DNA of 48,038 nt. Origin: Pseudomonadales bacterium (lineage in GTDB: Bacteria; Pseudomonadota; Gammaproteobacteria; Pseudomonadales; Azotimanducaceae). Shown here piece by piece: positions 1 to 48,038 of this stretch. The notes under the pieces were generated by a model. The model saw only the letters and a list, made by a program, of their open reading frames with translations. It searched no databases and was not told the DNA's origin. Each line of letters begins with the position of its first letter. The first letter of the stretch is position 1. The stretch covers positions 1-48,038 of the forward strand of contig SLTB01000283.1 of the NCBI GenBank assembly GCA_007130155.1, read 5' to 3'. Both the position numbers and the translations under genes were made by a program.

Positions 1-21
1 CAGCAGCGCCCGCTGGCCGAG

Positions 22-529
22 GTGAGCCGTGACTACACCACGATGGGCATCTCTCATATCCTCGAAGGCTGGGACCATCTGGCCTTCGTGCTATGCCTGT
101 GCATGCTGGCCAGGGGGCGGGCGCTGCTGTGGCTGGTGACGGCCTTCACCCTGGGTTACTCCGTGTCTCTGGCCCTGGCTTATCTCGGGCATTTGGATCT
201 GCCCATGCCCCCGGTAGAGGCGGTGATTGCCCTGTCCGTGGCCTTCATGGCCTCGGTTTCGCCAGCGAACTCTCCGGCCTCGGCGTCGGCGGTGGTGAGC
301 GCCTGACGGGCCTGTTCGCCTTCAACCTCGGAGTCGAGATCGTCAGTTGCTCTTCGTCGCGCTGGTGCTGTTGCTGCTCTCTGCTGCCGACCAGTTGCGC
401 TGGCGCGCCAGCGCCGAGCGCCTGGCGCTGATCGGCGCCGGCATTCTCGGCATGTACTGGTTCGCAGAGCGACTCGCAGGGTTGCTCATGAACTGGCAGT
501 TGCATCAGACCGGTTCCTTGCCACTCTGA
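22..529 (+). pseudogene. HupE/UreJ_2-like membrane protein remnant, split over three frames and possibly truncated by the window edge
   Basis: ISHILEGWDHLAFVLCL (frame of 22..306), GFASELSGLGVGGGERLTGLFAFNLGVEI (frame of 93..431) and QLLFVALVLLLLSAADQLRW (frame of 347..529) read as consecutive pieces of one HupE/UreJ-like protein. Confidence 0.6.
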
Positions 530-626
530 GGTGGCTCTGCGCTGCCTTAGACATCCTCGCCACACTTGATGCCGCACTTCATGCGACACTTGCCGTAACC
601 ATTGAGAACTGGACAGGTGCTTTGAC

Positions 627-1730
627 GTGAGTGCCGCCACCGATACGCTGCCGCGGCTGGCCTCCGGAGTCATCCTCGCCATTGCCATCGGCTACATCCT
701 GCACATTGGTCGTCCCATTGTGGTGCCGCTGCTGCTCGGCATCTTCGTCGCCTACATCTTTATCACCATCACTGACTGGTTGCGCAATGCGCCCCTGCTG
801 GGTCGTTTGTTGCCGGGCTGGCTTGCCCATGTCGGAGCCATCGGCCTGATCGTCGCTGTGATCTGGGGTTTGGTGCTGATGGTGACCAGCAATATCGCCC
901 AAGTGGAGCAGCAGATGCCCGTCTATCGGGAGAATCTGCAGGCCCTTATCGACCGCTTTTCCGGTCTGCTGGCACTGGAAGACGTGCCGACGCTACCCGA
1001 AGTGTTTCAGCGCGCCGTTGCCGCCATCGATCTCAGTAAGGCCGTAGGCAGTACAGTGAGTGTGGTGGCGGTCATGCTTGGCAACATTCTGGTGATAGGC
1101 ATCTACACCGCCTTCGTGCTCATGGAGCGGCGGGCCCTGATGGACAAGCTCGAGCTACTGGCGGACACGCCCGCGGGGGCGCAGCGCATCGCTGCGGCCC
1201 TGGGCGAGATCAGTGAACGCATCGGCCGTTACCTGACCTTGAAGGCCTTCGTATCGGCAGTGGTGGGTCTGGCGAGCTGGGCGATCATGCGGCTGGTGGG
1301 TATCGACTATGCCGAGTTCTGGGCGGTGCTGATCTTCATCCTCAACTTCATTCCCTACGTGGGCAGCTTCATCGCCGTGCTGCTGCCGGTGGCGCTGAGC
1401 TTGGTGCAATTCGGCACTCTGGGACCGTTCCTGGTGGCCCTGATTGGGCTGGTGGGCGTTCAGGTCGTGGTGGGCAACGTGCTGGAGCCGAAACTGATGG
1501 GCCGTTCGCTGAACCTGAGCCCCATCGTCATCCTGTTGTCGCTGGCAGCCTGGAGTGCACTTTGGGGTGTGGTGGGCGCCTTTCTCTGTGTTCCCATCAC
1601 CGTAATCATGATGATCATCTTTGCGGAGTTCGAGGTCACCCGACCCCTGGCCATTCTGCTGAGTCAGGACGGCCGCATTCATCCCGGGGAAGAAGCCGTT
1701 TCAGAGTCTCCCCAGGAGTCTGCGCAGTAG
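627..1730 (+). CDS. AI-2E family transporter (PerM/YdiK-like membrane protein)
   Basis: 367 aa, multiple TM segments; LIFILNFIPYVGSFIAVLLP and VVGNVLEPKLMGRSLNLSPIVILLSLAAWSALWGVVGAFLCVPITV are typical of the family. Confidence 0.88.
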   Translation: MSAATDTLPRLASGVILAIAIGYILHIGRPIVVPLLLGIFVAYIFITITDWLRNAPLLGRLLPGWLAHVGAIGLIVAVIWGLVLMVTSNIAQVEQQMPVYRENLQALIDRFSGLLALEDVPTLPEVFQRAVAAIDLSKAVGSTVSVVAVMLGNILVIGIYTAFVLMERRALMDKLELLADTPAGAQRIAAALGEISERIGRYLTLKAFVSAVVGLASWAIMRLVGIDYAEFWAVLIFILNFIPYVGSFIAVLLPVALSLVQFGTLGPFLVALIGLVGVQVVVGNVLEPKLMGRSLNLSPIVILLSLAAWSALWGVVGAFLCVPITVIMMIIFAEFEVTRPLAILLSQDGRIHPGEEAVSESPQESAQ

Positions 1731-1750
1731 GACCTGAAAGCGCTGCGCGT

Positions 1751-2068
1751 TCAGACATAGTCGGGCGACAGTAGTTCCGAGCGTACGCTCGCCATGTCGA
1801 TGCTGTCGGTGGGGGTGAAGGTACCATCAGCCATGGCGCTGCCAAGTCCGGTGATATTGACTGCCGGCTCGTCGGATTCCAGCGTGTAGATGGCCACATA
1901 CTCCCTGCGGCCATCTCCGCTGTCACCCTGGACGGCGTAGCGCTGGCAGGCGACGAAGCCGTCCCGCTGCAGGACCTCGCCAATATGAATGCCGTCGTAC
2001 CAGGCGTTGTAGTCGGCGTCGCGACCGGGCTGGGCCTTGGAGCGAACGACGAAGAGGTATGAGCGCAT
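1751..2068 (-). CDS. Small EthD/dimeric alpha-beta-barrel-like protein
   Basis: 105 aa; RSKAQPGRDADYNAWYDGIHIGEVLQRDGFVACQRYAV resembles EthD-like 'NxWYDxxHIxxVL' proteins. Confidence 0.55.
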   Translation of the reverse strand: MRSYLFVVRSKAQPGRDADYNAWYDGIHIGEVLQRDGFVACQRYAVQGDSGDGRREYVAIYTLESDEPAVNITGLGSAMADGTFTPTDSIDMASVRSELLSPDYV

Positions 2069-2249
2069 GGGAACTCCCGTGATGATCGGGCTGGGCAGGA
2101 CCCCGCCCGGATCGCGTGGAGCTTAGCCAGTCCTTCCGCACTGGGGCAAGCCTGCGGGTGTGCATGGTCCGCCTGCACGCTTGCTGGTGGTTGTTTGACG
2201 CTACCGTTGCGTTACCATCGGGGCTGGGGACCCATCAGTCGAGGAGGGG

Positions 2250-2819
2250 GTGGCAGCCGTGCGGCAGTGTGTTGCTCATCGACCCTGGCTGCGGGCGCGC
2301 GGTTCGACGCTGGTGACGATCCTGATCGTCCTTCTGGCGCTGGCTGTGGCTGCCTTCATGGCCTGGTTCCTCGCCTGTCCCTGTGAACGGACCCCGGGCA
2401 GTCATCTGCGCGGGCAACTGGTTCAGGATCCGGTAAGCGACTGGCGCTTCGCCAACGCGGTGCGGTTGTGTCAGATTCAGGTGAGAACGAGGCCGCTGCC
2501 CCACGCCATCAACCTGAACTGCATGGCCACGGAGGAGGGTGACTTGTACCTGAGTTGTGCAAGTTGTGAAGGCAAGCGATGGTCGACTGCGGCGTTGAAC
2601 GATCCCCGCGCTCGGCTGCGTCTGGATGCAGAGGTCTACCCGGTGCAGCTGACGCGGGTGACGGATGAATCGGAGTTGGATAAGGCCTGGCGCACTCGCG
2701 CCGCCAAAGTGCACCGTTTACGGGGCGGGGATGGCGCGCCTGCGGAGAATCCACGCCCGGATGATGGCGCTTGGTGGTCATTCCGAGTGGTATCGGCAGC
2801 GACGCTCGCCGATTCTTGA
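2250..2819 (+). CDS. Hypothetical membrane-anchored protein, possibly split-barrel nitroreductase-like
   Basis: 189 aa; N-terminal hydrophobic anchor STLVTILIVLLALAVAAFMAWFLA; later LYLSCASCEGKRWSTAALNDPRARLRLDAEVYPVQLTRV. Start codon uncertain (GTG). Confidence 0.5.
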   Translation: MAAVRQCVAHRPWLRARGSTLVTILIVLLALAVAAFMAWFLACPCERTPGSHLRGQLVQDPVSDWRFANAVRLCQIQVRTRPLPHAINLNCMATEEGDLYLSCASCEGKRWSTAALNDPRARLRLDAEVYPVQLTRVTDESELDKAWRTRAAKVHRLRGGDGAPAENPRPDDGAWWSFRVVSAATLADS

Positions 2820-2898
2820 TGCAAGTCATGGTGGCGCTTGCGACGCCGTCGCAACGTTGTCTTTCGTTTCCACACACAAGACATTAGGAAGGTGGGCC

Positions 2899-4086
2899 AT
2901 GAGTACCCAAACCAGGACCGCGCAGCAGACGGCAGGGGTCCCCAGCAAGGAAGAGATGATTGCTCGCGCCGAAGCCCTGCTTCCGGCATTGCGTGAGCGC
3001 TCCGCGGAAGCGGAGAAGAATCGGCGCCTGTCCGACGAGACGGTGGCGGAGTTCCGGGAGGCAGGTTTCCACAAGATCATGCAGCCCAAGCGCTTCGGTG
3101 GCTTCGAGCTAGGCATCGATACTGCAGCTGAATGCATCCGAACCCTGGCCTCGGCCTGCGGTTCCAGCGGCTGGGTCGCCAACCTGTTCATGATTCACAA
3201 CTGGCAGGCCAGCCTGTTCCCGCTTCAGGCCCAGGAAGAGTATTGGGGTGAAGGTGACGATGTGGTCTGCTCAACGGTGTCCTTCGCCCCGAAGAGCCAT
3301 ATGGAGGAGGTGGACGGCGGCTTCCGCCTCACCGGACGCTGGAAGTTCTCCAGTGGCTGTGACTTCGCCAGCTGGTTCATCATCATGAAGCCCAGCCCCA
3401 CCTGTCTGGACTGGATGATGGTTCCGCGCAGCGATCTGACCATCGAGGACGACTGGTTCGTTGCCGGGCTCTGCGGTACCGGCAGCAAGGACCTGATTCT
3501 CGACGATGTCTTCGTACCGGAGCACCGTCGCCTGAAGATCACTGACATCGCTACCGGCAATACGCCGGGATCCAAGGTTCATGACGTCCCGCTGACCCGC
3601 CTGCCCTTCGGCTGGTCAGCGATCTGGGGTATCCCGTCGGCGCTGATCGGCATGGGCCAGGGCATGGCTGAGGCAGTGCGGCAGACCCTGATCGGTAAAA
3701 AGGCCCTGTTCACTGGCGAGCAGCAGGTAGAGCGAGTGGCCAACCACATCAAGGTCAGCGAGGCCCTCACCGACATCCACGCGGCCGAGCTGATCATGCG
3801 CCATCGCCTTGCAGAGCTGAACCGTTGGGCCGAGTCCGGTATCAAGCCTTCGGCGCTGGAGACCCTGGCCTCCCACCGGGATGCGGCCTATGTGGCGCGG
3901 TTGATGGGCAAAGTGGGTCAGAACCTTGCCCAGATGGCCGGCGCCACCTCGGTGTACTTAGGCAATCCCATCCAGCGCTTCCAGCGCGACATCAACGTCG
4001 GCGTCACCCACGTCTCCCTAGTCTGGGAAGAAGCGGCCGAAAACTATGGCCGGACCCTATGGGAGCTGCCGCCCAAGGGGCAGTGA
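2899..4086 (+). CDS. Acyl-CoA dehydrogenase-fold flavin-dependent monooxygenase (HsaA/HpaB-like group)
   Basis: Internal ATG at 2899 (MSTQTRTAQQTAG); 395 aa; FRLTGRWKFSSGCDFASWFI, GTGSKDLILDDVFVPEHR and a C-terminal acyl-CoA-DH-like helical region. Confidence 0.82.
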   Translation: MSTQTRTAQQTAGVPSKEEMIARAEALLPALRERSAEAEKNRRLSDETVAEFREAGFHKIMQPKRFGGFELGIDTAAECIRTLASACGSSGWVANLFMIHNWQASLFPLQAQEEYWGEGDDVVCSTVSFAPKSHMEEVDGGFRLTGRWKFSSGCDFASWFIIMKPSPTCLDWMMVPRSDLTIEDDWFVAGLCGTGSKDLILDDVFVPEHRRLKITDIATGNTPGSKVHDVPLTRLPFGWSAIWGIPSALIGMGQGMAEAVRQTLIGKKALFTGEQQVERVANHIKVSEALTDIHAAELIMRHRLAELNRWAESGIKPSALETLASHRDAAYVARLMGKVGQNLAQMAGATSVYLGNPIQRFQRDINVGVTHVSLVWEEAAENYGRTLWELPPKGQ

Positions 4087-4159
4087 AAGGGCCGTGAGGC
4101 GACTCGCCCGCTGCGTACATCGCCGGCGGACCGCGGCTGAACGGCCTGCTTGCAGTCAT

Positions 4160-4175
4160 TTACACTCGGGTGTAA
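4160..4175. promoter_or_regulatory. Inverted repeat TTACAC-TCGG-GTGTAA, candidate TetR operator
   Basis: Perfect 6-bp arms, 4-nt spacer, upstream of the TetR gene at 4212. Confidence 0.5.
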
Positions 4176-4211
4176 TTTCGGCTGCAGAGAGACCGTTCGG
4201 CCCGTGGGGAC

Positions 4212-4949
4212 TTGGTGAATACAGCGACGCGACGACTGCCGCGCTCGGCAGCTCAGATCGAGCAGGATGCGAACATCCTCACTTTGGCCAGGGAGGAGCT
4301 GACCCGCTCGGGCTATGACGGCGTGACGATGCAGGCTCTGGCCGATCGCGCCGGTGTGGTGAAGAAGACCCTTTACAACCGCTATGGCAGCAAGGATGGT
4401 CTGCTGCTCACGGCCATTGCTGAAGTCGTCGACAGCTATCGTGGGCAGGCCGCAGCGGCCGAGCCCGGCATTCCTGCCGTCATCGCCATGCGCGTCGGCG
4501 GCAACCGGCAGTTGGTGGCCACCCCCGAATACGCCCAGGCCATGACCCGAGCGCTGATGCAGGCCGATGCTGAACATCCGCTGGTGGCGCTGCTGCTCGG
4601 GGATGCTCTGGTCAGTCAGGTCCGGCATCTCGAGATCGCCGCTGGCCAGGGCGAACTCAAACCCGGCGTCGTACCGCGAGCCCTGGCCGAACAGCTCACC
4701 GGGCACAGCTGGGGTCTGATCCTGCTCTGGGTGAAGGGGCTCTTGCCTCTGTCTTTCTTCGAGCAGCAGTCCCTGGCCGGCATGCTCACCCTGCTTCTGG
4801 CCGCCACGAAAGGCCCGCGTCACGACGCCCTGGCCGCCATGCTGGCCGCAACCCAATCTCAGCGCTGCGGGGATGCCCCGCGTAAGACACCCGGGGAAGC
4901 CGATGCGGCTTCTCCGCGACCATCACTTGTCGGAGGGCAAGCATCATGA
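4212..4949 (+). CDS. TetR/AcrR family transcriptional regulator
   Basis: N-terminal HTH: GYDGVTMQALADRAGVVKKTLYNRYGSKDGLLLTAI. Confidence 0.85.
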   Translation: MVNTATRRLPRSAAQIEQDANILTLAREELTRSGYDGVTMQALADRAGVVKKTLYNRYGSKDGLLLTAIAEVVDSYRGQAAAAEPGIPAVIAMRVGGNRQLVATPEYAQAMTRALMQADAEHPLVALLLGDALVSQVRHLEIAAGQGELKPGVVPRALAEQLTGHSWGLILLWVKGLLPLSFFEQQSLAGMLTLLLAATKGPRHDALAAMLAATQSQRCGDAPRKTPGEADAASPRPSLVGGQAS

Positions 4950-6247
4950 ATCAGCAGGAAATCGCAGAGCTTCGTGCCCTGATGGAGTACGAGGCCAATC
5001 GCACCGAGCCGCCCAAGGCCTTTCCGGATCTGCCGGATCTGCCTGCCGGCCGCTATACGGATCAGCGCTTCTACGAGCTCGAGATGGAACACATCTGGCA
5101 GAAGTCCTGGCTGCTTGCTGCCCACATCGACGAATTGCCGGAGCCTGGCTGCTTCCGGCTCTGGGATAATCTCGGCCAGCCGGTGGTGTTGGTGCATGCC
5201 GAGAGCGGCAACATCAACGCCTTCTATAACACCTGCAGGCATCGTGGTGCGCCCATCGTCACCGAGACCGAGGGCCAGCGGCCGCGGCTGACCTGCAAGT
5301 ACCACGGTTGGTCCTACAGCCACGAGGGTGAGCTGCTGGCCGTCCGCGACCCGGAGGATTTCCGCAACCTGGACTTCTCCTGCCGCAGCCTGATCAAGGT
5401 CCGTTGCGAGCGTTTCGGCAATCTCATCTTCGTCAACTTCGACGACGATGCGCCGACCCTGCTCGAGTGGCTCGGTCCCATCGCCGATGAGTGGAAAGAG
5501 TTCCAGTTCGACAAGTGCCGTCTCTCAGGCAAGCACATTTTCGATCTGGACTGCAATTTCAAGATCGCCATGGAAGCCAACACCGAGGTCTATCACGTCC
5601 CTAGCATCCATCCGAAGACGGTGGCGCCGGCGCTGGATGACCGCCGCAACGTCAATACCCTCTATCCCAACGGTCACGGGCGGATGATTGCCCCGGGCAA
5701 AAAGATGGACTCGGCGCCGGCCTACGAAACCAAGGACGACAAGATCCGTGTCATCGACACGGTGGGCGAGATCGCCCGTACCTGCACCCAGTCCTACGGC
5801 ATCTTTCCGAATTGGGTGTCGCCGCTGACCCATACGCGGCTGCCGCCTCTGCTGTTCTGGCCCAATGGCATCGACAAGTGCCGGCTGGAGACCTGGACGC
5901 TGTTGCACGACTGGGGTGACGGCCCCAAGCCGGAGGTCGGTGATTTCTGGACCACGCCCGACGGCTCTGAACTCAACGTGGTGCTGCAGGAGGACACCCA
6001 GTTCGGTGCCTTTATCCAGAAATCCATGGAGTCCAAGGGTTTCAAGGGCGTTCCGCTGTCCTACCAGGAAGCTCGGATCTATCACTGGAACCAAAACGCG
6101 GACCGGATGATCGGTATCGACAATATTCCTCCGGAGCTTCGCGTCGAACAGGTCATCGGCGAGGAGTGGATCTATCCGAACGATCCTCGGGTCGAGGAGA
6201 TGGCCGAAGCCGAAGCCGAGGCCGCAACGAAGCGCAACGCCGGTTGA
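4946..6247 (+). CDS. Aromatic ring-hydroxylating oxygenase, Rieske [2Fe-2S] alpha subunit
   Basis: CRHRGAPIV...CKYHGWSY Rieske motif; EANTEVYHVPSIH mononuclear iron region; overlaps the upstream TetR stop by 4 nt. Confidence 0.9.
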   Translation: MNQQEIAELRALMEYEANRTEPPKAFPDLPDLPAGRYTDQRFYELEMEHIWQKSWLLAAHIDELPEPGCFRLWDNLGQPVVLVHAESGNINAFYNTCRHRGAPIVTETEGQRPRLTCKYHGWSYSHEGELLAVRDPEDFRNLDFSCRSLIKVRCERFGNLIFVNFDDDAPTLLEWLGPIADEWKEFQFDKCRLSGKHIFDLDCNFKIAMEANTEVYHVPSIHPKTVAPALDDRRNVNTLYPNGHGRMIAPGKKMDSAPAYETKDDKIRVIDTVGEIARTCTQSYGIFPNWVSPLTHTRLPPLLFWPNGIDKCRLETWTLLHDWGDGPKPEVGDFWTTPDGSELNVVLQEDTQFGAFIQKSMESKGFKGVPLSYQEARIYHWNQNADRMIGIDNIPPELRVEQVIGEEWIYPNDPRVEEMAEAEAEAATKRNAG

Positions 6248-6296
6248 AGCTTCGTTTTCGGTCCTGATCGCGAAGCTGCAGGGAGGCTGGGGAGAG

Positions 6297-7565
6297 GTGA
6301 GGGGTATGGCGGAAACACAACTGTCTGCCAAGCGGTCCGGCGCCGGAGGCCGTGACATCCGTGAGGAGCTCGTGGCGGTGGCCAGGGAGACGCTGCGCCA
6401 CGCGGAGGCAGGCAGCCTGCGCCTCGAGGCAGACGTCATGGAGATGGATGCGGCGCTGTACACCGACCCGGAGCACTTCGATGCGGAGCGCCGCCTGCTG
6501 TTCCGGCGCATACCGCTGATGCTCGCGGCGAGCTGCGAGTTGCCGGAACCGGGCGACTACAAGGCCATGGAGGTCGCCGGGGTACCGGTGCTGTTGGCCC
6601 GGGCTGACGACGGCGTGGCCCGCGCCTTCCTCAACCAGTGCACCCACCGTGGTGCCCAGCTCGCTGACGGTTGTGGCAAGGCGCGTCGTTTCGTCTGTCC
6701 CTACCATGGCTGGTCCTTCGATCGTAGCGGTGCGCTCCTGGCGGTGGCCGCAAGCGATACCTTCGGCGAGGTGGACAAGGCTGTCAGGGGACTGCGCGCC
6801 TTTCCGCTGCTGGAACAGGGCGGGTTGATCTGGGTGGTTCTCGATCCGGAATCGAAGCTCGACATCCGAGGCTTTCTGGCGCGATTCGGCGTCATGCTCG
6901 AGGGCTTCGATTTCTGCTCCTGGCACTACGTCGGCAGTCGCACGCTCAAAGGTGCTAACTGGAAACTGGCCTTCGATGCCCACCTCGAGTTCTACCATGT
7001 GCCGGTGTTGCACAAGAACACGTTCGGACCGTCGGCGCCGAGTAAGGCGCTCTACCATGCCTACGGGCCGCACCTGCGGCTGACCGCACCGATGAAGCCG
7101 ACCCACCGCAGTTCCGGGGCACCGGGACATGCGGACCTGTTCGCCCAGGCCCACTGGCCGGAAGAGGCCTGGACCGAGGAAGCGATGATGCTCGGCGAGT
7201 GGATCGTGTTTCCGCACGTGTCCATCAACAGCTTCTACAACGGCGGCCGCGGCGTGTTGATCTCTCAGATCTTCCCCGGAGAACGCGTCGACGAGTCCTT
7301 CACGGTACAGACCTACCTGATGGCAGACCCTCCGGACGAGGCGGCGCGCGCGGCGGCAGCCGAACTCTGTGATTTTCTGGGTCACGTGGTGAATGACGAG
7401 GACCTCGTGACTTCGGTGAAACAGCAGCGGGCCCTTTCCACGGGCCTGTATCCCGTGGTTTGCTTCGGTCGCAACGAGGGTGGACTGCAGCACTTCCATC
7501 GCTGGGTGGAGCGCATCATGCAAACCCCGGATGAGGGGCTCGATGAGCTGCTCAGCGACGTTTGA
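6297..7565 (+). CDS. Second Rieske [2Fe-2S] aromatic ring-hydroxylating oxygenase alpha subunit
   Basis: CTHRGAQLA...CPYHGWSF; FDAHLEFYHVPVLH. Start may be the internal ATG at 6306. Confidence 0.9.
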   Translation: MRGMAETQLSAKRSGAGGRDIREELVAVARETLRHAEAGSLRLEADVMEMDAALYTDPEHFDAERRLLFRRIPLMLAASCELPEPGDYKAMEVAGVPVLLARADDGVARAFLNQCTHRGAQLADGCGKARRFVCPYHGWSFDRSGALLAVAASDTFGEVDKAVRGLRAFPLLEQGGLIWVVLDPESKLDIRGFLARFGVMLEGFDFCSWHYVGSRTLKGANWKLAFDAHLEFYHVPVLHKNTFGPSAPSKALYHAYGPHLRLTAPMKPTHRSSGAPGHADLFAQAHWPEEAWTEEAMMLGEWIVFPHVSINSFYNGGRGVLISQIFPGERVDESFTVQTYLMADPPDEAARAAAAELCDFLGHVVNDEDLVTSVKQQRALSTGLYPVVCFGRNEGGLQHFHRWVERIMQTPDEGLDELLSDV

Positions 7566-7609
7566 GGCCGCAGCCCGCCACAGGATAACGACCGGTCTGG
7601 AGTACATCG

Positions 7610-8827
7610 ATGGCAAGTGAACACCGGCTTTTGCGCAATGCCCGCCTGTTCACGGCGCTCGACGAGGCGGTGATCGAGCCCGGAGCGGTGTGGATCGAGG
7701 GCGACCGCATCCGTTTCGCGGGTGCTCAGGCCGATCTGCCCGAGCTGCCGGCAGACTGCGACGTCACGGATGTAGGCGGCAAGTTCGTCATGCCCGGCAT
7801 GACCGAGACCCATGCCCATCTGTCCTTCGCCGACTCGAGTCCCTTCGCTATCGGTGCGACGACGGTGGAGACGGCCACCATCACGGCGGTGCGCAACGCC
7901 GATCTCATGCTGCGTTCGGGCTTCACCTCGGCCATCAGTTTCGGCTCCACCTACCGCATCGACGTGGCCCTGCGGGATGCCATCAACGGCGGCCGCATCA
8001 AGGGGCCGCGGCTGATGGCCGCCGGTCGTGATCTTGGCGCCACCGCCAGCAACGTGGATTCTCCCGGTGGTCTGAGCCAGATCGCCGACGGCCCCTGGGC
8101 CCTGCGTCAGGCGGTGCGGGAGCAGCGCAAGCAGCTGGTCGACGTGGTGAAGATCTTCATCGACGGTGAGGCTATCAATCCGGTCAATCCGCCCGGAGAG
8201 CTGTCCTTCTGCGACGAGGAAGTGGCGGCCATCGTCGACGAGGCCCATCGGCGGCGGCTGCGGGTGGCCTGTCATGCTCGATCGGCTGCGGCAGTGAAGC
8301 AGGCCGTGCGTGCCGGGGTGGATTTCATCGGCCACGCCAACTATGTCGATGACGAAGCCGTCGACCTGCTCGCCACCGCCGGCAAACGGATCTACGTCGG
8401 TCCGGCCATTGCCTGGGAAGTGCAGTACTACGCCCAGTGCGAATCCTTGGGCGTATCCAAGGAGACGGTCCGTGCCCAGGGTTACGTGGCGGAGATCGAA
8501 GCCACCAAGGTGGCCGTGGCCAAAATGCGTGCTGCCGGCATCAAGCTGGTGGTGGGCGGCGACTACGGCATCAGCATCGCTCCCCACGGCACCTACGCGA
8601 AAGATCTCGAATACTTCGTCGATCTGTTCGGCATGCCGCCGGCTGAGGCGCTGATCTGCGCCACCCGCAACGGTGGCGAGGCCTTCGACCCGAAAGGTCG
8701 GGCCGGCGTCCTGCGCGACGGCGCCTGGGCGGATCTGGTCATCGTCGACGGTGATCCCATGACGGACATCCGTGTCCTGCAGGATCACAGCCGACTATCG
8801 GTATACAAGGCCGGGCGCGCCGTCTGA
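7610..8827 (+). CDS. Amidohydrolase family protein
   Basis: 405 aa; GKFVMPGMTETHAHLSF metal-binding motif; RVACHARSAAAVKQAVRAGVDFIGHA; C-terminal GRAGVLRDGAWADLVIVDGDPMTDIRVL. Confidence 0.88.
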   Translation: MASEHRLLRNARLFTALDEAVIEPGAVWIEGDRIRFAGAQADLPELPADCDVTDVGGKFVMPGMTETHAHLSFADSSPFAIGATTVETATITAVRNADLMLRSGFTSAISFGSTYRIDVALRDAINGGRIKGPRLMAAGRDLGATASNVDSPGGLSQIADGPWALRQAVREQRKQLVDVVKIFIDGEAINPVNPPGELSFCDEEVAAIVDEAHRRRLRVACHARSAAAVKQAVRAGVDFIGHANYVDDEAVDLLATAGKRIYVGPAIAWEVQYYAQCESLGVSKETVRAQGYVAEIEATKVAVAKMRAAGIKLVVGGDYGISIAPHGTYAKDLEYFVDLFGMPPAEALICATRNGGEAFDPKGRAGVLRDGAWADLVIVDGDPMTDIRVLQDHSRLSVYKAGRAV

Positions 8828-8837
8828 GGCGCCGCGG

Positions 8838-10370
8838 TCAGGCGGAGGCTTCCTCCCAGTAGCGGTCCCGCAGCAGGCGCTTGTAGAGCTTGCCAGTCTG
8901 GGCCCGGGGCAGCTCCGCCATGAAGTCGATCTGCCGCGGAATCTTCACGCCTGAGAGGTGCTTGCGGCAGTAGGTCGAAAGCTCGGCGGCGAGATCCTCG
9001 CCTGCATCGGCCATGTCCACGGGCTGAATCACGGCGATGACGCGCTCCCCCATCTCCGGGTCGGGTCCGCCCACCACGGCTGCATCCATCACCTTCGGAT
9101 GATCCACCAGCACGTTCTCGATCTCCTGGGGATAGATGTTCACGCCGCCGGAAATGATCATGAAGCTCTTGCGGTCGGTGAGGTAGAGGTAGCCGTCCTC
9201 GTCCATCCAGCCGATATCACCTAGGGTGGACCAGCCGTGTTTGTTGCGGACCTCGCGGGTCTTCTCGGGATCATTGTGGTAGCTGAAGTCGTTGCCGCCT
9301 TCGAAGTAGACCAGTCCCTCGCTGCGCGGTGGCAGCTCGTCGCCTTCCTCGCTGCAGATGTGCACGGTCCCGAACACCGCCTTGCCGACCGAGCCCTTGT
9401 GGCTGAGCCACTCCTGGGCACTGATGAAGGTCATGCCGTTACCCTCAGAGCCGGCGTAGTACTCCTGAACAATGGGGCCCCACCATTCGATCATGGCCTC
9501 CTTGACGGGAACCGGGCAGGGTGCGGCGGCATGGATCACCGCCTTCAGTGAGGAGATGTCCTTGGCCTGACGGACCTCGTCGGGCAGTTTCAGCATGCGC
9601 ACGAAGTGGGTGGGCACGAACTGGCCGTGGGTGATGCGCTGCCCTGCGATGACGTCCAGCGCCAGTTCGGCATCGAACTTCTCCAGGATGACCGTGGTGG
9701 CGCCCAGGCGCTGGATGGCCATGGTCCAGCCCAGGGGTGCGGCGTGATACAGCGGCGCCGGGGTCAGGTAGATGCTCTCTGCGGTGGCGCCGAGCAGGTG
9801 GCCGACCAGTTGTGGCAGCAGCTCCGGAGTATCGGCGGGGTCGTCCGAGGGCGCGGCCGGCGCCACGCCCTTGGGACGACCGGTGGTCCCAGAGGAGTAG
9901 AACATCACCATACCGCGGCTCTCGTCGGCAATGGGTGTCTTCGGTTGAGCGGCCAGGGCCTCTGCCCAGGCCTGATAGCCATCGATAGCCTCGCCGGTGG
10001 TGAAGCGGGTGACGCCGGTGGTCAGCTTCGCGACTTCTGCGCGCGCGGCGGTGACCTGGCCGGAAGTGAGGAGCACCCGGGCGCCGCTGTCCTCGACGAT
10101 ATAGGCCAGCTCTGCCGGCGTCAGGCGGGAGGAGATCGGCACGAAGTAAAGCCCGGCCCGCTGGGCGCCCCAGCAGAACTCGAAGACTTCCGGACAGTTC
10201 TCCAGGCAGAACGCGACGGCCTCGCCACGCTTGACGCCCAGGGCGCGGAAGAGCTGTGCGGCCTGATTGGCCCGGGCCTCCAGTTCGCCGTAGGTCAGGG
10301 TGCTGCCGCTCGGCTCCATGATGACGGCCGGCTTCTCGGGGGTCGCTGTGGCGATATGGCGTGGATGCAT
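8838..10370 (-). CDS. Acyl-CoA synthetase (AMP-forming)
   Basis: MVMFYSSGTTGRPKGV P-loop-like motif, YLYLTDRKSFMIISGGVNIYPQEIENVL, PRAQTGKLYKRLLR. Start placed at the internal ATG (MHPRHIATATPEKPAVIM). Confidence 0.9.
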   Translation of the reverse strand: MHPRHIATATPEKPAVIMEPSGSTLTYGELEARANQAAQLFRALGVKRGEAVAFCLENCPEVFEFCWGAQRAGLYFVPISSRLTPAELAYIVEDSGARVLLTSGQVTAARAEVAKLTTGVTRFTTGEAIDGYQAWAEALAAQPKTPIADESRGMVMFYSSGTTGRPKGVAPAAPSDDPADTPELLPQLVGHLLGATAESIYLTPAPLYHAAPLGWTMAIQRLGATTVILEKFDAELALDVIAGQRITHGQFVPTHFVRMLKLPDEVRQAKDISSLKAVIHAAAPCPVPVKEAMIEWWGPIVQEYYAGSEGNGMTFISAQEWLSHKGSVGKAVFGTVHICSEEGDELPPRSEGLVYFEGGNDFSYHNDPEKTREVRNKHGWSTLGDIGWMDEDGYLYLTDRKSFMIISGGVNIYPQEIENVLVDHPKVMDAAVVGGPDPEMGERVIAVIQPVDMADAGEDLAAELSTYCRKHLSGVKIPRQIDFMAELPRAQTGKLYKRLLRDRYWEEASA

Positions 10371-10437
10371 GCGGGGGATCTCCTGTGAATGCGCGCAGGA
10401 AATCCTACGCAACCGCACCGGGCTGCGCAGGTTTTTT

Positions 10438-10909
10438 TCACCGTTGGTCCCTGGCCGGCGGCAGCCAGCGCAGGTAGGCCAGCATCCCCAGCAGTTCCGC
10501 CAGCGACTGGAACACGATCACCAGGGCAGCGCACTTCAGTGCTTCCGGCGGGGCCAGGCAACAGGATCAGCCCCAGAAAGGCCATGAGCAGCGCCTGCTG
10601 CGCCAAAGCTGTGACAAACTCCGTACTGAAGAATACTGTCAGGTAGAACGGCAAGGCGATGGCCTGCAACAGCAGACTGACCGGCGCGAAGGCGATGGCC
10701 CGGCGGCTGTCGCCCCCGCCCAGCTGAGGGCCGGGCGCAGTTCACCCAGCGGCACCTGCACGAAGGTGGCATAGAGCAGCAGACCCAGGGCCGGGCACAG
10801 CAGCTGCGTCAGAGAACCGCCGAGCTGCGGCAGCGTGACGCAGATCAGCAGACCGAGGCCAGTGGCCAGCAGATAGAGCAGGATCTGGTTTCTTTCGAGG
10901 GATGCCATA
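10438..10909 (-). pseudogene. Arsenic resistance protein (ACR3/bile acid:Na+ symporter fold) remnant with internal deletion and frameshifts
   Basis: MASLERNQILLYLLATGLGLLICVTLPQLGGSLTQLLCPALGLLLYATFVQVPLGELRPAL (frame of 10639..11001), then LLLQAIALPFYLTVFFSTEFV in another frame, then LVIVFQSLAELLGMLAYLRWLPPARDQR*. Confidence 0.7.
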
Positions 10910-10913
10910 GCAG

Positions 10914-11900
10914 ATGCGCAGGTCAGGGAACATCGTCGGGCTGCTGGTTGCCGTCGGCATCCTACTAGGGGTGTATCTGCAGCGAGGCGCTGAACCTGCA
11001 TTCAGTTTGGGCGACTACGGTGCCGAGGCCAGCGCGGCGGCAGGGGCGGGGGGATTCGAGTGCCGCATCCCCTATGGTGTCCGCATCGGCGATATCGATG
11101 CCGCGTTCGGTATGAGTCGCGTGGATCTCGAGGGCGCTTTGCGCGAAGCCTTCGCGGTGTGGGAATCCTATGCGCAGAGGCCGCTGTTTCAGCTCAGGGA
11201 CAGCGCTTCCGCCACGCCGGTACATCTGCGCTTCGACGAGCGCCAGGCTCAGAGCGACGAGATGGCCGAGGAGCGTCGCGCCCAGGAAGACATTGCGATC
11301 GAGATCGATCGCATGCGGGCTGAGCTCGAGAGCTACCGGCGGGAATTCGAGGGCAAGCGGGCGGCGCTTCATGACGAAGCCGATGCCTACGCGAGGGCGG
11401 TGCGCACTTACGAGGAGTGGGTCGCGGCCTTCAACCGTTCCCGTAGCCAAAGCCAGGCCGAGCAGCGCCTCCTGACCTCTGAGCGGGAAGCCCTGGATCG
11501 GGAGAATCGGCGCCTGCAGGGACTGCAGCAAGAGCAGCAACTTGACCAGGAGCAGTTCAACCGCCGAGTCGAGGCCTTCAACCAGGAAGTCGCGGGCCTG
11601 AACGATCGCTCCCGGGTGGCGGCCGCGGCTATGGCGGGGCATGGTCCGGTGGGTGCGGGGCGCTTCATGAGGATTGCCCGCAGCGAGAGTATCGAGGTTT
11701 ATCTGGTGACGTCCTATCCGGATCTCGTGCTGACCCTGGCACACGAGCTGGGCCATGCCTTGGGCATCGACCATGTGGAGGGTGCAGGTTCGATCATGAG
11801 CGCGGTCAACAGCGGGCCCTCGTCCGGGCGGATCGGGACCCTGATGCTGAGCCGGGAGGATCGAATGGCGCTGGAAGCGGTCTGCGCAGGACGGATCTGA
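10914..11900 (+). CDS. Matrixin-like (M10-type) zinc metalloprotease with a long coiled-coil insertion
   Basis: HELGHALGIDH zinc motif plus downstream SIMSAV Met-turn-like sequence; about 130 aa charged helical insert. Confidence 0.75.
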   Translation: MRRSGNIVGLLVAVGILLGVYLQRGAEPAFSLGDYGAEASAAAGAGGFECRIPYGVRIGDIDAAFGMSRVDLEGALREAFAVWESYAQRPLFQLRDSASATPVHLRFDERQAQSDEMAEERRAQEDIAIEIDRMRAELESYRREFEGKRAALHDEADAYARAVRTYEEWVAAFNRSRSQSQAEQRLLTSEREALDRENRRLQGLQQEQQLDQEQFNRRVEAFNQEVAGLNDRSRVAAAAMAGHGPVGAGRFMRIARSESIEVYLVTSYPDLVLTLAHELGHALGIDHVEGAGSIMSAVNSGPSSGRIGTLMLSREDRMALEAVCAGRI

Positions 11901-11909
11901 CGGCGCCTG

Positions 11910-12143
11910 TCAGTGTCGGCGAAAGGGTGCGTCCTTGCGCATCCGCTCCATGTTCTCCCGCAGTGCGGCACCGTACCCGGTCTGCACATCCGCCGAATGC
12001 GTGTCCTGCGGCGGTACCTCCCTGCTGGTCCTTCGGCGTCGCCAACGAAGCATCCGCAGTATGACCGCGATGGTGATCAGGATCGCCAGCGCGGCGATCG
12101 AAGCCTGGGCTGAAGCGCCGATGGATGCGAGTCGGTCGAGCAT
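11910..12143 (-). CDS. Small single-pass membrane protein, unknown function
   Basis: 77 aa; one TM segment IAALAILITIAVILRMLRW followed by an Arg-rich stretch. Confidence 0.45.
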   Translation of the reverse strand: MLDRLASIGASAQASIAALAILITIAVILRMLRWRRRRTSREVPPQDTHSADVQTGYGAALRENMERMRKDAPFRRH

Positions 12144-12454
12144 CGTTGCTCAGCAGGTGGTTTCTGATCGGCCACAGGCTACACGGGTTCGAGATGATTC
12201 CAAAGTCCAATCATGGATGAATGTTGCAGGGCGGTTCTGGGGTGGCCGATCCGTCACGGCTGCTCTGTTGACAGGCTGCAGGCCCGCCTATAGCTTCCTG
12301 AGAGCATTCACGCATAAATGTCAATGAAAACGAAGGGGAAGGGATGGCTAGCCCGCAAACCTCACCGGTTCACGGCTGCGGACGCGGATATGCCGGCGAA
12401 TCCTGCCGGTCCGCCGCGGCGGTTGCGCTGTTGCGCACCATCCCTGGCGCGCAC

Positions 12455-12506
12455 CTTGTCTTTTCCGACATCTCCACGCCCTCGCTTCGCGCATCGGTGA
12501 GAGATT
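12455..12506 (-). repeat. Dispersed repeat, copy 1 (other copy inverted at 36504..36555)
   Basis: Reverse complement CCGATGCGCGAAGCGAGGGCGTGGAGATGTC-G-GAAAAGACAAGG; matches the other copy over 44 nt with one mismatch. Confidence 0.7.
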
Positions 12507-12594
12507 CGGGCCAGGGTTATGGGTCCCAAGGGCATGAGTTGTGCTGGTTTCGCGGGGCTGGCCATGGCCTCGATGCCCTATGCCGATGGCGCGT

Positions 12595-12912
12595 GCTGGC
12601 AATCTCAACATCGGCCTGTCGGCCGATGCGTTGTACAGTGACAGTTCCAACGGCGACACGACCCAGTCGCCGTTCACGGTGCAAGGCAGTTACTGGAAGC
12701 TCAATGCAGCCATGAACGTGTTCATGAGTGATGGCCACAAGACGGATTCGGCCACCGGCAGGAATCTCACCGACCAGTACACGTTCGTCAACTCTGGTTC
12801 GGTTCCCGTCGAGGGGTCCGGAACCGGGACGGCCGCGGGTGTTCCGGCGGATATTCTCGCGCTGCTGCAGCCTGTTCGCACAATCTCGTTGCAGATCATC
12901 TATTGCCCCTGA
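12595..12912 (+). pseudogene. TonB-dependent receptor C-terminal relic
   Basis: QSPFTVQGSYWKLNAAMNVFMSDGHKTDSATGRNLTDQYTFVNSGSVPVEGSGTGTAAGVPADILALLQPVRTISLQIIY aligns by eye with the last ~100 aa of the TBDR at 19103..21478; no plug or barrel upstream. Confidence 0.8.
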
Positions 12913-12926
12913 CAGAAGGTAGACAC

Positions 12927-13667
12927 ATGCCAGAATCGATGCAGAACAAGATCGTCGTGCTTACCGGCGCGGCCTCCGGTATCGGTGCCGAGGTGGCGCG
13001 GCAGATTGCCGCTGCCGGCGGCCTGCCAGTGATCCTCGATGTGGACGCGGCACGGGGCGAACCGCTGGCGAAGGAACTTGGTGGCCGCTTCATCCGCTGT
13101 AACGTCGCCAACCGGGAGGAGTGGATGAGCGCCGTGCAGTCCCTGGTGGATGCTGGCGAGATACCCGATTACGCGCACCTTAACGCTGGCATCATGAGTC
13201 AGCGGGCCGATGAGCCCTTCATGGCCATCGAGGATTTGCCCGTCGAGAACTACCGGCGCATCCTCGGCGTCAATCTCGATGGCGTTGTGTTCGGCCTGCA
13301 GGCATTGCTGCCCCATATGCGCAGCCGTGGTGGCGCGATCTGCGTGACGGCCTCACTGGTGGGCCTGGTACCGCTGCCCATCGACCCCATGTACTCGACC
13401 ACCAAGCATGCCCTGGTGGGGCTGGTGCGTAGCGTGGCGGCAGGAAACGAGGATCCTAAGCTGCGCATCAACGCCATCTGTCCAGGAGGGGTGGATACCC
13501 CCATCGTCCCCTCCGCGTTGCGCGCAGAGGGGATGGCCATGATGTCGACGACCAGCTTGGCGGGTGAGGTCGTGGATCTTCTGGTTCAGGGCGCCAACGG
13601 TGAAGTCAGGGTGCGACTGGGCGAGGACGCGCCGGCCTTCGGTGTCCAGGTTCCGCAGTTCGGCTAG
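12927..13667 (+). CDS. Short-chain dehydrogenase/reductase (SDR)
   Basis: VVLTGAASGIGAEVARQIAAAG cofactor motif; YSTTKHALVG active-site motif. Start at the internal ATG (MPESMQNK). Confidence 0.92.
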   Translation: MPESMQNKIVVLTGAASGIGAEVARQIAAAGGLPVILDVDAARGEPLAKELGGRFIRCNVANREEWMSAVQSLVDAGEIPDYAHLNAGIMSQRADEPFMAIEDLPVENYRRILGVNLDGVVFGLQALLPHMRSRGGAICVTASLVGLVPLPIDPMYSTTKHALVGLVRSVAAGNEDPKLRINAICPGGVDTPIVPSALRAEGMAMMSTTSLAGEVVDLLVQGANGEVRVRLGEDAPAFGVQVPQFG

Positions 13668-13686
13668 GGCGACAGGGAGAGAGACC

Positions 13687-14136
13687 ATGACCTGGCTGAC
13701 CGCCGATCGTGAGGATGCTTCACTCGACGACCTGCTGGCTCATCGGCCGGAATTGCAGGTGAAATATCGCGCCTTCTACGGTTCCATCCGTGAAGCGGGG
13801 CTGGTTCCGCCGCGCCTGCTGGAGATCTGCCGCCTGCGTATGGCTGCCATTCACGACTGCGAAGCGGAGTGGTCGCAACGCGACGCCGAAGTCGAGCTGA
13901 CCGAGGCGGAGCTGGCCGCCTTGAGGCGGGGCGAGCTGAAGGGCTTTGCACCGGCAGAGCAGGCAGCGCTGGTCGTCACGGAGCGGCTGCCCTATCAGCA
14001 TCACGAGCTGACGGACGCCGAGGTGGCGAGCCTGAAATTTCGGCTCGGTGATGCCGGCTGTGTGTCGCTGATCAATGCGTTGGTGCTTTTCGATGTCAAT
14101 TGCCGGTTGAAGCTGGCCTTCGATCTGAAACAGTGA
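13687..14136 (+). CDS. Carboxymuconolactone decarboxylase (CMD)/AhpD-like protein lacking the second motif Cys
   Basis: 149 aa; LLEICRLRMAAIHDCEAEWSQ corresponds to the E-x11-C-x-x-C region with Glu at the second Cys position. Confidence 0.75.
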   Translation: MTWLTADREDASLDDLLAHRPELQVKYRAFYGSIREAGLVPPRLLEICRLRMAAIHDCEAEWSQRDAEVELTEAELAALRRGELKGFAPAEQAALVVTERLPYQHHELTDAEVASLKFRLGDAGCVSLINALVLFDVNCRLKLAFDLKQ

Positions 14137-14187
14137 GGCTGTGAACCGGCATCATTTGAAGATCAGAATCCAAGAGGGAGACCGACC

Positions 14188-14700
14188 ATGTCCACGGAAC
14201 CCAGAGTTGCCTCGGCGGTTGCCGGGCAGCCCGCCAGCTTCCCTACGGTGCTGGCGCACACGCCTGATACCACCGGCAAGTTCTTCGATCTGTATGCGGA
14301 GTTCTGGCAGCGGGGTGTGGCGTCGCTGACCGTGAAGGAAATGACCCGCATGCGGAACGCTCGGGTCACCGACTGCGCCTTCTGAAAGAACGTTCGTTTT
14401 GACTCCGTCCGTGAGGCGGGGCTGGATGAAGGCAAGGTCGACCTGATCGAGGACGGCTACGAGAGCAGACTGCCGGATGCGGAAGTGGCGGCACTCAAGC
14501 TCACCGACGTGCTGATCGGCATGCCACGGCCATTGACGCCGGAGCTGCAGGCAGCGCTCAGGCGCCACTACAGTGATGCCGAGGTGGTGGAGATGGCCTT
14601 AGGCGTCGGCCTGTTTCTGGGCATGTCCAAGCTGCTGATTGCGCTGGGTCTGGAACCCGAGGACATGGAGACCACGCTGACGCCGACACCGGGCAGCTGA
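14188..14700 (+). CDS. Candidate selenoprotein: CMD/AhpD-like protein with in-frame TGA (14383..14385) at the second Cys of CxxC; alternatively a nonsense-mutated pseudogene
   Basis: EMTRMRNARVTDCAF[TGA]KNVRFDSVREAGLDEGKVDLIEDGY...AEVVEMALGVGLFLGMSKLLIALGLEPEDMETTLTPTPGS; same frame on both sides of the TGA; next stop at 14698; GAGGGAG-like RBS before 14188; P450 starts 10 nt after the end. Confidence 0.6.
14398..14426 (+). promoter_or_regulatory. Candidate bacterial SECIS stem-loop
   Basis: CTCCGTC (14403-14409), loop CGTGA (14410-14414), GGCGGGG (14415-14421): 7 pairs including two G-T; lower stem TTTG/TGGA can extend after one mismatch. 24 nt between TGA and the loop; G at loop position 2. 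Confidence 0.45.
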
Positions 14701-14710
14701 GGAGAACGGC

Positions 14711-16000
14711 ATGACGACGGCCAAAGATACGACGACGATCGGGGACTATCACTTCCTCGAGCTCAACGAGGCGCTTCTGCAGAATCCCTATCCCTTCTAC
14801 AAGCAGCTGCGGGAGCAGGGACCGGTGTGCCAGGAGCCGGACTACGGCGTCTATCTCGTCGGTACCCTGGACGCGATCCGCGAGGTCAATCGGCAGCCGG
14901 AAGTGTTTTCCAGCATCCTGGTGGCGAACGCACCCTATGTGGATCTGCCCTGTCCTCTGGACGAGACGGCCGCATACCGGGCGTCCTGTCCCTTCGGTGA
15001 CAAGATCCTCTCCAACGATCCCCCTGATCACACCCGCCACCGGAAGCTGATCAATCGCTTTTTCACCACGGCCCGTGTCCGTCAGCTCGAGCCGAGAGTC
15101 CGTCAGATCGTCAACGACGTCATCGACACCTTCATCGACGCCGGTGAGGTGGAGTTCGTCACCGGCTTCGCCCACATGGTCCCGCGGCTGGTGGTGGGAG
15201 AGCTGATCGGCCTGCCGGAAGACGATCAGGCCCACTTCAAGGCCTTCTTCGAGGACCGGTTGCACGTCATGGCCAAGGCCGCCGAGCAGCCGCTGTCCGG
15301 CTTCCAGCAGCGCATGCAGAATACGGACGGCCTCACCGAGGACGCCTTCCTGCGGAACTATTTCGTCCACGCCATCGAGGCCCGCCGCCGTCAGCCGGCC
15401 GACGACCTCATGAGCGAACTCGCCAACGCCCGCTTCGAGGACGGCGAACTCGTGCCGCTGGAGTCGGTGGTGAGCATGATCTCGCTGCTCTACGCGGCCG
15501 GTGGCGACGCCAATACACCGGAACTCATGACCAATGCCATGCTGGTGTTGCTCGACCGTCCCGAACTCGAGGAGGCGGCCCGCAGCGATCCGGCGCTGGT
15601 CAAGGACATCATCGAGGAGGTTCTGCGTTACGACACGCCCGTTCCCGGCGTGTTTCGCATCGCTCTGCAAGACACTTCAGTTGCGGGTGTGCCTGTTCCT
15701 AAGGGCGGGATCGTCATGGTGGTCTATGCCTCGGCCAATCACGATGAGCAGTACTTCGAGGACCCGGAGACCTTCAAGGTGGATCGCGAGTTCCGTCATC
15801 CGCATCTGGGCTTCGGGCTGGGTGTGCACTTTTGCCCGGGCGCGCCGCTGGCGCGGCTGGAAGGTCAGGTGGCGGTGCAGGAGATCCTGCGCAGGATGAC
15901 GTCGATCCGCAGACTCGAGACCGGGCCGGTGCCCTATGTCCCGTCGGTGATTCAGCGTATTCCCATCCTGCTTCGGCTGGGGTTCGAACAGGCGTCTTGA
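14711..16000 (+). CDS. Cytochrome P450
   Basis: Heme-ligand motif HLGFGLGVHFCPGAPLARLE; YAAGGDANTPEL I-helix region; EEVLRYDTP (ExxR). Confidence 0.95.
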   Translation: MTTAKDTTTIGDYHFLELNEALLQNPYPFYKQLREQGPVCQEPDYGVYLVGTLDAIREVNRQPEVFSSILVANAPYVDLPCPLDETAAYRASCPFGDKILSNDPPDHTRHRKLINRFFTTARVRQLEPRVRQIVNDVIDTFIDAGEVEFVTGFAHMVPRLVVGELIGLPEDDQAHFKAFFEDRLHVMAKAAEQPLSGFQQRMQNTDGLTEDAFLRNYFVHAIEARRRQPADDLMSELANARFEDGELVPLESVVSMISLLYAAGGDANTPELMTNAMLVLLDRPELEEAARSDPALVKDIIEEVLRYDTPVPGVFRIALQDTSVAGVPVPKGGIVMVVYASANHDEQYFEDPETFKVDREFRHPHLGFGLGVHFCPGAPLARLEGQVAVQEILRRMTSIRRLETGPVPYVPSVIQRIPILLRLGFEQAS

Positions 16001-16112
16001 ACGCGGGCTGATGGCTGGCCTGCCCCTGGTCGCGGCGTTCATGCCCGTAAATCAATTGTGCTAGCCTTGAAGCAATGGGGGCGAACCGCCGGCTCGAAGG
16101 TGTCACGCTACG

Positions 16113-17450
16113 ATGAGAATCTGCACAACGGCCATGCGGGCTGCTTTGGCTGCGCTCCTCCTGCTGTCCGCCGCCGTCTCCGGCTCTGACGAGATCCTGT
16201 TTCAGAATGTCCGCATCTTCGACGGCCGGTCGGAGCAGCTTTCCCCACCGACTCGCCTGCTCGTCAGCGGCAACCGCGTCGCCGCTGTGGGCGATGACCT
16301 TGCGGCCAGCGCCGATGCCAGCGTGATCGACGGCCGGGGCTACACCCTGATGCCGGGACTCATCGACGTGCATGTGCACCTCACCTTCGGTGCGCTGACC
16401 ATGCCTGAACTCGTGTCTCCGGATCTGACCCCTGAGCGCGCCGAAGCCGCGGCGGCACGGGAAGCGGAGGCCATGCTGCTGCGTGGCTTCACCGCCGTGC
16501 GCGACGCGGGTGGGCCGGTCTGGGGTCTGAAGGCCGGCATCGATGGCGGGCGCTACGTCGGACCGCGCATCTGGCCTTCCGGCGCCACCATCAGTCAGAC
16601 GGCCGGCCACGGCGATTTCCGCATGCCCCACGAGCGCTCCCGGCGCTTCTTCGGTGAGCCTTCCCGTGCCGAACTCCTCGGGGCCACGTTCATTGCCGAC
16701 GGGCGTGCCGACGTGCTCACGGCCGTCCGGGAGAACCTTCGCTTTGGCGCCAGCCAGATCAAGCTGATGGCGGGCGGCGGCACGTCCTCGGCCTACGATC
16801 CCGTCGACGTCACCCAGTACACCCTGGATGAGATGAAGGCCGCCGTGGAAGCGGCCGAGGACTGGGGTACTTACGTCACCGTCCACGCCTACACGCCACG
16901 GGCCGTACGACGGGCCATCGAGGCGGGCGTGAAGGTGATCGAGCACGGCCAGATGCTGGACGAGGAGACGCTTGCGCTCATGGTGGAGCATGGCGTCTGG
17001 CTGTCGGCCCAGACCCTGCGCGCCAGTACGCCGGATATGGATCCGCTGCGACGCGCCAAGCGGGCACCGGTGATTCGTGGGCAGGCACGCATGTGGCCCA
17101 TGGCCAGGGAACTGGGCGTCAAGATCGCCTGGGGTACGGATTTTCTGTTCGAACCCGCGCTCAATCGCGAGCAGAACGCCTTCATCCTTCTGCTGCGCGA
17201 GTGGTACTCGCCGGCGGAGATCCTCAAGCTGCTGACTCACGATAATGCCCGGCTGCTGGCCCTGTCCGGTCTCCGCAGCCCCTATGAGGGACGCCTGGGT
17301 GTGATCGAAGAGGGCGCTTTGGCCGACCTGCTGCTGGTGCGCGGCAATCCCCTGGAGGATCTGGAGCTGATCGCCGACCCGGAGCGCAATTTCCTACTGA
17401 TCATGAAAGATGGCGGGATCTTCAAGAACACGCTTGCCGACGCCGACTGA
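16113..17450 (+). CDS. Exported amidohydrolase family protein
   Basis: Signal peptide-like N-terminus MRAALAALLLLSAAVSGSD; LMPGLIDVHVHLTFG; VTVHAYTPRAVRRAIEAGVKVIEHG; AWGTDFLF. Confidence 0.88.
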   Translation: MRICTTAMRAALAALLLLSAAVSGSDEILFQNVRIFDGRSEQLSPPTRLLVSGNRVAAVGDDLAASADASVIDGRGYTLMPGLIDVHVHLTFGALTMPELVSPDLTPERAEAAAAREAEAMLLRGFTAVRDAGGPVWGLKAGIDGGRYVGPRIWPSGATISQTAGHGDFRMPHERSRRFFGEPSRAELLGATFIADGRADVLTAVRENLRFGASQIKLMAGGGTSSAYDPVDVTQYTLDEMKAAVEAAEDWGTYVTVHAYTPRAVRRAIEAGVKVIEHGQMLDEETLALMVEHGVWLSAQTLRASTPDMDPLRRAKRAPVIRGQARMWPMARELGVKIAWGTDFLFEPALNREQNAFILLLREWYSPAEILKLLTHDNARLLALSGLRSPYEGRLGVIEEGALADLLLVRGNPLEDLELIADPERNFLLIMKDGGIFKNTLADAD

Positions 17451-17507
17451 GCGGTTTCCCCGGCAATCGGCGTCGGGTCAGGCGATGGCGGCAGCGGGAT
17501 GCCGATC

Positions 17508-18797
17508 TCAGAACGCCGACGCCCCTGGCAGATACCGCTCCCGGTTGCGTACGTCGAACTCGATATTCAGGTGCGCGAGGCCCCTGAGGAAAGCGTTGGG
17601 GACGTGCGCAAAGCGCTCGTTGGGATCCTGGGGCCGGATGTTCTCGAGCCGGTTCAGCAATATGGTGAAGGTGGAGAACATTTCCTGCCGCGCCAACGGG
17701 GCGCCGGGGCAGTGGTGGGGACCTGAACCAAAGGCCAGATGGGCGCCGGCCTTCTTGCGCATGGGATCGAAGTTCTCGCCGTCCTCGAAGACCTCCTCGT
17801 CGCGGTTGGCCGAGGCGTAGCCTAAGGCCAGTCGCGCGCCCTTGGGAATCTTCACGCCGCCAAGCTCCGTGTCCTGTGTGGCCACCCGCTGCAGGTGCAG
17901 CACCGGGGTCTCGTAGCGCAGGGACTCCTCGATGAAATTGCGCAGCGCCTTTTCGTCATCCCGCAGCGTTTCCATCAGCCCCGGCCGCTGCAGCAGCAGC
18001 ATCATGGCCGAGCCGATGGCGTTGGTGGTGGTTTCGTTGCCGCCGGTGAGCAGCTGATCGAGCAGGTCCTGGAGCTCGTACATGTCCAGGGGCCGCTCGG
18101 GGTCACCCGGCTCGTCCACCACCCGGGCCTGGACCAGATCGGTGATAATGTCCTCCTTCGGTTCCTTCCTGCGCTCAGCCATCACCTCGGCGAAGAACTG
18201 CTGGGCCTCCACCACCAGCTTGGCGGACTCGATGGCGGCGGCCTCGTCGAGGAAGCCGCTGCCCGGCGCGAGCATGGCGTCGGACCACTCCTTCAGGCGC
18301 CAGATCTGCTCCCGCGGCACACCGAGCTGATCGGCGATCACCGTGCAGGGCAGGGGAATGGCGTATTCCCAGACGAAGTCGCATTGGCCCTTGTCGATGA
18401 AGCCGTCGATGAGGTCGTTCACCACCGTCTCCACATAGTCGGTCATGCCGCGGACGCGCTTGACCGTGAAGGACTGATTGATGAGCGCTCGATACTTGGT
18501 GTGCACCGGCGGATCGGTGCGCTGCAGGGTGGACACCCGCTTCCAGCCGTTCTCGGCCTTGTAGCGCTCGGCGACGTTGCGTTCCATGGGGTTGTTATTG
18601 GCCAGCACGAAAACATCGTTGGAGAACAGCTCCGGGTGCTTTTTGACGTAGCGCAGGTCCTCGTAGCGGCTGACGTAGTAGGCACCGAGCTCCTTCATGA
18701 AGAAGACGGGCTGCTCCTTGCGGATGGCCTGGAAGTAGGCGAAGGGACACTCCCGGGTCTGATCTTCGAGGAGGTTGTAGTCGGTCAGGGTGCTCAT
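17508..18797 (-). CDS. Cytochrome P450
   Basis: Heme-ligand motif HLAFGSGPHHCPGAPLARQE; LLTGGNETTTNAIG; EESLRYETPVLHLQR. Confidence 0.95.
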   Translation of the reverse strand: MSTLTDYNLLEDQTRECPFAYFQAIRKEQPVFFMKELGAYYVSRYEDLRYVKKHPELFSNDVFVLANNNPMERNVAERYKAENGWKRVSTLQRTDPPVHTKYRALINQSFTVKRVRGMTDYVETVVNDLIDGFIDKGQCDFVWEYAIPLPCTVIADQLGVPREQIWRLKEWSDAMLAPGSGFLDEAAAIESAKLVVEAQQFFAEVMAERRKEPKEDIITDLVQARVVDEPGDPERPLDMYELQDLLDQLLTGGNETTTNAIGSAMMLLLQRPGLMETLRDDEKALRNFIEESLRYETPVLHLQRVATQDTELGGVKIPKGARLALGYASANRDEEVFEDGENFDPMRKKAGAHLAFGSGPHHCPGAPLARQEMFSTFTILLNRLENIRPQDPNERFAHVPNAFLRGLAHLNIEFDVRNRERYLPGASAF

Positions 18798-19102
18798 GGT
18801 CGGAAGGTTCCGTTGCGCTGTGATGAAGCGACAGTAGCAGGTGGCGGGGTGCGGTCAAGTCATGCGTGCTGGTGAGCGAGTGCTTGCGGGCCTGTGCTGG
18901 GAACCGGCCTCCCACGGGGGCACGGAAAGGACAGCGCAGATCCCTGCTGTAGGGGCTTGGCACCTAAACGTTTTGACGTCATAACGCTACGACTCTCACA
19001 GCTCACCTTCGGCGTTTGTGCAGAAACGCCGGGCTGTCTGTCTGAGAACGCTGAGCCGGGCTGTGTCAGTCTCGAGCAACAGCAGCCCGGCATCTGGGCG
19101 TC

Positions 19103-21478
19103 CTACATCCGATAGGTCAGCTGCAGGTTCACGGCCCGCCCGCGCTGGACAACGGCCTGGGTGTCGGCGGGGATACCCTGTGGCGTCCCCGTCCCGCCGC
19201 CGGTGGTGGGCGTGGCTCCGGCGCCGGTGAAGGTGTACTTGTCGGTCAGGTTGCGACCCAGCAGCGCCAGTTCCCAGCGGGCATCGTCGCTCATGATCCG
19301 GGCAGAGGCGTTGAGCTTCCAGTAACTTCCCTGAATGGTGAACGGAGAGTGCTGCGTGCTGGCGTTGAAGCTTCCCGAGTAGCTCGCATTGGCCGCGATC
19401 GCCATGTTCCAGCCCGGCACAATGGCCCGCTGATAGTCGAAGCCGATCAGCCCGCTCACCTTGGCTGCAGTTGCCAGCCGTTCACCGGTCAGGTCCTGCT
19501 GCGTGAACGCGTTGCCAATCTGAACGAGATCGCAGCCCTGATCCGGCCGCTGGCCTGCCCAGCAGTCGCCGATGAAGTCATCGTATTCGGTGTCGAGCAG
19601 GTTCAGGGCGCCGATCAGGGTCAGGCCGTCCACGGCGGCGGGCAACCACAGGGCTTCCAGCTCGAGACCGAGGATGGTGGCCTTGGCGACGTTGAGGATG
19701 CGCAGGGTGGTGGTGTCGGGGTCGAAATTGCCCAGCTGCAGGTCCGAGTAGCGGTAGCGGAAGGCCGTGGCGTTCAGCCGCAGCGTGTTGTCGAGCCAAG
19801 TGGATTTCATCCCGGCTTCGAAGCCCTCGACCTCCTCTTCATCGTAACGCAGCTCGTGGGGCCCGGGCCCGGCGAATGCCGGGTTGAAGCTGCCGTCGAG
19901 ACCGCCGGATTTGAAGCCCTGCTTGTAGGAGGCGAAGAACATCAGGTCGTTGCGCGGACGCCAGGTGGTGGTGACTTCGGGAGAGAGGTTGCTCCAACTT
20001 TCCGAGTCTGCGGTGGTGTTGACCGGATTACCGAAGGATGCGACGTCGACCTTCTTTCGCTCCCGGCTGTAGCGTGCGCCGGCAGACACCTCGATGTCGC
20101 TGGTGATGTCCCACAGGAGCTGACCAAAGACGGACCATGCGCGCTGATCCTGGGTCATACGCTGGCTGCCGACCGGAAGGGGTATGAACACACCTGCCAG
20201 CGCCTCGGTGAGGGCGGGTGCGAGATAAGCCGCAGTTTCGGTGACGGCGTCTTTCTCCTCGTAGTAGCCGCCGATCAGGAAGTTGACGGGGCCTTCGAAG
20301 CCGGAAGCGAGGCGCAGTTCCTGGCTGATCTGTTCGTGGCCGTATACCGTGGCGCGCATGATGCGGTTGGCTGGTTCGAAACCGAATTCGCCCTGCTCGT
20401 CTTCGTCGAGGTCGATATAGCCGGTCACCGAAGTCAGGGTGAAGCCGTTGGGGAGCATGTAATCCAGTTCCAGGCTGGCGATCTGCATGCTCGTGTCCTG
20501 CAGGCCTTCGGGCTTCGAGGGATCGAACAGCGGGTCGGCCGCCAGCACGTCGGGGTGCAGGTTGCCAGAGAAGGACACGCCGTCGGCACGGCAGTCGTCG
20601 ATCTGAATGAAGGCCTGGGGAACGCCGAGTGGGCAGGCGACGCGTTCATTCAAGGCGCTGCCACCACGGTTGCGCTCGTCCTCGTAGTGGGTGAACTTGG
20701 CGCGGATCTGCAGCTGCTCGTTGGGATTGGCCAGCAGGGTGCCGCGCAGAAACAGGCTGTCGCCATTGGGATAGCGGCTCGGCTGGGGCTCGAAGGCCAG
20801 CCCCGGAACGTCGGCTCCGACGAATTTCCGATGGCCATCGGACTTGGTGTAGGCGGCTGCCAGACGGACGCCCACCTGATCGGAAAGCGGTGCCGAGATG
20901 ACGCCACGAACGATGCGCTCGTCGGCCTCGAACTCGTAGGTGCCGGAAAGCTCCAGCTCGAACTCGTCGCCCGGATCGGCGGTGCGGAAGGCCAGTACGC
21001 CGCCCGGACTGTTCTTTCCGAAGAACAGGGCCTGGGGACCGCGCAGGACGTCGATCTGCTGAACGTCGAACATGGAGGCACGCGCGATGTGCCCGGTGTT
21101 GACCGGGATGCCGTCAATGTTGATGGCCACGGCCTGATCGATGAGGGCGCTGGTTCCGGAAGATCCGATACCACGCAGGAAGATGCTGGTGCCGGTCTGG
21201 CCGCTGCTGTCGCTGACCAGCATGCCCGGCGTGAACTCGGCGACATCCTCGACCCGGTCGAGACGGAAGGTCTCTGCGAAATCCGCCGTGAACGAGGTCA
21301 CGGCCACCGGCGTGTCCTGCAGCGATTCCTCCCGCTTGCGGGCGGTCACCACGATCTCCTCGATCTGGCGTGACGCGCTGCTGCCTGCCGGCTGCTGTGA
21401 CAGGGCAGGTGCTGCGGTAATGAGTCCGGATGTCAGTAGCGCCAGCGTCCAAGCCGGTCGTGGGCAGCGTCCCGTCAT
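19103..21478 (-). CDS. TonB-dependent receptor
   Basis: 791 aa; signal peptide; IEEIVVTARKREESLQDTPVAVTSF TonB box/plug; LRGPQALFFGKNSPGGVLAF; C-terminal GRAVNLQLTYRM. Confidence 0.95.
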   Translation of the reverse strand: MTGRCPRPAWTLALLTSGLITAAPALSQQPAGSSASRQIEEIVVTARKREESLQDTPVAVTSFTADFAETFRLDRVEDVAEFTPGMLVSDSSGQTGTSIFLRGIGSSGTSALIDQAVAINIDGIPVNTGHIARASMFDVQQIDVLRGPQALFFGKNSPGGVLAFRTADPGDEFELELSGTYEFEADERIVRGVISAPLSDQVGVRLAAAYTKSDGHRKFVGADVPGLAFEPQPSRYPNGDSLFLRGTLLANPNEQLQIRAKFTHYEDERNRGGSALNERVACPLGVPQAFIQIDDCRADGVSFSGNLHPDVLAADPLFDPSKPEGLQDTSMQIASLELDYMLPNGFTLTSVTGYIDLDEDEQGEFGFEPANRIMRATVYGHEQISQELRLASGFEGPVNFLIGGYYEEKDAVTETAAYLAPALTEALAGVFIPLPVGSQRMTQDQRAWSVFGQLLWDITSDIEVSAGARYSRERKKVDVASFGNPVNTTADSESWSNLSPEVTTTWRPRNDLMFFASYKQGFKSGGLDGSFNPAFAGPGPHELRYDEEEVEGFEAGMKSTWLDNTLRLNATAFRYRYSDLQLGNFDPDTTTLRILNVAKATILGLELEALWLPAAVDGLTLIGALNLLDTEYDDFIGDCWAGQRPDQGCDLVQIGNAFTQQDLTGERLATAAKVSGLIGFDYQRAIVPGWNMAIAANASYSGSFNASTQHSPFTIQGSYWKLNASARIMSDDARWELALLGRNLTDKYTFTGAGATPTTGGGTGTPQGIPADTQAVVQRGRAVNLQLTYRM

Positions 21479-21749
21479 GATGTGTCCCCTCTCAGAATGT
21501 CATGGTGGCCGTCTCACCAGTGCTGCCGGTGTTTCGCGTCTGCAAACGCCTTGCCGGCTCGATGGCTGCTCAGCCCCTTGGGTCTCTCCTGTGCATCCAC
21601 GTCTTGCGCGCGGTAGCACAACGCTGAAGGCTGGCAACCAACTGGCGGCATGTTTGACCTTCATGCGTGCAGGAATTAGCACGGCGCCTGGAGGTGGTCA
21701 AGTCAGGAGCAGGAAGTTGCAACGCAAGACTTGTCCCTTTCTGCCCAGC

Positions 21750-22175
21750 CTACGGCGTCGTCACTCCCTCACTGTAATGCTCCGCGAACGCTGCCTTCGG
21801 CGGAATCGGCTTGATGATGTCGATCAGCACGCCATTGGGATCTGCTGTGATGAAGTGGCGCTGGCCGAAGTCCTCGTCGCGCAGGCTCAGCAGGATCGGC
21901 AAGTCGGCGGCCTGTGCCCTTGCATATTCCGCATCGGGATCTTCGACCTCGAAGTTGAGGATCAATCCGGACACCCGGCCCCGGGTGGAAGCGGGGATCG
22001 TGCTATGGCTGCCATCGATGACGGCCAGATTGACGCTGTCGTCCACGGTCGACTGCATGTGCACATACCAGTCGATCTCGAACAGCGCCTGGAAATGGAA
22101 GTGCTCGATGTAGAAGGCCGCGGTGCCGGCGACGTCGTCGGTCATGATGACAGGGTAGTAGCTGCTGCAGCGCAT
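21750..22175 (-). CDS. VOC/glyoxalase-bleomycin resistance superfamily protein
   Basis: 141 aa; [36 protein letters not shown] ... [23 protein letters not shown]. Confidence 0.85.
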
Positions 22176-22200
22176 GGCGCTTCTCCTTGTCGAAAGATAG

Positions 22201-22217
22201 ACATACAGGCTGTATGT
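22201..22217. promoter_or_regulatory. Inverted repeat ACATACAG-G-CTGTATGT, candidate TetR operator
   Basis: Perfect 8-bp arms, 1-nt centre, between divergent VOC and TetR genes and abutting the TetR start codon. Confidence 0.65.
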
Positions 22218-22817
22218 ATGCCAGTAGATTCCGCTCGCCGATCCAATCGTGAGCGCAGCGAAGCGACCCGCGCGCTACTGCTCGAGGCTGCGCGCAAGCT
22301 GGTCGTGACCAAGGGCTATGCCGATACGGGCACACCCGAGATCGTCGCTGCCGCGGGCGTTACCCGCGGGGCTCTCTATCATCACTTCGACGACAAACAG
22401 GCGCTGTTCCGCGCCGTGGTGGAGCAGGAGTCGGCGGCGGTCGCCGCGGAGATCGAGCGCGCCACCGCTAACCTACCCTCCATCCGAGAGGCGCTGCTGA
22501 AGGGCGGCGAGGCCTTCCTGCGGGCCATGTCCCAGGCGGGACGTACGAGCCTGCTGTTGCTGGATGGCCCGGCTGTGCTCGGCCGCGCAGAGATGAATGT
22601 GATCGACGACGCCCACGGTGCCCGGACCCTGCGCGAGGGGATCAGCGACGCCATGGGCCAGGGGGTGATGCGGTCACTGCCGGCGGATGCGCTGATGGCG
22701 GTGCTGGCGGCCGCTTTCGACCGGGCGGCCCTGGACATCGAATCCGGGGGCAGGAAGAAGGACTATCGGCAGGTGATCGAGGGCTTGGTGGGTGGGCTGT
22801 TCAGCGAGGGTCCCTGA
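22218..22817 (+). CDS. TetR/AcrR family regulator
   Basis: ATG at 22218 ([67 protein letters not shown]). Confidence 0.92.
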
Positions 22818-22822
22818 TGCCT

Positions 22823-23425
22823 TCACTTCAGGGCCCGCAGCCAGAGTTCCAGCATTTCATGAACCAATCCTTCTGTGGGCAGGTCATCGGGCGGGTCCAG
22901 CACGGCACCGTGAATCTGTGCTTCGATGGCTTGCACGAGCAGCAGGCCGCGGGTCGCAGGCAGCGCTCCACCGACGCCCAACCGCTGTAATTGCTCTGCC
23001 ACGGCCGTGGCCAACTGCCGTTCGAGGCTGCGCAGACGTGCGGCCATCTCCGGCGTCCGCGGCGTCTGATCGAAAAGTAGCCGATGCATGGCCGGATCCT
23101 GCCGGTGCAGCGCCACGACGGCGTCGATGAGCCGGGTCAGCGTGCCTTGCAGATCTGGCTGATCCCGCTGCAGCGCGACGAAGACTTCGACCAGCACGTC
23201 GGTGGCCTCGCTGAGATGCCGCTCAGCAAGGGCCATCAGCAAGGCGTCCTTGTCGGGAAAGTACTGGTAGAGCGAACCGATGGAGACACCGGCGCGTTCG
23301 GCGACCTTGTTGGTGGTCGTGGCGGCGTAGCCCATCTGGCCGAAAAGCTGAGCAGCTGCATCGAGAATGGCATCCCATGTGGCGCGAGAGCGCTGTTGTC
23401 GCGGCTGTTTGCGAGGTCGGCTCAT
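22823..23425 (-). CDS. TetR/AcrR family regulator
   Basis: Internal start MSRPRKQPRQQRSRATWDAILDAAAQLFGQMGYAATTTNKVAERAGVSIGSLYQYFPDKDALLMAL. Confidence 0.92.
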   Translation of the reverse strand: MSRPRKQPRQQRSRATWDAILDAAAQLFGQMGYAATTTNKVAERAGVSIGSLYQYFPDKDALLMALAERHLSEATDVLVEVFVALQRDQPDLQGTLTRLIDAVVALHRQDPAMHRLLFDQTPRTPEMAARLRSLERQLATAVAEQLQRLGVGGALPATRGLLLVQAIEAQIHGAVLDPPDDLPTEGLVHEMLELWLRALK

Positions 23426-23472
23426 GGGGGAAAACGCGAGTAGTGGTGCTGAGGAATAAACGTGAGAATTAC

Positions 23473-23488
23473 TCAGGTTATAACCTGA
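23473..23488. promoter_or_regulatory. Perfect 16-bp palindrome TCAGGTTATAACCTGA, candidate TetR operator
   Basis: Between divergent TetR (22823..23425 -) and alpha/beta hydrolase (23517 +). Confidence 0.65.
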
Positions 23489-23516
23489 AGTCAATTCCAC
23501 CGCGGAGGTCCAGCCC

Positions 23517-24500
23517 ATGTCCACAACCCACGGCCACGCCCAGTACGTGGCCTGTCTCCCTAAGCCCTGGCGGCAGCAGGCCCGGGCTGAACCTGAATCG
23601 ACCTGGTGGCGATGGCGCGACGCGAGCATCCACATTGCCCGTGTGCGGAACCCCGCTGCTCGCGTCCGCATGGTGATCCTGCACGGGGGCGGGGGGCATG
23701 CGGATGCCCTCTGGCCGCTGGCGGCGCTCGCTGCAGCCCTGGGCTACGAGGTGCTGATGCCGGATTTGCCGGGTTATGGTCGAAGTGAATTTCCGGACCT
23801 GGGCCGTGTTCGCTACCAGGACTGGGTGGACTGCGTGTCCGAACTGCTGCGCGCTGAGACGGCCGACGACCCACGCCCGCTGGTGCTGGCCGGCGCCAGC
23901 ATGGGCGGCATGCTCGCCTATGCGGCAGCCGCCAGGACCGGTGTGGTGTCTCATCTTCTGGTCACCTGCCTCCTCGATCCAGCCGATGCAGTCACTTGGC
24001 CGGCGCTCAATCGCTGGGGTGGCGCCACCACCCTGCGTCTTCTGCGTCCCCTGCTGCGCCGCGTCGGCCCGCGGCTGGGACGATGGCGCGTGCCCCTTCG
24101 CTGGCTGGTACCCATGGACAAAATCGCCAATCAGCCCGAGCTGGCGCGATTGTGTCTGACCGACCCGCGAGGGGGCGGAGGCCGGATTGCCCTCGGGTTT
24201 CTTTCCAGCTACCTGTTCTCCGAATTGGAACGGCCACCCGAGGCGTTTCAGGCGCCCCCCGTGACGCTGGTCCATCCGGGTGATGATCGCTGGACGCCGC
24301 CGGCCATGAGTCTCGGGTTCTTCGGCCGGATCGCGGCGCCGACGCGCTACGTCCTGCTCGAGAACGCCGGCCATTTTCCTGTCGAGGATCCAGGGCTCCA
24401 AACACTGGTCAACGTGATGGCTGAGATACATGGCGTGCTGGCGCATCCCGAGCTGCTGCCGTCGGCACCTCGAGGCTGTGGTGTGGCATCGAAGGCGTGA
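23517..24500 (+). CDS. Alpha/beta hydrolase
   Basis: GASMGG nucleophile elbow; DLPGYGRSEFPDLGRVRYQDWVDCV; LENAGHFPVEDPG His region. Confidence 0.88.
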   Translation: MSTTHGHAQYVACLPKPWRQQARAEPESTWWRWRDASIHIARVRNPAARVRMVILHGGGGHADALWPLAALAAALGYEVLMPDLPGYGRSEFPDLGRVRYQDWVDCVSELLRAETADDPRPLVLAGASMGGMLAYAAAARTGVVSHLLVTCLLDPADAVTWPALNRWGGATTLRLLRPLLRRVGPRLGRWRVPLRWLVPMDKIANQPELARLCLTDPRGGGGRIALGFLSSYLFSELERPPEAFQAPPVTLVHPGDDRWTPPAMSLGFFGRIAAPTRYVLLENAGHFPVEDPGLQTLVNVMAEIHGVLAHPELLPSAPRGCGVASKA

Positions 24501-24555
24501 TCGAGGGCTTTTGCACTGTGTAATCTGCCGCACTTGTCACATTGGAGGTGCCTCC

Positions 24556-24696
24556 GTGTCCGTGAACGAACGGTCGGCAGCAATTGACGTCTTGGTGGTG
24601 GGTGCGGGCGCGCCTTCACGGAAAGCCAGACCTTCGGTTTTCCCTTCGACCACGGGCGTCGAGCTGCCGGCACGGGCCTGCTTCTTCCTCAAATGA
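24556..24696 (+). pseudogene. NAD(P)/FAD-dependent oxidoreductase remnant (N-terminus with internal deletion)
   Basis: VSVNERSAAIDVLVVGAG dinucleotide-binding start, then AFTESQTFGFPFDHGRRAAG in another frame. Confidence 0.5.
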
Positions 24697-25489
24697 AGAC
24701 GATTCTGCACACCAACTCCGGTGGACGCGGGCACTGGGTGGGCAACGGCTTTCCTGTCCGCTCGCTGTTCTCCTACCACGAGCAGGCCGAGGCCCTGAGC
24801 CCCTGCCTGCTGCTCGACTACGCGGGACCAGCTGAATTTCAGCCCACCGAAAACCGGCGCGGAGTCGGGCTGCACCCTCACCGTGGCTTCGAGACCGTGA
24901 CCATCGTCTATCAGGGTGAGGTGGCCCATCACGACACGACGGGCAGCGGCGGGCTGATCGGCCCGGGTGATGTGCAGTGGATGACCGCAGGCGCGGGCCT
25001 CATGCACGAGGAGTATCACGGCGACCGCTTTGCCGAGACCGGCGGCACCCTGGAGATGGTGCAGCTCTGGGTCAATCTGCCGGCCCGGGACAAGTGGGTG
25101 GACTCGGCCTATCGGGCCATCACTGCCGACGACATTCCGGTGATGGATCTTCCGGATGGCGCCGGCAGTCTGCGGGTCATCGCCGGTGCCTATGGCGGAC
25201 GAAGCTGACCCTGCCGGAAGGTTGGGGCGGGGCGCTGGTGACCCTGCGCGGCCCGGTGCTGATCAACGACAGCACGATCAGCCGGGATGCCGAACTGGCC
25301 GTGCTGAGCCGGGACGGTAGCGGTGTGACGCTTGAAGCCAACGCCGATGCGACGGTGCTGCTGCTCAGCGGTGCGCCCATCGACGAGCCGGTGGTCGGTC
25401 ACGGTCCCTTCGTGATGAACACCACCGAGGAGATCCGTCAGGCCGTCAGTGATTTCCAGAGTGGCCGTTTCGCTCTCAGCCAAGCTTGA
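24693..25489 (+). pseudogene. Pirin family protein with a frameshift near 25195
   Basis: VGNGFPVRSLFSYHEQAEALSPCLLLDYAGPAEFQP...GVGLHPHRGFETVTIVYQGEVAHHDTTGSGGLIGPGDVQWMTAGAGLMHEEYH (24693..25208), continued as LTLPEGWGGALVTLRGPVLI...MNTTEEIRQAVSDFQSGRF in another frame. Confidence 0.82.
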
Positions 25490-25563
25490 ACCCGGCGCCA
25501 TCGGCCCAGGCCGCTGGCGCCAGCCACCCGGGATCATCCCGGTACAACCTGCGGAGGTGAACC

Positions 25564-25891
25564 ATGAAGACGTCATACAAGCGGCTGGACAAGAATGCTG
25601 ATCATGGCCGGTGTCGTCACCGAGGTCTGTGTGGCCTTCCCGACGCTCTCGGCGCTGGCCGAGGACTTCGAGGTCTTCGTGGTCAGGGACGCCTCGGGGA
25701 CGTTCAACGCGATCACCCGCGATACGGCCTGGGAGCGCATGTCCCAGGCGGGCGCCCAGCTCATGAGCTGGTTCGGCGTGGCCTGTGAACTGCACCGGGG
25801 CTGGCGCAACGACGTCGAGGGGCTGGGCACGCTGTTCGCCAATCACATCCCGGATTACCGGAATCTGATGAACAGCTACAGCAGGTCCTGA
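25564..25891 (+). pseudogene. Isochorismatase-family (YcaC-like) hydrolase with internal deletion
   Basis: MKTSYKRLDKN N-terminus adjoins LIMAGVVTEVCVAFPTLSALAEDFEVFVVRDASGTFNAITRDTAWERMSQAGAQLMSWFGVACELHRGWRN; the expected N-terminal catalytic region between them is missing. Confidence 0.75.
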
Positions 25892-25990
25892 TCAGGTGCA
25901 TACGGGCGAAATCGAGTCGGCATCGGTGGCGGCTTCCGCTACCTGAAGTGCTACGCCATTATCGCAGACTGGTTTCTACCGCGCAGACTC

Positions 25991-26453
25991 CTAGGTGCGG
26001 CATTCGAAGTAGCGGTGCTTCCAGGCATCGAGCGCCGCTCCCGGCTCATTCAGCCTGCAGGACTGACGACAGGCGCGCACCTGCCGCTCGAGCTGCGCCG
26101 CCGTATGCTCGAGACCGGCCTCGACCCAATCCTGCTCCGTGTCCGGTTCGGCCACCCGGGTGATGGCCCGGACCTTGGAGTAGCTCAATTCACCGATGCG
26201 AACCTTCTTGCGAATGAGCGGGAGATCCGCCAACTTCCTGGCTACCCGGACCTTCTCCCGGGCGGTGACCATATCGAAGCCGCAGCGCCAGACCAGCCAG
26301 TGGGCGCAGCTTGGCATGGACGTCTTCCAGGGGTTCAGCAGATCGAGGCGGCGTGAGGTCGAGGGGCTGAAACATGCCGCCGTGCATGCGGCCGCAGAGG
26401 TCGATGATGCGCGCGCTCAGATCGTCGAAGGTGTCGGGAGATGCCTATTCCAT
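25991..26453 (-). pseudogene. DUF222/HNH (13E12 repeat) endonuclease relic, N-terminal part only
   Basis: Starts ATG GAA TAG GCA TCT (compare MEQAS of the intact copy), has a frameshift, then MPSCAHWLVWRCGFDMVTAREKVRVARKLADLPLIRKKVRIGELSYSKVRAITRVAEPDTEQDWVEAGLEHTAAQLERQVR; ends at CRT*. Confidence 0.88.
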
Positions 26454-26470
26454 GGCGATGACTCGGTTAA

Positions 26471-26490
26471 AAATGTATATAAGTACAGTA
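26471..26490 (-). promoter_or_regulatory. Degenerate LexA/SOS-box-like sequence upstream of the HNH relic
   Basis: Minus strand TACTGT-ACTTATAT-ACATTT; left half matches TACTGT, right half degraded. Confidence 0.5.
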
Positions 26491-26635
26491 TTTTGAGCGC
26501 CTCAAAGGGTCAAGAGAAAAGAGCGAAAAAGACTGTAATCTTCGAGCCGAATCGATGAGCGTTCGGTCGAGGCATGGGTATGGGAGGGGGCTGTCTCAGT
26601 CAGTGACTGGCAGCCCCCTCATCATGGATGGAAGG

Positions 26636-29104
26636 TCAGAAGTTCCAGGTTGCCTGCAGCCAAAGCTGTCGACCCCGTTGCAGGCGAACGATCGAGTCGG
26701 GCAAGGGTTGGTTCTGTGCAGCAGGTACACCGGAGGCTCCGCCGGTGATGGGACGGGCCTGGCCCGGTCCGGCAATCGTCTTGTTGGTGAGGTTCCTTCC
26801 CACCATGGCTACCGTCCATCGTTCGCTGGGCGAGTGGAGGGTGATGGAACCGTCGATGGCGAAGTAACTGGATTGCTCCGTATCCGGGATCCTGTCGACG
26901 CTCGTTCCATAATCGTCGGAGTAGCGGCCGTCTGCGGTAAAGGCGGCGACGTAGCCTGAGCGACCAACCGGAAGGTTGTAGCTGACGCCACCGTGAGCGA
27001 CCCATCGGGGCGCGAAGCGCAGATCGGTACCGGCAAGATCCTGGGTGCGGAATCTTTGGGCTGCGGGGTCGAATGCGGAGGCGCAACCGGCTTCGATCGA
27101 CTGGCCCGCAAAGCATGACGCGAAGAATTCACCGTAACGGGCTCGGTTGTAGGCCAGCGCGCCCCTGACCGAGAACTGCTCGGTAGTCAGCCATTCGAAC
27201 TCGAGTTCGACGCCGGTCGTCCGGGCCTTCGCCGCATTGCCGATATTGAAGGTGATCGTCTCGGTATCCAGTTGCTGAACCTGGAGGTTGTCGAAATCGT
27301 ATCGGTAGGCGATGAGGCTGGCAGCAAGTGTCCGGTCAAGGAGCAAGGCCTTGGCACCGATCTCGAATCCGGACGCTTCCTCACTCTCGAAAGTCAGATC
27401 GTCAGGACCCTTGCCGGCCCCCAGCAGGAAGCTCATGTCGAAGCCACCGGACTTGAATCCCTCGCGGTAGGCGACGAACAGCGTCAGGCGCTCATCCGCC
27501 CGCCAGGACAGGGTGGCCTGGGGCGACCAGTTCTTGTCCTTGAACCTCGCTGCGATGGCTGCATCCGAAAGCGGTCCGAGGAGAAATTCGTGGACGAACG
27601 TCGGCGCGATCTCCGAGTCTTTCTTCTCGCGCGTATACCGGACACCGGTAGCGAGCTCGACTTCCGGTGTGATGTCCCAGGTCAACTCGGCGTAGGCCGA
27701 CCAGGACGTGCTGTCCTCCCGTGCCGGCTTGTCCCAGGTCCAGAGCCGGCCATTGCGGCTGTCCGGCGGCAGTGGAGCCACCCGGGACGAATTCCTGAAG
27801 TCGTAATCGTAGGTCGAGTAGTGCAGGCCCCCAAGAATGTTGATGTTGCCTTCCCAGTTGGTGGCGATCCGGAACTCCTGGCTCCATGCATCGTACTCTG
27901 AGGACTCGTAAAACGGCACTTGCGCGTCATCCGAGTAGGTGGCGTTTTCCGTCTGCTCAGCCTCGTACTGCTGATAAGCCGTTACGGATTCGATGGTGAA
28001 GGAATCGAAGTCGTACTTCAGCGACAGGGACGTCGTCCAAGCCTCGAAGTCGGTGAAATAGTCTCCTCGTCCGAACTCTTCCGGCTCTGGAGCGAACAAC
28101 TCCGGAGAAGGCAGCCCTCGTGAACGTCTGAAGTTCTTTTCGCATTCCTCAGATGGCGACGGAACACCGAAAACCGGCTGCGCGGCGCCACCTGGGCCCC
28201 TACACTGGATCAGCATTTCCCGACCCAGGTTTCCGTTGTCCTTGTTGCGGGCATAGGACGCTTTGAAAAGGGCTTCCAACTCAGCGGTGGGCGTCCAACG
28301 CAGGGTCAGCCTTGCCAAAGATTCCTCTGTCTCAGGAAGCTTACGATCGTTCCCGGCTCCCGGAAGATCGAATCCGAGGGGATCGACGCCTGTTTGCGGC
28401 AGGGAGGTGTTTGTGATCCATCCGTCCTGTTCCGTATAGCGACCGGCAAGCCGGACGCCCAGCGTTTCCGAGAGCGGAATGGATACACCGCCTTCGATCA
28501 AGCGTTGGTCGGCGCGGAATTCGTTACCCATCCTGATGTTGGCCTCGAACTCCTCGCCTGGATTTCTGGTGTTCAGGATGACCAGACCGGCCGAGTTGTT
28601 CTTGCCGAAGTAGAGCGCCTGAGGTCCTTTCAGAACCTCCAGTTGCTCAAGGTCGAAAAACCCCTGGTTTATCCATCGTCCCCGGTCGTGATAAACCCCG
28701 TCGATCAGAAGTCCGACGGCGGATGAAAACCCCGCGCTTCCAGATCCGGTTCCCACTCCGCGCAAATGCATGGTCGAGGCTGTGCCGGAAGATCCGTAGT
28801 CCACCTGAAGATTGGGGATGTAATCCGCCATGGCGTTGAGATCGGTCAGCGCCATGCGATCGATGACCTCGCCCGTAATGGCGGTGACCGCGATGGGCGC
28901 CTCCTGAAGCGTCTCCTCCCGCTGGCGAGCCCGGACGATGATCTGCTCAATGACTGCGCCACTGCGTGCCCTTTCCGTGGTAGCAGGATTGCTTTGTGCG
29001 AGAACGGGAGTGGTCCCTGTCGCAACAGAGAAGACTAGTGGCAGGCAAAGGAGAGCGGGGCGGAATGGATGGAGCATCCCGCTGCGATTTGTTCGCGATT
29101 CCAT
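26636..29104 (-). CDS. TonB-dependent receptor
   Basis: 822 aa; IEQIIVRARQREETLQEAPIAVTAITGEVIDRM; LKGPQALYFGKNNSAGLVILNTRNPGEEFEA; C-terminal aromatic ending LQATWNF. Confidence 0.95.
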   Translation of the reverse strand: MESRTNRSGMLHPFRPALLCLPLVFSVATGTTPVLAQSNPATTERARSGAVIEQIIVRARQREETLQEAPIAVTAITGEVIDRMALTDLNAMADYIPNLQVDYGSSGTASTMHLRGVGTGSGSAGFSSAVGLLIDGVYHDRGRWINQGFFDLEQLEVLKGPQALYFGKNNSAGLVILNTRNPGEEFEANIRMGNEFRADQRLIEGGVSIPLSETLGVRLAGRYTEQDGWITNTSLPQTGVDPLGFDLPGAGNDRKLPETEESLARLTLRWTPTAELEALFKASYARNKDNGNLGREMLIQCRGPGGAAQPVFGVPSPSEECEKNFRRSRGLPSPELFAPEPEEFGRGDYFTDFEAWTTSLSLKYDFDSFTIESVTAYQQYEAEQTENATYSDDAQVPFYESSEYDAWSQEFRIATNWEGNINILGGLHYSTYDYDFRNSSRVAPLPPDSRNGRLWTWDKPAREDSTSWSAYAELTWDITPEVELATGVRYTREKKDSEIAPTFVHEFLLGPLSDAAIAARFKDKNWSPQATLSWRADERLTLFVAYREGFKSGGFDMSFLLGAGKGPDDLTFESEEASGFEIGAKALLLDRTLAASLIAYRYDFDNLQVQQLDTETITFNIGNAAKARTTGVELEFEWLTTEQFSVRGALAYNRARYGEFFASCFAGQSIEAGCASAFDPAAQRFRTQDLAGTDLRFAPRWVAHGGVSYNLPVGRSGYVAAFTADGRYSDDYGTSVDRIPDTEQSSYFAIDGSITLHSPSERWTVAMVGRNLTNKTIAGPGQARPITGGASGVPAAQNQPLPDSIVRLQRGRQLWLQATWNF

Positions 29105-29118
29105 ATATATCCCCTCGC

Positions 29119-29140
29119 TATAATAATAAGTTTTATTATA
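29119..29140. promoter_or_regulatory. AT-rich inverted repeat TATAATAA-TAAGTT-TTATTATA upstream of the TBDR gene
   Basis: Perfect 8-bp arms, 6-nt spacer, 15 bp upstream of the start codon at 29104. Confidence 0.45.
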
Positions 29141-29278
29141 AATTATGCATGGGTGAATTATTTAAGCACGCATGACTTGTATTTGCCGCGATGCTAGGCT
29201 CGGGCCATCATGGCTGTCAAGCAGGTTGCCATGGCTCTTTATGATTAGCGGAATCACCGGCGAGCGGGTGTTGATTAA

Positions 29279-29304
29279 TAGCACTACCGGTTAGCACTAC
29301 CGGT
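29279..29304 (+). repeat. Tandem direct repeat of TAGCACTACCGGT (2 copies) upstream of the P450 gene
   Basis: 29279-29291 and 29292-29304 are identical 13-mers; P450 start at 29323. Confidence 0.75.
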
Positions 29305-29322
29305 TAAAGGAGGGGCCATTCA

Positions 29323-30639
29323 ATGAAGACGAAAGCACACAGCTTCGAGCCGAGAACTGCGCAATGCCCCATGAGCCTGGGCGAGGTTGATTTGTTTGCA
29401 CCGGGAGCGCAGGCCCATTGGTTTGATTCCTATCGGATCATGCATAAAGAGGCCCCGGTATTCAGAGTCGAGGGCGGGGGCGACGTGCCCGGATCGGACG
29501 CTTTTATCCTGACGAAGTTCGAAGATATCCAGAGTGTTGTGAAGGACCCGGAGCGCTTTCCAACGGTAAGTGATGAAGCCAACGGTTTGAGTGCTGTTGA
29601 AGCAGAAGTGATCGGGTCGAAGGGGTTCGGAGAGGCCGTCAATGCCCGACGCAGTCTTCGGCCCGACATCGAGACCCACAAACTGCATCGTAAGGTGCTG
29701 ACCGACCCTTGGGTGGGTCCCCCCGGCGCTTCCCGACACGAGAAAATGATCGTAGATGTGGCCAACTCGCTGGTCGATGGATGGATCGAAAACCATGAAG
29801 TCGAGCTGGTGTCTCAGTTTGCAGCACCCCTGCCTCAGACAGTCATCACCAAGATCATCGGTTTCCCCCTCGAGGACATGCCCGTCCTGCGCCGCTGGGA
29901 TGAAGCACAGGTGCGTCGATTCGTTTACGGGAAGACGCACCGCAGCCTGCTTTCCGAGGAAGAGGAGCGCGAGAATGCCAAGGCGCTCGCGGAGTTCCAC
30001 GAGTACACCCAGCATCACATCGACATTAAGCGCACATCTCCTGTGGACGACATGATCTCTTACCTCATATCCGTACGATACGGGCCTGAGATGCGGGCGC
30101 TTAGCGATGGCGAGATCATCAGCGTCATCTATGGAATGCACATTGGCGGCAACGAGACCACTCAGTACGCACTGACCGCCCAGGCCATGCTGCTGGCGGA
30201 GGATCCTGATCTGTTCGAGATGCTTCGATCCGATCGTTCAAAGGTGCCCCTGTTCGTCGAAGAGGCCATGCGGCTGTATTCGCCGACCCAGGGTCTTTCC
30301 AGCAGGAGGGCTGCAGAGGACGTGGAGATCCGGGGTGTACGCATTCCCCAAGGCTCCTTGCTGCACTTGAGATACGGGGCCGGCAACCGCGACGAAGAAA
30401 AATATCCCAATCCTGAAGAAATTGATCTCGATCGACGCGCGATCACGGCCCATCTCACCTTCTCTCAGGGCGTCCGGTCCTGTCCCGGCGCGGCACTTTC
30501 CCGTGCGGAACAGATCGCCGGTGTGAACGTTATGCTCGACAGGCTGAAGAATCTCCGGCCAGCGCCTGGGAAAAACACCTTCGAGCTTCAGCCGGGAATC
30601 ATGCTGGGGCTTTATGCCTTGCACCTTGAGTTCGACTGA
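29323..30639 (+). CDS. Cytochrome P450
   Basis: Heme-ligand motif HLTFSQGVRSCPGAALSRAE; GMHIGGNETTQYAL; EEAMRLYSPTQGLSSR. Confidence 0.95.
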   Translation: MKTKAHSFEPRTAQCPMSLGEVDLFAPGAQAHWFDSYRIMHKEAPVFRVEGGGDVPGSDAFILTKFEDIQSVVKDPERFPTVSDEANGLSAVEAEVIGSKGFGEAVNARRSLRPDIETHKLHRKVLTDPWVGPPGASRHEKMIVDVANSLVDGWIENHEVELVSQFAAPLPQTVITKIIGFPLEDMPVLRRWDEAQVRRFVYGKTHRSLLSEEEERENAKALAEFHEYTQHHIDIKRTSPVDDMISYLISVRYGPEMRALSDGEIISVIYGMHIGGNETTQYALTAQAMLLAEDPDLFEMLRSDRSKVPLFVEEAMRLYSPTQGLSSRRAAEDVEIRGVRIPQGSLLHLRYGAGNRDEEKYPNPEEIDLDRRAITAHLTFSQGVRSCPGAALSRAEQIAGVNVMLDRLKNLRPAPGKNTFELQPGIMLGLYALHLEFD

Positions 30640-30724
30640 GGGCCCGACTGAGGGTAAAGGAACGCGGCAGGGCGGCGAAGGTCTGACCGGTGTGGCGAAA
30701 GGAAGCCTTCAGCACTTGGTCAGA

Positions 30725-31060
30725 TCAGCGTGACGAATCAAGACTCAGACGCTTTCGCAGGCGCTTGAGGAACACCTCCATCTCCCTGCCGGCCTGGGCG
30801 TCACCCTTGCGCTCGGCGGCAGCCATCCCGGCTTCGAAGGCGACGATCGCGTCATCGGCACGATCGACCTGAGTCAGCGCCTGACCGAGCCCCTTCCAGG
30901 CCGCGGAATAGTCGGGGTCGTGCGCGACAGCGCGCTCGAAGTGCAACGCAGCCCGGCTGGGCTGTTTGGCGGTCAGATAGCTTTGGCCAAGGCCGAAGCG
31001 CAGGATGGCGTTGTCATGACCTTGGCTGAGCAGGCGCTCGAGGGGTTCGATCTTGTTCAT
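30725..31060 (-). CDS. TPR-repeat protein
   Basis: Internal start MNKIEPLERLLSQGHDNAILRFGLGQSYLTAKQPSRAALHFERAVAHDPDYSAAWKGLGQALTQVDRADDAIVAFEAGMAAAERKGD. Confidence 0.82.
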   Translation of the reverse strand: MNKIEPLERLLSQGHDNAILRFGLGQSYLTAKQPSRAALHFERAVAHDPDYSAAWKGLGQALTQVDRADDAIVAFEAGMAAAERKGDAQAGREMEVFLKRLRKRLSLDSSR

Positions 31061-31232
31061 GGTGAAGACGCTCCGATTCATGCTGCCGGCGACAGCCGCC
31101 TGAGCCGGATCATGGAATTCATACGCTTCTCTGACAACGATACGCTCAGTTTTCGCCAGATAGACGAGCGCAATGGCGTGCCCAAGGGCACGACGTTCCG
31201 GATCTTCAAGCGTCAGCGACATCAGCTCAGAG
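31031..31232 (+). repeat. ~200-bp duplication, copy A (5' parts of the TPR and DNA-binding-like genes)
   Basis: Near-identical to 36573..36771; both encode MEFIRFSDNDTLSFRQIDERNGVPKGT(T/A)FR on + and MNKIE(P/S)LERL on -. Copy A of the + gene is truncated (FKRQRHQLRAGDASA*). Confidence 0.85.
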
Positions 31233-31383
31233 CCGGCGACGCCTCAGCCTGATCCGGGCTCGCTGTTTCCCTGGGGCAGGTCACATTCCAGAACAGGCAG
31301 CCTCTGCGATTGCAATCCGGTTGCGGCCAGTTTTCTCGAGTCTTTGGAATGATGAACTCCGGCCCCGCCGAGCGCATGGGATA

Positions 31384-31737
31384 TCAACCCTGCTTCAGCG
31401 GGTTCATGTAGTCGCGGTAGTAGGTCATCTGCCCGTCCTTGACGCGGTAGATGCCCACACCCTCCCGCTGGCCTTCCGGCGTGTGGGCGATCCACTGGGC
31501 CCAGGAAGTGTGGTCGTCTCCGGCCAATTCGACCAGGGTAAAATAGATGCCGCGCCCACCCATCTCTTGGTTCATCTTGGCCATGAACGCGGCAATCGAT
31601 TCCCGGCCCTTGAAGGTGCCGAACATGGGATCGTCGAGAACGGCATCTTCCGCGAAGAGCTCGACGAGTTGGGTGTAGTCGCCGCCATTCTGGATCTCCC
31701 AGAATCGTCTTGCCGTTGTTTCTGCATCTCCAGCCAT
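31384..31737 (-). CDS. SnoaL-like/NTF2-fold polyketide cyclase-type protein
   Basis: 117 aa; RFWEIQNGGDYTQLVELFAEDAVLDDPMFGTFKGRESIAAFMAKM. Confidence 0.8.
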   Translation of the reverse strand: MAGDAETTARRFWEIQNGGDYTQLVELFAEDAVLDDPMFGTFKGRESIAAFMAKMNQEMGGRGIYFTLVELAGDDHTSWAQWIAHTPEGQREGVGIYRVKDGQMTYYRDYMNPLKQG

Positions 31738-31825
31738 GGGCTGTCGTCTCCTGTTGACCTGTTAGGTATTGCAGCGGGTATGCGCGCTCCGGCACTGAAG
31801 GCAGTGCCGGGGCGCGGGCGGCGGG

Positions 31826-34204
31826 TCAGAAGCGCATCACACCCTGCAGCAGAAGCTGGCGGCCGCGCAGGGCCGTACATTGGACGTCCTGGCCCGCAGG
31901 GAAGCCGCCGGGCTTGTCTGCGCAGACACCGTGGGTGCGACGATCGAAGAGGTTGCGCCCTATGAAAGCAAGATCCCAGCGATCATTGGGGTCAAACAGG
32001 GATGCACGCAGGTTGATCCGCCAAAAGCTGCCCTGACGGGCCAGCGGGTTGTTGCTGCTCATGGCCTCGTAGCTGCTGGAGTAGATGGCCTCAGCGCTGA
32101 GGTTGCCGTGTACTCGTCCTTCGATGATGGGCAGCAGGTAGTCGAAGCCGGTACTGCCGGTCCAGCGTGGCGCGAAGTTCAGATCTCTGCCGGTGAGGTC
32201 CTGAACGCCACCGACGCAACCACCGGCCTCTGTCTGGTGGCTGAAGCAGGGAGCTGTATCGTAGTCGGTGTAGCTGCCCTTGTTGTAGGCCAGTTGACCC
32301 CACAGGTAGAGGTCGCTGCTGACCTGGAGTTCTGTGTCCAGCTCGGCCCCTCGCGTACGGGCTTCCGCCGCGTTCTGGATGCTGAACGAGGTGGTTGACG
32401 CATCGAAGGCGGAGACCTGAAGGTCATCGAAGTCGTATTGGTAAATGTCCGCATTGACGCGCAGGCGACCGTCGAGCCAGGTGGACTTGAAGCCGATTTC
32501 GCCACCCTTCGCCTCCTCGCTGGAGAAGACGACGTTCTGCTCGGTGGCCGCCACCGTCAGCACCGGGCTGGTGGAGATGCCGCCGGCCTTGTAGCCGGTC
32601 CTGAACGCGCCGTACACCATCAGGTCGGTAGTGGGGCGCCAAGTGATCGTGGCCTCCGGTGAAACGTTGGTGTCGCTGAAGGAACTGACCAGTTCCCGAC
32701 CGGCCGGCTGAAAGATCGGCGGGGCGAAGGCATGCACGTAGATGTGCCCCTGCCTGCCATCGCGCTCGTCATCGGTGTAGCGCAGTCCCGCAGTGATTTC
32801 CAGATCGTCCCGGACGTCGAAGATCAGCTGGCCGAAGACTGACCAGGTCGTTGAGTCCACGGTGGAGCGTCCGGCCCAGTTGTTGAAGTGTCCAGTTGCC
32901 GGGTCAGGGCCGAGCGGGAAAATCTTGCCGGCGTTGTCGGAGTCCCGCTTCATGTCCTCGAAGTAGATCCCACCCATGAAGTTGACAGGGCTTGCCAGCG
33001 TGGTGAAAGCCCTCAGTTCCTGGGAAAAGACTCTTTGCTCCTCGAGCTGGATTCCGCCTAGCTGCCAGAAGCTGGTGTTGTCGGAGTTGTCGTAGCGTTC
33101 GTAGTCGTACCAGTAGAATCCGGATACCGAGCTCAAGGTGACGTTCGGAAGTTCCCAGTCCAGGTTGAGGCCGGTGAGGATGCTGTCGTAGCGGCCGAAA
33201 GGGTCGCCGTTTTTGCGTCCGGTCTGCCTGAAGGTCTGATTGTTGGCGATCTCCGGCGGGAGGGAGCCATGAGTCAGGGTGCGGTTACGTTGGCAGTCGC
33301 CTTCCGGCTCGAAGATCGGCGCACCGATGTGGGCGTTGGTCACCGGTCGATCCTGGGTGCAGGACACGTTCTGCAGCAGCAGGAAATTGTCATGACGGAC
33401 TGAGGTTCCGGTGACCCGAAGCACTGCGTCGAAGTCATCACGCGGTGCAGCGTCCAAGGTCAAGCGAACCGTATGGGTGCTGCTGCCACCGGCACGGCTG
33501 CTGGCACGGCCTGGAAAATCGAAGGGCTCCAGGGCCAGGGTGGCTGGCGCCGGCTGGGGTGCAGATACGTTTCTGTAGAAGCCGTCCTGATCGCTGTAAC
33601 GATAAGCCAGACGTGCGCCAAGCCAGTCGTTCAGGGGGCCGGAGAGGATGATCTCAGCCAGCTTCTCCCGGGCCTCGCTTTCGTAGCCGATCTTCACGCT
33701 GCTCTCGAAGGTTTCGCCGGGCCGTGCTCCGTTGAGGGCAATCACGCCACCGGGGCTGTTCTTGCCGTAGAAGAGGGCTTGCGGACCTTTCAGGATCTCC
33801 ACCGACTCGATATCGAAGAAGGCCTGCCGAATGATGTGGCCGCGGTCGAGCTGAATGCCATCGGCATTCACCACCACGCTTGATTCGATACCTGGATCCA
33901 GCGTGCTGGAGCCCAGGCCGCGGATTCGGATGTTGGCTCCAAGGCCGACGCCGGACTCGTTGATGATCACTTGATTGGCCATGTCGGCCAGTTCGCTCAG
34001 ATCGGTGGCCGCGAAGCGGGCGATCTGACTGCTGTCGAAGGCCTGGATTGCCATCGGAACGTTCTGCAGACTTTCCTCCCGCTTGCGGGCGGTGACGACA
34101 ATTTCTTCGAGTTGGGCGAAAGCTGAGCTGATGTCAGCGAGGGCCAATGCGGCAACTGAAAACGAAAAAATGGCGTAATTGTGCAGTTTTTTCGACACTG
34201 TCAT
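31826..34204 (-). CDS. TonB-dependent receptor
   Basis: Start at internal MTVSKKLHNY; LEEIVVTARKREESLQNVPMAIQAFDSSQIARF; LKGPQALFYGKNSPGGVIALNGARPGETFESS; C-terminal GRQLLLQGVMRF. Confidence 0.95.
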   Translation of the reverse strand: MTVSKKLHNYAIFSFSVAALALADISSAFAQLEEIVVTARKREESLQNVPMAIQAFDSSQIARFAATDLSELADMANQVIINESGVGLGANIRIRGLGSSTLDPGIESSVVVNADGIQLDRGHIIRQAFFDIESVEILKGPQALFYGKNSPGGVIALNGARPGETFESSVKIGYESEAREKLAEIILSGPLNDWLGARLAYRYSDQDGFYRNVSAPQPAPATLALEPFDFPGRASSRAGGSSTHTVRLTLDAAPRDDFDAVLRVTGTSVRHDNFLLLQNVSCTQDRPVTNAHIGAPIFEPEGDCQRNRTLTHGSLPPEIANNQTFRQTGRKNGDPFGRYDSILTGLNLDWELPNVTLSSVSGFYWYDYERYDNSDNTSFWQLGGIQLEEQRVFSQELRAFTTLASPVNFMGGIYFEDMKRDSDNAGKIFPLGPDPATGHFNNWAGRSTVDSTTWSVFGQLIFDVRDDLEITAGLRYTDDERDGRQGHIYVHAFAPPIFQPAGRELVSSFSDTNVSPEATITWRPTTDLMVYGAFRTGYKAGGISTSPVLTVAATEQNVVFSSEEAKGGEIGFKSTWLDGRLRVNADIYQYDFDDLQVSAFDASTTSFSIQNAAEARTRGAELDTELQVSSDLYLWGQLAYNKGSYTDYDTAPCFSHQTEAGGCVGGVQDLTGRDLNFAPRWTGSTGFDYLLPIIEGRVHGNLSAEAIYSSSYEAMSSNNPLARQGSFWRINLRASLFDPNDRWDLAFIGRNLFDRRTHGVCADKPGGFPAGQDVQCTALRGRQLLLQGVMRF

Positions 34205-34356
34205 GCCTCCCCAGGTTTTATCCATAGGTGGATAATTTTGGGGATTCTCTGTCAGCCTTCCTGCTGCGTCAACCATGGGGCTCAGGCGCCATCACGTGCG
34301 TCGGTTCGCAACGTTCTGGCGGCGCGGGCGCCTGCCCGCTTCTGGATCGGGATGGA

Positions 34357-34401
34357 GGAAAGGAAAGGAAAGGAAAGGAAAGGAAAGGAAAGGAAAGGAA
34401 A
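34357..34401 (+). repeat. Pentanucleotide short tandem repeat (GGAAA)9
   Basis: Nine exact GGAAA units between the TBDR start (34204, -) and the TetR stop (34432, -). Confidence 0.97.
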
Positions 34402-34431
34402 GGATCTTTCGACCAAGTGGGAGGTGTTCTT

Positions 34432-35193
34432 TCAGCCGTTGGCCAGTGCCTGAGCCTTCTGCAGCAGCCCGCCCGCGTCCCTCGACGTCGACAGGGCCTT
34501 GAGGAAGCCAAGCACCATGTTTCTGCGCCTGTCGGCGTCGAAAGCGAGATTGCGCTGCTGCGCGAGCCCCTCGAGCAGAAAGCTGATGATGTCATTGCGC
34601 AGATCAAACAGGGTGATGTCCACTTGGCCGGGCGGAAACAATCGCTGAGCGGTGAGCCGACGAGCGCGGTCGTACTCAGTGAGTGCCGGGCTGAAGATCA
34701 CCGCCAGCTCGCGGTCGCTTCGGGCCGCCAGCGACAATTCGGTGAAGGCAAGGAACTCCGGCTTCTGCAGTTGCTCCCAACCGATTTCGATGGCGCGAAT
34801 GAAATAGTCGCGATCATGGGGAAGTTCCGACATGGCTGCTTCGTACATATCGAGCCGGCGCCGAGTGACGTAGTGGACGCTTGCCTCGATCAGGTCCATG
34901 CGCGAGGGAAAATGGTATCGCATCGCCGCCCGTGTCAGCTTGGCGGCTTTCGCCACCTCGGTGGTGGTGGTGGCGCCATAGCCGAGCTGCGCCAGGCAAT
35001 GCACGGCAGCGTCCATGATCCGGCGTCGGGTCATTCCGCTCTTGGCCAGCTCGCCAGCGCCCACCGCTGTCGGATCCTGCAGAATCCAATCGCTACGGGA
35101 CTTGTTGTGGCGGTCGCGAGCAGCGCGCCGAGTTGTCGAAGGGGGCTTCACGCGTTGGGATTCCTTGCTTTCCAGGCTTCTGAACGGCCGCAC
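34432..35193 (-). CDS. TetR/AcrR family regulator
   Basis: RRRIMDAAVHCLAQLGYGATTTTEVAKAAKLTRAAMRYHFPSRMDLIEASV; start may be internal. Confidence 0.88.
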   Translation of the reverse strand: MRPFRSLESKESQRVKPPSTTRRAARDRHNKSRSDWILQDPTAVGAGELAKSGMTRRRIMDAAVHCLAQLGYGATTTTEVAKAAKLTRAAMRYHFPSRMDLIEASVHYVTRRRLDMYEAAMSELPHDRDYFIRAIEIGWEQLQKPEFLAFTELSLAARSDRELAVIFSPALTEYDRARRLTAQRLFPPGQVDITLFDLRNDIISFLLEGLAQQRNLAFDADRRRNMVLGFLKALSTSRDAGGLLQKAQALANG

Positions 35194-35306
35194 TATAAAG
35201 CATCCCGACCGTGCAGACCTCCGCCCCGAGGGCCATTAACGAAAGCCTCCCAGTTGGCCTGATGCTTCAGTTGCAGCCTGATCCCGGGCAGCACCGCTGC
35301 GACGAC

Positions 35307-35320
35307 GATTCCGCGGAATC
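35307..35320. repeat. 14-bp palindrome GATTCCGCGGAATC (copy 1 of 6)
   Basis: Exact match; intergenic. Confidence 0.9.
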
Positions 35321-35325
35321 ATGGT

Positions 35326-36108
35326 TCAGGCGCTCTTGACTGGAGGGTCGGTGTGGTCCGAGGTCCCGGCTGATGGTGGGGAGCCCCCGGGTCCTGCCTC
35401 AACCACCAGACGGAACAGAAAAGACAGCGCGAGGACCGCAATGGCATTGCCAATGGGCAGCAGGACGGCGGGCAGGATGGTGCGGAGCATGGGCAGCTCG
35501 GCGTGCGCCATGGCGTAGCCGGGAAGATAGGTCAGCAACGGAAACAGAAGGAAGACGGTCAGCGCCGTCCCACGCTTCCCGGTCAGCAGAGCGTGGGCGT
35601 GCTGGATTCCAAGCGGCTGTTCGATGGCCGTGGCAGGAAGAATGATGGACACCTGGGCAATCTGATAACCGCAGAACAGAATCACACCGACCGTTGCGAT
35701 GCCGACCAGCGTATCGGGCAGGGCCGGGATGAGTATCTGCAGGCCCATGATCGGCAGGCTCAAAACAATGATGAGGCCAACCAGACCCACGTGCAGCAGC
35801 ATGTAAACAACGACGAAGTGCCACTCCCGGCGCCCCCATCGCAGCGAGTGCGTGTCGCCCAGCAGGGCGACGCGATGGGTCGCCAGCGCGAGCCATGCGT
35901 TGGCCACCATGCTGAGAGCCACGAGCCCGAGTTCCTTGACGCCCTGGCTCGGCGGGATCAGGGACAGTGCCCCGACCATCAGCGCGGGAAGACTGACGGC
36001 GGCGACGAGTCGGCCGCCCTGAGAGGTCACGAATCCGAAGGTCTGTTCGAGCACGGTGCGGAAGGGACTCAACCGTTTCTCTCCTGAGGGTGCATGAGAT
36101 CGGGCCAT
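35326..36108 (-). CDS. Multi-pass membrane protein, unknown function
   Basis: 260 aa with about six hydrophobic segments; start uncertain. Confidence 0.6.
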   Translation of the reverse strand: MARSHAPSGEKRLSPFRTVLEQTFGFVTSQGGRLVAAVSLPALMVGALSLIPPSQGVKELGLVALSMVANAWLALATHRVALLGDTHSLRWGRREWHFVVVYMLLHVGLVGLIIVLSLPIMGLQILIPALPDTLVGIATVGVILFCGYQIAQVSIILPATAIEQPLGIQHAHALLTGKRGTALTVFLLFPLLTYLPGYAMAHAELPMLRTILPAVLLPIGNAIAVLALSFLFRLVVEAGPGGSPPSAGTSDHTDPPVKSA

Positions 36109-36330
36109 TTCCTGCCCATCACGGAACGATTGCGTGTCGGGGCCACCCCGACAGTCGACATGGCGCGTATCTCCTGCTCAATGTAATGCGACAGCGCTGC
36201 CATCCGGATCAAACGCTCCTCCACGATGCGGGGCAGGTTCCCGGGCAGGCTCTTGAGATCGCGATCCCGCTCAGCACTTTCCTCGTTGCTCTCAGAATCA
36301 CCACAGACACATTGGACTTCCAGCTGACTC
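36080..36330 (-). pseudogene. DUF6933-like gene remnant (paralog of 43150..43665)
   Basis: VVILRATRKVLS in one frame and DRDLKSLPGNLPRIVEERLIRMAALSHYIEQEIRAMSTVGVAPTRNRSVMG in another; compare MVILRATKKLLS...DLKKLPANLPRFVEERLNRLGIPAHVIDQEIRAMSSVQVGPTRDRSVVG. Confidence 0.75.
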
Positions 36331-36503
36331 GGTCGAGGACGGGGGCGGCGCCTGCTCTGGGCGAAGTCGCCCAGCACACGCAACTCGACCGCAAAGCACA
36401 GCAACTCCCCAGGCAAGTCGAGGGCTTGCCGGCCCAGCACGGCTATCAGCATCACCCGCCAAGCAATGACCGTTCGGATTGCGATCGCCCGTTCTAGTAC
36501 GCA

Positions 36504-36555
36504 AATCTCGCCGATGCGCGAAGCGAGGGCGTGGAGATGTCAGAAAAGACAAGGC
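36504..36555 (+). repeat. Dispersed repeat, copy 2 (inverted relative to 12455..12506)
   Basis: CCGATGCGCGAAGCGAGGGCGTGGAGATGTC-A-GAAAAGACAAGG. Confidence 0.7.
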
Positions 36556-36572
36556 GAGACAGTTCGGGCGCG

Positions 36573-36771
36573 CAGGCGCTCGAGGGATTCGATCTTGTTC
36601 ATACTGGCGATGCTTCCATTCATACTGCCGCGGACACCCGCCCGAGCCGGATCATGGAATTCATACGTTTTTCTGACAACGATACGCTCAGTTTTCGCCA
36701 GATCGATGAGCGCAATGGCGTGCCCAAGGGCACGGCGTTCCGGAACTTCAAGCGTCGACGGCATCTTCTGG
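36573..36771 (+). repeat. ~200-bp duplication, copy B (see 31031..31232)
   Basis: Here the + strand gene is complete and the - strand TPR gene is truncated after about 8 codons. Confidence 0.85.
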
Positions 36772-36929
36772 TCGAAGGCGACGACTACTTCTATCTACCC
36801 GCACAAGCCTATGGCGAGACGATCGATCGGCTGCGTGATGAAGGGCGGATATATCCGACCATGGTGCATCTCGTGCTCATCACCGAACGCGGCTACAGCA
36901 AGCTCATCGACGGCAATGCTGGGGCCTGA
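36654..36929 (+). CDS. Small KilA-N/ORF6N-like, possibly DNA-binding, protein
   Basis: MEFIRFSDNDTLSFRQIDERNGVPKGTAFRNFKRRRHLLVEGDDYFYLPAQAYGETIDRLRDEGRIYPTMVHLVLITERGYSKLI; architecture resembles phage antirepressor-type N-domains. Family assignment tentative. Confidence 0.5.
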   Translation: MEFIRFSDNDTLSFRQIDERNGVPKGTAFRNFKRRRHLLVEGDDYFYLPAQAYGETIDRLRDEGRIYPTMVHLVLITERGYSKLIDGNAGA

Positions 36930-36979
36930 TGCATCTGTGGTGCCGATTCGAACGTGCCGGCTTGAGCGTTGCCATCGTT

Positions 36980-38380
36980 TCAAAAGACTGCGAAATGGGC
37001 GATCAAGACCACAACCGGCAAGCTGATGGCCGTCCTGAGCAGGAAGATGGTCACCAGATTGAGAAAATTCAGCGGAATTTTTGACTTCAGGATCAGGACT
37101 CCGACCTCGGACATGTAGATCAACTGCGTTATCGACACCGCAATGATGACAAACCGTGTCAACTCGCTCTCGATGCCGGCCGCGGCTACTGCAGGCAAAA
37201 ACATTTCCGCGAACCCCAGGAGAAAGGCCGGTGCAGCTTTATCCGCCTCGGGCAGCTGCATCAACTCGAGGATCGGCACCAGCGGCAGTGAAAGCCAGGT
37301 CAGAATGGGCGTGAATTCGGCGACCACCAGACCCAGCGTGGCAATGGCGATCAAAGGTGGCGTCAACCCGAACCAGATATCGCTGACATTCCTGATGGCG
37401 GACTTCATCACGCCAGCCAGATTCGGTGCTGTGCGCGCCTTGTTGATGGCTTGCTCGGCACCCCACGACACCAGGGATCGGCCGGCAGGAACCTCCTCGT
37501 TCAGGATGTTTCCACCGGCCGGATAGTAGTCATTTGATATGCGTGACAGGGGAGGGATCCTTGGCAGGACGATGGCAGTCAACACGCCCGCGACGACAAC
37601 CGTGGCGTAGTACTGAAGAAACATATGCCCGAGGCCGGCAAACTCGGCCACTACCAATGTGAAGGGCAAAGAGACGATGGAGAAGTTGGTGACGATCACC
37701 GCAGAGTGCCTGGCGGAATAGTAGCCGCTCTCATATTGCTGCGCGGTAATCAAAACACCCACTGGAGCCGATGACAGCCAGGACGCCAGTGTGTCGATGG
37801 ACGCCCGCCCTGGAATGCAGAACAGCTTTCTGAACAGGTTCCGAAACAGCGTGCCAATGAATTCCATGAGGCCGAATTCAGTCAGCAGGGGCAGCAGCAG
37901 CGCGGCAAAGAGGAAGATGGTGATGATTGCCGTTGCCAGATCGTGCAGAACAATTTGCCCGGTACGCTCAGACCAGATCCATTCGGGTCCCCAGCTGAAA
38001 TAGATCATCAGCCCGATGCCAAGCCCAGCCCAGCGCAGCAGCAACCAGGGGATGCTGACTGAAAACAGCTCTTTGATGAAGTGTGTTCTGGGTGGGGATG
38101 CCGGCTTGATGAGCGTGAAGTAGGCCGTCGCAGTCGCTGACACGAACAGAATGCCGATCACGATGGAGGCGATGTATTCCGATAGGGCCTCCTGCAGCAT
38201 ATTCGCCAGGATCGCCATCACGATGGTGTATTGGCCTTCGTGCACGACCGGGAAGAGGAAGGCGAAAACACCAATCAATGACGGAACGGTCAGCTTGAAC
38301 AGCAGCTTCCTATCGAGGGCCGTGATCCCCGGATGGATTTTTGAAGCTTGATCGGGTGGATCAGCTTTATCGATGGGCAC
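36980..38380 (-). CDS. YjiH family/Gate-domain (nucleoside-recognition type) membrane protein
   Basis: 466 aa, about 10 TM; KIHPGITALDRKLLFKLTVPSLIGVFAFLFPV, ASWLSSAPVGVLITAQQYESGYYSARHSAVIVTNFSIVSLPFTLVVAE. Confidence 0.8.
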   Translation of the reverse strand: MPIDKADPPDQASKIHPGITALDRKLLFKLTVPSLIGVFAFLFPVVHEGQYTIVMAILANMLQEALSEYIASIVIGILFVSATATAYFTLIKPASPPRTHFIKELFSVSIPWLLLRWAGLGIGLMIYFSWGPEWIWSERTGQIVLHDLATAIITIFLFAALLLPLLTEFGLMEFIGTLFRNLFRKLFCIPGRASIDTLASWLSSAPVGVLITAQQYESGYYSARHSAVIVTNFSIVSLPFTLVVAEFAGLGHMFLQYYATVVVAGVLTAIVLPRIPPLSRISNDYYPAGGNILNEEVPAGRSLVSWGAEQAINKARTAPNLAGVMKSAIRNVSDIWFGLTPPLIAIATLGLVVAEFTPILTWLSLPLVPILELMQLPEADKAAPAFLLGFAEMFLPAVAAAGIESELTRFVIIAVSITQLIYMSEVGVLILKSKIPLNFLNLVTIFLLRTAISLPVVVLIAHFAVF

Positions 38381-38438
38381 TGTTGACCAACTGCCATGTA
38401 TCGTTGATGGAATTTTTCGTGGAGGTCGAGTCTGGTTG

Positions 38439-39410
38439 TCAGCGCCGGTTAGCGATGGCTTCTGCGAAGATGCACAGCATTTCCCACATCAAAGTCGCAC
38501 CCACCAGGGCCGTGTTGCCGCTTGGATCGAACGGCGGGGACACCTCCACAACATCACCACCGATGAGATTCAAGCCGCGCAGGCCACGCAACATCACCTG
38601 TGCATCAAAGGTATTGATGCCTCCCACTTCCGGTGTTCCTGTACCCGGGGCATACACAGGATCAAGGCAGTCCACATCGAAGCTGACATAGGTGGGCGCT
38701 TCACCGACGACGCTCAGAGCCTCCGTTATGACCTGGTTCACGCCGAGTTCGAAGTACTCCTCGATCCGTATGACGCGTATCCCCTGCTCGAGCCCCCAGG
38801 CGTCATCCTCCGCACTGTAGAGCCCACCCCGGATGCCGATCTGAATAACGCGTTTCGCATCCAGAAGCCCTTCTTCGATGGCGCGTCGGAATGGCGTTCC
38901 ATGGGTGTATTTGAAGTCGCCGAAATACCGATCCAGGGTGTCGGTATGGGCGTCGAAATGCACCATGCCCATGGGGCCATGCTTCTTAGCCAGCGCTCGC
39001 AGCACCGGCAGACTGATCAGGTGATCCCCGCCTGCAGACAACGGCACGATGTTCCGGTCCACGGCATCCCGGTAGAAGCCTTCGACCAGATCCAAGGTAT
39101 CTTCAACGCTGATCGGGTTGACCGGTGTGTCACCCAGGTCTGCGCAATTGGCTAGGCTGTAGGGACTGATCTCGAGCACAGGATGAAATCTTCGCATGAG
39201 CGCAGAGAGTTCCCGCATCTGGCGGGGACCGTGGCGAGCGCCGGGTCTGTTGGTCGTCCCGCCATCCCACGGAATACCAATCAGCCCCAGCTCCACGTCA
39301 TTCGCCTGCTCCAGAGCAATACTTGGCAACCGCATGAAGGTCGCGATGCCGGCGTAGCGGGGAACGTTATTCGAGTCTATGGGCTGAAAACGATCTGGCG
39401 GTGATTGCAT
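38439..39410 (-). CDS. Ureohydrolase (agmatinase/guanidino-acid hydrolase family)
   Basis: GGDHLISLPVL, VHFDAHTDTLDR, SFDVDCLDPVYAPGTGTPEVGG metal-binding motifs. Confidence 0.92.
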   Translation of the reverse strand: MQSPPDRFQPIDSNNVPRYAGIATFMRLPSIALEQANDVELGLIGIPWDGGTTNRPGARHGPRQMRELSALMRRFHPVLEISPYSLANCADLGDTPVNPISVEDTLDLVEGFYRDAVDRNIVPLSAGGDHLISLPVLRALAKKHGPMGMVHFDAHTDTLDRYFGDFKYTHGTPFRRAIEEGLLDAKRVIQIGIRGGLYSAEDDAWGLEQGIRVIRIEEYFELGVNQVITEALSVVGEAPTYVSFDVDCLDPVYAPGTGTPEVGGINTFDAQVMLRGLRGLNLIGGDVVEVSPPFDPSGNTALVGATLMWEMLCIFAEAIANRR

Positions 39411-39730
39411 GGTGCCGCTCTCATGTCAGTGGCCAAGGTATCAACGGTCTGCTGCGATTTCGGGCGGCCTGCCAATCCCGGAAAGTTGCGGAATCGACCC
39501 TGAAGATTGCAGAAAGGATCGGCAGAAGGGGTGGTTCTTCGTTCCAGAAGCTCGTCCGTTGTGCGGGCACCAGCGACCCATTCCGTGTGCTCGTGATGGC
39601 TTGCAAGAAACCTGCCCGAGCTGCACTTCGTCGCTGGGCCAGATCGTGCACAGATTGCATGCCTGATGAACATGCGCGCACCGAAACGAAGCGCAGGTGT
39701 AGGATTGCTGTGGTCTGACCCCTGGAGGGT

Positions 39731-40768
39731 TCAGATTCCGCCCGCCAACTCCCGGGTGAGCACCGACGCTGAGATTTCCCTGCACCCGCTCGCATTCTGC
39801 CCGGCCCACAAGGGCGAGAACTCACCGCTGCCCAGGCTCTCAGCATTCGCGCGCAGCGGTGCGATAGCTGTCGCCGCCAGGGGAAAGGCCGGAGCGGCGG
39901 TGCTCATAGGTCCGAGTTTGCGCATCAGACGGTTGACGATGCCCCGCGCCGGCCGCCCGGTGAACAGGTTGGTCAGCGCCGTGACCCGGGCCGCCTCGCT
40001 TTTCAGGGCCTCGCGATGGACGGCACTTGTGGTGGCTTCCTCGCACAGCAGATAAGCGGTGCCCACCTGCACGCCGGCAGCGCCTAGCGCCATGGCAGCG
40101 GCGACACCCTTGGCGTCGGCGACGCCGCCCGCAGCGATCACCGGAACCTTCACCGCCTTAACGATCTGCGGAAGCAATGCGAACGTGCCGACCTGCGCGT
40201 TGAGATCGTCCGACAGGAAGTGACCGCGATGCCCACCCGCCTCGATCCCCTGGGCGATGACGGCATCGATGCCATGGGCCTCGAGCCAGAGCGCCTCGTC
40301 GACCGTCGTGGCCGAAGACAGGATCTTCGCGCCGAAGGACCGTACCCGCGCCAGCAGTTCAGGTTCCGGCAGGCCGAAGTGAAAACTGACGACGGCGGGT
40401 TCGAAGGCCTCCAGCACCTCGACGGCCTCGGCGCTGAATGGCAGGCGCTGCGGGCCCGCGGGAATGGCGTCCGTGTCGATCCCGAACTCGGCGAAGTAGG
40501 GTGTGAGCGCCTCACGCCAGATCGCTTCGCGCATGGCGTCCGCCTCAGGCTGTGCGTGACAGAAGAAATTGACGTTGTACGGTTTGCTGGTCTGCGCCTT
40601 GATCATCGCCAGCTCCTGGCGCATGGCGTCGAGACTCAGCATGGCGCAGGGAAGGGAGCCGAGTCCTCCGGCGCTGCAGACCGCGATGGTGAGTGCGCTG
40701 TTTTGTACGCCGGCCATTGGAGCCTGGATGATTGGGAGGTCGATACCCAGAAGCTTTTGCAGCGTCAT
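39731..40768 (-). CDS. Nitronate monooxygenase family protein
   Basis: DLPIIQAPMAGVQNSALTIAVCSAGGLGSLPCAML; AIVAQGIEAGGHRGHF-like segment (AVIAQGIEAGGHRGHF); VIAAGGVADAKGVAAAMALGAAGVQVGTAYL. Confidence 0.92.
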   Translation of the reverse strand: MTLQKLLGIDLPIIQAPMAGVQNSALTIAVCSAGGLGSLPCAMLSLDAMRQELAMIKAQTSKPYNVNFFCHAQPEADAMREAIWREALTPYFAEFGIDTDAIPAGPQRLPFSAEAVEVLEAFEPAVVSFHFGLPEPELLARVRSFGAKILSSATTVDEALWLEAHGIDAVIAQGIEAGGHRGHFLSDDLNAQVGTFALLPQIVKAVKVPVIAAGGVADAKGVAAAMALGAAGVQVGTAYLLCEEATTSAVHREALKSEAARVTALTNLFTGRPARGIVNRLMRKLGPMSTAAPAFPLAATAIAPLRANAESLGSGEFSPLWAGQNASGCREISASVLTRELAGGI

Positions 40769-40947
40769 TTGGCAGTTCCTTTGGGCGTTGCGGTCTTCAT
40801 GCGCGCGGCGGCCACCTCGTTCGGGGCAACCCGGGTCGCACGCGCCGTCTTGCGAGCTTTCAGCTCCGCAATCGATTCCAGCAGCTTCTCACTGATCTGC
40901 TCACCGGTGAGTTTTCGTTCTGGCTTGGACCTATTACCCATCTTCAA
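40765..40947 (-). pseudogene. NadS-like/XRE-family antitoxin remnant lacking most of the HTH
   Basis: LTGEQISEKLLESIAELKARKTARATRVAPNEVAAARMKT followed directly by ATPKGTAK; resembles antitoxins of the form SIxExKAGxAxRxTxV...ARxKTGLSQ...RxPxGxAK with the middle missing. Confidence 0.45.
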
Positions 40948-40992
40948 TGGCCTCGCGAATGCGATTGATGGGTGTTCGGGAACAAGTACGCG

Positions 40993-41212
40993 CTACGCAG
41001 CATCGAGCGTGCGAATCCGTCCAACCTCTTTCTTGATAACCTGGGCTGCGTCCCAAAGGTCCGCGGCCCGCTGGGCGTTCAGCCAGAACTCCGGCGCTTC
41101 AAGCCGATCGTATCGGGATTGCTCATAGTCCTACACCATTTCAGTGGTAATCGCAGATCTCCACCTCATAGGCGTCTCCGTCCTGAAACCGGGAACAGAT
41201 GCGCCCAGCGCG
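40993..41212 (-). pseudogene. HigBA-type toxin/antitoxin relic
   Basis: RICSRFQDGDAYEVEICDYH* (toxin C-terminus, stop at 41141..41143) and YDRLEAPEFWLNAQRAADLWDAAQVIKKEVGRIRTLDAA* (HigA-like C-terminus). Confidence 0.6.
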
Positions 41213-41482
41213 CTATGCGGCTAGTGCTTTGGCAATCTTCGCAACTGTAGCGAATGTAGGGTTACCTTCCTCGGAAAGTGCCTTGTAGAGTCCCTCTCTG
41301 GACATGCCCGCTTCTCTTGCGAGCTGGCTCATGTTCTTTGCCCGCGCAATGACTTCAAGGGCATGGATGATATAACTCGGGTCATCACCACCCTCTTCAA
41401 GGACAGCTTCCAGGTACGCCTGGACATCATCCTAACTTTTCAGATATTCCGCAGAATCCCAACGACTGAGCTTGACGGCCAT
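41213..41482 (-). pseudogene. Addiction-module antidote (HigA-type HTH) with an in-frame TAG
   Basis: MAVKLSRWDSAEYLKS[TAG]DDVQAYLEAVLEEGGDDPSYIIHALEVIARAKNMSQLAREAGMSREGLYKALSEEGNPTFATVAKIAKALAA*; preceded by toxin-tail residue PVSKDIAKAKALAEQPEM*. Confidence 0.85.
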
Positions 41483-41753
41483 TTCACATCTCCGGTTGCT
41501 CGGCCAATGCTTTGGCTTTCGCGATGTCTTTACTCACTGGGCCGACAGGAACAGCGGATTTGCGAAGTAGATGGATTGTACGGCAAGGTTGCAACTTGGC
41601 TCACCAGCGGCTGCATAGAGATCCGCTTTTACTCGCTGACACAAGGTCGTTCTTTTCCGTTCGGCCGCGTCCGGTACAGTGGTGGAGCCTCGGGCCACAG
41701 GAAATGGCGGTAGAGTTCATCGTGGTCTGCCCCCCAGAGAATGATCGCCTCAT

Positions 41754-42083
41754 TCACGCGGCCAGCCACTTCTCCACCGGGTGTGTCAGGAACACCTCGA
41801 GATCAACACCATCGCCGCCCACCAGCAGGGAAGGAGTGGGACGAAAGGACCCGGTGAATGCGGCCATTCCCGGCAGGGCGTCGGGACGACGACTGCTCTT
41901 GACCTCGATCGCGACGAGTCGCTTGCCGGCGCGGACCACGAAGTCCACTTCGTGATTGCGTTCGCGCCAGTAGAATAGCTCGCAGACACCCTGCGCGGCG
42001 GCGTTGACCAGATGGGCGCCGACGGCGGATTCCACCAGCCGACCGTAGAACTCCCGGTCGTCCCGTGCCTCCTCCGGGGAGAT
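41754..42083 (-). pseudogene. C-terminal (DUF4143) fragment of an AAA-type ATPase
   Basis: EEARDDREFYGRLVESAVGAHLVNAAAQGVCELFYWRERNHEVDFVVRAGKRLVAIEVKSSRRPDALPGMAAF; no P-loop upstream, joined to HNH relic sequence. Confidence 0.82.
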
Positions 42084-42502
42084 CTCCGCCGTCGCCGCTT
42101 TCGATCACCCTGACCAGCGCCGCATCGCAACCGATCCGTCTGACAGTTTCATTCGACAACACCGAACCCTGTTCCAGGCTGGGTGGATCCGAAGGATCCA
42201 CCTGTGCGCCTGAGGGCAGGGCCGTCACCGGAGCATGAATCGTCAGCAGATAGCGATCCGCCGACTGCAGCCCGTCCTCGGCCTCGGGTGCGACCGCCAG
42301 GAAGCGTTCGGCCAGAGCAGCCCGAGGGCATCCGCTCGCCGGGTGGACAGGGGCGGCCGGGCCTCCGGCGCCGATGGACTCACGCGCAACGATTCCGCGG
42401 AATCGTCCTGGCGGGTATCGCTTGTCTCGCACTCGCCGCGTTCATCACGCCCATTATGCCCACGACGCGCATCACGCTCCTGGGCGTCAGCCCACTCCAT
42501 GT
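42084..42502 (-). pseudogene. DUF222/HNH endonuclease internal fragment (relic copy)
   Basis: YLLTIHAPVTALPSGAQVDPSDPPSLEQGSVLSNETVRRIGCDAALVRVIESGD and RQDDSAESLRVSPSAPEARPPLSTRRADALG match the intact copy at 45662..47251; flanked by unrelated truncated genes on both sides. Confidence 0.88.
42391..42404. repeat. 14-bp palindrome GATTCCGCGGAATC (copy 2 of 6)
   Basis: Exact match, in the HNH relic. Confidence 0.9.
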
Positions 42503-43168
42503 GGTCTTCACTTCGATGAGGCGCTCTGCGCCGTGGCTCTCGAACGAAAGGATGTCGTAGCCCGCGTGGTCGCCGCGAACCACTGACGTGTGTTTGGTCT
42601 TCGCAGCGAGCTTTTCCTGGTCGGCATGAATCAAACGGGCGCGCTCGTAGTTGAGCACGAACTCTTCCCCGGCGAGGCCGAGCGATCGGTTCCGTGCTTC
42701 GCGTTCGAGGTAGTTGGTGGTGCGCGCCGTCCAGTTTTGCGGTTCCCGCGTCTCGCGCGGATGCTTGGCCGCTTCGGGTGCCGTGGTCAGAACCGCCAGA
42801 ATGTCATCGGCCTCAAGTACCACGATGGGAAGGTCTGCGTCGGCTGCCGCCAACTCATGGAGACGGCGCGCTCCGCTGAGGCGGTCGGCGACTACCTCGG
42901 CGAGTAGCTGTTGATAGTTGGATCGCGGACGATAGCCGGGGATGTACGGAAAGCCCAACTCGAGCAGGACGGCACTGATGTTCGCGTGCTTGAATTCGAT
43001 GGACTGCTTCGTGCGCTGATTCAGGCGTGGCAACAAGGCGCGATTGTGCGCTGCCTTGTTGTAGTGCACGCCGGCCAGATGCGAAGCCAGCATGGCGAAG
43101 TAATCAGCCACGATGGTTTCAACTTCGAGCTTGCTCCAGGCATTGGCGCTCACTCCGCCGCTCGCCAT
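42503..43168 (-). pseudogene. DUF3883-domain protein truncated at its C-terminus by HNH relic sequence
   Basis: NYLEREARNRSLGLAGEEFVLNYERARLIHADQEKLAAKTKHTSVVRGDHAGYDILSFESHGAERLIEVKTT; after ~42503 the ORF runs into an out-of-frame HNH segment. Confidence 0.72.
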
Positions 43169-43665
43169 TTCTGCATGAGCAGGGCAGGGGCGGCTTTGTC
43201 GGGGTAGATCGTGTCACCAATCTTGGATGTCACCCGGCAGGGAGTATGTGCAAGATTCCCCTCGGCAGCGGGGAGATCTGTTTCGTCCCAGTCGATCGCA
43301 CCGAGAATGTAGGAGAGGTCACGGGCGAAGCTGTTCAGCATTCCCACGACAGAACGATCACGCGTAGGACCCACCTGGACGGAAGACATGGCACGGATCT
43401 CCTGATCGATGACATGCGCCGGTATTCCCAGACGGTTCAACCGTTCCTCCACGAAGCGGGGCAGGTTCGCTGGCAGCTTCTTGAGATCACGCGCCGGTGT
43501 CAGGATGGGCAGCAGGGACTCGGAGCTGATCAGAATGACCAGGGGCTTGCGGTCCATGACGATGCTGTTGGCGTACCAGTCGCCGAGCGCAGTGTCCGAT
43601 TCGCCGTCGACTGGGGTCGTCGGGAGTCGACTCAGGAGTTTCTTGGTGGCTCTCAGGATGACCAT
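43150..43665 (-). CDS. DUF6933-like conserved protein
   Basis: MVILRATKKLLSRLPTTPVDGESDTALGDWYANSIVMDRKPLVILISSESLLPILTPARDLKKLPANLPRFVEERL. Confidence 0.72.
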   Translation of the reverse strand: MVILRATKKLLSRLPTTPVDGESDTALGDWYANSIVMDRKPLVILISSESLLPILTPARDLKKLPANLPRFVEERLNRLGIPAHVIDQEIRAMSSVQVGPTRDRSVVGMLNSFARDLSYILGAIDWDETDLPAAEGNLAHTPCRVTSKIGDTIYPDKAAPALLMQKWRAAE

Positions 43666-43764
43666 GGGGAATTTTGTTGGGGATGGCTGTGGTCATCGCC
43701 ATGCCAGTCGGCCATGACGTTCTCCATCAAGCGGAATCTGACCTCATTGCCGTTGACACGATGC

Positions 43765-44904
43765 TCATGAGACCGGGTGTGGCGGGAGATTATTGCTGTC
43801 CTGCGTCATTAACTCCATCAGCCTTGGTTGGACGAACAACTTCTCGCGGCCGACGCGCTCCTCGCGCAGCACACCAATCTCCGCTAGCTGCTTCAGGTAT
43901 ACCGAAGCCGTTTGCCGCTTGGCAATGTCCCGCTCCACCAGGGTGCCGATGCGGCAGTAGGGCTGCTCGAAGAGCGCCTGCATCAGCTCATGGCTGTGGA
44001 TCCGGGGTAGCCGCTCGCGAACCAGATCGGAGGTCTGCGCCATCAGTGCCCGAATCGCCGCGATTTTCTCGCAGGTCCACCGGGAGACCTGCTCGATCCC
44101 CTCGAGCATGTAGATTACCCACGCCTCCCAGGCCCCTTCGCGTGTCACCGCCAGCAGCAGGCGGTAGTAGTCCGCCTTGGTCTGCACGATGTAGCGGCTC
44201 AGGTAGAGGATCGGCAGCGTCAACAGACGCTTCTCGATCAAGTACAGCACGTTGAGGATGCGTCCGGTTCGGCCGTTGCCATCCGTGAAGGGATGGATGG
44301 CCTCGAACTGGTAGTGGCTGATGGCCATCCGGATCAGCGGGTCTAGATCGTCATCGGCGTGGATGAATCGCTCCCAGTTGCCGAGCAGGTCGCGGATGGC
44401 GGCCTCGCCGACTGGCGGCGTATAGATAACCTCGCCGCTGCGCGGGTTGCCGATCATCGTGCCCGGCACCCGGCGGATATCCATGGGTCGATCCATCAGA
44501 GAGCTGCAGAGCTCAACGGCTGCCGTGGTGCACAGCGGGCGCGAGTCGGGCTGAAGGAACCCACGCTGCAACGCGGCCCGATAACGCAGCGCCTCGCGTG
44601 TGGCGGGATCCGCGCCGCTTTCCTGGCCGGCATGCCTGAACAGCCTGTCGGTGGTGGTGAGGACGTTCTCGATCTCGGAGCTGTCGCGGGCTTCCAGAGT
44701 CGGCAGCAAGTTGATCAGCATGCGCTGGTCCGGCAGCAGCGCTCCCGCCTGCCTGAACTCCGCCAGCGCCGCGCGTGCCGGGATACAGGCTTTGAGCACC
44801 GCCCGGGTCTCCACCTGCTCGATGGCCGGTGGCAACGGTGGAAGATGGTTGTAGGGCTGGTCTGCCCGCCATGTCATGTTTATGTTCTCGCCGTTCATCG
44901 ACAT
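43765..44904 (-). CDS. Fic family protein
   Basis: FEAIHPFTDGNGRTGRILNVLYLIEKRLLTLPILYLSRYIVQTKADYYRLL; C-terminal winged-helix-like tail KRQTASVYLKQLAEIGVLREERVGREKLF. Confidence 0.93.
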   Translation of the reverse strand: MSMNGENINMTWRADQPYNHLPPLPPAIEQVETRAVLKACIPARAALAEFRQAGALLPDQRMLINLLPTLEARDSSEIENVLTTTDRLFRHAGQESGADPATREALRYRAALQRGFLQPDSRPLCTTAAVELCSSLMDRPMDIRRVPGTMIGNPRSGEVIYTPPVGEAAIRDLLGNWERFIHADDDLDPLIRMAISHYQFEAIHPFTDGNGRTGRILNVLYLIEKRLLTLPILYLSRYIVQTKADYYRLLLAVTREGAWEAWVIYMLEGIEQVSRWTCEKIAAIRALMAQTSDLVRERLPRIHSHELMQALFEQPYCRIGTLVERDIAKRQTASVYLKQLAEIGVLREERVGREKLFVQPRLMELMTQDSNNLPPHPVS

Positions 44905-45008
44905 GTTTGTGCGATTTGACGAGTCTATGTTGATGGTATCGACGCATCAAGATGACATGTCGATAGAAAACCGTTTCATCAACATGTCATGCGGGACAGC
45001 CGCTTGCA

Positions 45009-45308
45009 TCAAAAACCCAAGAACAGCATGTCCAATGCCGCGGAGATCTCATCATGCTTCGCAGCGAGGCTACCCACGCCGGAGCGCAATTCCTGTTCAG
45101 GGACAGCAGCCATGTACTGGGTGGCCATGACCAACTCTTGCCCTCCAATGCTCAAGATAGGGTTCAGCCGCCGGGCAGGAGACGGTGCTGTGGATATCGG
45201 CAACAGTGGCACGACCACTCGGGTGTTCAATCCGCTGAGGAGGTCTGACTGAACGTCGAGAAGATAGCCCGCGCCTCCGAGGTTTTCGAAGACATCGAAA
45301 CGGGCCAT
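45009..45308 (-). CDS. ccdB: CcdB family toxin
   Basis: 99 aa; MARFDVFEN...GYLLDVQSDLLSGLNTRVVVPLLPISTAPSPARRLNPILSIGGQELVMATQYMAAVPEQELRSGVGSL. Confidence 0.93.
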   Translation of the reverse strand: MARFDVFENLGGAGYLLDVQSDLLSGLNTRVVVPLLPISTAPSPARRLNPILSIGGQELVMATQYMAAVPEQELRSGVGSLAAKHDEISAALDMLFLGF

Positions 45309-45553
45309 CAGAACTGACGGTGCCGTGCGAGAGGCAATCCGTTGGCTTCAACGTAGGCGTTCGAGCTTGCCAGGGCGCTGGCATTCTCTTGCAGCCACTT
45401 CTCCTCCTTGGATCGATTCACAGCCTCCGCGATCCCCGCCTCTGCGGATCGTGAGATGTTGATTCCCAAAGCTTTTGCCTCTTCGAGAAGGGCGCCATCC
45501 AGCGACAGGTTCGTTGGCCTGCGGGCGGATTTGGGCGCTTGAGCAGCTGGCAT
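45308..45553 (-). CDS. ccdA: CcdA family antitoxin
   Basis: 81 aa; ARRPTNLSLDGALLEEAKALGINISRSAEAGIAEAVNRSKEEKWLQENASALASSNAYVEANGLPLARHRQF; overlaps the ccdB start. Confidence 0.93.
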   Translation of the reverse strand: MPAAQAPKSARRPTNLSLDGALLEEAKALGINISRSAEAGIAEAVNRSKEEKWLQENASALASSNAYVEANGLPLARHRQF

Positions 45554-45661
45554 GTTTCAGTCCTTGTGCGAATTTATGCCTGAAAAATATGCGCCAAATA
45601 GATGCGCATAGAACATGCCTATGAAAACGCAGCCACGCCAGCAGCGCAAGGGTTGCTGACC

Positions 45662-47251
45662 TCAGCGCTGCAAGGTGCTGACGAACGCTTCCCAGTCGGC
45701 CCGTCGTCGCGACCCCGTTCGGTTGAAGCCACGAGCCCGCGCCAGACGCCATGCCGGTGCTGCGGTGGAACCGAAAGAAGCGGTACCACCCAGGGCAACG
45801 CCAGCTCCGAGTTGCGCTGACAACTCGCCGGGCTCGAGATGATCGTTGACCTCGGGCACCCGCAGCCCGTCAGCGCGGAAGAAGTGGAACTCGGCACCGC
45901 GCTTGACCACCGTGTAGCCGCCTTCATGCAGCAGTCCATGATGATATCTGCAGACGCTAACGAGGTTGCTAAGGCGCGTCTCGCCGCCATCCGCCCAGTG
46001 CTCGATGTGATGACCATCGACGAACTTCGTACGGTCGCAGCCAGGGAAGCGGCAGCCGCCATCGCGGCGCTTCAAGGCCCGGCGGATCGCCGGTGGAATC
46101 ACCCGGGTCTTGCGGCCCACGTCCAGCGGTTCGCCGTCGCCGCTTTCGAGCAGCCGGACCAGCGCCGCATCGCAACCGATCCGTCTGACAGTCTCATTCG
46201 ACAGCACCGGGCCCTGCTCCAGGCAGGGGGGATCCGCAGGATCCACCTGCGCGCGTGAGGGCAGGGCCGTCACCGGAGCATGAATCGTCAGCAGATAGCG
46301 ATCCGCCGACTGCAGTCCGTCCTCGGCCTCGGGTGCCACCGCAAGGAAGCGTTCGGCCAGCAGCCCGAGGGCATCCGCGCGCCGGGTGGACAGGGGCGGC
46401 CGGGCCTCCGGTGCCGCCGAAGTCACCCGCAACGATTCCGCGGAATCGTGGCACGCAGGGTCATGGGCGGTGTCGTGGACAGGTCCATGGCCGCCACAGC
46501 CGCAGGCGGCCACCTCGGAGGGCGATTCCGCGGAATCGCCGTGGCCCTCCCGAGCAACCGATTCGACACCGCAGATCGTTAGATCAGACGATTCCGCGGA
46601 ATCGTCCTGGCGGGCATCGCTGGTCTCGCAGTCACCGCGCTCACCGCGTTCATCACGCCCGTTATGCGCATCACGCCCATCACGCTCCTGGGCGTCAGCC
46701 CACTCCATGGCGCGATCGAGAGCCTGCTTCAGCATGGCCCCGATCTCCGCCGGCACCCGACCCTCGAACAGCAGCGAGCCGTCCTCCTGGGTCTGGCACT
46801 CGAAGTAGCGGTACTTCCACGCCTGCATGGCCGCCTCGGGCGCGTTCACCCGGCCGGACTGGCGATGCTTGCGCACCAAACGCTCCAGTTTCGCCGCCGT
46901 GTTTTCGAGGCCGGCCTCCACCCAGGTTTGCTCCGTATCCGGCTGTGCCACCCGAGTAATGGCCCGGATCTTGGAGTAGCTGAGCTCGCCCGTGCGGAAC
47001 TTCTCCCGCGTGAGCGGCAGTTCCGCCAGCGCCATGGCCACCCGGACCTTCTCCCGGGCGGTGACCATGTCGAAGCCGCAGCGCCACGCCAGCCAGTGGG
47101 CACAGCTCGGCATGGCGGCCGTCCAGGGGTTCAGCAGTTCGAGGCGGTGGATGAGGTTCGAGAGCAGGAAATCGCCACCGTGCATGCGGCTGCAGACGTC
47201 GACGATGCGGGTGGTGAGATCCTGGAAAGTGTCCTGGCTTGCCTGCTCCAT
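45662..47251 (-). CDS. DUF222 (13E12 repeat) / HNH endonuclease, full-length copy
   Basis: 529 aa; CRFPGCDRTKFVDGHHIEHWADGGETRLSNLVSVCRYHHGLLHEGGYTV HNH motif; N-terminal DUF222-like domain; linker with three DSAES repeats. Confidence 0.92.
   Translation of the reverse strand: MEQASQDTFQDLTTRIVDVCSRMHGGDFLLSNLIHRLELLNPWTAAMPSCAHWLAWRCGFDMVTAREKVRVAMALAELPLTREKFRTGELSYSKIRAITRVAQPDTEQTWVEAGLENTAAKLERLVRKHRQSGRVNAPEAAMQAWKYRYFECQTQEDGSLLFEGRVPAEIGAMLKQALDRAMEWADAQERDGRDAHNGRDERGERGDCETSDARQDDSAESSDLTICGVESVAREGHGDSAESPSEVAACGCGGHGPVHDTAHDPACHDSAESLRVTSAAPEARPPLSTRRADALGLLAERFLAVAPEAEDGLQSADRYLLTIHAPVTALPSRAQVDPADPPCLEQGPVLSNETVRRIGCDAALVRLLESGDGEPLDVGRKTRVIPPAIRRALKRRDGGCRFPGCDRTKFVDGHHIEHWADGGETRLSNLVSVCRYHHGLLHEGGYTVVKRGAEFHFFRADGLRVPEVNDHLEPGELSAQLGAGVALGGTASFGSTAAPAWRLARARGFNRTGSRRRADWEAFVSTLQR
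46434..46447. repeat. 14-bp palindrome GATTCCGCGGAATC (copy 3 of 6), in frame in HNH gene
   Basis: Minus-strand codons GAT TCC GCG GAA TC(G). Confidence 0.95.
46524..46537. repeat. 14-bp palindrome GATTCCGCGGAATC (copy 4 of 6), in frame in HNH gene
   Basis: Exact match; 90 nt from copy 3. Confidence 0.95.
46590..46603. repeat. 14-bp palindrome GATTCCGCGGAATC (copy 5 of 6), in frame in HNH gene
   Basis: Exact match; 66 nt from copy 4. Confidence 0.95.
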
Positions 47252-47270
47252 GGCTGCGTTCCTGCTCAGG

Positions 47271-47290
47271 TACTGTACTATCGTACAGTA
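47271..47290 (-). promoter_or_regulatory. LexA/SOS-box-like operator upstream of the HNH gene
   Basis: TACTGT-ACTATCGT-ACAGTA matches TACTGT-N8-ACAGTA; embedded in a 10-bp-arm inverted repeat GGTACTGTAC-TATC-GTACAGTACC (47269..47292), about 20 bp before the start codon. Confidence 0.8.
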
Positions 47291-47419
47291 CCAGTCGAGA
47301 CGCGCAAACTCAACCGTGAAGAGAGAAATACACGATAAATACAGGCGTAAATCGACGAACGGTCGATCGGAAAGCTCTCCGGGCCGACGTGCGGACGACG
47401 CGTTAATCGTGATCTTGAC

Positions 47420-47433
47420 GATTCCGCGGAATC
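47420..47433. repeat. 14-bp palindrome GATTCCGCGGAATC (copy 6 of 6)
   Basis: Exact match, between the HNH and Phd-type genes. Confidence 0.9.
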
Positions 47434-47452
47434 GCGCCCATCTTCGCGGGTC

Positions 47453-47779
47453 TCAGGATCGCGGCCAATCAGGCGTCCGGGTTTGAGCAACTGCTCTGAT
47501 CGCATCACATGAAGAATCAGAACCCGTTCGCCATCGCCGCATACGGGCTTTGGCGTCGGCGTGGCTGACCACTCGACCTTCCGCCACCGCCATTTCGCCT
47601 CGGGCAATGCCCTCGAGCACCGCCATTCTCTGCTGCAAACGCTCAAGGCTGTCCACATCGAGCAGGTAGGCGCTGGGGACGCAATGCTGCGTGATCAGGA
47701 TAGGCTCCCTGTCCCGCTGCAGTTCAGCGAGCAGCTCGGTAGCTTGGCGCTTGAGCGTGGTGACCAGTTCTGTGCGCAT
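47453..47779 (-). CDS. Phd/YefM-type antitoxin
   Basis: MRTELVTTLKRQATELLAELQRDREPILITQHCVPSAYLLDVDSLERLQQRMAVLEGIARGEMAVAEGRVVSHADAKARMRRW. Confidence 0.78.
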   Translation of the reverse strand: MRTELVTTLKRQATELLAELQRDREPILITQHCVPSAYLLDVDSLERLQQRMAVLEGIARGEMAVAEGRVVSHADAKARMRRWRTGSDSSCDAIRAVAQTRTPDWPRS

Positions 47780-48038
47780 GGAGTGATACTGAAGTGGTAC
47801 TTGCTGGGGGGCAATCAGAATGAGTGTTGGCTTGGCGTATGGGCCTCTGGTTTGAGACAGCTGTCGATAGCATCGGCACCTCAAGACGAAAAGTCGACAT
47901 AGAAGCGTTTCTTCGACATGTCTGATCGGCGCCCCAGACTCCTAGGGAAAGGCTTGGTCAACCCGCTTCATTCAGTGACTCAGCTATCACCTCTGGATGC
48001 CGGAAGGCAATTTCGATCAAGGTCCTCGCCGAACCAGA

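Follow-up and report, generated by a model that had tools for sequence, protein, structure and literature searches.

The window, i.e., the whole stretch of 48,038 nucleotides from a Pseudomonadales bacterium that was analyzed here, contains a gene at positions 14188 to 14700 whose product is strongly supported by comparative sequence evidence as a selenoprotein of the AhpD/CMD superfamily. As a whole, we consider it highly probable that an in-frame TGA in this gene is decoded as selenocysteine (Sec66) through a SECIS hairpin and that the product, most likely as one enzyme with the CMD-like protein encoded upstream, would perform redox chemistry of the AhpD type. The features of this locus are the following, each with the evidence that bears on it:

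12927..13667, + strand: SDR-family dehydrogenase, operon member at this locus only (a minority of orthologs have relatives of it nearby)
13687..14136, + strand: CMD-like partner gene with C-x-x-E instead of CxxC, probable second subunit (directly upstream of orthologs)
14188..14700, + strand: AhpD/CMD-like selenoprotein gene, 170 aa with Sec66 (reading frame, orthologs, all-helical model)
14383..14385, + strand: in-frame TGA, read as selenocysteine (column conservation across loci, Sec machinery in the genome)
14403..14421, + strand: SECIS hairpin with a 7-bp stem (14403-14409 / 14415-14421) and the loop CGUGA (14410-14414) (covariation, SECIS rules)
14711..16000, + strand: cytochrome P450, a local neighbor only (source genome and G004)

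The in-frame TGA and its decoding

The frame of the candidate selenoprotein gene begins with ATG and ends with an ordinary TGA stop at 14698-14700, and the sole interruption of its 170 codons is the TGA at codon 66, which is followed by another 104 codons. It lies in the context E51-MTRMRNARVTD-C63-AF-U66-KNV-R70, i.e., at the second position of a C-x-x-C motif that becomes C-x-x-U, with a spacing of 12 between Glu51 and Cys63 (E-x11-C). A first-pass annotation of this DNA had already described an ORF from 14188 with an internal TGA and about 104 further codons, the Glu-to-Cys spacing of 12 with TGA in place of the second Cys, and gaps of 19, 51, and 10 nt between the SDR and CMD genes, the CMD gene and this ORF, and the ORF and the P450 gene, and we read the frame and its surroundings in the same way. 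Homology continues past the TGA as far as the C-terminus of the product. Besides ending this gene, TGA also terminates the preceding gene of the same operon and thus acts as a normal stop there, which rules out a genome-wide recoding of TGA.

A search of 119 related genomes recovered close orthologs at 54-92% identity, nearly all of them with one TGA, and an alignment-based search of 207 genomes of the bacterial family yielded 44 full-length orthologs, of which 42 have TGA and two (G002 and G031) have Cys. When the DNA was read directly at 45 loci, i.e., these 44 and a frameshifted TGA copy in G484, TGA was found in 43 and TGC in the two Cys orthologs, always in the same column. The G484 copy (G484:C18:38727-39317, in L107) is split over two frames by a frameshift or an assembly error. 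Most of the ortholog genomes are multi-contig drafts, and independent ones agree. More distant homologs (G082, G091, G075, and G134) carry C-x-x-C at the same site, so that the in-frame TGA is aligned with a Cys of homologs as expected for a bacterial selenoprotein. A 49-row tree groups the two Cys orthologs together with full support and nests them inside the Sec group, where the backbone around them is only moderately supported; this position suggests a single reversion from Sec to Cys.

Bacterial selenoproteins are also expected to occur alongside selA, selB, selC, and selD, and all four are present in the source genome (4.12 Mb, with 98% completeness and 2.7% contamination). Intact selA-selB genes followed by tRNA(Sec)/selC lie on one contig, where the tRNA-Sec scores above the Rfam cut-off and ARAGORN concurs with the anticodon TCA. 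On a separate contig, selD takes the form of an Ndh-SelD fusion of 771 aa (L010:1363-3678, minus strand), which scores above the selD cut-off in its C-terminal part and resembles an NADH dehydrogenase in its N-terminal part; fusions of this kind have been described before (PMC2398784). Among the genomes of our first sample, selA was found in all 14 that carry the TGA gene (in G032 only as a fragment where a contig ends) and tRNA-Sec in all 10 of those that the tRNA-Sec search covered. The Cys outgroups G082 and G091 gave no tRNA-Sec in this search, and G082 no selA either. Because nearly the whole family has selA, finding gene and machinery together says little within the family and more in comparison with other families.

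Bacterial SECIS elements are described (PMC13188914) as having a loop of 3-9 nt on a stem of 4-16 bp, a G in the first two loop positions, a distance of 16-37 nt from the UGA, and an energy of at most -7.5 kcal/mol. The hairpin at 14403-14421 falls within these limits with its 5-nt loop, 7 bp including U-G pairs, 24 nt between UGA and loop, -8.9 kcal/mol, and a G at loop position 2 that is followed by U. The lowest-energy fold of the source sequence alone displaces the two innermost pairs by a single base. Single-sequence folding of 65 nt around the TGA gave a stability not above that of shuffles (z -0.09), 10 of the 43 orthologous hairpins do not reach -7.5 kcal/mol when taken alone, and an Rfam search of the hairpin stretch returned nothing beyond a chance match (E 1.1). 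With the single-sequence fold unremarkable and these stems weak on their own, the case for the element rests on covariation.

In the aligned 60 nt from the TGA, columns 21-27 pair with columns 33-39 around the consensus loop C-G-U-G-N. Across 20 sequences, 98.6% of the stem cells are paired and 17 cells are changed on both sides; none of 500 shuffles matched the pairing or the covariation score, and all slid-partner controls scored far lower. The five inner pairs are kept, with a single exception, at the 43 TGA loci; two of them, 24/36 and 27/33, are C-G at some loci and U-A at others, which takes 5-8 separate switches on trees built without the hairpin stretch. Since these two pairs lie at third codon positions, they are not imposed by the protein sequence. 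The Arg codon in the loop is CGT at 43 of 43 TGA loci, although all six Arg codons occur at codon +4. Of the seven pairs, the two Cys orthologs retain only 3 and 2.

The proposal of the first-pass annotation that Sec occupies the second CxxC position of an AhpD/CMD-like protein has thus gained support from homologs with Cys and others with TGA, from the four sel genes in the source genome, and from a SECIS element near the TGA, for which we found the 7-bp hairpin with its CGUGN loop directly downstream. Two outcomes that it had named as refuting, a genome lacking selB/selC and an absence of TGA homologs with Cys in all close relatives, are contradicted by these data. That the TGA is instead a true stop or a sequencing error, leaving a pseudogene or two short ORFs, is hardly credible to us. 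This idea draws on the a priori concern about a single draft genome with an in-frame TGA and on the one frameshifted copy in G484, but it is contradicted by the identical TGA that 42 of 44 full-length orthologs share across many genera, by conservation of protein and SECIS across and beyond this codon, by Cys in the same column of the outgroups, and by the complete Sec machinery of the genome. We rejected it given that the TGA column and the homology downstream are conserved among orthologs.

Protein family and key residues

An AlphaFold2 model based on an alignment of 22 orthologs is all-helical (pLDDT 80.9) and has its best fold matches in PA0269 and other AhpD-like proteins, with the Bmp8 debrominase ranking lower; phmmer found the same nearest structures. 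PA0269 and Pseudomonas AhpD (2ijc, 2o4d, 7xw1), the solved structures nearest in both sequence and fold, have the E-x11-C-x-x-C framework in common with the product of 14188-14700 but carry Cys instead of Sec and His instead of Arg, and the fold alignment gives 23-25% identity. Bmp8 (6ohi, 6ohj) belongs to the same fold class, but its function is not indicated for our protein by this lower-ranking match.

Across the 22 orthologs, E51, C63, and U66 are invariant and reproduce the AhpD framework E-x11-C-x-x-C(U). The AhpD signature also includes a catalytic His four residues after the second Cys. At this position, which aligns with the His of PA0269, the lineage has an invariant Arg (Arg70), and AhpD peroxidase chemistry should therefore not be assumed for this protein. 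In the curated family models it scores 29.3 bits against a cut-off of 81.8 for TIGR01926 (AhpD-like) and, as its best value, 30.2 against 310 for NF053654 (YciW-related (seleno)protein). No cut-off was reached among TIGR01926, TIGR00778, NF041047, NF041238, and NF053654, and no Pfam or NCBIfam model reached its cut-off on this product: for PF02627 (CMD) it scores 17.6 against a gathering score of 23, whereas the Cys ortholog L026 (35.4) and the outgroup L029 (30.6) pass. The AhpD label given by the first-pass annotation calls for caution: the E-x11-C-x-x-U framework and the fold agree with it, but the catalytic His is replaced by Arg, and the product stays below the cut-off of every AhpD or peroxidase model.

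A constant partner gene among changing neighbors

The CMD-like gene lies directly upstream in 43 of the 44 loci that have upstream sequence, frequently with a 1-bp overlap; this count includes the partners in G571 and G572, which are divergent copies with a 1-bp overlap. In the one exception, G008, the partner is present on another contig. The partner protein lacks the CxxC pair, with no Cys at all at these positions in the outgroups and some orthologs, and mostly retains the Glu, an HH motif, and an FFDVxCR-like motif. It is also encoded directly upstream of the Cys homologs in the outgroups G082, G075, and G134, and in G091 the partner and the Cys homolog form a single protein of 356 aa (L030:877-1947). 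As pairing and fusion already exist around these Cys homologs, the two-part CMD/AhpD-like module is probably older than its use of Sec.

All other neighbors vary. A P450 gene follows directly downstream only in the source genome and G004 among the ortholog loci, while SDR homologs of more than 50% identity occur at or near a minority of loci, in a few genera and on either side of the gene. Elsewhere, the neighbors resemble acyl-CoA dehydrogenases, a Rieske oxygenase, acyl-CoA ligases, gamma-glutamyltransferase-like and other genes, as judged from the appearance of their sequences and mostly without family scans. With P450 in two genomes and SDR in a minority of loci, we ruled out both as general functional partners. 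The first-pass annotation had tied the putative redox enzyme to a P450/SDR pathway; this link is not supported by the comparison of loci, in which the constant neighbor is the upstream CMD-like gene. The wider surroundings in the window (4946-21478) look like a catabolic island, whose ORFs resemble an acyl-CoA ligase, a TonB receptor, and two each of Rieske oxygenases, P450s, and amidohydrolases; these labels were judged mostly from sequence, and the SDR and one P450 were scanned against families.

From the pairing, the co-occurrence, and the natural fusion, we infer that the CMD-like partner and the selenoprotein most likely form one hetero-oligomeric enzyme, and together these observations suggest that the two-subunit enzyme arose when an older Cys module acquired Sec. 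Alternatively, the selenoprotein could act alone as a homo-oligomer, in the manner of stand-alone AhpD-like proteins, with the CMD-like gene encoding an independent enzyme that is merely co-transcribed. We regard this as somewhat unlikely. It would fit the separate contigs of the two genes in G008, the single-gene nature of the related solved AhpD-like proteins, and the paralogous CxxU genes of the family (L032-L042), beside which no partner match was found in the short flanks available. Against it stand the pairing in 43 of 44 loci, many with 1-bp overlaps, while every other neighbor changes, the co-occurrence even in G008, and the fusion in G091 together with the Cys outgroups that are already paired.

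Predicted chemistry and place among known selenoproteins

Under the favored hetero-oligomer model, SelB and Sec-tRNA would bind the hairpin at 14403-14421 and decode the UGA at 14383-14385 as Sec66; the product would be an all-helical AhpD/CMD-like protein of 170 aa whose redox pair is C63-x-x-U66. The Cys-poor CMD-like protein would be co-produced from the upstream gene and assemble with it. By analogy to AhpD, the Sec66 selenolate, aided by E51 and R70, may attack a peroxide or another electrophilic oxidized substrate, after which Cys63 would resolve the intermediate as a selenenylsulfide that a cellular dithiol could then reduce. A peroxide or other oxidized substrate is our default assumption in keeping with this analogy. 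Because the remaining neighbors vary among catabolic genes, the enzyme probably acts on different substrates in different hosts or on general oxidative damage.

Sec might also serve other chemistry, e.g., a Bmp8-like reductive removal of halogens or other leaving groups from a catabolic intermediate, in line with the Bmp8 structures 6ohi and 6ohj among the fold matches, the Arg in place of the AhpD His, and catabolic neighbors such as P450, SDR, Rieske oxygenase, acyl-CoA dehydrogenase, and acyl-CoA ligase. We consider this quite unlikely given that Bmp8 ranked below PA0269 and the AhpD-like structures and that the neighbors vary, with none recognized as halogen-related. A slightly better, though still doubtful, prospect is an obligate selenoenzyme of two CMD-fold subunits, where the Cys-poor sister would complete the active site or substrate pocket of the CxxU subunit with its Arg for His, again for non-peroxide catabolic chemistry.

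Selenoproteins of the CxxU type named AhpD-like 1, AhpD-like 2, and CMD domain-containing are known from the Sargasso Sea in 2005 (PMC1088965) and from the GOS dataset in 2008 (PMC2398784), and AhpD-like and CMD-like forms also appear in a 2026 review. According to the parts of the two earlier papers drawn on here, they have in common with our protein the AhpD/CMD superfamily, Sec as the second residue of CxxC, and a SECIS directly downstream, and those parts mention no partner gene; our product differs from them in scoring below TIGR01926 and the Pfam CMD model. The lineage may overlap one of the 2005 or 2008 clusters, since it is set apart from them by models and descriptions rather than by the cluster sequences. 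NF041238 (AhpD_rel_CFYUT, hypothetical protein 1) and NF053654 are models of AhpD-related "(seleno)proteins" with weak similarity to our product or its paralogs; NF041238 gave no match to the product itself, nor to the G091 fusion of similar length. We place the lineage as a probable new branch within the already known AhpD/CMD-like CxxU selenoproteins, with Arg for His, a dedicated sister gene, and scores below the model cut-offs.

Many of the 207 genomes also carry AhpD-like paralogs (L032-L042, e.g., L033:1501-1980 and L039:1501-1932) in which an in-frame TGA appears within CFTU or CxYU; a strong hairpin, different in each, follows the TGA immediately. They probably represent one or two additional selenoprotein groups, and none was found in the source genome. 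AhpD-like genes with an in-frame TGA were further seen in another family of the same class (L068, L078; G208), where our motif search did not recover the TGA context.

Ordinary annotation likely truncates such genes at the TGA or omits them, and the selenoprotein described here was missed by the curated family models that we searched. The decay of the SECIS in the two Cys orthologs provides natural controls for it, and the constant sister gene, which probably predates the Sec form, offers a concrete lead to the function of AhpD/CMD-like selenoproteins.
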